A DNA stretch of 53,214 nucleotides from Lachnospiraceae bacterium (lineage in GTDB: Bacteria > Bacillota > Clostridia > Lachnospirales > Lachnospiraceae): contig JALFIB010000058.1 in assembly GCA_022776305.1 (NCBI GenBank), positions 1 through 53,214 on the forward strand, given 5' to 3'. The notes under the pieces were generated by a model that did no database searches, was not told the DNA's origin, and saw only the letters and a program-made list of their open reading frames with translations. The translations under genes were made by a program, and so were the position numbers. Below are positions 1-53,214 of this stretch, piece after piece. Position 1 is the stretch's first letter. The number at the start of each line of letters is the position of its first letter.

Positions 1-335
1 GAAAGCCAGTCATATCCTTCTCCGGATGCACCGATATACAGATCGTCATTCTGTACGGCATCCCGCATCCCCAGTGTTCTGGAATCTCCTACCCAGATGA
101 TGAACTGGTCGCTGGAAGCAAGGGCTGCTTCTGCCTCAGCCTCTTTTTCTTTTGGTGCTTCGGAGACTGGCTCATGAAGGGCATTCAGGACAGCATCGGC
201 TTCAGACTCTGCGACGGTTCCTTCAGGAGAAAACATGTCGTCCTTATACTGCATCGTTAAGTAAATGGCAAGGACAGCCAAAGCGATGATGGCAATGACG
301 GCAAGAAAGATACCGAGTATTGTTCGTTTCTTCAT
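1..335 (-). CDS. Membrane-anchored SGNH/GDSL-like protein (N-terminal part only)
   Basis: Reading leftwards from an ATG at 335-333, this frame stays open to the window edge, so about the first 111 residues are visible. Residues ~6-28 form one hydrophobic segment (uncleaved signal anchor). An acidic, Ala/Glu-rich spacer follows, then WVGDSRTLGM near residues 82-91. The GDSR motif near the start of a domain resembles block I of SGNH-fold hydrolases, which act on cell-surface esters; that family is inferred from this short motif only. A good ribosome-binding site (AGAGGA) precedes the ATG. The gene diverges from hrcA, and the shared upstream region carries one copy of a dispersed repeat. Catalytic Asp/His blocks would lie outside the window, so activity cannot be judged. 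Confidence 0.7.
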   Translation of the reverse strand, partial: MKKRTILGIFLAVIAIIALAVLAIYLTMQYKDDMFSPEGTVAESEADAVLNALHEPVSEAPKEKEAEAEAALASSDQFIIWVGDSRTLGMRDAVQNDDLYIGASGEGYDWL

Positions 336-431
336 ATAATATGTCCTCTCTAAAATCATTTAGCTGTTATATTGGTTAATACTAAACCATAATCAGCCAA
401 AAGTCAAATTTTACCGGGCGCATAATTCGAC

Positions 432-478
432 AGGGCTGTAGGAGCACAAAGCAGGAAACAATCCCTATGGCATCTTTT
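432..478 (-). repeat. Dispersed hairpin repeat, copy A (divergent)
   Basis: Read on the minus strand, this stretch aligns without gaps to the repeat at 38725-38771. By hand, 37 of 47 positions match and most differences are transitions. It keeps the GATGCCAT left block but has lost much of the inner stem pairing. It lies between the divergent SGNH-like gene and the hrcA promoter. Confidence 0.65.
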
Positions 479-534
479 TCCATTCGCATCATAAAAAATC
501 ATAAAAAATAAAAACGAAAAAATGAAAAATTCTA

Positions 535-563
535 TTGACAAACGATAAGGACGGTATTATATT
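535..563 (+). promoter_or_regulatory. Sigma-A promoter of the hrcA operon
   Basis: A TTGACA -35 box (535-540) and TATATT -10 box (558-563) are separated by exactly 17 nt. Transcription would begin near 570, just before the CIRCE operator. Confidence 0.8.
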
Positions 564-577
564 AACAAAGTAAGGTG

Positions 578-604
578 TTAGCACTCAAAGCAAGAGAGTG
601 CTAA
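578..604 (+). promoter_or_regulatory. CIRCE operator (HrcA binding site) of the dnaK operon
   Basis: A perfect TTAGCACTC-N9-GAGTGCTAA inverted repeat. This is the established operator of the heat-shock repressor HrcA. It sits in the 5' leader immediately downstream of the promoter, so HrcA would block its own operon. A second copy precedes groES at 50564. Confidence 0.97.
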
Positions 605-629
605 CAGCAAAGAGAAGGGAGGAGTTCAG

Positions 630-1652
630 ATGCAGCTGGATGATAGGAAATGGACGATATTAAAAGCTATCATCAAAACATATCTGGAGACTGGCGAACC
701 GGTGGGCTCGAGGACGATTTCCAAGTATGCAGACTTGAATCTGAGTTCCGCTACCATACGAAATGAGATGTCTGATCTGGAGGAGATGGGTTTGATCCTC
801 CAGCCCCATACTTCGGCAGGCCGTATTCCATCAGATGCAGGTTACCGGTTATACGTTGACCATATGATGGAAGAAAAGGACCGGGAAGTCACTGAGATGA
901 AAGAAATGATGATCCAGAGACAGGACCGCATGGAGCTGCTGCTAAAACAGCTTGCCAAGGTTTTAGCTGCGAATACAAACTACGCAGCTATGATCTCCGG
1001 GCCACAGTATCACCGGACAAAGCTGAAATTTATCCAGCTTTCCATTATCAGTGATTCGCAGATTCTGGCAGTGATCGTTGCCGAAGGAAATATAGTCAAG
1101 AATAAGATGATCAATATTGACCACGGCCTTGACCAGCAGACAGTTCTTGAGATGAATATTTTGCTGAATACTGCTTTAAACGGACTGACCATTGAAGAGA
1201 TCAATCTCAGTACGATTTCCAAATTGAAAGAACAGGCAGGCATTCACAGTGAGGTAGTGAACCAGGTACTGGACGCTGTAGCAGAGACGATTCAGTCTGC
1301 AAATGATGTAGAGATATATACCAGCGGTGCGACAAACATTTTTAAATATCCGGAGCTGAGCAGCAGTGAAAAAGCAAGTGAGCTGATCAGCGCATTCGAG
1401 GAAAAGAAAGACCTTGTGGATATGATCAGCACCGATGACGGAAAAGAGACTGGCATTCAGGTATATATCGGTCAGGAGACACCAATTCAGTCCATGCAGG
1501 ACTGCAGTGTTGTTACAGCTACGTATGAAATCGGCGAGGGCATGTATGGCCGGATCGGTGTCATAGGTCCGAAGCGAATGGATTATGATAAGGTAGTAAG
1601 CACCTTGAAGACGCTGATGGCACAGTTGGATCAGATATTCAAGAAAGGATAG
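630..1652 (+). CDS. hrcA: Heat-inducible transcription repressor HrcA
   Basis: A 340-residue repressor of class I heat-shock genes that binds CIRCE as a dimer; GroEL helps it fold in Bacillus. The N-terminal ~85 residues hold the winged-helix DNA-binding domain, with the family pattern GEPVGSRTIS and SSATIRNEM followed by AGRIPSDAGYR. The rest is the dimerisation and inserted domain, ending in a conserved GPKRMDY-type segment. Length is typical of the family. The ATG follows a strong GGGAGGAG site. It is the first gene of hrcA-grpE-dnaK-dnaJ, the standard Firmicutes order, and is self-regulated through the CIRCE 26 bp upstream. Confidence 0.97.
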   Translation: MQLDDRKWTILKAIIKTYLETGEPVGSRTISKYADLNLSSATIRNEMSDLEEMGLILQPHTSAGRIPSDAGYRLYVDHMMEEKDREVTEMKEMMIQRQDRMELLLKQLAKVLAANTNYAAMISGPQYHRTKLKFIQLSIISDSQILAVIVAEGNIVKNKMINIDHGLDQQTVLEMNILLNTALNGLTIEEINLSTISKLKEQAGIHSEVVNQVLDAVAETIQSANDVEIYTSGATNIFKYPELSSSEKASELISAFEEKKDLVDMISTDDGKETGIQVYIGQETPIQSMQDCSVVTATYEIGEGMYGRIGVIGPKRMDYDKVVSTLKTLMAQLDQIFKKG

Positions 1653-1656
1653 AAAG

Positions 1657-2343
1657 GTGGAATTGCCAGTGGAGGAGAATAAGAAAGAAGAAATTCTGGA
1701 TGAAGCTGCTGCGGCGGCAGATGAAGCGCAGGCCAGAGATGTGATAGAAGATACACCGGCGGATGATACAGTTGAAACACAGGATTCTGCAGAAGGAAAT
1801 GCAGCAAATGAAGGTGAGCCGGAGGCAGATACAGCAGAAAGCCAGAATGGACAGGAAGAAGCCGGGGATTCTAAGAAACATGGATTGTTCGGCAAGAAAA
1901 AGAAAGATAAAAAAGATATTCAGATCGAGGAGCTGACCGACAGAGTTCAGCGCCAGATGGCTGAATTCGATAATTTCCGCAAGCGTTCTGAAAAAGAAAA
2001 GTCAGCGATGTATGAGATCGGGGCAAAAAGCGTGATCGAGAAGATCCTCCCCACCATCGATAATTTTGAGAGAGGTTTTGCAGGGCTGACTGAGGAACAG
2101 AAAGCAGAGCCCTTTGCAGAAGGGATGGAAAAAGTATACCGCCAGATGATGACTACACTGGAAAGCCTTGGGGTAAAACCCATCGAGGCTGTGGGAAAAG
2201 AGTTCGATCCCAACTTCCACAACGCGGTGATGCATGTGGAGGATGAAGAAGCAGGGGAAAACATCATCGTAGAGGAATTCCAAAAAGGTTACCTTTACCG
2301 TGACAGTGTGGTAAGGCACAGCATGGTCAAGGTGGCAAATTAA
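1657..2343 (+). CDS. grpE: Nucleotide exchange factor GrpE
   Basis: Cochaperone that releases ADP from DnaK. The N-terminal ~75 residues are acidic and low-complexity, followed by a Lys-rich patch (GKKKKDKKD). A long coiled coil then carries the family signature RQMAEFDNFRKRSEKEK, with a C-terminal beta-wing domain ending near YRDSVVRHSMVKV. The GTG at 1657 lies 4 nt after the hrcA stop. An in-frame GTG at 1669, about 11 nt beyond the AGAAAGG site, is an equally possible start. The acidic tail before the coiled coil is longer than in E. coli GrpE but usual in clostridia. Confidence 0.95.
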   Translation: MELPVEENKKEEILDEAAAAADEAQARDVIEDTPADDTVETQDSAEGNAANEGEPEADTAESQNGQEEAGDSKKHGLFGKKKKDKKDIQIEELTDRVQRQMAEFDNFRKRSEKEKSAMYEIGAKSVIEKILPTIDNFERGFAGLTEEQKAEPFAEGMEKVYRQMMTTLESLGVKPIEAVGKEFDPNFHNAVMHVEDEEAGENIIVEEFQKGYLYRDSVVRHSMVKVAN

Positions 2344-2368
2344 TCAGGTAACAAGTTATATTATATAG

Positions 2369-4282
<1,914 letters not shown>

Positions 4283-4327
4283 ACACAAAAGCTATTAGAA
4301 ATATAAAAGATAGAAAAGACAGCATTA

Positions 4328-4348
4328 CCCCTGAAGACCCTTCAGGGG
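4328..4348 (+). other. Intercistronic hairpin between dnaK and dnaJ
   Basis: A perfect 9-bp stem (CCCCTGAAG / CTTCAGGGG) with a 3-nt loop, extended by CATT/AATG outside. No U-run follows, so it is more likely an mRNA-processing or stabilising element, giving more DnaK than DnaJ, than a terminator. Confidence 0.6.
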
Positions 4349-4376
4349 CAATGTTGTGTTAATTGAGGTGGTATAA

Positions 4377-5555
4377 ATGGCAGAGAATAAAAGAGATTAC
4401 TATGAAGTCCTCGGCGTAGATCGGAACGCAGATGAGGCAGCGTTAAAAAAAGCATACAGGGTTCTTGCAAAAAAATACCATCCGGACATGAATCCAGGAG
4501 ACGCCGAGGCAGAAAAAAAATTCAAAGAGGCTTCAGAAGCGTATGCGGTTTTGAGTGACCCGGAAAAGAGAAGACAGTATGACCAGTTTGGGCATGCCGC
4601 ATTTGAACAGGGCGGTCCGGGTGCCGGAGGCTTTGACGGATTTAATTTCAGCGGTGATATGGGTGATATTTTCGGTGATATTTTCGGTGATCTTTTTGGA
4701 GGCGGAAGACGGCGTGGAGGCCCGCAGGGACCTATGCAGGGCGCAAATGTGCGGACCAGCGTCCGTATTACCTTTGAGGAGGCTATTTCAGGCTGTGAAA
4801 AGGAAATCGAGCTCAGCTTAAAAGACGAATGTTCAAAATGCCACGGTACAGGTGCAAAACCGGGTACTTCCCCGGAAACTTGTCCAAAATGCGGCGGAAA
4901 AGGTCAGGTGGTCTTTACACAGCAGTCATTATTTGGTACAGTACAAAATGTACAGACTTGTCCGGAGTGTCGCGGTACAGGAAAGATTATCAAAGAAAAA
5001 TGCCCGGACTGCTACGGAACCGGCTATACATCAAGCAAAAAGAAGATCAAAGTTACAATTCCGGCAGGTATTGACAACGGACAGAGCATCCGTATCCGCG
5101 AAAAAGGCGAACCGGGTACAAACGGCGGCCCGAGAGGCGACCTGCTGGTAGAAGTGATCGTGGGAAGACATCCCATCTTCCAGCGTCAGGATATGAATAT
5201 TTACTCCACTGTACCCATGAGCTTTGCCCAGGCAGCATTGGGCGGGGATATCCGTATCAGTACCGTAGACGGCGATATTGTTTATACAGTCAAACCGGGT
5301 ACACAGACAGATACTAAGGTTCGGTTCAAAGGAAAAGGTGTCCCGTCCCTGCGCAATAAGAATGTGCGTGGTGACCATTACGTGACCCTTGTGATCGAAG
5401 TGCCCACAAAGCTCAGTGAGTCAGCAAAAGAAGCACTTCGGGAGTTTGACCGTGAATCAGGAAACAGCCTCGGGCAGGCAGATTCAGAGAAAAAATCAGA
5501 TAAACCGAAGAAAAAAGGGTTTATGGATAAGCTGAAAGAAACCTTTGAAGACTAA
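4377..5555 (+). CDS. dnaJ: Chaperone protein DnaJ (type I Hsp40)
   Basis: A 392-residue J-protein that stimulates DnaK ATPase and delivers substrates. The order is canonical: a J domain with the essential HPD in [11 protein letters not shown] (~residues 36-38); a Gly/Phe-rich region with repeated GDIFGD; a zinc domain with four CxxCxGxG repeats ([32 protein letters not shown]); then two beta-barrel domains and a Lys-rich tail. It is the last gene of the CIRCE operon. Its ATG has a GAGGTGGT site 7 nt upstream. Confidence 0.98.
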
Positions 5556-5645
5556 GAAAGAAGTTTTTTTGGATTACGGCAGAAGCGTTTGGAGAATAAG
5601 GAAAGAAACTGATTGAGCAATGGCTGAGGATTGCAGAGGGAAAAT

Positions 5646-6599
5646 ATGCGTTGGAATAAATTTACATTAAAGACACGTACAGAGGTGGAAGATATTGTCA
5701 TTTCCTCATTGGCAGATGCCGGTGTGGAAGGCGTAGAGATTGAAGATAAGGTACCTCTTTCAGAATCAGATAAACAGCAGATGTTTGTGGATATCCTTCC
5801 GGACGGACCGGAGGATGACGGGATTGCGTATCTCAGCTTTTACCTTGAGGAGGATGCAGACAAAGAAAGGATCCTTGCCAGAGTAAAAGAAGAGCTTGAT
5901 GACCTGCGGAATTTTGTGGATATCGGGGAAGGGACGATCACAGAAGGACAGACAGAGGATAAGGACTGGATCAACAATTGGAAAGAATATTTCCATCAGT
6001 TCTATGTGGATGATATCCTGATCATCCCGTCTTGGGAAGAGGTACAGGAAGAAGATAAGGATAAAATGATCATTCATATCGATCCGGGGACTGCTTTCGG
6101 TACAGGTATGCATGAGACGACTCAGCTGTGTATGCGCCAGCTGAAAAAATATGTCACATCGGAAACGGAGATACTGGATGTTGGGACAGGCAGTGGTATT
6201 TTGTCCATTGTGGCATTGAAGCTGGGAGCAAAGCATGCGGTGGGGACAGACCTTGACCCCTGTGCCATCACAGCCACAAAAGAAAACCTTGAGGCAAATG
6301 ATATACCGGAAGATTCCATGGATGTGATGATCGGCAATATTATTGACGACAAAGCCGTACAAGATGAAGTGGGATATGAGAAGTATGATATTGTTGCAGC
6401 CAACATCCTTGCGGATGTGCTTGTTCCCCTGACACCGGTGATCCTGCATCAGCTGAAGCATGGTGGGATCTATATTACCTCAGGGATTATTGAAGAAAAA
6501 GAAGAGACTGTGGTAGAAGCTGTAAAAGCAGCAGGACTTGAGGTTGTGGAAGTGACTCATCAAAATGACTGGGTTTCTGTGACGGCAAGAAAGAAGTAG
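5646..6599 (+). CDS. prmA: Ribosomal protein L11 methyltransferase PrmA
   Basis: SAM-dependent methyltransferase that modifies L11. The Rossmann motif I is LDVGTGSGILSIVALKLG, preceded by the PrmA-specific DPGTAFGTGMHETTQLC; IVAANILADVL is the post-I/IV motif. The N-terminal ~110 residues are the L11-recognition domain. The reading frame can be extended upstream to a TTG at 5631. The ATG at 5646, 5 nt after GAGGG, gives the family-typical start MRWNKFTLKT and 317 residues. It follows dnaJ and is 5 nt from rsmE, a common Firmicutes arrangement. Confidence 0.95.
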   Translation: MRWNKFTLKTRTEVEDIVISSLADAGVEGVEIEDKVPLSESDKQQMFVDILPDGPEDDGIAYLSFYLEEDADKERILARVKEELDDLRNFVDIGEGTITEGQTEDKDWINNWKEYFHQFYVDDILIIPSWEEVQEEDKDKMIIHIDPGTAFGTGMHETTQLCMRQLKKYVTSETEILDVGTGSGILSIVALKLGAKHAVGTDLDPCAITATKENLEANDIPEDSMDVMIGNIIDDKAVQDEVGYEKYDIVAANILADVLVPLTPVILHQLKHGGIYITSGIIEEKEETVVEAVKAAGLEVVEVTHQNDWVSVTARKK

Positions 6600-6604
6600 G
6601 GGAT

Positions 6605-7348
6605 ATGTATCATTTTTTTGTGGAACCGTGTCAGATCGGGGAAAAAGAAATCCGAATAGAAGGCAGTGATGTGAACCACATCCGCAATGTACTCCGGATG
6701 GGGATCGGAGAGCAGATCACTGTGAGCAGCGGAGAAGATAAAAAAGAATTTCGCTGCGAGATTGCTGGGATTGAAGAATCCTGTATCCGTGCTAAGATCA
6801 TGTGGATTGAGGAAAAGGATGCGGAGCTCCCTTCAAAAATATACCTTTTTCAGGGGCTTCCCAAAGGGGATAAAATGGAGTGGATCATCCAAAAAGCGGT
6901 GGAGCTTGGTGCCTGTGAGATCATTCCCATGGCGACAAAACGTGCGGTGGTGAAGCTGGATCCCAAAAAGGCAGCTGCGAAGGTGAAGCGCTGGAACGCT
7001 ATTTCAGAGAGTGCGGCAAAACAATCAAAGCGCTTAGTCATTCCACAAGTCCATGAGGTCATGAGTTTCCGTGAGGCTGTATCGTATGCTTCGGGTTTTG
7101 ATAAAAAATTGATTCCCTATGAGCTGGCTGAAGGCATGGACCAGACAAGAAATACATTTTCACAGATCACCCCGGGGGATTCCGTTGCAGTGTTCATCGG
7201 ACCGGAGGGTGGGTTTGACGAAGAAGAGATCACCCTTGCACAGGAAAACGGGATATTGCCCATTACTCTGGGACGCAGGATCTTGCGTACAGAGACGGCA
7301 GGGATGGCAGTGCTGTCGGTTTTGATGTTCCAGCTGGAACAAAAATGA
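6605..7348 (+). CDS. rsmE: 16S rRNA (uracil-1498-N3)-methyltransferase RsmE
   Basis: A SPOUT-class methyltransferase of 247 residues. The N-terminal PUA-like barrel contains DVNHIRNVLRM. The C-terminal SPOUT knot carries FIGPEGGF and ITLGRRILRTETAG, which form the SAM pocket. It methylates U1498 of 16S rRNA. The ATG lies 5 nt after the prmA stop, with GGGGAT as ribosome-binding site, so it is probably co-transcribed with prmA. Confidence 0.95.
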   Translation: MYHFFVEPCQIGEKEIRIEGSDVNHIRNVLRMGIGEQITVSSGEDKKEFRCEIAGIEESCIRAKIMWIEEKDAELPSKIYLFQGLPKGDKMEWIIQKAVELGACEIIPMATKRAVVKLDPKKAAAKVKRWNAISESAAKQSKRLVIPQVHEVMSFREAVSYASGFDKKLIPYELAEGMDQTRNTFSQITPGDSVAVFIGPEGGFDEEEITLAQENGILPITLGRRILRTETAGMAVLSVLMFQLEQK

Positions 7349-7454
7349 TTTAGAAATATGAAAGGAATGTTGAGCCGCAAGATACCATAGGGATATCGTG
7401 ATAATTGGTGCTGGCTTTGGCATTATAAAACATTTAAAATGAGGAGGAAATGAC

Positions 7455-7757
7455 ATGGTATACCATATTGTGATGTGGAAATTCAAAGAGGAGATCGCAG
7501 AGGAGAAAAAACCGGAGCTGATGGAAGCAATGGCTGAAAACCTTGGCGGATTAGTAGGCAAAGTGCCGGGACTGCTTACAGTGAAATTCGTAAAAAATCC
7601 CATTCCGTCCAGCACCCATGATATGGCTCTTGTAACTACACTGGAAAAGGCAGAGGATATCGCCGTATATGCGAAACATCCGGCACACGTGGCAGTGGCA
7701 GATACATACGTTCGCCCGTATGTTTGCGACAGGGCCTGCCTCGATTATGAAGCATAA
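7455..7757 (+). CDS. Dabb-family (stress-responsive A/B barrel) small protein
   Basis: A 100-residue protein beginning MVYHIVMWKFKEE, with later LTVKFVKNP, HDMALVTTLE and YAKHPAHVAV. This matches the dimeric ferredoxin-like Dabb fold (PF07876). Some family members bind or cyclise small polyketide-like molecules, but in bacteria the role is mostly unknown; no catalytic residue can be assigned. It stands alone between rsmE and an ACT-domain gene, with a strong GAGGAGG site and its own downstream hairpin. Confidence 0.85.
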   Translation: MVYHIVMWKFKEEIAEEKKPELMEAMAENLGGLVGKVPGLLTVKFVKNPIPSSTHDMALVTTLEKAEDIAVYAKHPAHVAVADTYVRPYVCDRACLDYEA

Positions 7758-7780
7758 AAAGTAATAAAACAAAGCAAAAA

Positions 7781-7826
7781 ATGTGCTGTCGTGAAAAAGG
7801 CTCCAAGAGCGCCCACGGCAGCACAT
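7781..7826 (+). terminator. Hairpin after the Dabb gene
   Basis: A 12-13 bp stem (ATGTGCTG-CGTG against CACGGCAGCACAT) with one wobble and a purine-rich loop. It is preceded by an A-run and followed by only a short CTTGTT tract, so it is a plausible but not strong terminator. Read on the minus strand, the A-run gives a much better U-tract. Confidence 0.6.
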
Positions 7827-7920
7827 CTTGTTATGTCATAGGATAGTGATGTGGCATCGCAGAGCAATTGATCTGGTATTTTATGATATTTAGATCGACA
7901 TAGGAAAGAGGGATTGAAAC

Positions 7921-8340
7921 ATGTTAAGTCAGGTATCGATATTTACGGAAAATAAAAAAGGCGCGATGTTGGCCATTACAAATATTTTAAAGGAGCAGGG
8001 AATCAATATTTTAGGATCTATCACCAACGACAGCCCGGAGTACGGGATCATCCGGATGGTGGTTTCCCATCCCCAGAAAGCAGTGGAAGCTCTTTCGGGT
8101 GCAGGATATATGTGTAAGATGACAGACGTGCTGGGCGTAGAGCTTCAAGATAAAGTAGGAGAGTTAAACAGGCTTTTGAATGCTCTGGATGAGAGCAATA
8201 TCAATGTGAATTACCTGTACCTTTCCTTTAACCGTGATTCCGGAAGTCCTGTTATGGTATTCCATACAAATGATATTATGGAAGTAGAAGACTGTCTGGA
8301 GACAAAAGGGTTTCAGGTACTTCAATTCCTTCGGGAGTAA
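7921..8340 (+). CDS. Tandem ACT-domain amino-acid-binding protein
   Basis: A 139-residue protein consisting of two ACT domains and nothing else. The first is MLSQVSIFTENKKGAMLAITNILKEQ (about residues 1-68); the second is VGELNRLLNALDESNINVNYLYLSF (about 72-139). Stand-alone double-ACT proteins in Firmicutes are thought to sense amino acids and to act as regulators, but no target is known. It lacks any catalytic domain. It lies just upstream of the cysteine desulfurase-thiI pair, which has its own promoter, so co-function is not implied. Confidence 0.88.
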   Translation: MLSQVSIFTENKKGAMLAITNILKEQGINILGSITNDSPEYGIIRMVVSHPQKAVEALSGAGYMCKMTDVLGVELQDKVGELNRLLNALDESNINVNYLYLSFNRDSGSPVMVFHTNDIMEVEDCLETKGFQVLQFLRE

Positions 8341-8357
8341 GGAAAAAGAAGAACCTG

Positions 8358-8401
8358 AAAAGAAAATGCCATGGATTTGCAAAAGAAATGCCATGGATTT
8401 G
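8358..8401 (+). repeat. Short tandem duplication
   Basis: Two adjacent near-identical copies of a ~22-nt unit (AAAAGAAA-TGCCATGGATTTG) at 8358-8379 and 8381-8401, differing by one A. They lie in the leader region before the cysteine desulfurase promoter. This looks like a recent duplication. Confidence 0.8.
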
Positions 8402-8403
8402 GG

Positions 8404-8432
8404 TTGAAAAACACTTCCTTTTCCTGTACAAT
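8404..8432 (+). promoter_or_regulatory. Sigma-A promoter of the cysteine desulfurase-thiI operon
   Basis: TTGAAA (8404-8409), 17-nt spacer, TACAAT (8427-8432). It lies 43 nt before the GTG start. Confidence 0.75.
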
Positions 8433-8474
8433 ATCATATCAGCAGAAAAGGACGTTTGAGAAAAGAGGATTACA

Positions 8475-9635
8475 GTGGAAGCATATTTGGATAATTCGGC
8501 TACTACGCGATGCACCGAAGGCGTACGGGATGTGGTCGTACGTACAATGATGGAGGATTACGGAAATCCTTCTTCTAAGCATATGAAAGGTGTGGAGGCA
8601 GAACGGTATCTTCGGGATGCACGTGAGACCATCGCAAAGACGCTGAAAGTAAATGAAAAAGAGATTTATTTCACCTCAGGGGCAACCGAGTCAAACAACT
8701 GGGCATTGATCGGGGCAGCCATGGCGAACCGCAGGGCAGGTATGCACCTGATCACCACGGCGGTCGAGCATGCAGCTGTTTTGATGCCCATGCAGTATTT
8801 GAAAGAGCAGGGATTCCGCATCACATACCTTCCGGTGGACGAAAAAGGGAAGATCAGCCTGAAGGATCTGGAAGATGCCATCTGTGACGACACCATACTG
8901 GTATCCATCATGTATGTAAACAATGAGATCGGCACCATCGAGCCTATCGAAGAGGCGGCCAAGCTGGTGAAAAAACGTAACCCTAAGATCCTCTTCCATG
9001 TGGACGGCGTGCAGGCGTACGGTAAAATGCAGGTATTTCCGAAGCGTCTTGGCGTAGACATGTTTTCCGTCAGCGCCCATAAGATCCATGGGCCAAAAGG
9101 CATTGGCTTTTTGTACGTAAATGAAAAAGTAAAGATCCATCCTTTGATTTTAGGAGGAGGGCAGCAAAAAGGAATGCGTTCCGGCACGGACAATGTTCCG
9201 GGGGCAGCAGGACTTGCGGAAGCGGCTAAGGAAGCTTATGCACATTTAGATGAAAGTACCGCACATTTACTGAAATTGAAAAAGCGGATGATGGATGGAC
9301 TGAGAGGTCTTCCGGAGCGCATCGTGATTCATTCAGAGGAAGGGGACAAAAGCGCGCCCCATATTGTAAGTGCCGCGTTTCCGGGAATCCGCAGCGAGGT
9401 ATTGCTTCACGCGCTGGAAGAGGAAGGAATCTACGTTTCGGCCGGGTCGGCATGTTCCTCGAACAAGAAGCTTCCTGTCAGTACAGTGCTGAAAGAACTG
9501 CATCTTAGCCCGGAACTTCTGGAATCTACCCTGCGTTTCAGTTTCAGTCGTTTTACTACGGAAGAAGAAATCGATTACTGTTTGGAAACGCTGAGAGAAT
9601 TGCTGCCGGTATTGAGCCGTTATGCAAGACATTAG
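8475..9635 (+). CDS. Cysteine desulfurase (NifS/IscS-like, ThiI partner)
   Basis: A PLP enzyme that converts cysteine to alanine and carries the sulfur as a persulfide. The PLP lysine is K203 in SVSAHKIHGPKG and the catalytic cysteine is C327 in SAGSACSSN. N-terminal YLDNSATTR and the TAVEH segment are also conserved. It starts with GTG, 5 nt after AGAGGAT. It is immediately followed by thiI (23 nt gap). In Bacillus the equivalent dedicated desulfurase (NifZ) supplies sulfur to ThiI for 4-thiouridine in tRNA, so that is the inferred role here rather than general Fe-S assembly. Confidence 0.93.
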   Translation: MEAYLDNSATTRCTEGVRDVVVRTMMEDYGNPSSKHMKGVEAERYLRDARETIAKTLKVNEKEIYFTSGATESNNWALIGAAMANRRAGMHLITTAVEHAAVLMPMQYLKEQGFRITYLPVDEKGKISLKDLEDAICDDTILVSIMYVNNEIGTIEPIEEAAKLVKKRNPKILFHVDGVQAYGKMQVFPKRLGVDMFSVSAHKIHGPKGIGFLYVNEKVKIHPLILGGGQQKGMRSGTDNVPGAAGLAEAAKEAYAHLDESTAHLLKLKKRMMDGLRGLPERIVIHSEEGDKSAPHIVSAAFPGIRSEVLLHALEEEGIYVSAGSACSSNKKLPVSTVLKELHLSPELLESTLRFSFSRFTTEEEIDYCLETLRELLPVLSRYARH

Positions 9636-9658
9636 AATGAGAGAAAAGGAAAAAGCGT

Positions 9659-10837
9659 ATGTTTAAGACTTTTTTGATAAAATATGGTGAAATCGCAATA
9701 AAAGGGAAAAACCGCCATCTCTTTGAGGACGCTCTGGTCCGCCAGATCGTCCATGCATTAAGAGGGGTAGAAGGGAAATTCCATGTATATAAAGAGCAGG
9801 GAAGAATCTACATTGACTGTGAGTCACCCTATGATTTTGAGGAGACGGTGTCTGCCTTAAAATGCGTATTTGGTATTGTGGGGATCTGCCCTGTCATGAA
9901 GGTAGAAGATGAAGGGCTGGAACAGCTTGGAAATGACGTCATTGATTTTTTGGAAAATGTATATGATATTGACAAACAAACATTTAAAGTAGTGACAAGG
10001 CGTGCCCGCAAAAGCTATCCCGTGGAATCCATGGAGGTCAGCTGTGAGCTGGGCGGACGGATCCTTGAAGCATTTCCGGGAATGCGGGTGGATGTACATG
10101 ATCCGGAGATCACCCTTCACGTTGAGATCCGTGAAAAGATCTATATTTATTCCAAGATCATCCCGGGACCTGGAGGAATGCCGGTGGGTACCAACGGAAA
10201 AGCCATGCTTCTGCTGTCAGGCGGGATCGACAGCCCTGTTGCAGGCTATATGATCTGCAAAAGAGGCGTCAAGCTGGATGCCACATATTTCCATGCGCCG
10301 CCTTATACCAGCGAACGTGCAAAACAAAAAGTAGTGGATCTGGCCAAAAAGGTTGCAAAGTATTCCGGCCCTATCAATCTCCATGTGGTGAATTTTACGG
10401 ATATCCAGCTTTATATTTACGATAAATGTCCTCATGATGAGCTGACCATTATCATGCGCCGCTACATGATGAAGATCGCGGAGCATTTTGCAAAAGAAGG
10501 CGGCTCCCTTGCCCTTATCACAGGGGAAAGCATTGGCCAGGTGGCAAGCCAGACTATGCAGAGCCTTGCAGCAACAAATGAAGTATGTACTATGCCTGTC
10601 TTCCGGCCTCTGATCGGTTTTGATAAGCAGGAGATCGTGGATATCGCAGAGAAGATCGATACGTATGAGACATCCATTCTTCCTTTTGAGGACTGCTGCA
10701 CCATATTTGTGGCAAAACATCCGGTGACAAAACCGAACCTGAACGTGATTAAATGTTCAGAAAGAAAACTGGAAGAGAAGATCGACGAGCTGGTGAAGAC
10801 AGCCATTGAGACCACAGAGACCATAAGAATCGAATAG
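9659..10837 (+). CDS. thiI: tRNA 4-thiouridine synthase ThiI
   Basis: A 392-residue tRNA sulfurtransferase. It has an N-terminal ferredoxin-like and THUMP region (to ~165) for tRNA binding. An ATP-pyrophosphatase domain follows, with the PP-loop SGGIDSPVAGYM (~residues 184-195) that adenylates U8. Cysteines within the domain include the EDCCTIF pair. It lacks the C-terminal rhodanese domain of E. coli ThiI, as is usual in Firmicutes, so persulfide sulfur must come straight from the desulfurase encoded upstream. Confidence 0.95.
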   Translation: MFKTFLIKYGEIAIKGKNRHLFEDALVRQIVHALRGVEGKFHVYKEQGRIYIDCESPYDFEETVSALKCVFGIVGICPVMKVEDEGLEQLGNDVIDFLENVYDIDKQTFKVVTRRARKSYPVESMEVSCELGGRILEAFPGMRVDVHDPEITLHVEIREKIYIYSKIIPGPGGMPVGTNGKAMLLLSGGIDSPVAGYMICKRGVKLDATYFHAPPYTSERAKQKVVDLAKKVAKYSGPINLHVVNFTDIQLYIYDKCPHDELTIIMRRYMMKIAEHFAKEGGSLALITGESIGQVASQTMQSLAATNEVCTMPVFRPLIGFDKQEIVDIAEKIDTYETSILPFEDCCTIFVAKHPVTKPNLNVIKCSERKLEEKIDELVKTAIETTETIRIE

Positions 10838-10859
10838 ACAGTCAGATAAAATGAAAAAA

Positions 10860-10902
10860 GCTGCGATGAATCATCCTGTTTGCAGGATCTATGCATCGCA
10901 GC
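10860..10902. terminator. Bidirectional terminator between thiI and the HPr-like gene
   Basis: A perfect 9-bp stem (GCTGCGATG / CATCGCAGC) with an inner CCTG/CAGG stem. On the minus strand it is followed by a strong CTTTTTTC tract, terminating the HPr-like gene. On the plus strand only AGTTTTATC follows, a weaker terminator for thiI. Confidence 0.85.
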
Positions 10903-10918
10903 AGTTTTATCATCATTA

Positions 10919-11149
10919 TCAGATGATGTATGCAGAAAGCACGTTCATGATCTCATCCATGTTGTCCTCTGCATGAATGTTCAAGTCAATCGGTTTGGAA
11001 AGGTCAAGGCTGAAGATACCCATGATCGATTTTGCGTCAATGACGTATCTACCGGAAACGAGATCAAAATCGTTGTTAAACTTTGTGATATCATTTACGA
11101 AAGATTTTACTTTATCGATTGAATTTAATGAAATCTGAACAGTTTTCAT
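10919..11149 (-). CDS. HPr-like protein lacking the active-site histidine
   Basis: A 76-residue protein with the HPr fold pattern, most clearly AKSIMGIFSLDLSKPIDLNIHAED, where HPr has the KSIMGVMSL helix. Ser41 of KSIMG corresponds to regulatory Ser46, the HPr kinase target. The region where HPr has the phosphocarrier motif HARP around His15 reads DKVKSF instead, with no histidine. It therefore cannot be a normal PTS phosphocarrier. By analogy to Bacillus Crh (Gln at position 15) it may be a regulatory HPr paralogue, but this is inference. The ATG has a very good GGGAGGAA site, and the gene is monocistronic with its own terminator. Confidence 0.85.
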   Translation of the reverse strand: MKTVQISLNSIDKVKSFVNDITKFNNDFDLVSGRYVIDAKSIMGIFSLDLSKPIDLNIHAEDNMDEIMNVLSAYII

Positions 11150-11172
11150 GATAGAATTCCTCCCAACATTTC

Positions 11173-11194
11173 GATAATTATTTACGTAATTATC
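11173..11194. promoter_or_regulatory. Palindrome in the HPr-like/mtaB divergent region
   Basis: A perfect 8-bp dyad (GATAATTA-N6-TAATTATC) lies in the 100-bp region between the divergent genes. Its size and place fit a dimeric repressor operator; the binding protein is unknown. Confidence 0.4.
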
Positions 11195-11249
11195 TTAACG
11201 GTTGAGGTTATAAAAGTCAAGATGAAAAAGTTGAATGCGGAGGTAGCAG

Positions 11250-12566
11250 ATGAAGAAAAAAGCAGCGCTTCATAATTTGGGATGTAAAGTGAATGCTTAT
11301 GAGACAGAAGCCATGGGACAGCTTCTGGAAAATGCAGGTTATGAGATCGTACCATTTGAGCCGGGCGCAGACGTTTACGTGATCAATACGTGTACCGTGA
11401 CGAATATTGCAGACCGCAAATCGAGACAGATGCTGCATAAAGCGAGAAAAATGAATCCTCAGGCTATTGTGGTGGCTACAGGGTGTTACGTCCAGACTGC
11501 ACAGGAACCGGTGGAGGACGATCCGGCCATTGACATTGTGCTGGGAAATAATTGTAAAAAAGATCTGATTGAGGCGATCCGTTATTTTGAAGAGATGCGT
11601 CAGCCTGCCCTTCCGGAGAAGATCGATATCAATAAGACGAAAGAGTATGAGAACTTTTTTGTGCCCAAGATGCAGGACCACACACGGGCCCATATTAAGG
11701 TGCAGGATGGCTGCAACCAGTTCTGCAGCTACTGTATCATTCCTTATGCCAGAGGGCGTGTGAGAAGCCGGGCCATGGAGGATGTGATCAAAGAAGCGAC
11801 TGCCCTTGCCGGGAACGGATGCCGTGAAGTAGTGCTCACGGGGATCCATTTAAGCTCTTACGGGGTCGATCAGGGGACTTCCCTGCTGGAATTGATTCGC
11901 GCCGTACATCAGGTGGAAGGAATATGCAGGATCCGTCTGGGTTCTCTGGAACCGGGCATCATCACAGAAGAGTTTGCAGAGGCTCTTGGGGAACTTCCGA
12001 AGCTTTGCCCCCATTTCCATCTGTCATTGCAGAGTGGCTGCACATCTACTTTAAAAAGGATGAACCGAAGATATACAGCGGAAGAATTTGAAGAAAAATG
12101 CCGTATCCTGCGGCAGGTGTTTGACCGGCCGGCTATCACCACCGATGTGATCGCAGGATTTCCGGGGGAAACGGAAGAAGAATTTGAGACTACTTATGAT
12201 TTCCTTTCGCGGATCCGTTTGTATGAAACACATATATTTAAATATTCAAGGCGACATGGGACAAGGGCTGCCTCTATGCCGGATCAGGTTCCGGAACAGG
12301 TAAAAGGGCAGCGCAGTGACCGGCTGATCGCTCTGGGCGAGAAGAACAGGCGGTTATTTGAACAGCAGTACGCCGGAGAGTTAACGGAAGTACTTTTTGA
12401 AGAAAAGACAGTGATCGAAGGAAAAGAGTATTATACTGGATACAATAAACAGTATATCAAATTGGCAGTTCCGGCCGATGGGGATTATGAAAATGTGCTG
12501 ATACAAGGACGCATAGCAAAAGAAGTGGCTCCCCACCTGTTTTTGCTGGAACAGGAAAAGTATTGA
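11250..12566 (+). CDS. mtaB: tRNA t6A37 methylthiotransferase MtaB
   Basis: A radical-SAM methylthiotransferase of 438 residues that converts t6A37 to ms2t6A in ANN-decoding tRNAs. It has the N-terminal MTTase domain (HNLGCKVNAYETEAM, with further cysteines in VINTCTVTN and ATGCYVQT binding the auxiliary Fe-S cluster). The radical SAM motif CNQFCSYC appears in KVQDGCNQFCSYCIIPYARG. A C-terminal TRAM-like tail follows. The Firmicutes homologue is YqeV. The ATG has GCGGAGGT 9 nt upstream. Confidence 0.95.
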   Translation: MKKKAALHNLGCKVNAYETEAMGQLLENAGYEIVPFEPGADVYVINTCTVTNIADRKSRQMLHKARKMNPQAIVVATGCYVQTAQEPVEDDPAIDIVLGNNCKKDLIEAIRYFEEMRQPALPEKIDINKTKEYENFFVPKMQDHTRAHIKVQDGCNQFCSYCIIPYARGRVRSRAMEDVIKEATALAGNGCREVVLTGIHLSSYGVDQGTSLLELIRAVHQVEGICRIRLGSLEPGIITEEFAEALGELPKLCPHFHLSLQSGCTSTLKRMNRRYTAEEFEEKCRILRQVFDRPAITTDVIAGFPGETEEEFETTYDFLSRIRLYETHIFKYSRRHGTRAASMPDQVPEQVKGQRSDRLIALGEKNRRLFEQQYAGELTEVLFEEKTVIEGKEYYTGYNKQYIKLAVPADGDYENVLIQGRIAKEVAPHLFLLEQEKY

Positions 12567-12591
12567 ATTATTTTAAGAATTATATTAGAAT
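12563..12591 (+). promoter_or_regulatory. Sigma-A promoter of the ireB operon
   Basis: TTGAAT (12563-12568), 17-nt spacer, TAGAAT (12586-12591). It overlaps the end of mtaB and lies in an AT-rich leader upstream of ireB. Confidence 0.65.
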
Positions 12592-12639
12592 AAAATTAAT
12601 CATAATAAAAGGTACTTAAGCACATAAGGACGTGGAAAA

Positions 12640-12915
12640 ATGGCAGAAATCAATAATACACAATATTTTAAATTTAACACGGATCCGGAAGCACGCGTGA
12701 AAATGGTGCTGGAAGTCGTTTATCATGCGATGGCAGAGAAAGGGTACAATCCGGTAAACCAGATCGTAGGTTACATTATGTCAGGTGATCCGACTTACAT
12801 TACGAGCCACAACAATGCGAGAAGCTTGATCATGAAAGTGGAGCGTGATGAGTTGGTGGAAGAGCTGTTAAGAGAGTATATCAAAAACGAATCCTGGCAG
12901 CAGGAGGAGAAATGA
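12640..12915 (+). CDS. ireB: IreB family regulatory phosphoprotein (UPF0297)
   Basis: A 91-residue protein with the invariant family features [29 protein letters not shown] and HNNARSLI. In Enterococcus, IreB is phosphorylated by the PASTA kinase IreK and negatively controls cephalosporin resistance. The phosphorylatable threonines there lie near the N-terminus, here T7 and nearby. It overlaps ruvX by 4 nt (ATGA) and starts the conserved ireB-ruvX-DUF1292 cassette. Confidence 0.95.
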
Positions 12916-13346
12916 TCCGTATCATGGGGCTTGATTATGGCTCTAAGACTGTGGGTGTGGCGATCAGCGACCCTCTTGGCCTTACCGCTCAGGGAATTGA
13001 GATAATCAGGCGTACATCGGAAAACAAATTAAGAAGGACATTGGCGAGGATCGAGGAATTAGTTCGGGAATATGAAGTGACCACCATTGTGTTAGGTTTT
13101 CCGAAAAACATGAACAATACGGTTGGGGAGCGTGGAGAGAAATCACTGGAATTTAAGGAAATGCTGGAGCGAAGGACAGGCATTCCTGTGATCATGTGGG
13201 ATGAACGGCTCACGACAGTATCTGCAAACCGCACGTTGATGGAAAGCGGTGTCCGCCGTGAGGACAGAAAGGAATACGTAGATATGATTGCGGCGGTCTA
13301 TATCCTTCAGGGATATCTGGACAGCCTTGAAAGGAAAAGTGTATGA
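12912..13346 (+). CDS. ruvX: Putative pre-16S rRNA nuclease / Holliday junction resolvase-like YqgF
   Basis: A 144-residue RNase H-fold protein: [20 protein letters not shown] at the start, [13 protein letters not shown] in the middle, and [10 protein letters not shown] then [15 protein letters not shown] with the metal-binding acidic residues. E. coli YqgF processes the 16S rRNA 5' end; a resolvase role was originally proposed from the fold. It overlaps ireB upstream and the DUF1292 gene downstream by ATGA junctions, so translation is coupled. Confidence 0.95.
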
Positions 13347-13603
13347 ATAAAATAGAATTTTGCCCGGTCGGAGAAGACAAGACGGTCGGGTTCTTTGTGG
13401 TGGAAGAAACAAGGATAAACGGAGTCTCATACCTTCTGGTAACGGAGACAGAAGATGATGAAGCAGAAGCATACATTCTGAAGGACACATCTCTGGATGG
13501 CGAGGAAGAGGCCAGCTATGTGTTTGTTGAGGATGATAATGAATTAGAAGCAGTATCAAAGATTTTTGCAGAGCTTTTAGAGGACGTGGATATTGAGCTC
13601 TGA
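13343..13603 (+). CDS. DUF1292 family protein (YrzB-like)
   Basis: An 86-residue very acidic protein with [19 protein letters not shown] and later [24 protein letters not shown], matching DUF1292. Function is unknown. It is almost always encoded with ireB and ruvX, as here, with a 4-nt overlap. No membrane segment or signal peptide. Confidence 0.9.
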
Positions 13604-13630
13604 AAAAGATAAAGATAATAGATGACGTTA

Positions 13631-13652
13631 CGGAATGCAATTTTGTATTCCG
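13631..13652 (+). other. Leader hairpin before RNase J
   Basis: A 9-bp stem (CGGAATGCA / TGTATTCCG, one G-U pair) with a 4-nt loop, ending 11 nt before the rnj ribosome-binding site. No U-tract follows, so it is a leader structure rather than a terminator. Confidence 0.55.
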
Positions 13653-13673
13653 CTCTTAGTATGGAGGTGCAGA

Positions 13674-15347
13674 TTGAGAAAAGAGAGAAGCAGTGCAGAA
13701 AATTTGAAAATCATTCCTATTGGCGGCCTCGGGCTCATTGGAATGAATATGACGGCATTTGAGTACAACAACAGCATCGTGGTGGTGGACTGCGGACTAG
13801 CCTTCCCGGAAGATGATATGCTGGGAATCGATCTGGTGATACCGGATGTCACTTATCTGAAAGAGAATATTGATAAAGTAAAGGGAATTGTTTTTACCCA
13901 TGGACACGAAGACCATATTGGCGCCTTGCCGTATATCCTGAAAGAATTAAGCGTACCCCTTTACGCCACAAAGCTTACCATGGGCCTGATCGAACGGAAA
14001 TTAACAGAACACGGATTGATGCGTACCACAAAACGGAAAGTGATAAAGCCGGGACAGTCCATTAATCTTGGGGAGTTCCGGATTGAGTTTATTAAGACAA
14101 ACCATAGTATCGCCGACGCAGTGGCTCTTGCCATCTACTCACCTGCAGGAATCGTCGTCCACACAGGTGACTTTAAAGTGGATTATACACCGGTATTTGG
14201 CGATGCCATTGACCTGCAGCGCTTTGCAGAGATCGGGAAAAAGGGCGTGCTTGCCCTGATGTGCGACAGTACCAATGCAGAGCGTCCGGGATTTACAGCG
14301 TCAGAGCGCACAGTTGGAAAGACTTTTGACAATTTATTTGCGGAGCATAGCGACACCCGTATTATTATTGCAACCTTTGCGTCAAATGTGGACCGTGTCC
14401 AGCAGATCATCAATTCAGCATACAAATATGGCCGTAAAGTTGTGGTGGAGGGCCGCAGCATGGTCAATATCATCCAGACGGCATCAGAGCTGGGATATCT
14501 GAATATTCCTGAAAACACACTGATCGAGATCGAGCAGATGAAAAACTACCCGGATGAGCAGATGGTGCTGATCACTACAGGAAGCCAGGGAGAATCCATG
14601 GCAGCACTTTCCAGAATGGCATCCAACATGCATAAAAAGATCGCCATCAAGCCGGGAGATACGGTTATTTTCAGTTCCAATCCCATTCCGGGCAACGAAA
14701 AAGCAGTTTCGAAGGTGATCAACGAGCTGTCCATGAAAGGGGCAAACGTTATCTTCCAGAATGCCCATACCTCCGGCCATGCTTGTCAGGAAGAGATCAA
14801 GCTGATGTATTCATTAGTGCGCCCGAAATACTCCATTCCGGTCCACGGGGAATACCGCCATATGAAAGCGCAGGCCCAGCTGGCAGAAGGACTTGGGATC
14901 CCGAAAGACCATATTTATATTTTAAAGACCGGCGATGTTTTAGAGATGAATGAAGAGTTTGCCAAGGTAACAGGCCATGTGCAGACAGGCTCCATTCTTG
15001 TGGACGGCCTTGGCGTGGGAGATGTGGGAAACATCGTCCTGCGTGACAGGCAGCATCTGGCAGAAGACGGTATCGTGATCGCTGTCCTTACGCTGGAAAA
15101 ATATACGGGGCAGATTCTGGCAGGACCGGATATCGTATCCCGCGGATTCGTCTATGTGCGTGAGGCTGAGGACCTGATGGATGAGGCACGCCATATTATT
15201 GAAGACGCCATGGATTACTGCAATACCCACCGGGTATCAGACTGGGCAAAAATTAAAAATACCATCCGGGATTCTCTTGGGGACTTCCTTTGGAAGCGCA
15301 CGAAGCGCCGTCCTATGATCCTGCCCATCATTATGGAAGTTGAGTAA
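13674..15347 (+). CDS. rnj: Ribonuclease J
   Basis: A metallo-beta-lactamase RNase with endo- and 5'-3' exonuclease activity in mRNA decay and rRNA maturation. The zinc motif is HGHEDH (residues 76-81), followed by HTGDFKVD and the beta-CASP region (CDSTNAERPG, ATFASNVDRVQQ, FSSNPIPGNE), with a C-terminal HVSGHA-type segment (NAHTSGHACQEE) and dimerisation tail. An upstream ATG at 13635 is in frame but lies inside a hairpin and adds a non-homologous stretch. TTG at 13674, 6 nt after GGAGGTG, gives 557 residues, the family norm. Confidence 0.95.
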   Translation: MRKERSSAENLKIIPIGGLGLIGMNMTAFEYNNSIVVVDCGLAFPEDDMLGIDLVIPDVTYLKENIDKVKGIVFTHGHEDHIGALPYILKELSVPLYATKLTMGLIERKLTEHGLMRTTKRKVIKPGQSINLGEFRIEFIKTNHSIADAVALAIYSPAGIVVHTGDFKVDYTPVFGDAIDLQRFAEIGKKGVLALMCDSTNAERPGFTASERTVGKTFDNLFAEHSDTRIIIATFASNVDRVQQIINSAYKYGRKVVVEGRSMVNIIQTASELGYLNIPENTLIEIEQMKNYPDEQMVLITTGSQGESMAALSRMASNMHKKIAIKPGDTVIFSSNPIPGNEKAVSKVINELSMKGANVIFQNAHTSGHACQEEIKLMYSLVRPKYSIPVHGEYRHMKAQAQLAEGLGIPKDHIYILKTGDVLEMNEEFAKVTGHVQTGSILVDGLGVGDVGNIVLRDRQHLAEDGIVIAVLTLEKYTGQILAGPDIVSRGFVYVREAEDLMDEARHIIEDAMDYCNTHRVSDWAKIKNTIRDSLGDFLWKRTKRRPMILPIIMEVE

Positions 15348-15376
15348 CGGGAGAAAGGAATCAATAGATACAGACT

Positions 15377-15733
15377 ATGGATAGAATCAAAGAAAGCACG
15401 GAAGCCTTGATTGATGCCATCCTGAAAAGCGACGAGTATTTGCGCTTCTGTGAGGTGAGAGACAAAGTAAAAGAAAATCCCAAGCTTCGCACCCAGATCA
15501 ACGAGTTCAGGATCCATGTATTTGAAGTGCAAAATTCAAGAGAACCTCTGGATATGTACGGGGAGCAGGAACGGCTCTGCAGGGATGCAGAAGAGTTTCG
15601 GAAAAATCCGCTGGTGAATGAATTTTTGGAAGCGGAATTGCGGGTATGCAGGATCATGCAGAAAGTGACAGAGTCCATTGCCGCGAAGGTGGACCTTGAC
15701 TTGTCAGAGATAACAGAGAGGATAGGATTGTAG
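15377..15733 (+). CDS. YlbF/YmcA family protein
   Basis: A 118-residue all-helical protein (RIKESTEALIDAILKSDEYLRF; ENPKLRTQINEFR; FLEAELRVCRIMQKV) of the Com_YlbF family. In Bacillus, YlbF, YmcA and YaaT form the Y-complex that modulates RNase Y and supports sporulation, competence and biofilm formation. Placement 29 nt after RNase J suggests an RNA-decay role here too (inference). Cysteines that bind Fe-S clusters in the Y-complex cannot be assigned with confidence. The gene abuts trmR (1-nt gap). Confidence 0.88.
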   Translation: MDRIKESTEALIDAILKSDEYLRFCEVRDKVKENPKLRTQINEFRIHVFEVQNSREPLDMYGEQERLCRDAEEFRKNPLVNEFLEAELRVCRIMQKVTESIAAKVDLDLSEITERIGL

Positions 15734-15734
15734 G

Positions 15735-16394
15735 ATGATTGTTCAGGAGAGGATGGCAGCCTACATTCATTCGTTGGATTCTGGAAACGGTGAGTTTTTG
15801 GATGCCCTTGAGCGCAAAGCCCTCAGCGATGAGGTGCCCATCATCCGTCCGGATATGCAGAGCTTTTTGAAGGTGCTGCTGTCGGTACACAGACCTGAAA
15901 GGATCTTGGAGGTTGGCACGGCAGTAGGGTTTTCTGCCATATTGATGGCCCAGAATACGGATGATACGTGCCAGATCACAACCATTGAAAAGTACGAAAA
16001 AAGGATTCCCGAGGCCCGGGAGAATTTCCGGCTGGCGGGATTGGGAAACAGGATCACCCTTCTGGAGGGGGATGCCCTCGAAGTGATGGGCAGATTGTCA
16101 GAGCCTTATGACATGGTTTTTATGGATGCCGCTAAAGGGCAGTATATCCATTTCCTGCCGGAAGCACTCAGGCTTCTTCGGACAGGCGGTATTTTAGTAT
16201 CGGACAATGTACTGCAGGACGGGGATATCATTGAGTCCCATTATGCGGTAGAGAGAAGAAACCGCACGATCTACAAACGGATGAGGGAATACTTGTATGT
16301 GCTGAAGCATACGCAGGGTCTGCTGACTTCCATTGTCCCGGTGGGGGACGGTGCGGCAGTGACTGTGAAACAGCAAGAAAGGATTGAAATATGA
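15735..16394 (+). CDS. trmR: O-methyltransferase, probable tRNA 5-hydroxyuridine methyltransferase TrmR
   Basis: A 219-residue SAM methyltransferase of the class I O-methyltransferase family: ILEVGTAVGFSAILMA (motif I), TIEKYEKRIPEARENF, YDMVFMDAAKGQYIHFL and SDNVLQDGDI, the last carrying the metal-binding Asp-Asn. The YrrM (TrmR) homologue in B. subtilis methylates 5-hydroxyuridine 34 of tRNA. The next gene, overlapping by 4 nt, is a U32 peptidase-like TrhP, the hydroxylation partner, which strongly supports this over a catechol methyltransferase. Confidence 0.88.
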   Translation: MIVQERMAAYIHSLDSGNGEFLDALERKALSDEVPIIRPDMQSFLKVLLSVHRPERILEVGTAVGFSAILMAQNTDDTCQITTIEKYEKRIPEARENFRLAGLGNRITLLEGDALEVMGRLSEPYDMVFMDAAKGQYIHFLPEALRLLRTGGILVSDNVLQDGDIIESHYAVERRNRTIYKRMREYLYVLKHTQGLLTSIVPVGDGAAVTVKQQERIEI

Positions 16395-17614
16395 GACATC
16401 CGGAATTATTGATACCGGCTAGCAGCCTTGAAGTGTTGAAGACGGCTGTAATCTTTGGAGCCGATGCAGTATATATTGGGGGAGAGGCCTTTGGGCTTCG
16501 GGCGAAGGCAAAGAACTTCTCTATGGAGGAGATGGCTGAAGGGATCGCTTTTGCACATGAACACGGTGTAAAAGTATATGTGACTGCCAACATATTGGCA
16601 CACAATTATGATCTGGAAGGCGTCCGGACCTATTTTCAGGAATTGAAGGAGATCCATCCGGATGCGCTGATCATTGCAGATCCCGGTGTGTTTACCATCG
16701 CCAAGAGTGTCTGCCCGGAGATCGAGATCCATATCAGCACTCAGGCAAACAACACGAATTATGAGACGTACCGTTTCTGGTGGGAAATGGGTGCGAAGCG
16801 TGTTGTGTCAGCCAGAGAGCTTTCCTTGAAGGAGATTCGGGAGATCCGGGATCATATACCGGAAGAGATGGAGATTGAAAGTTTTATCCATGGGGCCATG
16901 TGTATCTCCTATTCAGGGAGATGCCTTCTGAGTAATTATTTTACGGGAAGAGATGCGAACCAGGGGGCTTGTACCCATCCCTGCCGCTGGAAATACGCTG
17001 TGGTGGAGGAGACCAGGCCGGGAGAATACATGCCCATCGAGGAAAATGAGCGGGGTACTTATATTTTTAATTCCAAAGACCTTTGCATGATCGAACACAT
17101 TCCGGACCTTATTGATGCAGGAATTGATTCCTTGAAGGTAGAAGGGCGTATGAAGACGGCCCTTTACGTGGCCACCGTTGCACGGACATACCGGAAGGCC
17201 CTGGATGATTATGAGCAAGATCCTGCGCTTTATCAGGCACATATGGACTGGTATAAGGACCAGATCTCCAATTGTACCTACCGCCAGTTTACTACAGGAT
17301 TTTTCTATGGAAAACCGGGAGATGAGTCGCAGATCTACGACAGCAATACGTACGTGAAAGAATATACGTATCTCGGGATTATCGGCGAAAAAAGGGAAGA
17401 CGGCCTGTTTTCCATCGAACAGCGGAATAAATTTTCCGTAGGGGAAGAGATCGAGGTCATGAAACCGGACGGAAGGGACGTTCTGGTGAAAGTGGAAAGG
17501 ATTTTTGACGAGGAAGGAAATTCCATGGAAAGCGCACCGCACCCGAAGCAGAAACTGTGGGTGGATCTTCAGGGGAAAGCAGATAAGTACGATATTTTAC
17601 GACGGAAAGAGTAA
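16391..17614 (+). CDS. trhP: U32 family peptidase-like tRNA hydroxylation protein TrhP
   Basis: A 407-residue U32-family protein. It starts with PELLIPASSLEVLKTAVIFGADAVYIGG. It carries the signature ESFIHGAMCISYSGRCLLSNY, and clustered cysteines (GACTHPCRWKYAV) of the type that bind an Fe-S cluster. Established work shows that YegQ/TrhP homologues make 5-hydroxyuridine at wobble position 34 using prephenate; protease activity is no longer favoured. Together with trmR this forms a two-gene module for 5-methoxyuridine. B. subtilis has two such proteins; only one is present here. Confidence 0.9.
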   Translation: MRHPELLIPASSLEVLKTAVIFGADAVYIGGEAFGLRAKAKNFSMEEMAEGIAFAHEHGVKVYVTANILAHNYDLEGVRTYFQELKEIHPDALIIADPGVFTIAKSVCPEIEIHISTQANNTNYETYRFWWEMGAKRVVSARELSLKEIREIRDHIPEEMEIESFIHGAMCISYSGRCLLSNYFTGRDANQGACTHPCRWKYAVVEETRPGEYMPIEENERGTYIFNSKDLCMIEHIPDLIDAGIDSLKVEGRMKTALYVATVARTYRKALDDYEQDPALYQAHMDWYKDQISNCTYRQFTTGFFYGKPGDESQIYDSNTYVKEYTYLGIIGEKREDGLFSIEQRNKFSVGEEIEVMKPDGRDVLVKVERIFDEEGNSMESAPHPKQKLWVDLQGKADKYDILRRKE

Positions 17615-17690
17615 ATCACAATTGATAAAGCAAAGGGTAAAAATGAAATAGACAGTGTAAGGAAAATAAAGGAAAAGTACAAAATAAGAG

Positions 17691-17740
17691 AAAAGGCTGC
17701 TGCAAGATAGTGGGAAACTGTTTTTCGGCGGCTTTTCTTT
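17691..17740 (+). terminator. Terminator of the rnj-trhP operon
   Basis: An AAAA-(G)-GCTGCTG stem pairs with CGGCGGC-TTTT (11 bp, one bulge, two wobbles) and is followed by CTTTTGC. Its sequence resembles the terminator at 33245 (both begin GGCTGCTGCA). Confidence 0.8.
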
Positions 17741-17774
17741 TGCATGTTTATGCAGCAGAGAATGAATAATCAAA

Positions 17775-17856
17775 TGTCCGCGAGACACGGAAAATTGTAT
17801 TTTTTTCCGTGCAACGGACAAACGTCCTTGCAAAGCGGACAAAAGCAGCATAAAAT
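17775..17856 (+). promoter_or_regulatory. livJ promoter with repeated CGGACA motifs and dyads
   Basis: TTGCAA (17828-17833), 17-nt spacer, TAAAAT (17851-17856) form a good sigma-A promoter. Around it lie CGGACA at 17815 and 17836 and its complement TGTCCG at 17775. A 9-bp dyad CACGGAAAA/TTTTCCGTG lies at 17786-17811. A second dyad GCAA-GGAC/GTCCTTGC at 17811-17831 overlaps the -35 box. This looks like an operator array for an unknown regulator. The rest of the 17615-17930 gap is the upstream terminator and the leader. Confidence 0.6.
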
Positions 17857-17930
17857 GATAACATGTATCTGGATTGAAGGACAATCCATGAAAAACATGA
17901 AAAGAGACAGAAAATTGGAGGTAGAGCATT

Positions 17931-19091
17931 ATGAAGAAATTAGCGGCACTTGCAATGTGTGCAACCATGTGTTTTGCCAGCGTGATGAGCGTATCAGCAG
18001 CAGACACAGTAAAGATTGGTGTTTTTGAGCCGGCATCAGGAGACAACGGTGCAGGAGGAAAGCAGGAAACCCTCGGCATCCAGTATGCAAACAGTGTAGC
18101 TCCTACCGTTGAGATCGATGGGACAGAGTATGATGTAGAGCTGGTGATCGTAGATAATGAGTCTTCCGCAGAGAAGGCACCGACAGCAGCATCCCAGCTT
18201 GTCAGTGAAGGAGTTTCTGTAGTACTCGGTACATACGGTTCCGGTGCTGCGATTGCCGCTTCCGATACATTTGCCCAGGCCGGTGTTCCGGCAATCGGTG
18301 TTACATGTACGAACCCTCAGGTTACAGAAGGAAATACCCATTATTTCCGTATCTGCTTCCTTGATCCGTTCCAGGGCACTGTACTTGCAAACTTCGCAGC
18401 AGATAATTTTGAAGCAAAGAAAGCATACGTTCTCACAAAACTTGGCGATGACTACTCAGCAGGCCTTGGACATTACTTCTCAAAAGCATTCCAGGATCTG
18501 GGCGGCGAAGTTGTAGAAGAGACTTTCCCGGAAGGAAATGCAGACTTTACTTCTTACATTACAACAGCTGTAAATGAAGGCGTTGACGTAATCTTTGCTC
18601 CTACATCTACAGAGGCAGCACAGCTTATCATCGACACAGCAGCATCACAGGGTGTTACAGTTCCGATGCTTGCAGGTGATACATGGGATTCCAACGTTAT
18701 CTTAAGTGCAGCAAAAGGAAAAGATGTTCAGATCTACGTAACCACATTCTATCAGGAAGGTGGAGATCCTGAGTTTGATGAAGGAATCAAAGAGTGGATC
18801 AATTCTGACAAGACAAACCTCGCAAACAACGGCGGCGATGACACAGTAGCAGCTGTTACAGCAATGGGATACGATGCATACTTCACAGCTCTTGAAGCAT
18901 TGAAGAACGCAGGTACTACAGATCCGGCTGCAGTGAATGAAGCACTCTGGACCACTACCTACACAGGTGTGACAGGCGCTATCGCATTTGATGATGTGAA
19001 CGGCGATGCAATCCGTGATACTGCATACGTAAAATCTGCAAATACAGAATCCGGTACTTGGGATTTCGTAGCAGAGCAGGGTGTCAACTAG
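17931..19091 (+). CDS. livJ: Branched-chain amino-acid ABC transporter, substrate-binding protein
   Basis: A 386-residue periplasmic-binding-protein type I of the Leu/Ile/Val family (VKIGVFEPASGDNGAGGKQETLGI; LTKLGDDYSAGLGHYFSKAFQ; GYDAYFTALEALKNAG). It captures leucine, isoleucine and valine, or related amides, outside the membrane. The N-terminal signal peptide ends in VSAAD, a signal peptidase I type site; the two cysteines near residues 9 and 14 do not form a lipobox. For a Gram-positive binding protein this is unusual. The ATG has TTGGAGGT 9 nt upstream. It heads livJHMGF and is separated from livH by hairpins that would favour excess binding protein. Confidence 0.93.
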   Translation: MKKLAALAMCATMCFASVMSVSAADTVKIGVFEPASGDNGAGGKQETLGIQYANSVAPTVEIDGTEYDVELVIVDNESSAEKAPTAASQLVSEGVSVVLGTYGSGAAIAASDTFAQAGVPAIGVTCTNPQVTEGNTHYFRICFLDPFQGTVLANFAADNFEAKKAYVLTKLGDDYSAGLGHYFSKAFQDLGGEVVEETFPEGNADFTSYITTAVNEGVDVIFAPTSTEAAQLIIDTAASQGVTVPMLAGDTWDSNVILSAAKGKDVQIYVTTFYQEGGDPEFDEGIKEWINSDKTNLANNGGDDTVAAVTAMGYDAYFTALEALKNAGTTDPAAVNEALWTTTYTGVTGAIAFDDVNGDAIRDTAYVKSANTESGTWDFVAEQGVN

Positions 19092-19118
19092 TCTGAAGAA
19101 TACTGCATTCAGAACATT

Positions 19119-19200
19119 GTAAAGCGGGCATTGCCCGTCATAGATTTGGAATGTCCGCTTTACTTAGCAGGGAGGGGGGCTGCAAGCACTGCAGCCTCTT
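19119..19200 (+). other. Two intercistronic hairpins between livJ and livH
   Basis: The first is a 14-bp stem (GTAAAGCGGGCATT / AATGTCCGCTTTAC, one wobble) at 19119-19163. The second is GGCTGCA-N5-TGCAGCC extended by G-U pairs at 19174-19200. Neither is followed by a long U-run, so partial termination or 3'-end protection of livJ mRNA is likely. Confidence 0.75.
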
Positions 19201-19276
19201 CTTTAACGTATAGGAACTTCTTGCCGCGCAAAGACAGGAAAAACGTGTTCCCTATGTAACAGGAAGGAGATCTGAC

Positions 19277-20161
19277 ATGGATTTTATTAGCAAAAATCTG
19301 CCATATCTTTTGGCAGGTATTTCCGTGGGCGGGCAGTATGCTCTGATTGCCATTGGGTATACCATGGTATACGGCATTCTGCGTCTGATCAACTTTGCAC
19401 ACGGCGATATTTTTATGGTAGCAGCTCTTGTGCTGGTATATTCCAATACCACATTGCCGCTGTACCTCTCCATCCCACTGACGCTGGTGGCGACAGTGGC
19501 CCTCGGCCTTTTGGTGGAGCGTGTTGCGTATAAACCTCTCCGGAATGCGCCACGTATGTCTGTTATGATTTCTGCCATCGGTGTATCATACTTGCTGCAG
19601 AATCTGGCCCTTTACATTACCGGTGGCCTGGCGCAGACGTATCCGGCTATTCCTTTTATTTCTGATTCCATCAAGATCGGACCGGCATCTACAAAGGTTG
19701 TCACCATTGTAACTCCGATTCTTACGATCATACTGGTATTTGCATTGATGCAGCTGATCAACCATACGAAGATCGGTATGGCTATGCGTGCGGCGGCAAA
19801 TGATTTTGAGACCAGCCGCCTGATGGGAATCAAGGTAGACCATGTCATCAGCATGACCTTCCTGATCGGTTCCTTTTTGGCATCAGTGGGATCCCTTTTG
19901 TACTTTACAAACTATGCATCCGTAGTTCCTACATCAGGAGCGATGCCCGGACTGAAAGCATTCGTTGCGGCTGTTTTCGGAGGCATCGGATCCATTCCGG
20001 GTGCTGTCATCGGGGCATTTATTATCGGTATCTGTGAAAATATCATCAAAGGCCTTGGATGGACGACGTTCTCAGATGCATTTACCTTTGCACTCCTGAT
20101 CGTTATCTTGATCGTCAAGCCCACAGGTTTGTTTGGCGAAAAGGCCACAGATAAAGTCTGA
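19277..20161 (+). CDS. livH: Branched-chain amino-acid ABC transporter permease LivH
   Basis: A 294-residue inner-membrane permease with about eight hydrophobic segments. It has the family signature GYTMVYGILRLINFAHGD near residues 37-54 and MAMRAAANDFETSRLMGI, the cytoplasmic coupling loop that contacts the ATPases. The C-terminal GIGSIPGAVIGAFIIG is also typical. It pairs with LivM, whose gene follows 14 nt downstream. The ATG has AGGAAGGAG 7 nt upstream. Confidence 0.95.
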   Translation: MDFISKNLPYLLAGISVGGQYALIAIGYTMVYGILRLINFAHGDIFMVAALVLVYSNTTLPLYLSIPLTLVATVALGLLVERVAYKPLRNAPRMSVMISAIGVSYLLQNLALYITGGLAQTYPAIPFISDSIKIGPASTKVVTIVTPILTIILVFALMQLINHTKIGMAMRAAANDFETSRLMGIKVDHVISMTFLIGSFLASVGSLLYFTNYASVVPTSGAMPGLKAFVAAVFGGIGSIPGAVIGAFIIGICENIIKGLGWTTFSDAFTFALLIVILIVKPTGLFGEKATDKV

Positions 20162-20175
20162 GAGAGGTGGCTGTT

Positions 20176-21246
20176 ATGAAGAAAAAGAGAAATGCAATTA
20201 TCTCTGCGCTGCTTCTTTTGGCAGTGCTTGTACTGATCATGGTTTTGGAGCGGATCCTTCCGCCTACCCATATTGCACTGACAGTTTTGAAAAAAGGATG
20301 TATTTATTCACTGGTAGCAGTGTCCATGAACCTGCTCAACGGTTTTACGGGGCTGTTTTCTTTGGGGCAGGCAGGCTTTATGCTGATCGGAGCATATACA
20401 TACGCCGTGCTCACCATTCCGGTGGCTGACCGCGCCTCCGTGTACCAGTATTTTGACGGAGGAATTATTCAGTTTTCTGTCCCTGTATTCGTGGGAATCC
20501 TGGCTGCGGGAATCTTAGCAGCTGTGTTTGCATGGCTGATCGGGCTTCCGGTACTGCGTCTTAAGAGTGATTACCTTGCTATCGCCACACTTGGATTTGC
20601 CGAGATCATCCGTGCCTTTTTCCAGTGGGATAAACTGGGCGTAGTTACAAACGGTTCCAATATGCTCCGCAAATATCCGACTTTCTCCTCTGTATTATTC
20701 CCATTCATCGTGTGCGGCATCTGCATTGCTATTATGGTGCTGATGATCAACTCTTCCTACGGGCGCGCCTTCCGCGCTATCCGGGATGATGAGATTGCGG
20801 CAGAGGCTATGGGAATCAACCTTGCAAAGCATAAAAGGATGGCATTCTGTGTTTCGTCTTTCTTTGCAGGAGTGGGCGGTGCCCTTCTGGCTATGTACCA
20901 GACTTCGATTCAGGCCATGACATTTAAATCAGCCATGACGTATGAGATCCTGCTGATCGTGGTCATCGGCGGTTTGGGCTCTGTGACAGGAAGCTGTATC
21001 GCATCCTTCCTGTTTATCGCATGCTCGGAATGGTGGCTTCGTTTCCTCGATACCGAAATGTACATCGGTGATTTCAAAGTGCCATTGCTCCGTACCGGTT
21101 TCCGAAAAGTAGTATTCTCCATTATCATCATGGTGATCGTACTTTTCGCAAGAAAAGGTATTATGGGAAATAAAGAATTTTCCATAGACGGGATCTGCAA
21201 TTTCTTTAAAAATCTTGGTAAGAAGAAAAAGGAGGCTAAATCATGA
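20176..21246 (+). CDS. livM: Branched-chain amino-acid ABC transporter permease LivM
   Basis: A 356-residue permease with about nine to ten membrane segments. It contains LLNGFTGLFSLGQAGFMLIGAY, the LivM-type conserved region, and RAIRDDEIAAEAMGIN, the ATPase-coupling loop. GGLGSVTGSCIASFLF lies near the end. An in-frame GTG at 20167 is part of the ribosome-binding site (AGAGAGGTGG), so ATG at 20176 is preferred. The stop overlaps livG by 4 nt, giving translational coupling. Confidence 0.95.
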   Translation: MKKKRNAIISALLLLAVLVLIMVLERILPPTHIALTVLKKGCIYSLVAVSMNLLNGFTGLFSLGQAGFMLIGAYTYAVLTIPVADRASVYQYFDGGIIQFSVPVFVGILAAGILAAVFAWLIGLPVLRLKSDYLAIATLGFAEIIRAFFQWDKLGVVTNGSNMLRKYPTFSSVLFPFIVCGICIAIMVLMINSSYGRAFRAIRDDEIAAEAMGINLAKHKRMAFCVSSFFAGVGGALLAMYQTSIQAMTFKSAMTYEILLIVVIGGLGSVTGSCIASFLFIACSEWWLRFLDTEMYIGDFKVPLLRTGFRKVVFSIIIMVIVLFARKGIMGNKEFSIDGICNFFKNLGKKKKEAKS

Positions 21247-22085
21247 GTAAGAATATCCTCCAAGTAAATGATATTACCATGCAGTTCGGCGGTGTGGTAG
21301 CGGTAGACAACCTTTCCCTTGAGGTAAATGAGGGGGAGATCGTTGCTTTGATCGGGCCCAACGGCGCCGGGAAAACCACTGCTTTTAACTGTATCACAGG
21401 CGTTTATGAGCCTTCCAACGGTTCCGTTTCTTTCTGTGGAAAGGAATTGGTGGAGAGCTATCCCCGTGGAAAAATGAAAAAACTGTATAAAGGGGAAAAT
21501 GTAGGAAAATATACGAAGCGTATCGTGCCCACACCGGATAAGATCACATATGCAGGTATTGCCAGAACCTTCCAGAATATCCGCCTTTTTTCTTCCATGA
21601 CGGTCTTTGAGAATGTCTTGATCGCAAAGCATATGAGGGCAAAACAGAATCTGCTTTCTGCCACCTTCCGTCTGAACCATGCGGAAGAAGAGCGGATGCG
21701 AAAAGAGACCATGGAGCTGCTGGAAATGCAGAATCTGGCCCATCTGAAAGACGAGATCGCAGGATCACTGCCTTACGGTATCCAGCGTCGCCTTGAGATC
21801 GCCCGTGCCCTTGCCACCAACCCGAAGCTTTTGCTTCTGGATGAGCCGGCAGCCGGAATGAACCCGCAGGAAACGCAGGACCTGACTGATTTTATCCGCC
21901 AGATCCGCGATGAATACCATCTGACTATTTTTATGATCGAACACCACATGGATCTTGTCATGCAGATCTCAGACCGTGTTTACGTATTGGACTTTGGTAA
22001 ACTGCTGGCCCATGGCACACCGGAAGAAGTGCAGAACAATCCGCGTGTAATTGATGCGTATCTGGGGGTGAGTGAAGATGCTTAA
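21243..22085 (+). CDS. livG: Branched-chain amino-acid ABC transporter ATPase LivG
   Basis: A 280-residue ABC ATPase. Walker A is GPNGAGKTTAFN, the signature is represented by SLPYGIQRRLEIARAL, and Walker B is LLLLDEPAAGMNP with the catalytic Glu and the H-loop IEHHMDLVM. The long insert after the Q-loop region (about residues 70-100) and the R-L-F-xSM element are usual for LivG. It overlaps livM and livF. It powers import with LivF. Confidence 0.96.
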   Translation: MSKNILQVNDITMQFGGVVAVDNLSLEVNEGEIVALIGPNGAGKTTAFNCITGVYEPSNGSVSFCGKELVESYPRGKMKKLYKGENVGKYTKRIVPTPDKITYAGIARTFQNIRLFSSMTVFENVLIAKHMRAKQNLLSATFRLNHAEEERMRKETMELLEMQNLAHLKDEIAGSLPYGIQRRLEIARALATNPKLLLLDEPAAGMNPQETQDLTDFIRQIRDEYHLTIFMIEHHMDLVMQISDRVYVLDFGKLLAHGTPEEVQNNPRVIDAYLGVSEDA

Positions 22086-22776
22086 AGTAAATGATCTGAA
22101 AGTAAATTATGGCGGTATCGAAGCGGTGAAGGGTATCAGTTTTGAAGTACCGGAAAAGAGCATTGTCACTTTGATCGGTGCCAACGGAGCGGGAAAATCA
22201 ACGACGCTGCGCTCTATCGTATCTCTGGTAAAACCTTCTGCGGGAAAAATCGAATTTATGGGTGAAGACATTACGGGAAAGGACACTGATGTGATCGTCT
22301 CCAAGGGCATCACTCTAGTACCGGAGGGCAGGAAGATCTTTCCGGATCTTACGGTTTTGGAAAACCTGAAGATCGGTGCCTATATGCGTAAAGATAATCT
22401 TACCGATGACTTGAACTGGGTATATGACCTGTTCCCACGATTAAAGGAACGCCACTGGCAGGCAGGCGGTACCCTTTCCGGAGGCGAGCAGCAGATGCTG
22501 GCGGTGGCACGTGCCCTGATGAGCCGGCCAAAGCTGATCATGATGGATGAGCCTTCCCTCGGCCTGGCTCCTCTTATTGTAAAAGGGATCTTTGATATCA
22601 TCAAGGAGATCAACAAGCAGGGTGTGACGATCCTGCTGATCGAGCAGAATGCCAATATGGCCCTTCGGACAGCAGACATCGGTTACGTTATGGAGACAGG
22701 AAATATTACCATGAAAGGAAGCGGCCAGGAGCTTTTGGCAGATGAAAAAGTCCGGGCAGCATATCTCGGAAAATAA
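22078..22776 (+). CDS. livF: Branched-chain amino-acid ABC transporter ATPase LivF
   Basis: A 232-residue ABC ATPase: Walker A GANGAGKSTTLR, signature LSGGEQQMLAVARAL, Walker B KLIMMDEPSLGLAP, H-loop LLIEQNANMAL. The GRKIFPDLTVLENLKIGAY block is characteristic of LivF. It overlaps the end of livG by 8 nt. The ATG at 22078 is chosen because it gives the standard MLKVNDLKVNYGG start; a GTG two codons upstream is also possible. It is the last gene of the operon and is followed by a terminator. Confidence 0.95.
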   Translation: MLKVNDLKVNYGGIEAVKGISFEVPEKSIVTLIGANGAGKSTTLRSIVSLVKPSAGKIEFMGEDITGKDTDVIVSKGITLVPEGRKIFPDLTVLENLKIGAYMRKDNLTDDLNWVYDLFPRLKERHWQAGGTLSGGEQQMLAVARALMSRPKLIMMDEPSLGLAPLIVKGIFDIIKEINKQGVTILLIEQNANMALRTADIGYVMETGNITMKGSGQELLADEKVRAAYLGK

Positions 22777-22781
22777 TATGG

Positions 22782-22844
22782 AAAAGCACTTTTAAGCGGA
22801 TCTAGGCATAAGATAACATAAAACCGCTTAGAGGTGCTTTTTTT
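22782..22844 (+). terminator. liv operon terminator overlapping the sigK ribosome-binding site
   Basis: A 9-bp stem (AAAAGCACT / GGTGCTTTT) continues, after a 2x2 internal loop, into a 7-bp stem (TAAGCGG / CCGCTTA) with a 24-nt loop. A T7 tract follows at 22838-22844. The right arm contains AGAGGTG, the only ribosome-binding site for the sigma-factor gene, and the T-tract runs directly into its TTG start. Confidence 0.85.
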
Positions 22845-23469
22845 GAAAACATTTAAAAAGCCGCTTTCTCCTGAGGATGAGAGGTACTATCTGGAAAGGT
22901 ATAAGGAAGGAGATACGGCAGCCAGAAACACGCTGATCGAGCACAATTTGCGATTGGTAGCACATATCGCAAAAAAATATCAGGCACCGGAGTATGACAC
23001 GGAGGATTTGATCTCCATCGGGATTATCGGATTGATCAAAGCGGTTATGACCTTTGACAGTGACAAAAACAGCAGGCTTGCCACTTATGCGGCGCGATGT
23101 ATTGAAAATGAACTGCTCATGATGCTGCGTTCCCGCAAAAAACTGACGCGGGAGATATCCATGTATGAAAAAATAGGAACAGATCAAGAGGGGCGTGAAT
23201 TGCGGCTCATGGATGTGTTGGAAAGTGAGCCGGTAGATGTGGTTGAAAATTTGGAATTACAGAAAAATATCGGAAAGCTGCGGGGATGTATCCGAGAAGT
23301 GCTGAATGAAAGAGAATGGCTGATCATCTGTAAAAGATACGGGCTTTGCGGGATGGAAGAGAAGACCCAGAGGGAGATCGCTTCTAGCCTTGGGATCAGC
23401 CGCTCTTATGTATCCCGCCTTGAAAAAAGGGCACTGGAAAAACTCCGTATTTCTATGGTAGAATCATAA
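22843..23469 (+). CDS. sigK: Sporulation sigma factor of the SigK/SigE group
   Basis: A 208-residue sigma-70 factor. Region 2 reads NTLIEHNLRLVAHIAKKY, then EDLISIGIIGLIKAV and RLATYAARCIENELLMMLR. Region 4 has TQREIASSLGISRSYVSRLEKRAL, the helix-turn-helix for the -35 box. The wording is closest to SigK, the late mother-cell sigma factor; SigE is the alternative. It lacks a long pro-sequence and is not split by a skin-type element. TTG at 22843 follows AGAGGTG at 8 nt; GTG at 22834 is in frame but overlaps that site. Both lie inside the liv terminator hairpin. Confidence 0.85.
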   Translation: MKTFKKPLSPEDERYYLERYKEGDTAARNTLIEHNLRLVAHIAKKYQAPEYDTEDLISIGIIGLIKAVMTFDSDKNSRLATYAARCIENELLMMLRSRKKLTREISMYEKIGTDQEGRELRLMDVLESEPVDVVENLELQKNIGKLRGCIREVLNEREWLIICKRYGLCGMEEKTQREIASSLGISRSYVSRLEKRALEKLRISMVES

Positions 23470-23498
23470 GAAATAAAGTGTGAAATAAAGGAAGAACC

Positions 23499-24173
23499 AT
23501 GATCTATATATGTGAATATGACGGGACAATAGAAAACCGGATTCTTCAGGAGCGTGGAAAGACGCTCCTGCCTCAATTAGAAGAGGTCCCTGCGGAAGGG
23601 ATGAAATGGGAAAAAAGGAGAGAACGCATTTTGGCGCGTATGCTGCTTGACTTTGCACTTCAAAAAGAAGCAGGGATTTCTTTGGACGAGCTCTCATTTT
23701 CTTTGAATAAGAGCGGAAAACCCTGCAGCCTTTCCCACCCGGAGATTAAATTTAATCTCAGTCACTGTGACAATGCCTGTGCATGCATTGTCGGTATTGC
23801 AGAAAATGGAATTGACATTGAAAAAAAATTTGAATACAGGGAAAACCTTGCCAGAAAAGTCTGTCATGAGGAAGAATGGGATATTTTGCAGAAGCTGGCA
23901 GAGGAAGAGCGGAAAGAGCAGCTCCATATCCTTTGGTCTGCCAAAGAAAGTTTTGTAAAGTGGGATGGCAGAGGCTTAGCCTACGGCATGAATCGCGTAA
24001 ATTTATCTTCTTTCCTTCCGATATATATGATGGCAGGGGAATGCAGGCCGGTGAAACTGGGAGAACTGTGGTTTTACCTTAAAAAAACGGACAACTATAC
24101 ACTTTCTGCCTGCTCGAAAGCGAAAGAGGAGTCCTGCGTCCTGATCCAAGAGCGCTCTTTGGGAGCGATGTAA
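23499..24173 (+). CDS. 4'-phosphopantetheinyl transferase (Sfp type)
   Basis: A 224-residue enzyme that transfers phosphopantetheine from CoA to acyl- or peptidyl-carrier proteins. The metal-binding motif is GIDIE (residues 104-108) and the second motif is WSAKESFVK (146-154). FNLSHC at 85-90 is the substrate-binding segment before it. Length fits the two-lobe Sfp type rather than the short AcpS type. No carrier-protein or synthase gene is nearby, so the target is unknown. It starts 29 nt after the sigma-factor gene. Confidence 0.9.
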   Translation: MIYICEYDGTIENRILQERGKTLLPQLEEVPAEGMKWEKRRERILARMLLDFALQKEAGISLDELSFSLNKSGKPCSLSHPEIKFNLSHCDNACACIVGIAENGIDIEKKFEYRENLARKVCHEEEWDILQKLAEEERKEQLHILWSAKESFVKWDGRGLAYGMNRVNLSSFLPIYMMAGECRPVKLGELWFYLKKTDNYTLSACSKAKEESCVLIQERSLGAM

Positions 24174-24249
24174 AACCAAGATTTCCTTGCGTATTAGAGA
24201 GAAACAAAGTACAATACCCCATAAGAAGACAGCTGGAGGAGAAAGGAAC

Positions 24250-25128
24250 ATGACGAAAAAAGAATTTCAGGAATTGGTACAAAAAGGTCCAGTTTTGCTT
24301 GACGGAGCTACGGGATCTAATTTGAAAAAAGCAGGAATGCCCGTGGGCGTATGCGCAGAGCTTTGGGTGTTAGAGCATCCGGAAGTGATCAAACAGCTGC
24401 AAAAAGCTTATATAGAGGCTGGAAGCCAGATCATATACGCGCCCACTTTCTCTGCGAATCGGATCAGTTTATCCATGCACGGTTTGGAAGGCCGCCTGGA
24501 GGAGCTGAACACAAAGCTGCTTGCTTTATCAAAGGAGGCAGCCGATGGCCGTGTATACGTAGCCGGAGATGTGACTACTACAGGAAAGATGCTGGAGCCG
24601 AGAGGAGAGATCTCATATCAGGAGCTGTATGACGTATATCGGGAACAGATCGGGATCTTGGCAGAAGCTGGGGCAGACCTGATCGTGGCGGAGACGATGC
24701 TGGATGTGGAAGAGACTCTTGTGGTGCTGGATGCCGCACAGGATGTCTGCGATCTTCCAGTTATGTGTTCCCTTACTTTGGAGGCTGACGGAAGCACCAT
24801 GTACGGGGGGAATGCCGTTGAGATGGTAGAGACCCTTCAGGAAATGGGTGCGGCAGCTGTGGGACTGAATTGTTCCGTAGGGCCGGATCAGCTGGAAGCG
24901 GTAATCGGAGCCATGAAAGCAGTGGCAAAAGTCCCCATTCTCGCTAAACCTAATGCAGGAATGCCGGATATTGACGAAAATGGGGTGGCCCATTACAACA
25001 TGTCTCCGGAGCGTTTCGCATCATCCATGGAAAAACTCATAGAGCGCGGGGCACAGCTGGTAGGAGGATGCTGCGGTACGGATCCGGAGTATATCCGGTT
25101 GCTGGCCGAGGCAATAAAGAGGAGATAG
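24250..25128 (+). CDS. Homocysteine S-methyltransferase family protein
   Basis: A 292-residue single-domain (BHMT-type) TIM barrel. Substrate and zinc motifs are LLDGATGSNL near the N-terminus, GLNCSVGP with C208, and GGCCGTDPEYI with C274/C275, the three zinc-binding cysteines that activate homocysteine thiolate. It could use S-methylmethionine, or act as the homocysteine half of a split MetH; a B12 domain is absent from the window. Upstream in-frame codons back to 24187 exist, but ATG at 24250 has the clear GGAGGAGAAAGG site. Confidence 0.9.
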   Translation: MTKKEFQELVQKGPVLLDGATGSNLKKAGMPVGVCAELWVLEHPEVIKQLQKAYIEAGSQIIYAPTFSANRISLSMHGLEGRLEELNTKLLALSKEAADGRVYVAGDVTTTGKMLEPRGEISYQELYDVYREQIGILAEAGADLIVAETMLDVEETLVVLDAAQDVCDLPVMCSLTLEADGSTMYGGNAVEMVETLQEMGAAAVGLNCSVGPDQLEAVIGAMKAVAKVPILAKPNAGMPDIDENGVAHYNMSPERFASSMEKLIERGAQLVGGCCGTDPEYIRLLAEAIKRR

Positions 25129-25137
25129 GAGGAACAA

Positions 25138-26148
25138 ATGGAGAAAAAGGTAGATAAGGAAAAATTGCTGAAGCGTGCCATGTACATTGGCGCAGCAGTA
25201 TTACTGCTGGTTGCAGTATTCATGCTGGGCAATGGGATGTGGTACCAGATTGAGGAGCAGGAGGAAGCAGTGGTGGTAACTCTTGGAAAAGCTAAGACTG
25301 TTTCGGAGAAGGGGCTTCATTTTAAAATTCCCCTGATCCAGCAAGTGGAAAAAGTCAATACGACCATTCAGGGATTCCCCATCGGCTATGACATTGAGAC
25401 AAACGAAACCATTGACTCAGAAGCGGTGATGATCACATCGGATTACAATTTTATTGATGTGGACTTTTTCGTGGAATACAGGATCTCCGATCCAGTGAAA
25501 TACTTATATACGTCTCAGGTGCCGGAAGAAATCTTGAAAAATATAGCCCAGAGCAGTATCCGTACCGTCATTGGAAGTTACGATGTGGACAGTGTTCTGA
25601 CTACAGGAAAAAGCGAGATACAGTCTACTATCAAAGATATGATCCTTGATAAGCTGGACAAGCAGGACATTGGACTTTCCCTTGTCAATATTTCCATTCA
25701 GGATTCTGAACCGCCCACAGCGGAGATCATGAAAGCATTTAAAGCGGTAGAGACGGCAAAGCAGGGGAAAGAGACGGCACTGAACAATGCCAACAAATAC
25801 CGCAATGAAAAGCTTCCGGCGGCAGAAGCTCAGGCAGATGAGATCGTTCAGGATGCTGAGGCACAGAAACAGACAAGGATCAACGAGGCAGAGGCTCAGG
25901 TGGCAAGATTTCAGGCGATGTATGAGGAATATGAAAAGAATCCCACGGTCACAAAGCAGCGTATGTTCTATGAGGCGATGGAAGATGTCCTTCCGGGGCT
26001 GAAAGTGGTCATTGATGACGGTTCCGGGCAGATCCAGAAGGTTCTCCCCCTTGATTCTTTCACCGATGGAACCGGCAGCAGCAATACGGATGGAGCAGGC
26101 AGCTCTCTTGGAACAGGGAATGCCCTGCAGGATACTGTACAGGAATAG
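25138..26148 (+). CDS. hflK: SPFH-domain membrane protein HflK
   Basis: A 336-residue stomatin/prohibitin-family protein. There is one N-terminal membrane segment (residues ~15-33), then the SPFH/band-7 domain (EEAVVVTLGKAKTVSEKGLHF; SDYNFIDVDFFVEYRI). A long Ala/Glu/Gln-rich coiled coil runs from ~residues 210 to 275, and the tail is Gly/Ser-rich. HflK and HflC form a large membrane complex around the FtsH protease in E. coli. It is 9 nt after the methyltransferase gene and 12 nt before hflC. Confidence 0.9.
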   Translation: MEKKVDKEKLLKRAMYIGAAVLLLVAVFMLGNGMWYQIEEQEEAVVVTLGKAKTVSEKGLHFKIPLIQQVEKVNTTIQGFPIGYDIETNETIDSEAVMITSDYNFIDVDFFVEYRISDPVKYLYTSQVPEEILKNIAQSSIRTVIGSYDVDSVLTTGKSEIQSTIKDMILDKLDKQDIGLSLVNISIQDSEPPTAEIMKAFKAVETAKQGKETALNNANKYRNEKLPAAEAQADEIVQDAEAQKQTRINEAEAQVARFQAMYEEYEKNPTVTKQRMFYEAMEDVLPGLKVVIDDGSGQIQKVLPLDSFTDGTGSSNTDGAGSSLGTGNALQDTVQE

Positions 26149-26160
26149 GAGGAGAGGGAT

Positions 26161-27033
26161 ATGAAGAAAAAAATAGCAGCAGTCCTTATTGTAGTTGTTT
26201 TGCTGGGTATTCTCGGTTCCTCCGTGGTAGTAACAGCAGAAGATGAATATACGCTGGTACGCCAGTTTGGGCGTATCAGTAAAGTGGTGGACCAGCCGGG
26301 CGTCTCCATGAAGATTCCTTTTGTACAGACCACAGATACGTATCCAAAGCAGACGCTCTTATACGATCTGGTACCGTCGGAGGTAATTACCCGGGATAAA
26401 AAGACCATGATCACCGACAGTTACGTTTTGTGGAGGATCTCGGATCCCATGAGATTTGCCCAGACTTTAAACGGTTCTACCACAAATGCAGAAAGCAGGA
26501 TCAACACTTCTGTTTACAATGCATTAAAAAATGCCATCAGCAGCATGAATCAGGATGAGGTGATCACAAGCCGTGACGGGGAGCTCTCCGCCATGGTGAT
26601 GGAGCGGATCGATGCCAGCATGGAACAGTACGGGATCGAGCTTTTAATGTTTGAGACAAAACAGCTTGACTTGCCGGAGGATAATAAAGCGGCTGTGTAC
26701 GAGCGGATGATCTCTGAGCGCGACAACATTGCGGCTACATATACGGCAGAGGGAAATTCTGAGGCACAGGTGATCCGCAATACTACGGATAAAGAAGTGG
26801 CTATCAGCATTTCTGAGGCGGAGAAACAGGCAGAGATCCTCATCGCAGAGGGCGAGGCTGAGTATATGAGGATTCTTTCCGAGGCGTATGATACAGAAGA
26901 GAAGACGGAATTCTATTCTTTTGTAAGAAGTCTGGACGCACTCCGTTCTTCCATGACAGGTGATGAGAAGACGGTGGTCCTTTCCGCAGATTCGCCTATT
27001 GCGCAGATATTTGGGGGCTACACAGAAGAATAA
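26161..27033 (+). CDS. hflC: SPFH-domain membrane protein HflC
   Basis: A 290-residue band-7 protein with one N-terminal membrane segment (residues ~4-22). The SPFH domain (YTLVRQFGRISKVVDQPGVSMKIPF; MITDSYVLWRISDPMRF) and a coiled coil rich in SEAEKQAEILIAEGEAE follow. This is the HflC type by length and by its ITRDKKTMITDSY strand. It is expected to form the alternating ring with HflK that controls FtsH. The ATG has AGGAGAGGG. The operon ends with the terminator at 27114. Confidence 0.92.
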   Translation: MKKKIAAVLIVVVLLGILGSSVVVTAEDEYTLVRQFGRISKVVDQPGVSMKIPFVQTTDTYPKQTLLYDLVPSEVITRDKKTMITDSYVLWRISDPMRFAQTLNGSTTNAESRINTSVYNALKNAISSMNQDEVITSRDGELSAMVMERIDASMEQYGIELLMFETKQLDLPEDNKAAVYERMISERDNIAATYTAEGNSEAQVIRNTTDKEVAISISEAEKQAEILIAEGEAEYMRILSEAYDTEEKTEFYSFVRSLDALRSSMTGDEKTVVLSADSPIAQIFGGYTEE

Positions 27034-27113
27034 GATAAAAGCTCTTTCGGCGTGCGCGTTTCGTGGCATGTACGCCGGTGGCGTACTTGAAATAATTAAA
27101 TACAAGAAACAGG

Positions 27114-27147
27114 AAAAGGAAGCGGTTCTTTACAATCGCTTCTTTTT
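27114..27147 (+). terminator. Terminator of the hflKC operon
   Basis: AAAAGGAAGCG pairs with CGCTTCTTTTT (11 bp including one wobble), with a 12-nt loop and the U-tract inside the 3' arm. Confidence 0.85.
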
Positions 27148-27148
27148 C

Positions 27149-27214
27149 ATTACCCTGAATTTACCTGCCCTTTACTTTTTGCTGGTTTTGCATTTTACAT
27201 TCCAAACGTAAAAT
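27149..27214 (+). promoter_or_regulatory. Candidate PhoP-box promoter of the pst operon
   Basis: Hexamers ATTACC (27149), TTTACC (27160) and TTTACT (27171) recur every 11 bp; then comes TTTACA (27194) and, 9 nt later, a TAAAAT -10 box (27209-27214). PhoP boxes in Bacillus are TT(A/C/T)ACA direct repeats with about 5-nt spacers, so this fits phosphate-starvation control. The last part also forms a CATTTTAC-N9-GTAAAATG dyad (27191-27215). The rest of the 27034-27381 gap is the hflC terminator and an A-rich leader. Confidence 0.65.
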
Positions 27215-27381
27215 GACTGACGTAACGGATACAGAAAAGGTATGTGTCTTGTTGCAGGAGATCGCGCAGAAAAGAAGAAAACTGAATATGGAAAAAAGTA
27301 AAACTATGAAAAAACAAGAAACAATGAGAAGAAAAAAGAAGCAAGAAGAATGAATCATGCGCGAAGAAAAGGAGAAAGAAT

Positions 27382-28236
27382 ATGAAAAAAGCAGTAGCAA
27401 TGGCAATGGCAGCAATGATGACAATGAGTATGGGAATGACTGCAATGGCAGCAGCAGAGGGTGATATTACGATCTGCTCCAGAGAAGAGGGATCAGGTAC
27501 AAGAGGAGCATTCATTGAACTGTTTGGAGTAGAGGAAAAGGATGCAGACGGAAATAAGATTGACAATACTACAGAAGCAGCTAAGATCACAAACAGTACC
27601 TCCGTTATGCTCAGCACTGTAGAAGGAGATGTAAACGCAATCGGTTACATTTCTCTTGGTTCTCTTAACGATACTGTTACAGCAGTGAAGATCGACGGTG
27701 CAGAGGCAACAGCAGAGAATATTGTTGCAGGAGAGTACAAAGTAGTACGTCCTTTCAACATTGCAACCACAGCAGAAGTAAGCGACGCAGCAGCAGATTT
27801 TATTGCTTACATAATGAGTGAAGAAGGTCAGGCAGTGATCGAAGAGGAAGGTTACATTTCCGTTGGAGAGCCGGCACCATTTGAAGGCGGAGAAGTAGAG
27901 GGCAAAGTAGTAGTTGCTGGTTCTTCTTCTGTTACACCGGTTATGGAAAAACTTGCTGAAGCTTATGGCGCAGTCAATGATAAAGTTGAGATCGAAGTAC
28001 AGCAGAGCGATTCTACCACAGGTATGACATCTGCCATCGACGGCCTTTGCGATATCGGTATGGCATCTCGCGAACTGAAAGACAGCGAACTGGAAGCAGG
28101 CCTTACACCGACAGTAATTGCTCAGGATGGAATCGCAGTGATCGTAAACAATGAAAGCGGTATCACAGAACTGACCAGCGAGCAGGTAAAAGACATTTAC
28201 GTTGGAAACATCACAACTTGGGAAGAACTTCAGTAA
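27382..28236 (+). CDS. pstS: Phosphate ABC transporter substrate-binding protein, circularly permuted
   Basis: A 284-residue secreted binding protein for phosphate; the pstC-pstA-pstB-phoU genes follow. The signal peptide (1-24) ends in AMAAAEG with no lipobox cysteine. The domain halves are in reversed order compared with canonical PstS. Residues 29-162 match the usual second half (ITICSREEGSGTRGAF, NAIGYISLGSLND, VVRPFNI, SEEGQAVIEEEGYI). Residues 176-284 match the usual first half (VVVAGSSSVTPVMEKLAEAY, DIGMASRELKD, DGIAVIVN, ITTWEELQ). An acidic Gly/Pro linker (163-175) joins them. Phosphate-binding loops SGT (38-40) and SSS (181-183) are both kept, so the protein should be functional. 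Confidence 0.9.
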   Translation: MKKAVAMAMAAMMTMSMGMTAMAAAEGDITICSREEGSGTRGAFIELFGVEEKDADGNKIDNTTEAAKITNSTSVMLSTVEGDVNAIGYISLGSLNDTVTAVKIDGAEATAENIVAGEYKVVRPFNIATTAEVSDAAADFIAYIMSEEGQAVIEEEGYISVGEPAPFEGGEVEGKVVVAGSSSVTPVMEKLAEAYGAVNDKVEIEVQQSDSTTGMTSAIDGLCDIGMASRELKDSELEAGLTPTVIAQDGIAVIVNNESGITELTSEQVKDIYVGNITTWEELQ

Positions 28237-28340
28237 GGAATTCTGCAGTGAGATAAAACTTTCGTAGGGAAAGGACAGAATGCATACCGTCTCTAGGGCA
28301 CATGGTACCAAGGGGCGGTGTGAAGTCAGGGGGATGACGA

Positions 28341-29198
28341 ATGACAAAAAAATTTCAAGAACGGTTTATGCAGATAGTTTTTCTCGTAGCAGCCTGCGCA
28401 TCCGTGCTTGCAGTTGCACTGATCTGTATTTTCCTGTTTGCAAACGGAATTCCGGCGATGAAAGAGATTGGTCTGGCGAAATTCCTGTTTGGGCAGAAAT
28501 GGAAACCGTCAAATAATTTATACGGCATCCTGCCGTTTATCCTCGGCAGTATTTACGTTACTGCGGGCTCCATCATCATCGGAGTTCCGACCGCACTTTT
28601 GACAGCCATCTTTCTGGCATTTTACTGTCCGAAAAAGCTGTATCCCATTTTAAAAGCAATGGTGAATCTGATGGCGGGGATCCCGTCTGTCGTATACGGG
28701 TTCTTTGGCTTGGTCATGATCGTACCGCTGATGCGGGATTTGACCGGACATGATGGCAGTACCATGCTTACAGCTTCGATTTTGCTGGGCATTATGATCC
28801 TGCCTACTGTCACAGGAGTGGTAGAACCGGCGTTGCGCAGTGTTCCCTCGTCTTATTATGAAGGAGCACTGGCACTGGGAGCTACCCATGAAAGAAGTGT
28901 ATTTATGACTGTGATTCCGGCTGCCAAATCCGGCGTGATCGCAGGAATCGTACTAGGAATCGGCCGCTCCATCGGAGAAACTATGGCAGTGATCATGGTG
29001 GCAGGAAACCAGACATGGATGCCGCAGGGACTGATGAAAGGACTTCGTACCATGACGGCCAACATCGTTATGGAGATGGGCTACGCTGCTGACCTCCATA
29101 GGGAAGCGTTGATCGCCACAGGTGTGGTACTGTTTGTATTTATTTTGATCATCAATCTCTGTGTATCGGCTTTGAAACGGAGATCAGCTTATGAATAA
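28341..29198 (+). CDS. pstC: Phosphate ABC transporter permease PstC
   Basis: A 285-residue permease with about six membrane segments. It has LMAGIPSVVYGFFGLVMI near residues 108-125 and the EAA coupling loop YEGALALGATHERSVFMTVIPAAKSG, then GIGRSIGETMAVIMVAGN. It imports phosphate with PstA. The ATG follows AGGGGGAT. The C-terminus overlaps pstA by 8 nt. The 104-nt gap after pstS holds no obvious terminator. Confidence 0.95.
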   Translation: MTKKFQERFMQIVFLVAACASVLAVALICIFLFANGIPAMKEIGLAKFLFGQKWKPSNNLYGILPFILGSIYVTAGSIIIGVPTALLTAIFLAFYCPKKLYPILKAMVNLMAGIPSVVYGFFGLVMIVPLMRDLTGHDGSTMLTASILLGIMILPTVTGVVEPALRSVPSSYYEGALALGATHERSVFMTVIPAAKSGVIAGIVLGIGRSIGETMAVIMVAGNQTWMPQGLMKGLRTMTANIVMEMGYAADLHREALIATGVVLFVFILIINLCVSALKRRSAYE

Positions 29199-30093
29199 AG
29201 AAATAAAAACACAACAAAAGAAAGAAAATCATAGTAAGGAAAAGGTAATCGCCTTGAAAAATCTTTGGATACACCATCCTTTTTCTGCAATGGTGTCCTG
29301 CCTCGTCTGGTTTGCGGCATTGCTGACCATGGCGGTACTCCTTTTCTTGGTAGGCTTCATCGTAGTGAAAGGTGTGCGCCACCTTACACCGGAATTATTC
29401 TCATTTACTTATAACTCTGACAACGTATCCTTGATGCCTGCTCTGGTCAATACGCTGGTTATAACGGCGGTGGCTCTTCTGATCGCTGTTCCCCTCGGGA
29501 TTTTTTCTGCGATCTATCTGGTGGAATATGCGAAAAAAGGAAGCCGTCTGGTAAAACTGATCCGTATCACGGCAGAGACGCTGCAGGGTATCCCCTCTAT
29601 TATTTACGGATTGTTCGGTCTTTTGTTTTTCAGCACAGCCCTTAAATGGGGATATTCCCTGCTTTCCGGTGCCATGACTCTGGTGATTATGATCCTGCCA
29701 TTGATCATCCGTACCACAGAGGAAGCGCTGATCAGTGTGCCGGATTCCTATCGGGAAGCATCCTTCGGAGTAGGAGCCGGAAAACTCAGGACAATCTTTA
29801 AAGTAGTATTGCCCACGGCAATTCCCGGAATTTTATCCGGCGTGGTATTGGCAACAGGCAGGATCGTGGGAGAGACGGCAGCTCTTTTGTATACAGCAGG
29901 TTCTGTTGCAAAGATCCCTTCCAGCTTGTTTGGCTCCGGAAGAACGCTGGCGGTACATATGTATGTGCTCTCCAGCGAGGGACTTTATATGGATCAGGCC
30001 TATGCTACGGCAGTGGTACTTCTGGTATTCGTACTGGTACTCAACAGTATTTCCACACTGTGCGCAAGGGGATTGACGAAGGGAAGAGGTTAA
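29191..30093 (+). CDS. pstA: Phosphate ABC transporter permease PstA
   Basis: A 300-residue permease, about six membrane segments, preceded by a Lys-rich ~25-residue cytoplasmic start. It has TLQGIPSIIYGLFGLLFF and the EAA loop YREASFGVGAGKLRTIFKVVLPTAIPG, then GRIVGETAALLYTAGS. It is translationally coupled to pstC through an 8-nt overlap and lies 6 nt from pstB. Confidence 0.95.
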   Translation: MNKEIKTQQKKENHSKEKVIALKNLWIHHPFSAMVSCLVWFAALLTMAVLLFLVGFIVVKGVRHLTPELFSFTYNSDNVSLMPALVNTLVITAVALLIAVPLGIFSAIYLVEYAKKGSRLVKLIRITAETLQGIPSIIYGLFGLLFFSTALKWGYSLLSGAMTLVIMILPLIIRTTEEALISVPDSYREASFGVGAGKLRTIFKVVLPTAIPGILSGVVLATGRIVGETAALLYTAGSVAKIPSSLFGSGRTLAVHMYVLSSEGLYMDQAYATAVVLLVFVLVLNSISTLCARGLTKGRG

Positions 30094-30099
30094 AAGAAG

Positions 30100-30849
30100 A
30101 TGGGAAAAATAGATATTAAAAATACAGATTTACATTACGGTGATTTTCATGCTTTGAAAAATATCAATCTTGAGATTCCTGCCAACAAGATCACTGCATT
30201 CATTGGTCCCAGCGGCTGCGGGAAATCCACACTGCTGAAATCATTGAACCGGATGAATGACCTTGTCCCGGGATGCCGGATCACAGGAGAATTGACTCTG
30301 GATGGGGAAGACATTTACGGGGATATGGATGTTAACCTGCTGCGCAAGCGCGTCGGCATGGTATTCCAGAAACCGAACCCTTTCCCCATGAGCATTTATG
30401 ATAATATTGCCTACGGTCCAAGGACACACGGGATCCACGCAAAAGCAAAGCTGGATGAGATCGTGGAAAAGGCCTTGAAGGATGCTGCCATCTGGGACGA
30501 GGTAAAAGACCGTCTCAAAAAAAGCGCCCTTGGTTTATCCGGTGGGCAGCAGCAGAGGTTATGTATCGCAAGGGCACTTGCCGTAGAGCCGGAAGTCCTT
30601 CTGATGGACGAGCCTACTTCAGCCCTTGACCCTATTTCCACGTCCAGAATCGAGGATCTGGCAGTGGAATTGAAAGAAAAGTATACCATCGTTATGGTGA
30701 CCCATAACATGCAGCAGGCAGCACGTATCTCAGATAAAACAGCCTTTTTCCTTCTGGGAGAAGTGATTGAATACGATGATACCATGACTCTGTTTTCTAT
30801 GCCTAAGAACAAGAAAACAGAAGAGTATATAACAGGGAGGTTTGGCTGA
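30100..30849 (+). CDS. pstB: Phosphate ABC transporter ATPase PstB
   Basis: A 249-residue ABC ATPase with PstB hallmarks: Walker [42 protein letters not shown], signature [15 protein letters not shown], Walker [17 protein letters not shown], and H-loop [13 protein letters not shown]. It energises the PstC-PstA channel. The stop lies 1 nt before the phoU ATG, so coupling is likely. Confidence 0.97.
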
Positions 30850-30850
30850 T

Positions 30851-31519
30851 ATGAGGGAGCTTTATACAGAAAAGCTGGCACAGCTGAAAAATGAAGTATT
30901 GGAGCTTGGTATGCTTTGCGAACAGGCGATCATGAAAACATACCGTCTTTTGATTTCCGACGAGCTGCGCGAAGAGCAGGTAAAAGAGATCGATGCGCTG
31001 GAAAAAGAGATCGATACGAAGGAACATTCTGTGGAAGCCATCTGCATCCAGCTTTTGCTGAGACAGCAGCCGGTGGCAACGGATCTTCGAAGAATTTCTG
31101 CCGCACTGAAAATGGTGACAGATATGGAACGTATCGGTGATCAGGCAACGGATATTGCCGAGATCATGGAGACGGGAAGCATCGATGTGCCGGTAAAGGG
31201 AGTCCGCATTACTGAAATGGCAGAATTTACCATGAACATGGTAAATAAAAGTGTGGAAGCTTATATCAACCGCAATCTGGAGCTTGCCCGTGAAGTGATC
31301 GCAAGTGACGATATTCTGGATGATCTTTTTCTTGAAGTAAGGAAATCACTGAACATCAATGTAGGAGACTTTTCAAGTGACCAGGTATTAGACCTGCTGA
31401 TGATAGCAAAATATTATGAGCGGATCGGCGACCATGCCACCAATATTGCGGAGTGGGCGGAGTTTTCACTGACCGGAAAACATAGGGACGGTGAAAAGGT
31501 CTACGAAGTTTTCTCATAG
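30851..31519 (+). CDS. phoU: Phosphate signalling protein PhoU
   Basis: A 222-residue protein of two PhoU three-helix repeats, with E/DxxxD metal-binding patterns MVTDMERIGDQATDIAE and MIAKYYERIGDHATNIAEW at equivalent places in each half. PhoU links the Pst transporter to the PhoR-type kinase and limits uptake in replete phosphate. ATG at 30851 is chosen because GGGAGG lies about 10 nt upstream. A TTG at 30842 is in frame but abuts that site. Confidence 0.95.
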   Translation: MRELYTEKLAQLKNEVLELGMLCEQAIMKTYRLLISDELREEQVKEIDALEKEIDTKEHSVEAICIQLLLRQQPVATDLRRISAALKMVTDMERIGDQATDIAEIMETGSIDVPVKGVRITEMAEFTMNMVNKSVEAYINRNLELAREVIASDDILDDLFLEVRKSLNINVGDFSSDQVLDLLMIAKYYERIGDHATNIAEWAEFSLTGKHRDGEKVYEVFS

Positions 31520-31550
31520 GTAGGTGCAGAGTAAGATCTGCAGTAAATGA

Positions 31551-31569
31551 TCCGGATCTTATATCCGGA
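31551..31569 (+). other. Small hairpin between phoU and the alkaline phosphatase gene
   Basis: TCCGGAT-CTTAT-ATCCGGA, a perfect 7-bp stem with no U-tract. It is followed by AAAGGAG, which serves no visible gene, and by an ATAAC-AA-GTTAT palindrome. Confidence 0.5.
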
Positions 31570-31659
31570 AAGGAGATAACAAGTTATATACAATTAGGTA
31601 ATTGCGAAACTCGCGAAGCTCGTTCACAATCTTGAACTAAAACAATGAGGAGAAAAATT

Positions 31660-33210
31660 ATGAAATTAAAAAATAAGATGACAAAGGCAGCTGCAGGGCT
31701 TTTGACAGCTGCAGTATCATTTGGAGCAATGGCACCGGCACTTCCTGTGGCAGCAGAGGAAACAGCTGCTGCACCGAAATACGTATTCTTATTCATCGGA
31801 GACGGTATGAGTTATCCTCAGATCCAGATTACATCCGATTATCTTGGCGCTATGGAGCAGGATCCGGAATCTGATATCCTTACAGGACCTAAGAGATTGA
31901 CTATGATGGATTTCCCTGTGGCAGGTTCTGCTACAACCTTTGATTCCACTTCCTTCTGTCCGGATTCCGCATCCACTGCAACCTCCATTGCAACGGGGCA
32001 TAAAACTTACAGCGGATCCATCAACGTAGACGAGACAGGCACCGTTTCTTACGAGACGATCACTGAAAAATTGAAAGACCAGTTGGGATATAAGATCGGA
32101 GTGATCTCTTCTGTTAACATCAACCACGCTACACCGGCCGCATTTTATGCACATCAGGTGAGCAGAAACAGCTACTATGAGATCTCAAATGAGATGATCG
32201 AAAGCGGATTTGATTATTTTGCAGGCGGCGGCCTGAAACAGACAACAGGAGAAAATAAAGATCAAGAAGATTCTTATACACTGGCAGAAAAAGCAGGATA
32301 TAAGGTAATCAAAACACAGGCAGAAGCAGAAGCACTTACTGCAGAGGACGGCAAGGCCATTGTGATCGCTGAAACACTGGCAGACAGTGATGCATGCTCC
32401 TATGAAAATGACAGGGCAGAAGAGGAATGGGCACTTGCTGATTTCGTTGAAAAAGGCATTGAAGTGCTGGATAATGAGAAGGGCTTCTTCATGATGGTAG
32501 AAGGCGGAAAGATTGACTGGGCCTGCCATGCAAACGATGCAGGATCCACAATTGCAGATACCATCGCTCTTGACAATGCTGTAGACAAAGCAGTGGAGTT
32601 TTACAATGAGCATCCGGAAGAGACATTGATCCTTGTAACAGGTGACCATGAGACCGGCGGACTTACCATCGGATACGCAGGAACAGATTACGATACTTTC
32701 CTTTCCAACATGGATAGCCAGAAGCTTTCTTATGCAAAATATGATTCTGATTACGTAGCAAAATACAAAGAAGAAGGAACAGATTTTGACACAGTAATGG
32801 CAGACATCACAGAACTGTTCGGACTGGTTCCGCCGACAGAAGGGCAGGTTGAAACGGAAGCAACGATGGACAGTGCTGACAAGCATCCGGAATCTGAGGA
32901 TACAGGAAGCCTTGTTATGACACAGTATGAATATGATAAGCTGAAAGCTGCATATGAGACTACTATGAGCAGGACAGGGGAAGAAGAGATCGGTCAGGAA
33001 GAGTACGTTCTGTACGGAAGCTATGAACCCCTTACGGTAACGATCACACATATCCTGAACAACAAGAGCGGTATCAATTTTGCATCCTATGCACATACAG
33101 GCCTTCCGGTAGCAGTTTTTGCAAAAGGAAATGGACAGGAACTCTTTGAAGGTTACTATGACAACACAGAAATCTATACAAAGATGGCTACACTGCTTGG
33201 TGTTCAGTAA
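31660..33210 (+). CDS. phoA: Secreted alkaline phosphatase
   Basis: A 516-residue enzyme releasing phosphate from monoesters outside the cell. A signal peptide (about residues 1-30, cut near VAAEE) precedes the catalytic domain. Metal and active-site motifs are FLFIGDGMSYPQ; CPDSASTATSIATGHKT, with the nucleophile Ser of DSAST; MMVEGGKIDWACHANDA; and LVTGDHETGGLTIG. The last part (ITHILNNKSGINFASYAHTGLPVAVFAKG) holds the final metal-binding His. An ATG at 31645 overlaps the ribosome-binding site (GAGGAGAAAA), so 31660 is the start. It lies 140 nt after phoU, in the phosphate island. Confidence 0.93.
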   Translation: MKLKNKMTKAAAGLLTAAVSFGAMAPALPVAAEETAAAPKYVFLFIGDGMSYPQIQITSDYLGAMEQDPESDILTGPKRLTMMDFPVAGSATTFDSTSFCPDSASTATSIATGHKTYSGSINVDETGTVSYETITEKLKDQLGYKIGVISSVNINHATPAAFYAHQVSRNSYYEISNEMIESGFDYFAGGGLKQTTGENKDQEDSYTLAEKAGYKVIKTQAEAEALTAEDGKAIVIAETLADSDACSYENDRAEEEWALADFVEKGIEVLDNEKGFFMMVEGGKIDWACHANDAGSTIADTIALDNAVDKAVEFYNEHPEETLILVTGDHETGGLTIGYAGTDYDTFLSNMDSQKLSYAKYDSDYVAKYKEEGTDFDTVMADITELFGLVPPTEGQVETEATMDSADKHPESEDTGSLVMTQYEYDKLKAAYETTMSRTGEEEIGQEEYVLYGSYEPLTVTITHILNNKSGINFASYAHTGLPVAVFAKGNGQELFEGYYDNTEIYTKMATLLGVQ

Positions 33211-33244
33211 AGAAATATAAAGATTCGGAAAAGGATTTCGAAGA

Positions 33245-33298
33245 GGCTGCTGCAGGAGAATGGTGGGTACCACAAAATAGTTTTGCGGCAGCCTTTTT
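33245..33298 (+). terminator. Terminator of the alkaline phosphatase gene
   Basis: GGCTGCTGCA pairs with TGCGGCAGCC (10 bp, one wobble), followed by TTTTT. The T-tract ends only 11 nt before the next gene's ATG. Confidence 0.88.
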
Positions 33299-33309
33299 GT
33301 GTAGAAAAA

Positions 33310-34512
33310 ATGGGAAAGAAATTAAAACAAAAATTGTGTACGCGGGAAATGTCCTCTGTATACGTATCATTTCTCCTATTCCTCATCCTTCTGGTGATCC
33401 CTACAGGGTATGAAGATGCGGTGATCTATCAGGGAAAGGACAGATGTGCCGCGCTGGTTCTGGAAACAAATGATGAGAATATAATTGATACGGGGCTGAT
33501 CAAAAGCGGAGAACAATCCTGTCTGGTAAAACTTTTGGGAGGCAGGTTTCAAGGACGAGAGACAGATGCCTTTAACATGCTTAATGGATCACTGGAAAAT
33601 GACAAGCTGTTCGCAGTGGGGGATAAAGCCCAAGTGGTGGTCAGCTATGATGGGAACGAAATCTTGTCGGTCAATATGATCGACCATTACCGTATTCCTG
33701 TAGAGATCTTGCTGGCGGGGATCTTTATTCTGGTATTGATCCTGATTGCGGGAAAGACAGGGATCCGTGCGATCCTGTCCTTCGTTATCACAGTATTGAT
33801 GATCTGGAAGATTCTGGTTCCCATGTATTTAAATGGATATGATCCCATCATAACGGGAATCCTGATCACAGGGGTACTTACTGTTGTGATCATATCCTTG
33901 GTGTACGGGTTTGAACGCCGGACGGCAGCGGCCGTATGTGGCGCAATGGCGGGGCTTCTTGTTACTGCATTGATGGGTACAGTTTTTTCCTCCTTATTTA
34001 AGATCCATGGTGCCATCATGCCTTATTCCGAGAGTCTGCTCTACAGCGGCTACGCAGACTTGAATCTGACGAAGATCTTTATGGCAAGTATTTTTATTGG
34101 AGCATCTGGAGCCGTCATGGATCTTTCCGTGGATATTACCTCAGCGGTCTGGGAAGTAATCTGTAAAAAGCCGGATATCGGATGGAAGGAAGCAGCACAC
34201 TCCGGTATGAACGTGGGCCGCGCTGCCATGGGAACCATGACAACCACTTTGCTTTTGGCCTATTCCGGCGGGTATGTGACCTTGCTGATGGTATTTATGG
34301 CTCAGGGAACGCCTGTGTACAATATTCTAAATTATAAATACGTATCTTCTGAGATTCTGGACACCATTGTGGGCAGCATGGGGCTGGTGAGCGTGGCACC
34401 TTTGACTTCACTCTGTGCCGGTTATCTGCTGACAAATAAGAAATACAGGAAAAATACTACAGAAAAACAGGTTGGTATTCCGGCAGAAGAACAGCAAAAT
34501 GCCGAAAAATAA
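33310..34512 (+). CDS. YibE/F family membrane protein
   Basis: A 400-residue protein: one N-terminal membrane segment, an extracytoplasmic domain of ~90 residues, then about seven membrane helices in the YibE/F pattern (GITGVLTVVIISLVYGF-like helix, YSESLLYSGYADLNLTKIF, GASGAVMDLSVDITSAVWEV, GRAAMGTMTTTLLLAYSGGY). The transported substrate is not known. ATG at 33310 is preferred; an in-frame TTG at 33283 lies inside the upstream terminator. The ribosome-binding site is poor, so translation may be weak or coupled to read-through. Confidence 0.85.
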   Translation: MGKKLKQKLCTREMSSVYVSFLLFLILLVIPTGYEDAVIYQGKDRCAALVLETNDENIIDTGLIKSGEQSCLVKLLGGRFQGRETDAFNMLNGSLENDKLFAVGDKAQVVVSYDGNEILSVNMIDHYRIPVEILLAGIFILVLILIAGKTGIRAILSFVITVLMIWKILVPMYLNGYDPIITGILITGVLTVVIISLVYGFERRTAAAVCGAMAGLLVTALMGTVFSSLFKIHGAIMPYSESLLYSGYADLNLTKIFMASIFIGASGAVMDLSVDITSAVWEVICKKPDIGWKEAAHSGMNVGRAAMGTMTTTLLLAYSGGYVTLLMVFMAQGTPVYNILNYKYVSSEILDTIVGSMGLVSVAPLTSLCAGYLLTNKKYRKNTTEKQVGIPAEEQQNAEK

Positions 34513-34526
34513 TTGCAAGACCTCAT

Positions 34527-34608
34527 TTTACATAGATTTTACATAAAACGTCTACAGATTTTACTTTCTTCCGATATACTGTTGCATGAATTTTACCGCA
34601 GTTTTACA
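34527..34608 (+). promoter_or_regulatory. Candidate PhoP-box promoter of the Na/Pi cotransporter
   Basis: TTTACA (34527) and TTTACA (34538) are 11 bp apart. TTTACT (34560) follows and, 9 nt after it, a TATACT -10 box (34575-34580). This is the same order and spacing as upstream of pstS. A second 11-bp-spaced pair, TTTACC (34592) and TTTACA (34603), lies in the leader. Confidence 0.65.
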
Positions 34609-34667
34609 AAAGACGGCGCAGCCGTCATGCAAAACAGCCGCAAAGGGGCGGCACTGGAGGAAAACGT

Positions 34668-36500
34668 ATGGATATTTTTAGTGTATTTACTATGATTGGA
34701 GGTCTTGCATTATTTTTATACGGAATGCACGTGATGGGCGAAGGGCTTTCCAAAGCATCCGGAGGGCGATTGGAAAAGATACTTGAAAAGCTTACTTCAA
34801 GTACTCTGCGGGGGGTACTGCTGGGCGCAGGTGTGACAGCCGTGATCCAGTCTTCTTCCGCGACTACCGTTATGGCAGTAGGTTTTGTAAACTCAGGGAT
34901 CATGACACTGCAAAGAGCAGTTGGTATCATCATGGGAGCTAATATCGGTACCACCATTACTTCGTGGATCCTGAGCCTTTCCGGTATTGAAGGAAACAGC
35001 TTTTTCATCCGTATGCTGAAGCCAAGCTCCTTCTCACCGATCCTCGCCATCATCGGTGTGGCCATGATCTTGTTCTCAAAAAAGGAGAAGAAAAAAGATG
35101 CCGGTTCCATTATGATCGGATTTGCGGTCCTGATGTTCGGTATGGAAACCATGAGCGGGGCGGTGAAACCTCTGGCGAATGTGCCTGAGTTTACGAATCT
35201 GTTTATTCTGTTTGAAAATCCTCTGCTTGGCATGATGATTGGTGCGGTCCTGACGGCGGTGATCCAGAGTTCCTCCGCTTCCGTAGGTATCTTGCAGGCG
35301 CTTTGCGTGACGGGGGCTGTGTCTTACGGATCTGCCATTCCGATTATTATGGGACAGAATATCGGTACCTGTGTGACGGCGCTTTTGTCCGCCATCGGTG
35401 CAAAGAAAAATGCAAAGCGTACAGCATTTGTCCATCTGTATTTCAACTTGATCGGTACTGTTGTATTTATGATCATTTTCTACACCTTAAATTCCTTTGT
35501 GCATTTTGAATTTTTATCTGGACCGGCAAATGCGGCAGGCATTGCTGTGGTGCATACGGCCTTTAACGTAGCAGCCACACTGTTATGGCTTCCATTCCAT
35601 GGCTTGCTGGTGAAGCTTGCCATGCTTACGGTACGGGATAAGAAGACAGAGGAACGTACTTTGGAAGGATCCTTAAAAGGCCTGGAAGCTCTGGATGACC
35701 GTTTCTTGGACAATCCGGCTCTTGCCATGGAACATTGCCGTATTGCATGTTCCCATATGGCTGAAATTACCATCAATGCCCTTGATACGGCAATCACACA
35801 GCTGGATACGTATTCTGAAGATAAAGTAGTTCAGGTAGGGGAAGAAGAGGATGTGGTCGACAAATATGAAGACCGCCTCGGGACGTACCTTGTACAGGTG
35901 GCAAAAAATGAGATGCAGACGAAAGACAGCCATACACTTTCAGTCCTGCTCCACAGTATAGGCGATATTGAACGAATCTCAGACCACGCAGTGAATATTG
36001 CCCAGGCGGCAAAAGAGATTTACGACAAAAACTTGTCATTTTCAGAAGCAGCAGTCAGTGAATTGGAAGTTTTCTCCGCTGCAGTGAAAGAAATCGTGCG
36101 TATCTCTATGGAAGCAATGAAAACAGAGAATTTCCAATTGGCACAAAACGTGGAGCCTTTGGAAGAGGTCATTGATGATCTGGGCGATGAAATGAAACAG
36201 CGTCATATCGACAGGCTGAGAGAGGGACGTTGTACCATCGAGCTGGGATTTATCCTTTCTGACCTGACCACCAGCTACAAGCGTATCGCGGATCACTGTT
36301 CCAATATTGCAGTCTGCCTGATTCAGGCAGAAAAGGACGTTTACGGACGCCATGAATACTTAAATTCCTTAAAAGAAGAAGACAACATACATTTCATGGA
36401 GAGATTCCAAGAGTACAAGGAACAGTACATGCTGCCGGAGCGTGTAAAAGGAACACCGAAGGTAGATATGCGGACACGGATGCAGCATGCCCACTCATAA
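34668..36500 (+). CDS. Na/Pi cotransporter family protein with PhoU-like domain
   Basis: A 610-residue protein. The N-terminal ~320 residues are two inverted Na/Pi-cotransporter repeats, each with a QSSSA motif (VIQSSSATTVMAVGF and VIQSSSASVGILQAL) and nearby GANIGTT/GQNIGTC. The C-terminal ~230 residues are a PhoU-like helical domain with ERISDHAVNIAQ and KRIADHCSNIAV, probably regulatory. It takes up phosphate with sodium. The ATG has CTGGAGGAAA. Preceded by candidate PhoP boxes and followed by a two-component system, it is inferred to belong to the phosphate regulon. Confidence 0.93.
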   Translation: MDIFSVFTMIGGLALFLYGMHVMGEGLSKASGGRLEKILEKLTSSTLRGVLLGAGVTAVIQSSSATTVMAVGFVNSGIMTLQRAVGIIMGANIGTTITSWILSLSGIEGNSFFIRMLKPSSFSPILAIIGVAMILFSKKEKKKDAGSIMIGFAVLMFGMETMSGAVKPLANVPEFTNLFILFENPLLGMMIGAVLTAVIQSSSASVGILQALCVTGAVSYGSAIPIIMGQNIGTCVTALLSAIGAKKNAKRTAFVHLYFNLIGTVVFMIIFYTLNSFVHFEFLSGPANAAGIAVVHTAFNVAATLLWLPFHGLLVKLAMLTVRDKKTEERTLEGSLKGLEALDDRFLDNPALAMEHCRIACSHMAEITINALDTAITQLDTYSEDKVVQVGEEEDVVDKYEDRLGTYLVQVAKNEMQTKDSHTLSVLLHSIGDIERISDHAVNIAQAAKEIYDKNLSFSEAAVSELEVFSAAVKEIVRISMEAMKTENFQLAQNVEPLEEVIDDLGDEMKQRHIDRLREGRCTIELGFILSDLTTSYKRIADHCSNIAVCLIQAEKDVYGRHEYLNSLKEEDNIHFMERFQEYKEQYMLPERVKGTPKVDMRTRMQHAHS

Positions 36501-36656
36501 AAAAGCAGGGCAATATCTGAACCTGTCCGGATACGTAGGAAAATCCATAGTTTCTGTAGACAGGAAAATGGTTTTGGCATAAAATTTAAAAGAAAAGACA
36601 GAAAGTTATGAAATAGGGAGTCAGAAGATAGCTTCCAGAGAAAGCAGGTAGAGAAA

Positions 36657-37337
36657 ATGGCTTTGATTTATATTGTAGAGGACGATGAAAATATCCGGGA
36701 GATCGAAATGTTTGCTTTGAAAAATGCCGGTTATGAAGTGCAGGGTTTTGATTGCGCCTCCGCGTTTTACGCAAAGCTGAAAGAAAAAGTCCCGGCAATG
36801 GTACTGCTTGACATCATGCTTCCGGACGAAGATGGGCTGTCCATCGTGAAAAAGCTTCGTTTTACGGCTGAGACGAGGAAACTCCCCATCATTATGGCGA
36901 CGGCAAAGACAACGGAGCTGGATAAAGTAAAAGGCCTTGATATCGGGGCAGATGATTATATCACGAAGCCTTTTGGGGTGATGGAACTGATCTCAAGAGT
37001 AAAAGCATTGATGCGCAGAAGCCGCGGGATGGAAGAAGAGCGGATGATCAAGCTGGGGCCGATTTTTATGGATGATGAAAAGCGTGCCGTTTATGTGGAT
37101 GACTGCCCCTGCGAGCTTACATATAAAGAATATGAGCTCCTAAAGCTTCTTCTTTTAAATGCGGGGATCGTTGCATCCAGAGACATGATACTGGACCGCG
37201 TCTGGGGAACGGACTTTGAAGGAGAGTCCAGAACCCTTGATATGCACATTAAAACACTGAGGCAAAAGCTGGGAAGTGCAGGCGCAATGATTAAAACAGT
37301 CCGGAACGTCGGGTACATGCTCACAGGAGAAAGCTAA
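36657..37337 (+). CDS. PhoB/PhoP-like response regulator
   Basis: A 226-residue OmpR-family regulator. The receiver domain has the acidic pocket VEDDE and the phosphoacceptor D52 in VLLDIMLP; the Thr/Lys switch lies in MATAKT and DDYITKPFG. The C-terminal winged helix has LTYKEYELLKLLLLNAGIV and FEGESRTLDMHIKTLRQKLG. It is encoded 4 nt before its kinase. Location next to pst, phosphatase and Na/Pi genes makes a Pho role likely; direct evidence is the PhoP-box-like sites nearby. Confidence 0.92.
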   Translation: MALIYIVEDDENIREIEMFALKNAGYEVQGFDCASAFYAKLKEKVPAMVLLDIMLPDEDGLSIVKKLRFTAETRKLPIIMATAKTTELDKVKGLDIGADDYITKPFGVMELISRVKALMRRSRGMEEERMIKLGPIFMDDEKRAVYVDDCPCELTYKEYELLKLLLLNAGIVASRDMILDRVWGTDFEGESRTLDMHIKTLRQKLGSAGAMIKTVRNVGYMLTGES

Positions 37338-37341
37338 GACC

Positions 37342-38661
37342 ATGAAGAAAAAGATCAATAAATACTTGCTTGTAACGGTATCCCTCACCTTGGTGGCAAC
37401 CTTGCTTATGGCGGTTGCCATCTTTCATCATATGTATAGGGAACAGATATTAGATGACATGCGGACTTATGCTGAGGTGATCAGTGGTATGGTAAATTCC
37501 GGTGAGGAAATGAAGGAATCCTACGAGAACCCACAGCCGGAGCTTAGGGTGACGGCCATAAGCAAAGAGGGAGAGGTAATCTATGACAGCCAGGCTGGGC
37601 AGGAGACTATGACCAACCACTCTGACCGACCGGAGATCAAGCAGGCAGAGCAGGAAGGTGAGGGGTATTCCGTACGCCATTCTGACACGCTGAACCGAGA
37701 TATGTATTATTATGCAGTCCGTCTCCAAAACGGGGATATCCTTCGGATCAGTAAAGAAGAGGACAGCATCTGGAGTGTGTTTTACAGGACTATGCTGGGG
37801 ATTGCCGGGATCGCAGTTCTGATGTTTCTCATCTGCTTTGTCATGTCACGGTATATTACGGAAAGTATTGTACACCCCATCGAGAAGATGGCCGAAGATA
37901 TCGACAATATTGACCAGATCGATACGTATGAGGAGCTGGTTCCCTTTATCACCACCATACGGCAGCAGCATATGGATATTATCAAAAGTGCGAAAATGCG
38001 TCAGGAGTTTACTGCCAACGTATCCCATGAGCTGAAGACTCCTTTGACCTCCATCTCAGGGTATGCAGAATTGATCGAGACAGGAATTGCTGGGGAAAAT
38101 GAAGTGCAGCGGTTTGCCCGGGAGATCCATCGGAATTCAAAGCGGCTGCTTACACTGATCAATGATATTATCCGTCTTTCAGAACTGGACGGCGGACATG
38201 CGGACAATTCCTTCAGCGAGCTTGACCTGTATGATATTGCCCAGACATGTGTGGAAATGCTGCGCCTGAACGCAGAAAGCCACGGCATCCATATTTTTTG
38301 CAAAGGGGAACGCTGCATGATACATGGAAACAAAGAAATGATCGAGGAAGTTGTTTTTAATCTCTGTGACAATGCCATCCGTTATAACAAATTAGGAGGC
38401 AGGGTGGATGTTACCGTATCTGCCCGGGATGGCCAGAAGGTACTCTCAGTGAAAGATACGGGGATCGGAATTCCGGATGAGAGTAAAGAGCGAGTGTTTG
38501 AGCGCTTTTACCGTGTGGACAAGAGCCGCTCTAAATCAACCGGCGGCACCGGCCTTGGCCTTGCCATCGTAAAACATATCGTTGCCCAGCATGAAGCCAA
38601 AATTGAGATGCATAGTGAAGTTGGAAAAGGTACGGAAATGCTGGTTTATTTCAGCGAATGA
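37342..38661 (+). CDS. PhoR-like sensor histidine kinase
   Basis: A 439-residue membrane kinase. Membrane segments lie at about residues 8-29 and 148-169 and flank a ~118-residue extracytoplasmic sensor domain. A short linker leads to the HisKA domain with H229 in ANVSHELKTPLTSISGYAEL. The ATP-binding domain has the N box (LCDNAIRYNK), G1 (DTGIGIPDE), F box (ERFYRVD) and G2 (GTGLGLAIVKH). It is the cognate partner of the upstream regulator. No PAS domain is obvious, unlike many PhoR proteins. Its operon ends at the terminator at 38670. Confidence 0.92.
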   Translation: MKKKINKYLLVTVSLTLVATLLMAVAIFHHMYREQILDDMRTYAEVISGMVNSGEEMKESYENPQPELRVTAISKEGEVIYDSQAGQETMTNHSDRPEIKQAEQEGEGYSVRHSDTLNRDMYYYAVRLQNGDILRISKEEDSIWSVFYRTMLGIAGIAVLMFLICFVMSRYITESIVHPIEKMAEDIDNIDQIDTYEELVPFITTIRQQHMDIIKSAKMRQEFTANVSHELKTPLTSISGYAELIETGIAGENEVQRFAREIHRNSKRLLTLINDIIRLSELDGGHADNSFSELDLYDIAQTCVEMLRLNAESHGIHIFCKGERCMIHGNKEMIEEVVFNLCDNAIRYNKLGGRVDVTVSARDGQKVLSVKDTGIGIPDESKERVFERFYRVDKSRSKSTGGTGLGLAIVKHIVAQHEAKIEMHSEVGKGTEMLVYFSE

Positions 38662-38669
38662 CCTGCAGG

Positions 38670-38708
38670 GGCTTTTCTTCCATGGGAGGGGGAAAAGCCT
38701 TTCTTTTG
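38670..38708 (+). terminator. Terminator after the phoR-like gene
   Basis: GGCTTTTC pairs with GAAAAGCC (8 bp), with a G-rich loop, followed by TTTCTTTTG. Confidence 0.8.
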
Positions 38709-38710
38709 TT

Positions 38711-38784
38711 ATGATGTTAAGGTCAAAAGATGCCATACGGATTGTTCCGTGCTTCGCACTCCCACAATTCTGGCATCTTGTTAT
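38711..38784 (+). repeat. Dispersed hairpin repeat, copy B (best-formed)
   Basis: Three stacked stems are visible. The outer is AAGATGCCA/TGGCATCTT (9 bp, 38727-38735 with 38771-38779). The middle is GGATTGT/ACAATTC (7 bp, one wobble) and the inner is GTGC-TTC-GCAC. The first 58 nt (38711-38768) are identical, on the opposite strand, to 51047-51104. It follows the terminator of the phoR-like gene. Confidence 0.9.
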
Positions 38785-38904
38785 AAGAAAATTAAGATTC
38801 CCCCACTTGACTAATTTTTGGTAATGGTGCAATATTATTGAGAGGAGAGCTTGGGGTAAGCTTTACGAGTTTTTGATCATATATAGAAGGGTAAGGGACG
38901 AACG

Positions 38905-40314
38905 TTGAAGAAGAAAAAAGGGCTTAAGATCGCTATTATTGTTTTGCTCTGTCTGGTCGTGATAGGCCTTGGGGCCTTGGGATACTACTTGTATGAACAG
39001 GCAAACAGCGGTCTTTTTTTTGAAAACACCAAAATCAATGGATATGATGTGACTGGAATGACATGTAAGGAAGTGCTGCTGATTCTGGAAAAGGATTACA
39101 GTGCGCCGAAGCTTGAGATTAAGGAGAAGGACGAAACGGCCCTGACATTGACCTTAGAAGACATGGGTTACACCATTGATGAGCGGGAATTGCTTAACAA
39201 GATCGAGAATTGTATGCATGAGCAGAACTTGCGGCTTTTGTTCAGCTTGATGGATGGAAATACGTTTGAGATAGAGGTTCCCTTTGCTTTTGATGAAACA
39301 GTTTTTCTGAAAAATGTGACAGCATCCAAATTCGCCCAGCCCCGTACCGCCAGCGTGGATGCTTCCTTGGAGTATAATGGCACAGAGTATTATATTCAGC
39401 CGGAAGTATACGGAAACGAGATGGACGACGCGGATCTTCAGGTGATGGTAAAGGACTACGTGGATAAACTGGTGGCAAACAGCCGTCCCCAGTCAGACAG
39501 TGCGCTGGAAGTGCCGGAGTCTTTCTATTTCCTTCCGGCCGTGACGCAGGACGACAGTGAGATGAATACCCTGATGAATATCTACAATTCCTACTGTAAG
39601 GCGAATATCTCCCTTGTATTCGGTGAGACAAAGGAAGTGCTGGATTGGTCTGTGATCCAGAACTGGCTGGATATATCAGAGGGTGAGGCCACACTTTGCG
39701 AGGAAGATATTTACAATTACGTGTATGAACTGGCGGCACGTTACGATACTTTGTATTATGAAAGGGATTTTACTACCCATGACGGCCGTACGATCCACTT
39801 TGAATCCAGTGATTATGGATACCAGCTGGACAAAGATGGGGAGGCAGCCCAGCTGATTCAGGATATCTATTCCAATACCACAGTAGAGCGCGAGCCGGTT
39901 TATGCTGTGAAAGGCTACAAACGAAATGGCAGGGATGACATTTGCGGCAACTATGTGGAAGTAAATCTGACACAGCAGCATTTGTGGTTCTACATGGATG
40001 GCGAGCTGGTGATTGAAACGGATATTGTCTCCGGACTTCCCAAAGACGGACGTGAGACGATCACCGGTGTATTTGAGATTCCCTACAAAAAGAGCCCTGA
40101 AGTACTCAAAGGAGATACTTGGGAAGAAAAAGTTACGTACTGGATGCCATTTTACGATGGGCAGGGGCTCCATGATGCACCGTGGCGTAGCTCCTTTGGC
40201 GGAGAGATTTATAAGTCAAGCGGCTCCCATGGTTGTGTGAACCTTCCGGCAGATGCGGCAAGGATCATATACGAAAATATGGAAGAAAGAGTTCCGATCA
40301 TCCTGTACAAATAA
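38905..40314 (+). CDS. L,D-transpeptidase with peptidoglycan-binding domain
   Basis: A 469-residue cell-wall enzyme. It has an N-terminal membrane anchor (residues ~6-28), then a putative peptidoglycan-binding region (PF12229-like, KINGYDVTGMTCKEV onward). The C-terminal YkuD domain has the catalytic SHGCVNLP with C444 and the upstream HLWFYMDGELV strand. It forms 3-3 cross-links or attaches proteins to peptidoglycan outside the membrane. The start is TTG at 38905, 7 nt after AAGGG. It is monocistronic, with its own terminator at 40349. Confidence 0.92.
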   Translation: MKKKKGLKIAIIVLLCLVVIGLGALGYYLYEQANSGLFFENTKINGYDVTGMTCKEVLLILEKDYSAPKLEIKEKDETALTLTLEDMGYTIDERELLNKIENCMHEQNLRLLFSLMDGNTFEIEVPFAFDETVFLKNVTASKFAQPRTASVDASLEYNGTEYYIQPEVYGNEMDDADLQVMVKDYVDKLVANSRPQSDSALEVPESFYFLPAVTQDDSEMNTLMNIYNSYCKANISLVFGETKEVLDWSVIQNWLDISEGEATLCEEDIYNYVYELAARYDTLYYERDFTTHDGRTIHFESSDYGYQLDKDGEAAQLIQDIYSNTTVEREPVYAVKGYKRNGRDDICGNYVEVNLTQQHLWFYMDGELVIETDIVSGLPKDGRETITGVFEIPYKKSPEVLKGDTWEEKVTYWMPFYDGQGLHDAPWRSSFGGEIYKSSGSHGCVNLPADAARIIYENMEERVPIILYK

Positions 40315-40348
40315 ACAGTAGAAGAGCAATTCTGGCTAAAGCTTCAAT

Positions 40349-40388
40349 ACCCAGCCATGCAGATATGATGTTTGCACGGCTGGGTTTT
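40349..40388 (+). terminator. Terminator of the L,D-transpeptidase gene
   Basis: CCCAGCC(A)TGC pairs with GCA(C)GGCTGGG (10 bp around one mismatch) and is followed by TTTT. Confidence 0.85.
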
Positions 40389-40512
40389 CCATTCATACAG
40401 ACTGTGGTCAGTTAATCGTTTCAAATTTCATTCATATCACGAGGGCTCATGCTGAACTGTTGCGGATGAAAAATAAAAATAGATTTAGTAGATGTAAAAA
40501 TAAAAGTAACTA

Positions 40513-40639
40513 TTCAGAGCCAACCTCCAAAATGCTTCGCATTTCGTCGGTGTGGCGTATCCGCCAAATTAAATTTCAAAAACAGTCTTAAAAATGCAAG
40601 CATTTTACACCTGTTTTGTGAAATTTGCTTGGCTCTGAA
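40513..40639. repeat. Large structured palindrome (possible MITE-like element or ncRNA)
   Basis: A perfect 11-bp outer stem (TTCAGAGCCAA / TTGGCTCTGAA) encloses several perfect inner stems. These are AAATGC-TTC-GCATTT, GGCG-TATC-CGCC, and a stacked arm AAATTTC/GAAATTT with AACAG/CTGTT and AAAATGC/GCATTTT. No open frame runs through it. It lies between the L,D-transpeptidase terminator and the tRNA promoter; the rest of that gap shows nothing recognisable. Confidence 0.75.
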
Positions 40640-40667
40640 CAATTACAAATAAAAATAAATTTAGTGG

Positions 40668-40696
40668 TTGACAAATACAGGACGCTGGTATATAAT
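40668..40696 (+). promoter_or_regulatory. Promoter of tRNA-Arg
   Basis: Consensus TTGACA (40668-40673), 17-nt spacer, consensus TATAAT (40691-40696): a perfect sigma-A promoter 21 nt before the tRNA. Confidence 0.93.
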
Positions 40697-40717
40697 TGGT
40701 GATGCTGAAAAAAACGT

Positions 40718-40791
40718 GTGCGTTTAGCTCAGCTGGATAGAGCGTTTGGCTACGGACCAAAAGGTCGGGGGTTCGAATCCTCTAACGCACG
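40718..40791 (+). tRNA. tRNA-Arg (anticodon ACG)
   Basis: A 74-nt cloverleaf. The acceptor is GTGCGTT/AACGCAC, the D stem is GCTC/GAGC, and the anticodon stem is TTTGG/CCAAA with loop CTACGGA (anticodon ACG, read as inosine for CGN codons). The T arm GGGGG-TTCGAAT-CCTCT has two wobbles. The discriminator is G and no CCA is encoded. It is a single-gene unit with its own promoter and terminator. Confidence 0.97.
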
Positions 40792-40795
40792 GTGT

Positions 40796-40828
40796 GACCT
40801 GTAAGGATTTCCTTACAGGTCTTTTTTT
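40796..40828 (+). terminator. Terminator of tRNA-Arg
   Basis: A perfect 11-bp stem GACCTGTAAGG/CCTTACAGGTC with loop ATTT, followed by TTTTTTT. Confidence 0.95.
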
Positions 40829-41230
40829 CGTTATAGGATTATAGGAATTGCAACTTCTTATACGTATAAACACTTTTCATTATAAAAGAAAAACGCCGTG
40901 TGTAGAGAATGGAGTAAACGACATGTCAGCTGGAAGCAAGAATACTTCTACATGTAAAGTTTACCCAAAACTACGTGTCAGATAGAAGTAGTAAGAATTT
41001 TCCATGTAAGCCCCCACAATATAGGTGCTGGATGAAAGAAGATAAGAACCGAAAGAAAAAGTGAGCACTGCAGAACAGGGAAACATTAAAAAAGAGGGGG
41101 CAGCAGAACAGGGGAACATGGAATGGTTCTTCTCGGTTTTGTCATAAAAGCATTTTGTGTATTGATGGACACGCTTGGAAAAATTCCTTTACCTATCCCG
41201 AGGTTCATGTTAAAGTTATTCTGTGGTAAA
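40829..41230 (+). other. Non-coding region upstream of the purF-like gene
   Basis: No gene is supported. It holds ACATGT half-sites flanking a GAAG/CTTC dyad near 40921-40956 and a direct repeat of GCAGAACAGGG-AACAT at about 41069 and 41102. A weak promoter-like TTCATG-N17-TAAAAT lies at 41204-41232. No purine riboswitch pattern was recognised. Confidence 0.5.
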
Positions 41231-41292
41231 ATGTTAAGATCAAATGGTGCCATACGGATTGTTCTGTGCTTCGCACTTCCACAATCCTGCAT
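41231..41292 (+). repeat. Dispersed hairpin repeat, copy C (purF-like leader)
   Basis: Same orientation as copy B. The inner stems GGATTGT/ACAATCC (perfect 7 bp) and GTGC-TTC-GCAC are intact; the outer arm is degraded. It ends 30 nt before the start codon of the purF-like gene, so it is probably in the mRNA leader. Confidence 0.85.
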
Positions 41293-41322
41293 AATAGTAA
41301 ATGAAAAAAGGAGAAAAGAAAA

Positions 41323-42732
41323 ATGGGTGGATTCTTTGGAGTCGCTTCAAAAAACAACTGTACATTGGAATTATTTTACGGAATTGACTATCATTCACAC
41401 TTGGGAACGAGACGCGGCGGTATGGCTGTCTGTGGAGAAAGAGGATTTCAGAGGGCAATTCACAATATTGAAAACTCTCCCTTTCGAACAAAATTTGAGC
41501 GTGATGTAGAGGAGATGGAAGGTAATCTGGGGATTGGATGTATTTCGGATTATGAGCCACAGCCTCTTCTGATCCAGTCCCATCTGGGCAGTTTTGCCAT
41601 TACCACAGTGGGAAAGATCAATAATATGGATGAGCTCCTGCGGTATGTCTATGAAAACGGTAATACGCATTTTCAGGAGATGAGCAGCGGGCAAGTAAAT
41701 GCCACAGAACTGGTGGCTTCCTTGATCTGTAAAAAGGACAGCATCGTTGAGGGAATCCAGTACGTCCAAGAAATTGTGGATGGTTCCATGACGCTCCTTC
41801 TTATGACAAAGGAAGGGCTTTATGCAGCCAGAGACAGGTATGGAAGAACACCTCTGGTGATCGGGCATAAAGACGACGCATACTGTGTTTCATTTGAGAG
41901 TTTTGCCTATATCAATCTGGGCTACAGTGATTATAAAGAATTGGGACCGGCAGAGATCGTTTTTATCGATCCGGATGGAGTAAAAACACTCAGTGAACCG
42001 AAAAAAGAAATGCGTATCTGTTCTTTCTTATGGGTGTACTATGGGTATCCGACTTCCTCCTACGAGGGCGTCAATGTAGAAGAGATGCGTTATAAATGCG
42101 GAAGCATGCTGGCCAAGAGGGACGAAGGAACTATCAGTCCCGATATTGTGGCAGGTGTACCGGATTCCGGTATTGCCCATGCCATCGGGTATGCCAATGA
42201 ATCAGGAATTCCCTATGCAAGGCCCTTTATTAAGTATACGCCTACCTGGCCGAGATCCTTTATGCCGACCCACCAGAGCCAGAGGAACTTGATTGCACGT
42301 ATGAAATTGATCCCGGTCAAAGCGCTGATCCAGAACAAAAAGCTGCTTTTGATCGATGATTCTATTGTGCGCGGTACCCAGCTCCGTGAAACGACTGAAT
42401 TTTTGTATGCCAGCGGTGCAAAGGAAGTCCATGTGAGACCGGCGTGCCCGCCGCTGCTCTATGGATGTAAATACTTGAACTTTTCCCGCTCAAAATCTGA
42501 GATGGACCTGATCACACGAAGGATCATCAAAGAAAGGGAAGGAAATGTAACGCAGGAAGTGCTGGATGAGTATGCAGACCCCTGCAGCAAGCGGTATGAG
42601 GAAATGCTGGAGGCAGTGCGAAAAGAACAGAACTTTACGACGCTGCGTTACCACAGGCTGGATGATCTGGAAGAATCCATCGGAATTTCACCTTGCAAGC
42701 TCTGTACATACTGCTTTAACGGAAAAGAGTAA
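41323..42732 (+). CDS. Amidophosphoribosyltransferase-like protein with degenerate glutaminase domain
   Basis: A 469-residue PurF homologue. The phosphoribosyltransferase part is intact: VAGVPDSGIAHAIGYANESGIP and the PRPP motif LLLIDDSIVRGTQLRET. Fe-S cysteines of the Bacillus PurF type remain (ICSFLWVYYG, LLYGCKY, and CKLCTYC at residues 458-464). The N-terminal Ntn domain begins MGGFFGVAS where PurF has the mature catalytic Cys in CGVFG, so the nucleophile is Gly2. HRGQEG is replaced by LGTRRGG and the HNGN loop by TVGKINN. Glutamine hydrolysis is therefore unlikely; ammonia use or a regulatory role are possibilities. The ATG follows AAGGAGAAAAG. Confidence 0.88.
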   Translation: MGGFFGVASKNNCTLELFYGIDYHSHLGTRRGGMAVCGERGFQRAIHNIENSPFRTKFERDVEEMEGNLGIGCISDYEPQPLLIQSHLGSFAITTVGKINNMDELLRYVYENGNTHFQEMSSGQVNATELVASLICKKDSIVEGIQYVQEIVDGSMTLLLMTKEGLYAARDRYGRTPLVIGHKDDAYCVSFESFAYINLGYSDYKELGPAEIVFIDPDGVKTLSEPKKEMRICSFLWVYYGYPTSSYEGVNVEEMRYKCGSMLAKRDEGTISPDIVAGVPDSGIAHAIGYANESGIPYARPFIKYTPTWPRSFMPTHQSQRNLIARMKLIPVKALIQNKKLLLIDDSIVRGTQLRETTEFLYASGAKEVHVRPACPPLLYGCKYLNFSRSKSEMDLITRRIIKEREGNVTQEVLDEYADPCSKRYEEMLEAVRKEQNFTTLRYHRLDDLEESIGISPCKLCTYCFNGKE

Positions 42733-42743
42733 GAGGTACGGGA

Positions 42744-43433
42744 ATGATAAAGACTATATTGTGGGACGTGGACGGGACGCTGCTGAATTTTTCTAAATCT
42801 GAAAAATTTTGTATTCTCCGGTGCCTGGAGGAAATTGGTTTTTACGATTGTGACGATGAGATGATCAGCCGTTACGCCAAGATCAACACATCTTATTGGG
42901 AGGCTCTGGAGAGAGGGGAGCTGACAAAACAGGAAGTGCTGGTAGGACGGTTTCGTACTTTTTTCCGTCAGGAGGAAATTCCCTGCAGCGATGTGGAAGC
43001 ATTTAATTTGTCCTACCAGAAGAAGCTGGGGGAAGTGTATTTTGAAAATGATGATGCAAGGAATCTTTGTAAAAACCTTCAAGGCAAGGTAAAACAGTAT
43101 GTGGTGACAAACGGAACAGCCCTTGCCCAGCGAAAGAAACTGGAAAACTCCTCTTTAGGAGATTACATGGATGGTGTATTCATTTCAGATGAAATTGGTG
43201 TGGAAAAACCGGGGATCGGTTTTTTTGACCACGTGTTCCGCGTACTTGGACCTGTGGATCGCAGGGAGGTTATGATCGTAGGCGATTCTTTGACCAGCGA
43301 TATGAAGGGCGGCAATGTTGCCGGTATTTTATGCTGCTGGTATAATCCCCAAAAGAAAGAAAACAGGTCAGAAGTAAGAATTGATTATGAAATCCAGAAT
43401 CTGTGGGATGTCCTTCCTATTTTGGGATTGTAA
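42744..43433 (+). CDS. HAD-superfamily hydrolase (YjjG-like)
   Basis: A 229-residue HAD subfamily IA phosphatase. Motif I is WDVDGTLLNF (nucleophile D8), motif II VVTNGT, and motif III/IV is VEKPGIGFF plus MIVGDSLTSDMKGG. A helical cap spans about residues 20-90. The pattern resembles YjjG, a nucleotidase for non-canonical pyrimidine nucleotides, but substrate specificity cannot be read from sequence. It starts 11 nt after the purF-like gene, so it is probably co-transcribed, hinting at nucleotide metabolism. Confidence 0.85.
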   Translation: MIKTILWDVDGTLLNFSKSEKFCILRCLEEIGFYDCDDEMISRYAKINTSYWEALERGELTKQEVLVGRFRTFFRQEEIPCSDVEAFNLSYQKKLGEVYFENDDARNLCKNLQGKVKQYVVTNGTALAQRKKLENSSLGDYMDGVFISDEIGVEKPGIGFFDHVFRVLGPVDRREVMIVGDSLTSDMKGGNVAGILCCWYNPQKKENRSEVRIDYEIQNLWDVLPILGL

Positions 43434-43446
43434 TGAAGGAGCAAAG

Positions 43447-44085
43447 ATGACGAAGAAAGAATTGGCATTAGAGATCATAGAAAAATTAAAAGAAACGTAT
43501 CCTGATGCAGGGTGCACTCTGGATTACGACCAGGCATGGAAACTGCTGGTCAGCGTAAGGCTTGCAGCCCAGTGTACGGATGCAAGGGTAAATGTGGTGG
43601 TAGAAAAGCTGTATGAAAAATTCCCGGATGTGGATGCCCTTGCTGCGGCAGAGCCGGAAGAGATCGAAGAGATCGTAAGGCCCTGCGGCCTTGGAAGGAG
43701 CAAAGCCCGGGACATCAGTGCATGCATGCGTATATTAAAAGAAAAATACGATAGCAAGGTTCCTGATGATTTTGACGCTCTTCTTAAGCTTCCCGGGGTG
43801 GGCCGGAAAAGTGCGAACCTGATCATGGGGGACGTATTTGGAAAGCCTGCGATTGTTACAGATACCCACTGTATCCGCCTTGTGAACCGCATGGGATTGG
43901 TAGATGGGATAAAAGAACCGAAAAAAGTGGAGATGGCTCTCTGGAAGATCATTCCCCCCGAAGAGGGAAGTGACTTTTGCCATCGCTTAGTATATCACGG
44001 ACGAGACGTCTGCACAGCCAGAACAAAACCGCATTGCGACAGGTGTACACTTGCAGACATCTGCCCCAAGAAGGGCGTGGAATAG
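43447..44085 (+). CDS. nth: Endonuclease III
   Basis: A 212-residue base-excision repair glycosylase/AP lyase that removes oxidised pyrimidines. The helix-hairpin-helix is LPGVGRKSANLIMG with the catalytic K121. D139 is in VTDTHCIRLVNR. The [4Fe-4S] cluster is C-x6-C-x2-C-x5-C in the segment CTARTKPHCDRCTLADIC. An ATG at 43381 is in frame but overlaps the HAD gene; ATG at 43447 has AAGGAGCAAAG and gives the usual length. It converges with the small ORF on the other strand, 9 nt away. Confidence 0.95.
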   Translation: MTKKELALEIIEKLKETYPDAGCTLDYDQAWKLLVSVRLAAQCTDARVNVVVEKLYEKFPDVDALAAAEPEEIEEIVRPCGLGRSKARDISACMRILKEKYDSKVPDDFDALLKLPGVGRKSANLIMGDVFGKPAIVTDTHCIRLVNRMGLVDGIKEPKKVEMALWKIIPPEEGSDFCHRLVYHGRDVCTARTKPHCDRCTLADICPKKGVE

Positions 44086-44094
44086 GAACTGATT

Positions 44095-44337
44095 TTAATT
44101 TCCCGATGAAGAGGATGGGTTTTCAGATGGCTTTGCCGGATTGGAAAGGCAAAACTGGTACATTTCTTCGTAAGCCTCCAGCTCTTCTTCAGAAGAAGGA
44201 AGCGCCGGGATCAAACCGGTGCAGTCCGTAGCAGAGCAAATACTTTTTGAAAAACAGGAATCAGAGAAAGTTGGAACCCCAGCTTTTTCAGGTTCCTTTT
44301 TTTCTGGATTATTTTTTCTGGATTTTTCTTTTGCCAT
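44095..44337 (-). CDS. Small Cys-containing protein of unknown function
   Basis: An 80-residue frame starting at an ATG (44337-44335) with AAGGGG 9 nt upstream. It has a Lys/Glu-rich start (MAKEKSRKNNPEKKEPEK), then SCFSKSICSATDCTGLIP with three cysteines, an acidic helix (SSEEELEAYEEMYQFC) and a Ser/Pro-rich tail. There is no signal peptide or membrane segment. I do not recognise a named family. The ribosome-binding site, amphipathic helix and non-random Cys spacing favour a real gene over chance. Confidence 0.5.
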   Translation of the reverse strand: MAKEKSRKNNPEKKEPEKAGVPTFSDSCFSKSICSATDCTGLIPALPSSEEELEAYEEMYQFCLSNPAKPSENPSSSSGN

Positions 44338-44647
44338 AGGATCAATCCCCTTCTGTGTGTTGTACATGCACGTTATTCGAGCCACCTTACGAATGAGATA
44401 AGCATCTTCTTACATGCAAGCATGACGAATCTGCTTACTTATTCTAAGAGGTTCTGAATAGACGTTTTAAGATATAATTTCTACGCATTTTAGTATTCCC
44501 TAAAAGGAAAAGTTTATTCTTTTTATGGTGAAACCTCTTGAAAAATAAATACTCATATGATATGATAATGCAACATATAATATAAAATGAACTTTTGTTA
44601 TGTGTTAAGGAGACGAAAAAATCAGAGAGTTTTCAGGTGAAAGTGAT
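44338..44647 (+). promoter_or_regulatory. comM upstream region with promoter
   Basis: An AT-rich gap. It holds a promoter TTGAAA (44538-44543), 17-nt spacer, TATGAT (44561-44566). An 8-bp inverted repeat AAGAGGTT/AACCTCTT is separated by about 78 nt. A strong AAGGAG ribosome-binding site lies at 44607-44612, 8 nt before an in-frame ATC. Confidence 0.6.
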
Positions 44648-46171
44648 TTGTTTAGCAGGACAAAATCTGCAGCTATTTATGGAATAGAAAGCAAGATGGT
44701 TTCCGTAGAAGCAGATGTTTCGGATGGGCTTCCGCAGTTTTTGATGGTAGGTTATTTGGCATCAGAGGTAAAAGAAGCACAGGACCGTGTCAGGATCGCC
44801 ATCAAAAACTCAGGTTATAAGCTGATGCCCAAAAAAGTCACGGTCAATCTTGCTCCGGCTGATATCCGGAAAGCAGGCGCAGGATTTGATCTTCCCATTG
44901 CAGTGGCGGTGCTGTCATCCTACGGTTATATTCCGAAGGATTTAGTGGAAGGTATCTTTTTTGCAGGGGAATTGAGCCTGGATGGTGGGATATGCGCGGT
45001 CAGGGGCATCTTGGGAATGGTCATGGAGGCAAAGCAGGGCGGCTGCCACACCTGCATCATTCCTTATGACAATTTACAGGAAGGTGCTGTCATTCAGGGA
45101 ATACGTGTTTTAGGTGCAAATCATTTAAAAGAAGTGGTAAGCTTTTTGTGTGCAGGGATACCCCTTAAAACGATGTCTATTAATATAGAAGAAAAATTTT
45201 CTGAGGACTCTCTCAGGAAAACACCTGACTTCTCAGATATTAAAGGACAGCATATTGTGAAGCGTGCAGCGGAGATTGCAGCAGCGGGAATGCATAACAT
45301 TTTGATCAGTGGGCCGCCGGGTGCCGGGAAGACAATGATCGCCAGCAGGATTGCAGGGATCCTGCCTTTGATGACGACTGAGGAAGCTCTGGAGGTATCT
45401 AAGATACACAGCGTTGCAGGAGTCCTTCCCGAGGAAGGAATCTTGTATGAGCGTCCTTTTCGCATGCCCCACCACACCATATCCTCGGCAGCTTTGGCTG
45501 GAGGAGGGGCGGTTCCAAGGCCGGGGGAGATCAGTCTTGCCCATCGAGGTGTGTTATATCTTGACGAATTGCCGGAATTCCAAAAAGAGACGCTGGAGAT
45601 CTTGCGGCAGCCACTGGAAGAGGGAGAGATCAGGATATCGAGAAACCATGCACAGTGCGTATTCCCAGCTGACTTTATGTTGGTAGCCTCCAGAAATCCT
45701 TGCAAATGCGGATATTATCCGGATAGGCGGAAGTGCAGCTGCACAGAGCGGGAAGTGAGGCAGTATCTCCACAGGATCAGCAGGCCTCTCCTTGACAGGA
45801 TCGATATCCATGTGAAAGCCCACCCGCTGGGATTTGAGGAATTGACAAAAACTGGGACGGAGGAGACGTCGAAAGAAATCCGCAGCCGTGTTTTAAATGC
45901 ACAGAAACGCCAGCTGGATAGGTATAAAGGGACGAATTTCCGGTTCAACTCCCAACTGTCTTCCTCTTCCTTAGAAACCTACTGCATTTTTGATGAAGAG
46001 ACAAAAGAAAAGCTGCACCAGATATATGAAGAGAAAGGTCTGACTGCGAGAGCATTTCACAAAATGATCAAAGTAGCGCGTACCATTGCCGATCTGGATG
46101 GCAGTGATACCGTGCAAATGGCTCATTTAAGTGAGGCTGTGTTTTATCGGCCTGCGGAGGAACTGCAGTGA
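44648..46171 (+). CDS. comM: YifB/ComM family Mg-chelatase-like AAA+ ATPase
   Basis: A 507-residue AAA+ ATPase. An N-terminal ChlI-like domain (SAAIYGIESKMVSVEADVSDGLP) precedes the AAA core with Walker A GPPGAGKTMIASRI, Walker B VLYLDELPEF, and MLVASRNPCKCGYYPD with CSC cysteines. The C-terminal domain contains GLTARAFHKMIKVARTIADL. ComM is a hexameric helicase aiding branch migration during integration of transformed DNA. TTG at 44648, 7 nt after AGGTGA, gives the standard N-terminus. A stronger site upstream points instead to ATC at 44621. dprA follows. Confidence 0.92.
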   Translation: MFSRTKSAAIYGIESKMVSVEADVSDGLPQFLMVGYLASEVKEAQDRVRIAIKNSGYKLMPKKVTVNLAPADIRKAGAGFDLPIAVAVLSSYGYIPKDLVEGIFFAGELSLDGGICAVRGILGMVMEAKQGGCHTCIIPYDNLQEGAVIQGIRVLGANHLKEVVSFLCAGIPLKTMSINIEEKFSEDSLRKTPDFSDIKGQHIVKRAAEIAAAGMHNILISGPPGAGKTMIASRIAGILPLMTTEEALEVSKIHSVAGVLPEEGILYERPFRMPHHTISSAALAGGGAVPRPGEISLAHRGVLYLDELPEFQKETLEILRQPLEEGEIRISRNHAQCVFPADFMLVASRNPCKCGYYPDRRKCSCTEREVRQYLHRISRPLLDRIDIHVKAHPLGFEELTKTGTEETSKEIRSRVLNAQKRQLDRYKGTNFRFNSQLSSSSLETYCIFDEETKEKLHQIYEEKGLTARAFHKMIKVARTIADLDGSDTVQMAHLSEAVFYRPAEELQ

Positions 46172-46233
46172 CAGATGGGGATAGAACAAAAACATAGCAC
46201 GCAGATGCGGATAAGAGAAAAAGAGGTGGTCGT

Positions 46234-47313
46234 ATAAGCGAAGCGTATTGGGAATGGCTGTGCAGCATATCTGGTTTGTATCGGGCACAGCAGGAAATTT
46301 TGTTGCGGATTTTTAAGGATCCGGAAGGGATTTGGAGAGCCTCAAAAGAGGAACTGGAGCATCTGGAGCACAGAGGCTGTAGCTGGATCGCCAGACTTAG
46401 GCAGGCACGTTCGGTAATGCCGGAGGAAATCCTGCATAGAAATAGGGAACAGGGAATACAATTTATCAGCTGTGAGCATACGAAATATCCCAAAAGACTG
46501 CAAAACATAGCTTCAAAGCCTTATGGATTGTTTTACAAGGGGATTCTTCCGAAAGAGGACAGGAAGACTGTGGCTGTAGTAGGGGCAAGGATGTGTACCA
46601 GACAGGGGAAAGAGCGTGCGGAGTACCTTGCCAAGAAGATCACACAGGCAGGAGGCCAGATTGTCAGTGGCGCCGCATACGGGATCGATGGTGCTGCACA
46701 GTGGGCGGCTCTTGAAAACCAGGGGCTTAGTTTTGGGGTTTTGGGATGCGGCGCAGACAGGGTATATCCCTCCGGGAATGAAAAGCTGATTACAAGGCTG
46801 GCAGAAGAAGGGGGAGTGCTATCAGAGTTCCCGCCGGGGACAAAACCGATGCGCCATCACTTTCCCATGAGGAACCGTATTATCAGCGGATTGGCGGACA
46901 TTGTTGTGGTAGTGGAGGCGAGAAAAAAGAGTGGATCCCTGATCACAGCCGATTTTGCGGCAGAACAAGGGAAGCAGGTTTTCGCCGTGCCGGGGCGTCC
47001 GGAAGATGAATTAAGTGAGGGATGCAACGAGCTTATTGCACAGGGAGCCGGCGTTTTGCTGTCTGCGGAGGACTTTATCAAGATAAATTTTCCAGATTAC
47101 AAGGAAGAAAAAGAAAAATTATCCGAAGATGTTTTGCTTGCACCTGCAGAGAAATTAGTGTATAGTAGTCTCGGTTTGCAATCAAAAAGCCTGTGGGAGC
47201 TTGAGGCAGCTACTTCGCTGTCTTTGTCCGGCTTAAGTGAAAGCTTGCTCTCGCTGGAATTAAAAGGATTTATTGAAGAAAAAGAGCGCGGTTATTACAG
47301 GCGCAGGAGATAG
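46234..47313 (+). CDS. dprA: DNA processing protein DprA
   Basis: Protects incoming single-stranded DNA and loads RecA. The Rossmann-like core has TVAVVGARMCTRQGKERA, GGQIVSGAAYGIDGAAQWAAL, FGVLGCGADRVYPSGN, HHFPMRNRIISGLAD and KSGSLITADFAAEQGKQVFAVPG. The C-terminal winged helix (DML1) follows from ~residue 300. Homologous sequence begins before any ATG/GTG/TTG: the frame reads ISEAYWEWLCSISGLYRAQ from 46234. The only canonical start, TTG at 46276, would drop that segment and has no ribosome-binding site. AGAGGTG lies 7 nt (from its GAGG core) before an ATA at 46234, chosen tentatively (359 residues). Confidence 0.85.
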   Translation: MSEAYWEWLCSISGLYRAQQEILLRIFKDPEGIWRASKEELEHLEHRGCSWIARLRQARSVMPEEILHRNREQGIQFISCEHTKYPKRLQNIASKPYGLFYKGILPKEDRKTVAVVGARMCTRQGKERAEYLAKKITQAGGQIVSGAAYGIDGAAQWAALENQGLSFGVLGCGADRVYPSGNEKLITRLAEEGGVLSEFPPGTKPMRHHFPMRNRIISGLADIVVVVEARKKSGSLITADFAAEQGKQVFAVPGRPEDELSEGCNELIAQGAGVLLSAEDFIKINFPDYKEEKEKLSEDVLLAPAEKLVYSSLGLQSKSLWELEAATSLSLSGLSESLLSLELKGFIEEKERGYYRRRR

Positions 47314-47344
47314 AATGAAATTGTAATCTTTGGAGGTAATCGCT

Positions 47345-49411
47345 ATGCCGAAGTATTTGGTGATCGTGGAGTCACCTGCAAAAGTGAAAACGATAAAGAA
47401 ATTTTTGGGATCAAATTATGAAGTGCTGGCATCTAACGGACATGTCCGTGATCTGCCCAAAAGCCAGATGGGTATTGATGTTGAGCACGGCTATGAGCCT
47501 AAGTATATCACGATCCGCGGAAAGGGGGACATCCTTGCTACACTGAGGAAAGCAGTGAAAAAAGCAGACAAGGTATATCTTGCAACGGACCCTGACCGTG
47601 AAGGAGAAGCAATCTCCTGGCATCTGGCTGAGGCGCTGAAGCTGGATCCGAAAAAACAAAAGCGTATTACGTTCAATGAGATCACAAAGAGTGCTGTCCG
47701 GGAGTCTTTAAAGCATGCACGGGCCATAGATATGGATCTTGTGGATGCGCAGCAGACGAGACGTATGCTGGATAGGATGGTGGGTTACAAGATCAGCCCG
47801 CTGCTGTGGCAGAAAGTAAAAAGAGGGTTGAGCGCGGGACGTGTCCAGTCAGTAGCCCTCCGTATCATCGGAGACCGGGAAGATGAGATCAATGCATTTA
47901 TCCCTCAGGAGTACTGGACGTTAGATGCCGCTTTGATGGCATCCGGAGAAAAAAAGCCGCTGCTGGCTAAATTTTACGGAAAAGATAAAAAAATGACTGT
48001 TTCATCGAAAGAAGAGATGGACGAGATCATAACAAAACTGAAAAATGCTGATTTTACAGTAGAAGAAGTGAAAAAAGGTGAGCGTACGAAAAAAGCCCCT
48101 CTTCCCTTTACCACAAGTACCCTTCAGCAGGAAGCTGCAAATGCATTGAATTTTTCTACCCAGAAGACGATGCGTCTTGCACAGCAGCTGTATGAAGGTG
48201 TGGATCTTAAGGGCAGCGGAACTACGGCGCTGATCACTTACCTGCGTACTGACTCCACACGTATTTCCGATGAGGCAGACCACGCTGCGCGTTCCTATAT
48301 TTCTGAGCATTATGGCGCGGATTTTGTGGCGGAAAGCTCAGTTTCACAGAAAACAGATAAAAAGATACAGGATGCACATGAAGCCATCCGTCCTACTGAT
48401 ATTACACGAACGCCTTTTAGCGTGAAAGATTCCCTGAGCCGTGACTTGTTCCGCTTATACCAGCTGATCTGGAAGCGTTTTACAGCCAGCAGGATGGCTC
48501 CGGCGAAATATGAAACCACTTCCGTTTCTATTGGAGCAGCAGGATACCGTTTCCATGTATCTGCTTCCAGAGTGGTATTTGAAGGATTTCGTTCTGTCTA
48601 TACAGAGAGTGAGGATGCGAAAGAAGAAAACAATGTGATTACCGGAAAGATAGAGCCGGGCATGAAACTGACTGTAAAAGATATGGATGCAAAACAGCAT
48701 TTTACCCAGCCGCCGGCTCATTATACGGAGGCTTCCTTGGTGCGCGCCCTTGAAGAGCAGGGGATTGGGCGCCCCAGTACGTATGCTCCTACCATTACCA
48801 CCATTATCGCAAGGAGATACGTAGCGAAAGAGAACAAAAATTTATATATGACAGAGCTTGGGGAAGTAGTCAATTCTATTATGAAAGAGGCATTCCCCAG
48901 TATCGTTGATGTCAGCTTTACTGCAAACATGGAATCACTTTTGGACTCCATCGGAGAAGGCACCATCAATTGGAAGACAGTAGTAGAAAACTTTTATCCG
49001 GATCTGGATGAAGCAGTAAAAGAGGCAGAAAAAAATCTGGAAAAAGTCACCATTGAAGATGAAGTGACCGATGTGGTATGCGAAGAATGCGGAAGGAACA
49101 TGGTAGTCAAATACGGTCCCCACGGAAAGTTTTTGGCTTGTCCCGGATTTCCGGACTGTCGGAATACGAAGCCATATCTTGAAAAGATCGGCATAGCCTG
49201 TCCCCAGTGCGGAAAAGACATTGTGATCCGTAAGACAAAAAAAGGCAGGAAGTATTACGGCTGTGAGAACAATCCGGATTGTGATTTTATGTCATGGCAG
49301 AAGCCTGTGGAGAAAAAGTGCCCACAGTGCGGCGGATATATGGTCGAAAAAGGCAACAAAATCGTATGTGCCGATAAGACTTGCGGCTATATTTGTGGGA
49401 AAGAAGACTAA
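47345..49411 (+). CDS. topA: DNA topoisomerase I
   Basis: A 688-residue type IA topoisomerase that relaxes negative supercoils. The TOPRIM domain opens with YLVIVESPAKVKTIKKFLG and has DPDREGEAISWHL. The catalytic tyrosine is Y299 in ALITYLRTDSTR. The C-terminus carries three cysteine zinc ribbons (CEECGRNMVVKYG, CPQCGKDIVIRK, CPQCGGYMVEKG). A TTG at 47330 is part of the ribosome-binding site (TTGGAGGT), so ATG at 47345 is the start. The dprA-topA-codY order is common in Firmicutes. Confidence 0.97.
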   Translation: MPKYLVIVESPAKVKTIKKFLGSNYEVLASNGHVRDLPKSQMGIDVEHGYEPKYITIRGKGDILATLRKAVKKADKVYLATDPDREGEAISWHLAEALKLDPKKQKRITFNEITKSAVRESLKHARAIDMDLVDAQQTRRMLDRMVGYKISPLLWQKVKRGLSAGRVQSVALRIIGDREDEINAFIPQEYWTLDAALMASGEKKPLLAKFYGKDKKMTVSSKEEMDEIITKLKNADFTVEEVKKGERTKKAPLPFTTSTLQQEAANALNFSTQKTMRLAQQLYEGVDLKGSGTTALITYLRTDSTRISDEADHAARSYISEHYGADFVAESSVSQKTDKKIQDAHEAIRPTDITRTPFSVKDSLSRDLFRLYQLIWKRFTASRMAPAKYETTSVSIGAAGYRFHVSASRVVFEGFRSVYTESEDAKEENNVITGKIEPGMKLTVKDMDAKQHFTQPPAHYTEASLVRALEEQGIGRPSTYAPTITTIIARRYVAKENKNLYMTELGEVVNSIMKEAFPSIVDVSFTANMESLLDSIGEGTINWKTVVENFYPDLDEAVKEAEKNLEKVTIEDEVTDVVCEECGRNMVVKYGPHGKFLACPGFPDCRNTKPYLEKIGIACPQCGKDIVIRKTKKGRKYYGCENNPDCDFMSWQKPVEKKCPQCGGYMVEKGNKIVCADKTCGYICGKED

Positions 49412-49456
49412 TTGCGCTTATTTCACACAGATATGCGCCAATACACACAAAATGCG

Positions 49457-49485
49457 TTGATTTTCTGAAAATTCTGTGCTATGAT
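49457..49485 (+). promoter_or_regulatory. codY promoter with overlapping CodY box
   Basis: TTGATT (49457-49462), 17-nt spacer, TATGAT (49480-49485). The 15-mer at 49459-49473 reads GATTTTCTGAAAATT and matches the CodY consensus AATTTTCWGAAAATT at 14 of 15 positions. It covers the -35 box, so CodY should repress its own gene. Confidence 0.85.
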
Positions 49486-49528
49486 AAAGAATAACGAGAC
49501 AGAGGCTTGTGTGTAAAGGAGGACCGCA

Positions 49529-50311
49529 ATGAGTGTTCAACTACTGGACAAAACCAGAAAAATTAATCAGCTGTTACATAATAACAACACCAGCAAAGTT
49601 GTATTCAACGATATTTGTGATGTCCTGACCGGAATACTGAATTCTAACATCTTAGTGATCAGTAAAAAAGGAAAGGTATTAGGCGTTGGTTTATGTGACG
49701 GTGTAGAGGAGATTAAAGAACTTATCGTTGACAGAGTTGGAGGATTTATTGATCCGATGCTCAATGAACGTCTTCTCGGAGTCCTTTCTACGAAAGAGAA
49801 TGTAAATCTGGAAACACTGGGCTTTGTGGGTGATAATATCAGAAAATATCAGGCAATCATTAACCCCATCGACATAGCTGGTGAACGTCTGGGAACCGTA
49901 TTTATGTATAAGTATGAATCACAGTACGAGATTGATGACATCATACTCAGCGAGTATGGTACAACTGTAGTGGGACTTGAGATGATGCGCTCAGTAAATG
50001 AGGAGAACGCAGAGGAGAACCGTAAGATTCAGATCGTGAAATCCGCTATCAGCACGTTGTCATTTTCGGAAATGGAAGCGATCATCCATATTTTTGATGA
50101 ACTTGATGGAACAGAAGGGATTTTGGTGGCCAGCAAGATCGCTGACCGGGTGGGCATTACCCGTTCTGTTATTGTAAATGCGCTCCGCAAATTCGAAAGT
50201 GCGGGAGTGATCGAATCAAGATCCTCAGGAATGAAAGGAACTTATATTAAAGTCCTCAATGATGTGGTATTCGACGAGTTGAATGAGATCAGGAAAAGCA
50301 GGAATCTCTAA
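49529..50311 (+). CDS. codY: GTP-sensing pleiotropic transcriptional regulator CodY
   Basis: A 260-residue global regulator of nutrient status. The N-terminal GAF domain (about 1-155) binds branched-chain amino acids and starts SVQLLDKTRKINQLLH. A linker leads to the C-terminal winged helix, with ASKIADRVGITRSVIVNALRKFESAGVIESRSSG as recognition region. It represses amino-acid uptake and biosynthesis genes when isoleucine and GTP are plentiful. The liv transporter here is a plausible target, though no clear CodY box was seen there. The ATG has AAAGGAGG. It ends with its own terminator. Confidence 0.97.
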   Translation: MSVQLLDKTRKINQLLHNNNTSKVVFNDICDVLTGILNSNILVISKKGKVLGVGLCDGVEEIKELIVDRVGGFIDPMLNERLLGVLSTKENVNLETLGFVGDNIRKYQAIINPIDIAGERLGTVFMYKYESQYEIDDIILSEYGTTVVGLEMMRSVNEENAEENRKIQIVKSAISTLSFSEMEAIIHIFDELDGTEGILVASKIADRVGITRSVIVNALRKFESAGVIESRSSGMKGTYIKVLNDVVFDELNEIRKSRNL

Positions 50312-50382
50312 ACTTCGTGAGCCACAGGTTAAGCGAAACGATAATAAGACCAAGAAAGAATAGGATAAGTGAAAATGATGGG

Positions 50383-50419
50383 AAACTGCAGCCTTTGCGA
50401 AATGGAGGCTGCAGTTTTT
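50383..50419 (+). terminator. Terminator of codY
   Basis: A perfect 12-bp stem AAACTGCAGCCT/AGGCTGCAGTTT followed by TTG, with the U-tract partly inside the 3' arm. Confidence 0.92.
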
Positions 50420-50523
50420 GTATTGTATATCTAAAAAAATAGTATAGATGAGAAAATGAGAGTATATTTGAGAAAATACGAAAAAAATATATAATATATA
50501 AAAATATATAGCTGTAATAGAAG

Positions 50524-50552
50524 TTGCAATATTTACATATTTTAACTAATAT
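50524..50552 (+). promoter_or_regulatory. Promoter of the groESL operon
   Basis: TTGCAA (50524-50529), 17-nt spacer, TAATAT (50547-50552), just upstream of the CIRCE element in an AT-rich region. Confidence 0.7.
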
Positions 50553-50563
50553 AAGAGTGTTCG

Positions 50564-50590
50564 TTAGCACTCGAGTGAAATGAGTGCTAA
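50564..50590 (+). promoter_or_regulatory. CIRCE operator of the groESL operon
   Basis: A perfect TTAGCACTC-N9-GAGTGCTAA, identical in both arms to the one at 578. It places groES under the HrcA encoded at 630. Confidence 0.97.
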
Positions 50591-50631
50591 TAAAAAGCTA
50601 AGACGAGTATTCATCTAAGGAGGAATTAAAT

Positions 50632-50916
50632 ATGAAATTAGTACCTTTAGGAGACAGAGTTGTTTTAAAACAGTTTGAAGCAGAAGAGACAACAAAATCA
50701 GGTATTATCCTGACAAGCAAGACGCAGGAAAAACCGCAGGAAGCAGAAGTAATTGCTGTAGGACCTGGCGGAATGGTTGACGGAAAAGAAGTTAAGATGC
50801 AGGTGAAAGTCGGAGATAAAGTTATCTATTCAAAATACGCAGGAAATGAAGTAAAGCTGGGCGAGGAAGAATTCATTATCGTAAAGCAGAGCGATATCCT
50901 TGCAATTGTAGAATAA
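50632..50916 (+). CDS. groES: Co-chaperonin GroES (Hsp10)
   Basis: A 94-residue heptameric lid of the GroEL chamber. It begins KLVPLGDRVVLKQFEAEETTKSGIIL, with the mobile-loop segment around residues 17-30, and ends with EEFIIVKQSDILAIVE. GDKVIYSKYAGNEVKL is typical. The ATG follows AAGGAGGAAT. It is CIRCE-controlled. The gap to groEL is 327 bp, unusually long for this pair. Confidence 0.97.
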   Translation: MKLVPLGDRVVLKQFEAEETTKSGIILTSKTQEKPQEAEVIAVGPGGMVDGKEVKMQVKVGDKVIYSKYAGNEVKLGEEEFIIVKQSDILAIVE

Positions 50917-50926
50917 TATGATGCCA

Positions 50927-50987
50927 GGGTCAAAAGTCATTAACCACGATGTGCTTGCACATGAGTGGTTATATGACTTAATGACCC
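50927..50987 (+). repeat. Long hairpin immediately after groES
   Basis: A 61-nt imperfect palindrome of stacked stems: GGGTCA/TGACCC, AGTCAT/ATGACT, AACCAC/GTGGTT and TGTGC-TT-GCACA, separated by small internal loops. No U-tract follows. It may set the groES:groEL ratio by stabilising or processing the transcript. The left flank ATGATG-C-GGGTCA resembles the complement of the right flank of repeat copy E. Confidence 0.8.
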
Positions 50988-51040
50988 GCCCAAATATGAG
51001 GATAAAAGTGGGGTGTATACCCCATGATATCCGAATATTG

Positions 51041-51104
51041 GGCAGGATTGTGGGAGTGCGAAGCACGGAACAATCCGTATGGCATCTTTTGACCTTAACA
51101 TCAT
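51041..51104 (-). repeat. Dispersed hairpin repeat, copy D
   Basis: On the minus strand, 51047-51104 is identical over 58 nt to 38711-38768. Stems GGATTGT/ACAATCC (7 bp) and GTGC-GAA-GCAC are intact. Confidence 0.92.
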
Positions 51105-51111
51105 ATGATGT

Positions 51112-51176
51112 TCGGATTGTGGGAGTGCGAAGCACAGAACGATCCGAAGGCATCATGGGGGCAAATGTTTATGACC
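51112..51176 (-). repeat. Dispersed hairpin repeat, copy E
   Basis: Adjacent to copy D in the same orientation. The core stem CGGATTGT/ACGATCCG (8 bp, one wobble) and GTGC-GAA-GCAC are kept. The flank differs and contains an extra GGGG/CCCC hairpin. The sequence after it (to 51243) holds the groEL ribosome-binding site. Confidence 0.88.
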
Positions 51177-51225
51177 CCAACATCATAGAAGAGAATGAAG
51201 ACATGGCTCTTGAGCCATAGTATAA

Positions 51226-52863
<1,638 letters not shown>

Positions 52864-52870
52864 TAAAGCA

Positions 52871-53002
52871 ATGAGCCGTGTTAGACAGTGCTGTGTCACA
52901 GCGACGAGGGAGCTTGCTCACGAGTAGCTAGGACACAGCACTGGATAATGGGGCGAATGCCCCACAGCGACAGAACGAAGTTCTGGAGCTGACACGGCTC
53001 AT
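52871..53002 (+). repeat. Multi-branch structured element after groEL
   Basis: An 11-bp outer stem ATGAGCCGTGT/ACACGGCTCAT encloses three arms. The first is a 12-bp stem CAGTGCTGTGTC/GACACAGCACTG. The second is TGGGGC-GAAT-GCCCCA. The third is CAGC-GA-CAGAAC-GAA-GTTCTG-GA-GCTG, with opposed GA/GA steps suggesting tandem sheared G-A pairs. It begins 8 nt after the groEL stop and is presumably its 3' end. Confidence 0.8.
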
Positions 53003-53019
53003 ATAGTAAAGTGCAGTGA

Positions 53020-53069
53020 GGGCGAATGCTCCCACAGCGACAGAACGAAGTTCTGGAGCTGACACGGCT
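53020..53069 (+). repeat. Second copy of the GCGAATGC / GA-hairpin module
   Basis: Repeats 52951-52999 with a single inserted base. Its 3' end ACACGGCT is followed by TTTTTA and could pair with the same 5' strand (AGCCGTGT, 52874-52881) as an alternative terminator. A third, decayed module is at 53085-53110. Confidence 0.85.
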
Positions 53070-53132
53070 TTTTATCAAATTGATGTGAAAGCGCATTTGC
53101 TTTACAGCGAAAACAAAACGCAATGAATTTTA

Positions 53133-53162
53133 TGAGGGTAAGCGATGGACGTTTACCCTCAT
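53133..53162 (+). other. Hairpin near the right edge
   Basis: ATGAGGGTAA pairs with TTACCCTCAT (10 bp). It is followed by ATTTATG rather than a U-run. No gene is visible from here to 53214; a TATTAT-type -10 box near 53182 may belong to a gene outside the window. Confidence 0.5.
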
Positions 53163-53214
53163 TTATGTTAGAATCTTTTTATGGTATTATCATCCGGTTG
53201 GCTGCAAAGGGCGC

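Follow-up and report, generated by a model that had tools for sequence, protein, structure and literature searches.

A circularly permuted phosphate-binding protein at the head of a pst operon in a Lachnospiraceae bacterium, and a probable double origin of its topology

Introduction

A natural circular permutation has been described for TpMglB-2, a substrate-binding lipoprotein of Treponema pallidum, together with the proposal of a permuted subclass, 'Type Ic' (PMC4990184). TpMglB-2 resembles the phosphate-binding protein PstS analyzed here in being a naturally permuted substrate-binding protein, but it has a Type I glucose-binding fold that is cut elsewhere, and the available text of its report describes no tandem intermediate (PMC4990184). 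For DNA methyltransferases and for saposin/swaposin, permutation has been modeled as duplication, fusion and trimming, a model shared with PstS; functional intermediates are expected on this route, and according to a review they are documented in DNA methyltransferases (PMC3320104). The difference is that PstS, one bacterial transporter family, has probably been permuted twice independently and has also given rise to fused tandem forms on two independent occasions. Arguments on how protein topology evolves mostly compare two end states; PstS gives canonical, fused tandem and permuted forms.

The other close parallel is PstS2 of Streptococcus pneumoniae (SP_2084; PDB 4H1X). According to the available text on pneumococcal phosphate transport, Pst2 has a part in phosphate uptake, deletion of both pst1-phoU1 and pst2-phoU2 in an unencapsulated strain lowers uptake by about half, and one of the two Pst transporters is sufficient at 1 mM phosphate (PMC4913102). 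No word starting with 'permut' occurs in the portion of its main text available (PMC4913102). The identifier 4H1X was found in none of the open-licence papers searched, and permuted PstS was the subject of no title or abstract opening among the open-licence matches listed.

Here we analyzed a stretch of 53,214 nucleotides, positions 1 to 53,214 of contig JALFIB010000058.1 of a Lachnospiraceae assembly (GCA_022776305.1), hereafter called the window. A first-pass annotation made from the sequence had proposed that its PstS is circularly permuted. To that proposal the present work adds the common occurrence of this topology, the existence of a solved structure with it, a second permuted paralogue in the same genome, and the probable double occurrence of the permutation. 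We put the probability of the whole explanation, i.e., a permuted subunit of a Pst importer that arose by duplication, fusion and trimming, probably at least twice at one loop, at roughly 0.88.

Results and discussion

The halves of the window PstS are inverted

The permuted pstS gene occupies positions 27382..28236 of the forward strand and codes for 284 residues. Direct reading of the sequence indicates a Sec-type signal peptide (residues 1-27; 27382..27462, +) that ends in AMAAAEG and is devoid of a lipobox cysteine. It is followed by what is canonically the second half of PstS (SREEGSGTRGAF to GYIS; 27463..27861, +), which corresponds to positions 163-294 of the TIGR02136 model. A linker of 12 residues (VGEPAPFEGGEV; 27862..27897, +) then connects the former C-terminus with the former N-terminus, and the canonical first half (EGKVVVAGSSSVTPVME to TTWEEL; 27898..28230, +) comes last, with TIGR02136 positions 39-158 matching 27898-28239 in the profile search of the genome. 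Thus, the half with SREEGSGTRGAF is N-terminal and the half with VVVAGSSSVTPVME, ending in TTWEEL, is C-terminal. PF12849 gave the same inverted order.

As encoded, the protein matches TIGR02136 in two stretches with a total of 176.4 bits. When its residues were re-ordered canonically, a single stretch covering positions 40-294 of 295 was obtained, at 186.7 bits. Both values are below the model's cut-off of 206.6, and since the re-ordered protein also falls short, order accounts for only part of the deficit. The PF12849 gathering cut-off of 27 is exceeded (104.4 bits, two stretches). As a warning, family models that depend on order break permuted PstS into two inverted stretches.

As first proposed, the chain is opened in the loop that leads from WEEL to SREEGSGT; this loop, missing from permuted PstS, has GG at its start in 66 of the 76 canonical proteins. 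The linker had been described as acidic and 13 residues long, and of this the length was off by one according to the profile boundaries, while three of the 12 residues are acidic. In the main permuted group (clade 1, see below), the linkers of 159 distinct proteins range over 11-19 residues and are 16% acidic.

The PstS-type frames that we collected comprise 252 distinct sequences, of which 168 are permuted, 76 canonical, 3 fused tandem and 5 fragments; the set is enriched through the queries used and is no census. The recurrence of the inverted order in 168 of these frames makes chance similarity or misassembly very unlikely. An origin of the halves in two different families, which had been named as an observation that would speak against permutation, is ruled out, as both match PF12849 and TIGR02136. 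This confirmed that the window protein is a PstS with its second half before its first.

The predicted fold matches a solved permuted PstS

An AlphaFold2 model of the window protein, built from an alignment of 45 permuted sequences (alignment A1), has a mean pLDDT of 89.7, and its sole stretch below 50 comprises residues 1-21, within the signal peptide. The model superposes on 4H1X over 259 columns with an rmsd of 1.1 Å, TM scores of 0.88/0.97 and 44% identity. Among the 50 Foldseek matches listed, 4H1X is the one PstS that superposes end to end. The canonical structures 4Q8R, 4GD5 and 1TWY align sequentially over 142-146 columns, about half of the model; other folds, among them HisG and OpuAC, reach a larger number of aligned columns, at approximately 7-11 Å and TM scores near 0.3-0.5. 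The structural check suggested at the outset thus shows that the protein is not colinear with ordinary PstS. Inverted halves within one predicted fold that can be superposed on the permuted 4H1X characterize the window protein as a circular permutant.

Sequence comparison agrees. With a profile of the permuted group, 4H1X was the only one of 10 distinct PDB sequences matched in a single stretch across both halves, and tree placement puts it in clade 1. The window protein belongs to the same clade and is collinear with 4H1X over the full chain, which places it in the group that contains 4H1X. As 4H1X matches end to end in structure and in a single stretch in sequence, the permuted fold is real and is already present in the PDB. 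The pneumococcal protein differs in coming from another organism. Canonical PstS (TIGR02136, PF12849) is homologous in both halves and shares the ligand loops and the kind of operon, but differs in the order of the halves.

The protein would retain one full two-lobed fold with both phosphate-binding loops. Its chain would begin and end in a surface loop that in ordinary PstS lies within the chain, and the short linker would bridge the old termini.

Operon and ligand positions point to a Pst importer subunit

The downstream genes, all on the forward strand, form the complete set that had been reported behind pstS, and each scores above its NCBIfam cut-off: the permeases pstC (28341..29198; TIGR02138, 283.4 bits, cut-off 196.45) and pstA (29191..30093; TIGR00974, 278.2 bits, cut-off 193.45), the ATPase pstB (30100..30849; TIGR00972, 422.3 bits, cut-off 343.2) and phoU (30842..31519; TIGR02135, 175.4 bits, cut-off 130.25). 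Next comes a gene for an alkaline phosphatase-like protein with a signal peptide (31645..33210, +), whose match to NF007810 (108.1 bits) is below the cut-off of 540. It may be part of a phosphate-starvation set.

Ligand positions were compared among 157 clade-1 proteins, with residue names and roles (S38, D56, T141) that we assume to hold as in Escherichia coli PstS. Within REEGSGT, the residues R, S, G and T are invariant (157/157). Loop 1 likewise has two invariant serines, with S or T at its third serine position. The 'S38-like' serine of the QQSDS-type motif is likewise found in all 157 proteins, and the D56-like aspartate in 140. These counts, together with the invariant columns of A1, indicate conservation of the phosphate-contacting positions. 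The proposal that both phosphate-binding loops were kept is thus supported at the sequence level for most of the positions.

In the second group of permuted proteins (clade 2), the D56-like aspartate is replaced in 9 of 9 proteins (L148-L152, L251, L254, L255), and at the position equivalent to T141, the Thr of GSGT, six proteins have T, two have S and one has A. Since 7 of 9 canonical relatives of this clade likewise carry another residue in place of the aspartate, its loss is no consequence of permutation. The ligand preference of these proteins may differ.

The operon, the fold and the ligand positions lead us to infer that the window protein is the phosphate-binding subunit of a Pst importer. 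It would capture phosphate outside the membrane and deliver it to PstC/PstA for PstB-powered transport, as ordinary PstS does. We also considered that the permuted protein has become a secreted phosphate scavenger or sensor and is no longer an importer subunit. The window protein has no lipobox cysteine after its signal peptide and so lacks the mark of a Gram-positive lipoprotein, a feature shared with a set of relatives, and a paralogue in the same genome adjoins a Na+/phosphate symporter gene, with no pst permease or ATPase gene seen on its contig of 3,688 bases. However, the window pstS is the first gene of a complete pst operon, a simple pattern detects a lipobox in 116 of 137 permuted proteins, and in the available text on pneumococcus, Pst2, with its permuted PstS, has a part in phosphate uptake (PMC4913102). 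A scavenger or sensor is accordingly a quite unlikely alternative to the role of importer subunit.

With the same simple pattern, the lipobox was also absent at L006, L007, L009-L011, L013-L016 and L018, and at L024 and L033 of Blautia.

Permuted PstS is common

A search for the same half order across Lachnospiraceae had been recommended, and it found the order widely. Within the window's family, 86 of 299 genomes, including that of the window, match the permuted paralogue query at E 1e-40 or better; a few of these hits are incomplete or run across a stop. Of 60 genomes from the family sampled earlier, by our count 16 have inverted TIGR02136 halves, 22 have a canonical match above the cut-off and none has both. 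At class level, 49 of 245 genomes match the A1 query at E 1e-50 (two of the 49 partially), and at phylum level full-length single matches to A1 were obtained, by our count, in 10 of 299 genomes. A1 matches were also found in 10 of 344 genomes of the phylum of G358, the genome of an Erysipelothrix locus, and in 4 of 120 of the phylum of G359, the genome of a Spirochaetaceae locus. The phylum of G361, the genome of a Hyphomonadaceae locus, yielded no permuted PstS, the sole match among 249 being a canonical gene, covering positions 14-151. The permuted topology is therefore common and not unique to the window.

Individual genomes vary in content. G089 has two permuted genes and one canonical gene. 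The genomes of L233, L243, L244 and L129 each carry two permuted pstS genes on a single contig, showing that duplication continues after permutation. In G1497, of the window's genus and 99% complete, the permuted paralogue found no match at E 1e-40. The idea that a canonical PstS encoded elsewhere in the window genome takes over the function was rejected, since no such copy was found in the assembly, which is given as 89% complete; its third PF12849 match falls in a LysR regulator.

The second permuted gene of the window genome is on another contig (C283; L188 2755-3678, reverse strand) and codes for a divergent PstS-type lipoprotein with the lipobox LFSGC. It lies 19 bases upstream of a gene for a Na+/phosphate cotransporter with a PhoU domain (L188 1029-2735, reverse strand; PF02690, PF01895). 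The pairing of a binding protein with a Na+/phosphate symporter looks unusual. Among 19 other loci of the family (L308-L326), searched within short flanks, an adjacent cotransporter gene is present in nine (L308-L312, L314, L316, L317 and L319, all within the first 12) and absent in ten.

The permutation probably arose twice

Maximum likelihood trees were built with the halves of all proteins set in canonical order, after thinning of the rows by identity (from 190 to 97 and from 244 to 87 for PstS, and from 150 to 58 for the permeases). Six frames with short halves and the long branch L083 were left out. In the 97-row tree, the permuted proteins require two changes of order, and a single permuted clade was not rejected (AU test, p = 0.222). 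Sampling was then widened with a small order in which the second type is present in all 8 genomes searched, and with canonical relatives from the order of G256. The resulting 87-row tree places clade 2 beside the canonical proteins L293 and L294 (support 100/99), within a canonical region, and in this sample a single permuted PstS clade was rejected (AU p = 0.0043).

Trees of the separate halves gave clade 2 the same neighbours as the whole tree (support of 97 for the first half and 94 for the second); the second-half tree has few columns and requires two changes for clade 1 itself. Three random re-samplings required 2, 2 and 3 changes and recovered clade 2 as one group each time, with support for its canonical neighbours of 91, 99 and 7.

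The permeases provide independent phylogenetic evidence. Their PstC+PstA tree covers 58 operons, retains the long rows L131 and L127 and has an unsettled bootstrap. In it, the clade-1 operons form one group (100/99, 13 rows), and the five clade-2 operons group with canonical L294 (100/98). A single permease group for both clades was rejected (AU p = 0.000228). Canonical L302 stands beside clade 1 in the PstS tree but not in the permease tree.

Sequence profiles and linkers also separate the clades. With the clade-2 profile, canonical 4Q8R (234.9 bits) outscores permuted 4H1X (196.4 bits); with the clade-1 profile, 4H1X (315.6) outscores 4Q8R (247.2). The cut loop is the same in both clades, but the linkers differ in make-up and mostly in length, clade 1 having 11-19 residues and clade 2 having 16-20.

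These results have to be weighed against a single permutation, with clade 2 being either a fast-evolving branch or the product of transfer of the topology followed by recombination with local canonical sequence. Such an origin would agree with the AU test of the first, thinner sample and with the shared cut loop. Yet it is contradicted by the AU tests with better sampling and on the permeases, by the placement of clade 2 near canonical L294 in the trees of the first half, the second half and PstC+PstA, by the preference of the clade-2 profile for a canonical structure, and by the dissimilar linkers. We thus consider a single event improbable and conclude that PstS was probably permuted twice, with the chain opened at the same loop. 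If so, this convergence would suggest that the moved chain ends confer an advantage, structural or in the position of the tether. Opening the loop would move the N-terminal anchor elsewhere on the protein, a possible reason for the choice of this site.

Fused tandem genes illustrate the proposed route

The first-pass annotation had proposed that a duplicated ancestral gene lost its outer halves. In three genomes, a single frame runs first-second-first-second half: G1319 (556 residues), G1334 (554) and G1321 (586). Their repeats are 80-90% identical and are joined by middle linkers of 13, 12 and 5 residues, to be compared with the 11-19 and 16-20 residues of the permuted clades 1 and 2, and pstC, pstA and pstB lie downstream in all three. 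A search that addressed 260 genomes of their order gave results for 249, and among these only the three have the full-length fused form. In the tree they represent two separate fusions, with corresponding repeats of L287 and L288 pairing across genomes and L289 standing beside the single-copy canonical L306. The three fused genes, at two places in the tree, and a head-to-tail pair of canonical pstS genes at L121 lend support to the proposed route. The fused genes are living analogues of the intermediate and not ancestors of clade 1 or clade 2. No three-segment, half-trimmed PstS gene was present among the 252 frames.

Along this route, a canonical pstS would have been duplicated in tandem, the copies fused in the order first-second-first-second, and the outer halves then presumably trimmed. 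Fission of the gene and re-fusion of the half-genes in the opposite order could give the same product, and at the canonical locus L123 the two halves are indeed in separate overlapping frames. This alternative is opposed by the fused tandem genes in two lineages and the tandem pair at L121. Moreover, L123 is the sole case of an isolated second half among the 252 frames, and a lower length limit added only a frame-broken piece in L320. Fission and re-fusion is thus an unlikely route compared with tandem duplication. We consider it likely that at least two independent permutations took place in bacteria, at the same loop and through fused tandem genes of a kind that is still extant.

If this reading is true, permutation by duplication is represented in the PstS family by its start, an intermediate and its end state. 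It is a simple, assayable family in which the outcome was probably repeated, and this probable recurrence, together with the fused genes, makes it a good test case.

The canonical pstS at L123 (1296-2179) consists of two overlapping half-frames, which may reflect a frameshift, an error in sequencing or a gene that has been split; a broken gene or a sequencing error is as likely as a fission-fusion stage. Two divergent PstS-like frames, of 756 residues at L122 (827-3094) and 366 residues at L134 (1075-2172), match both halves weakly and in canonical order.
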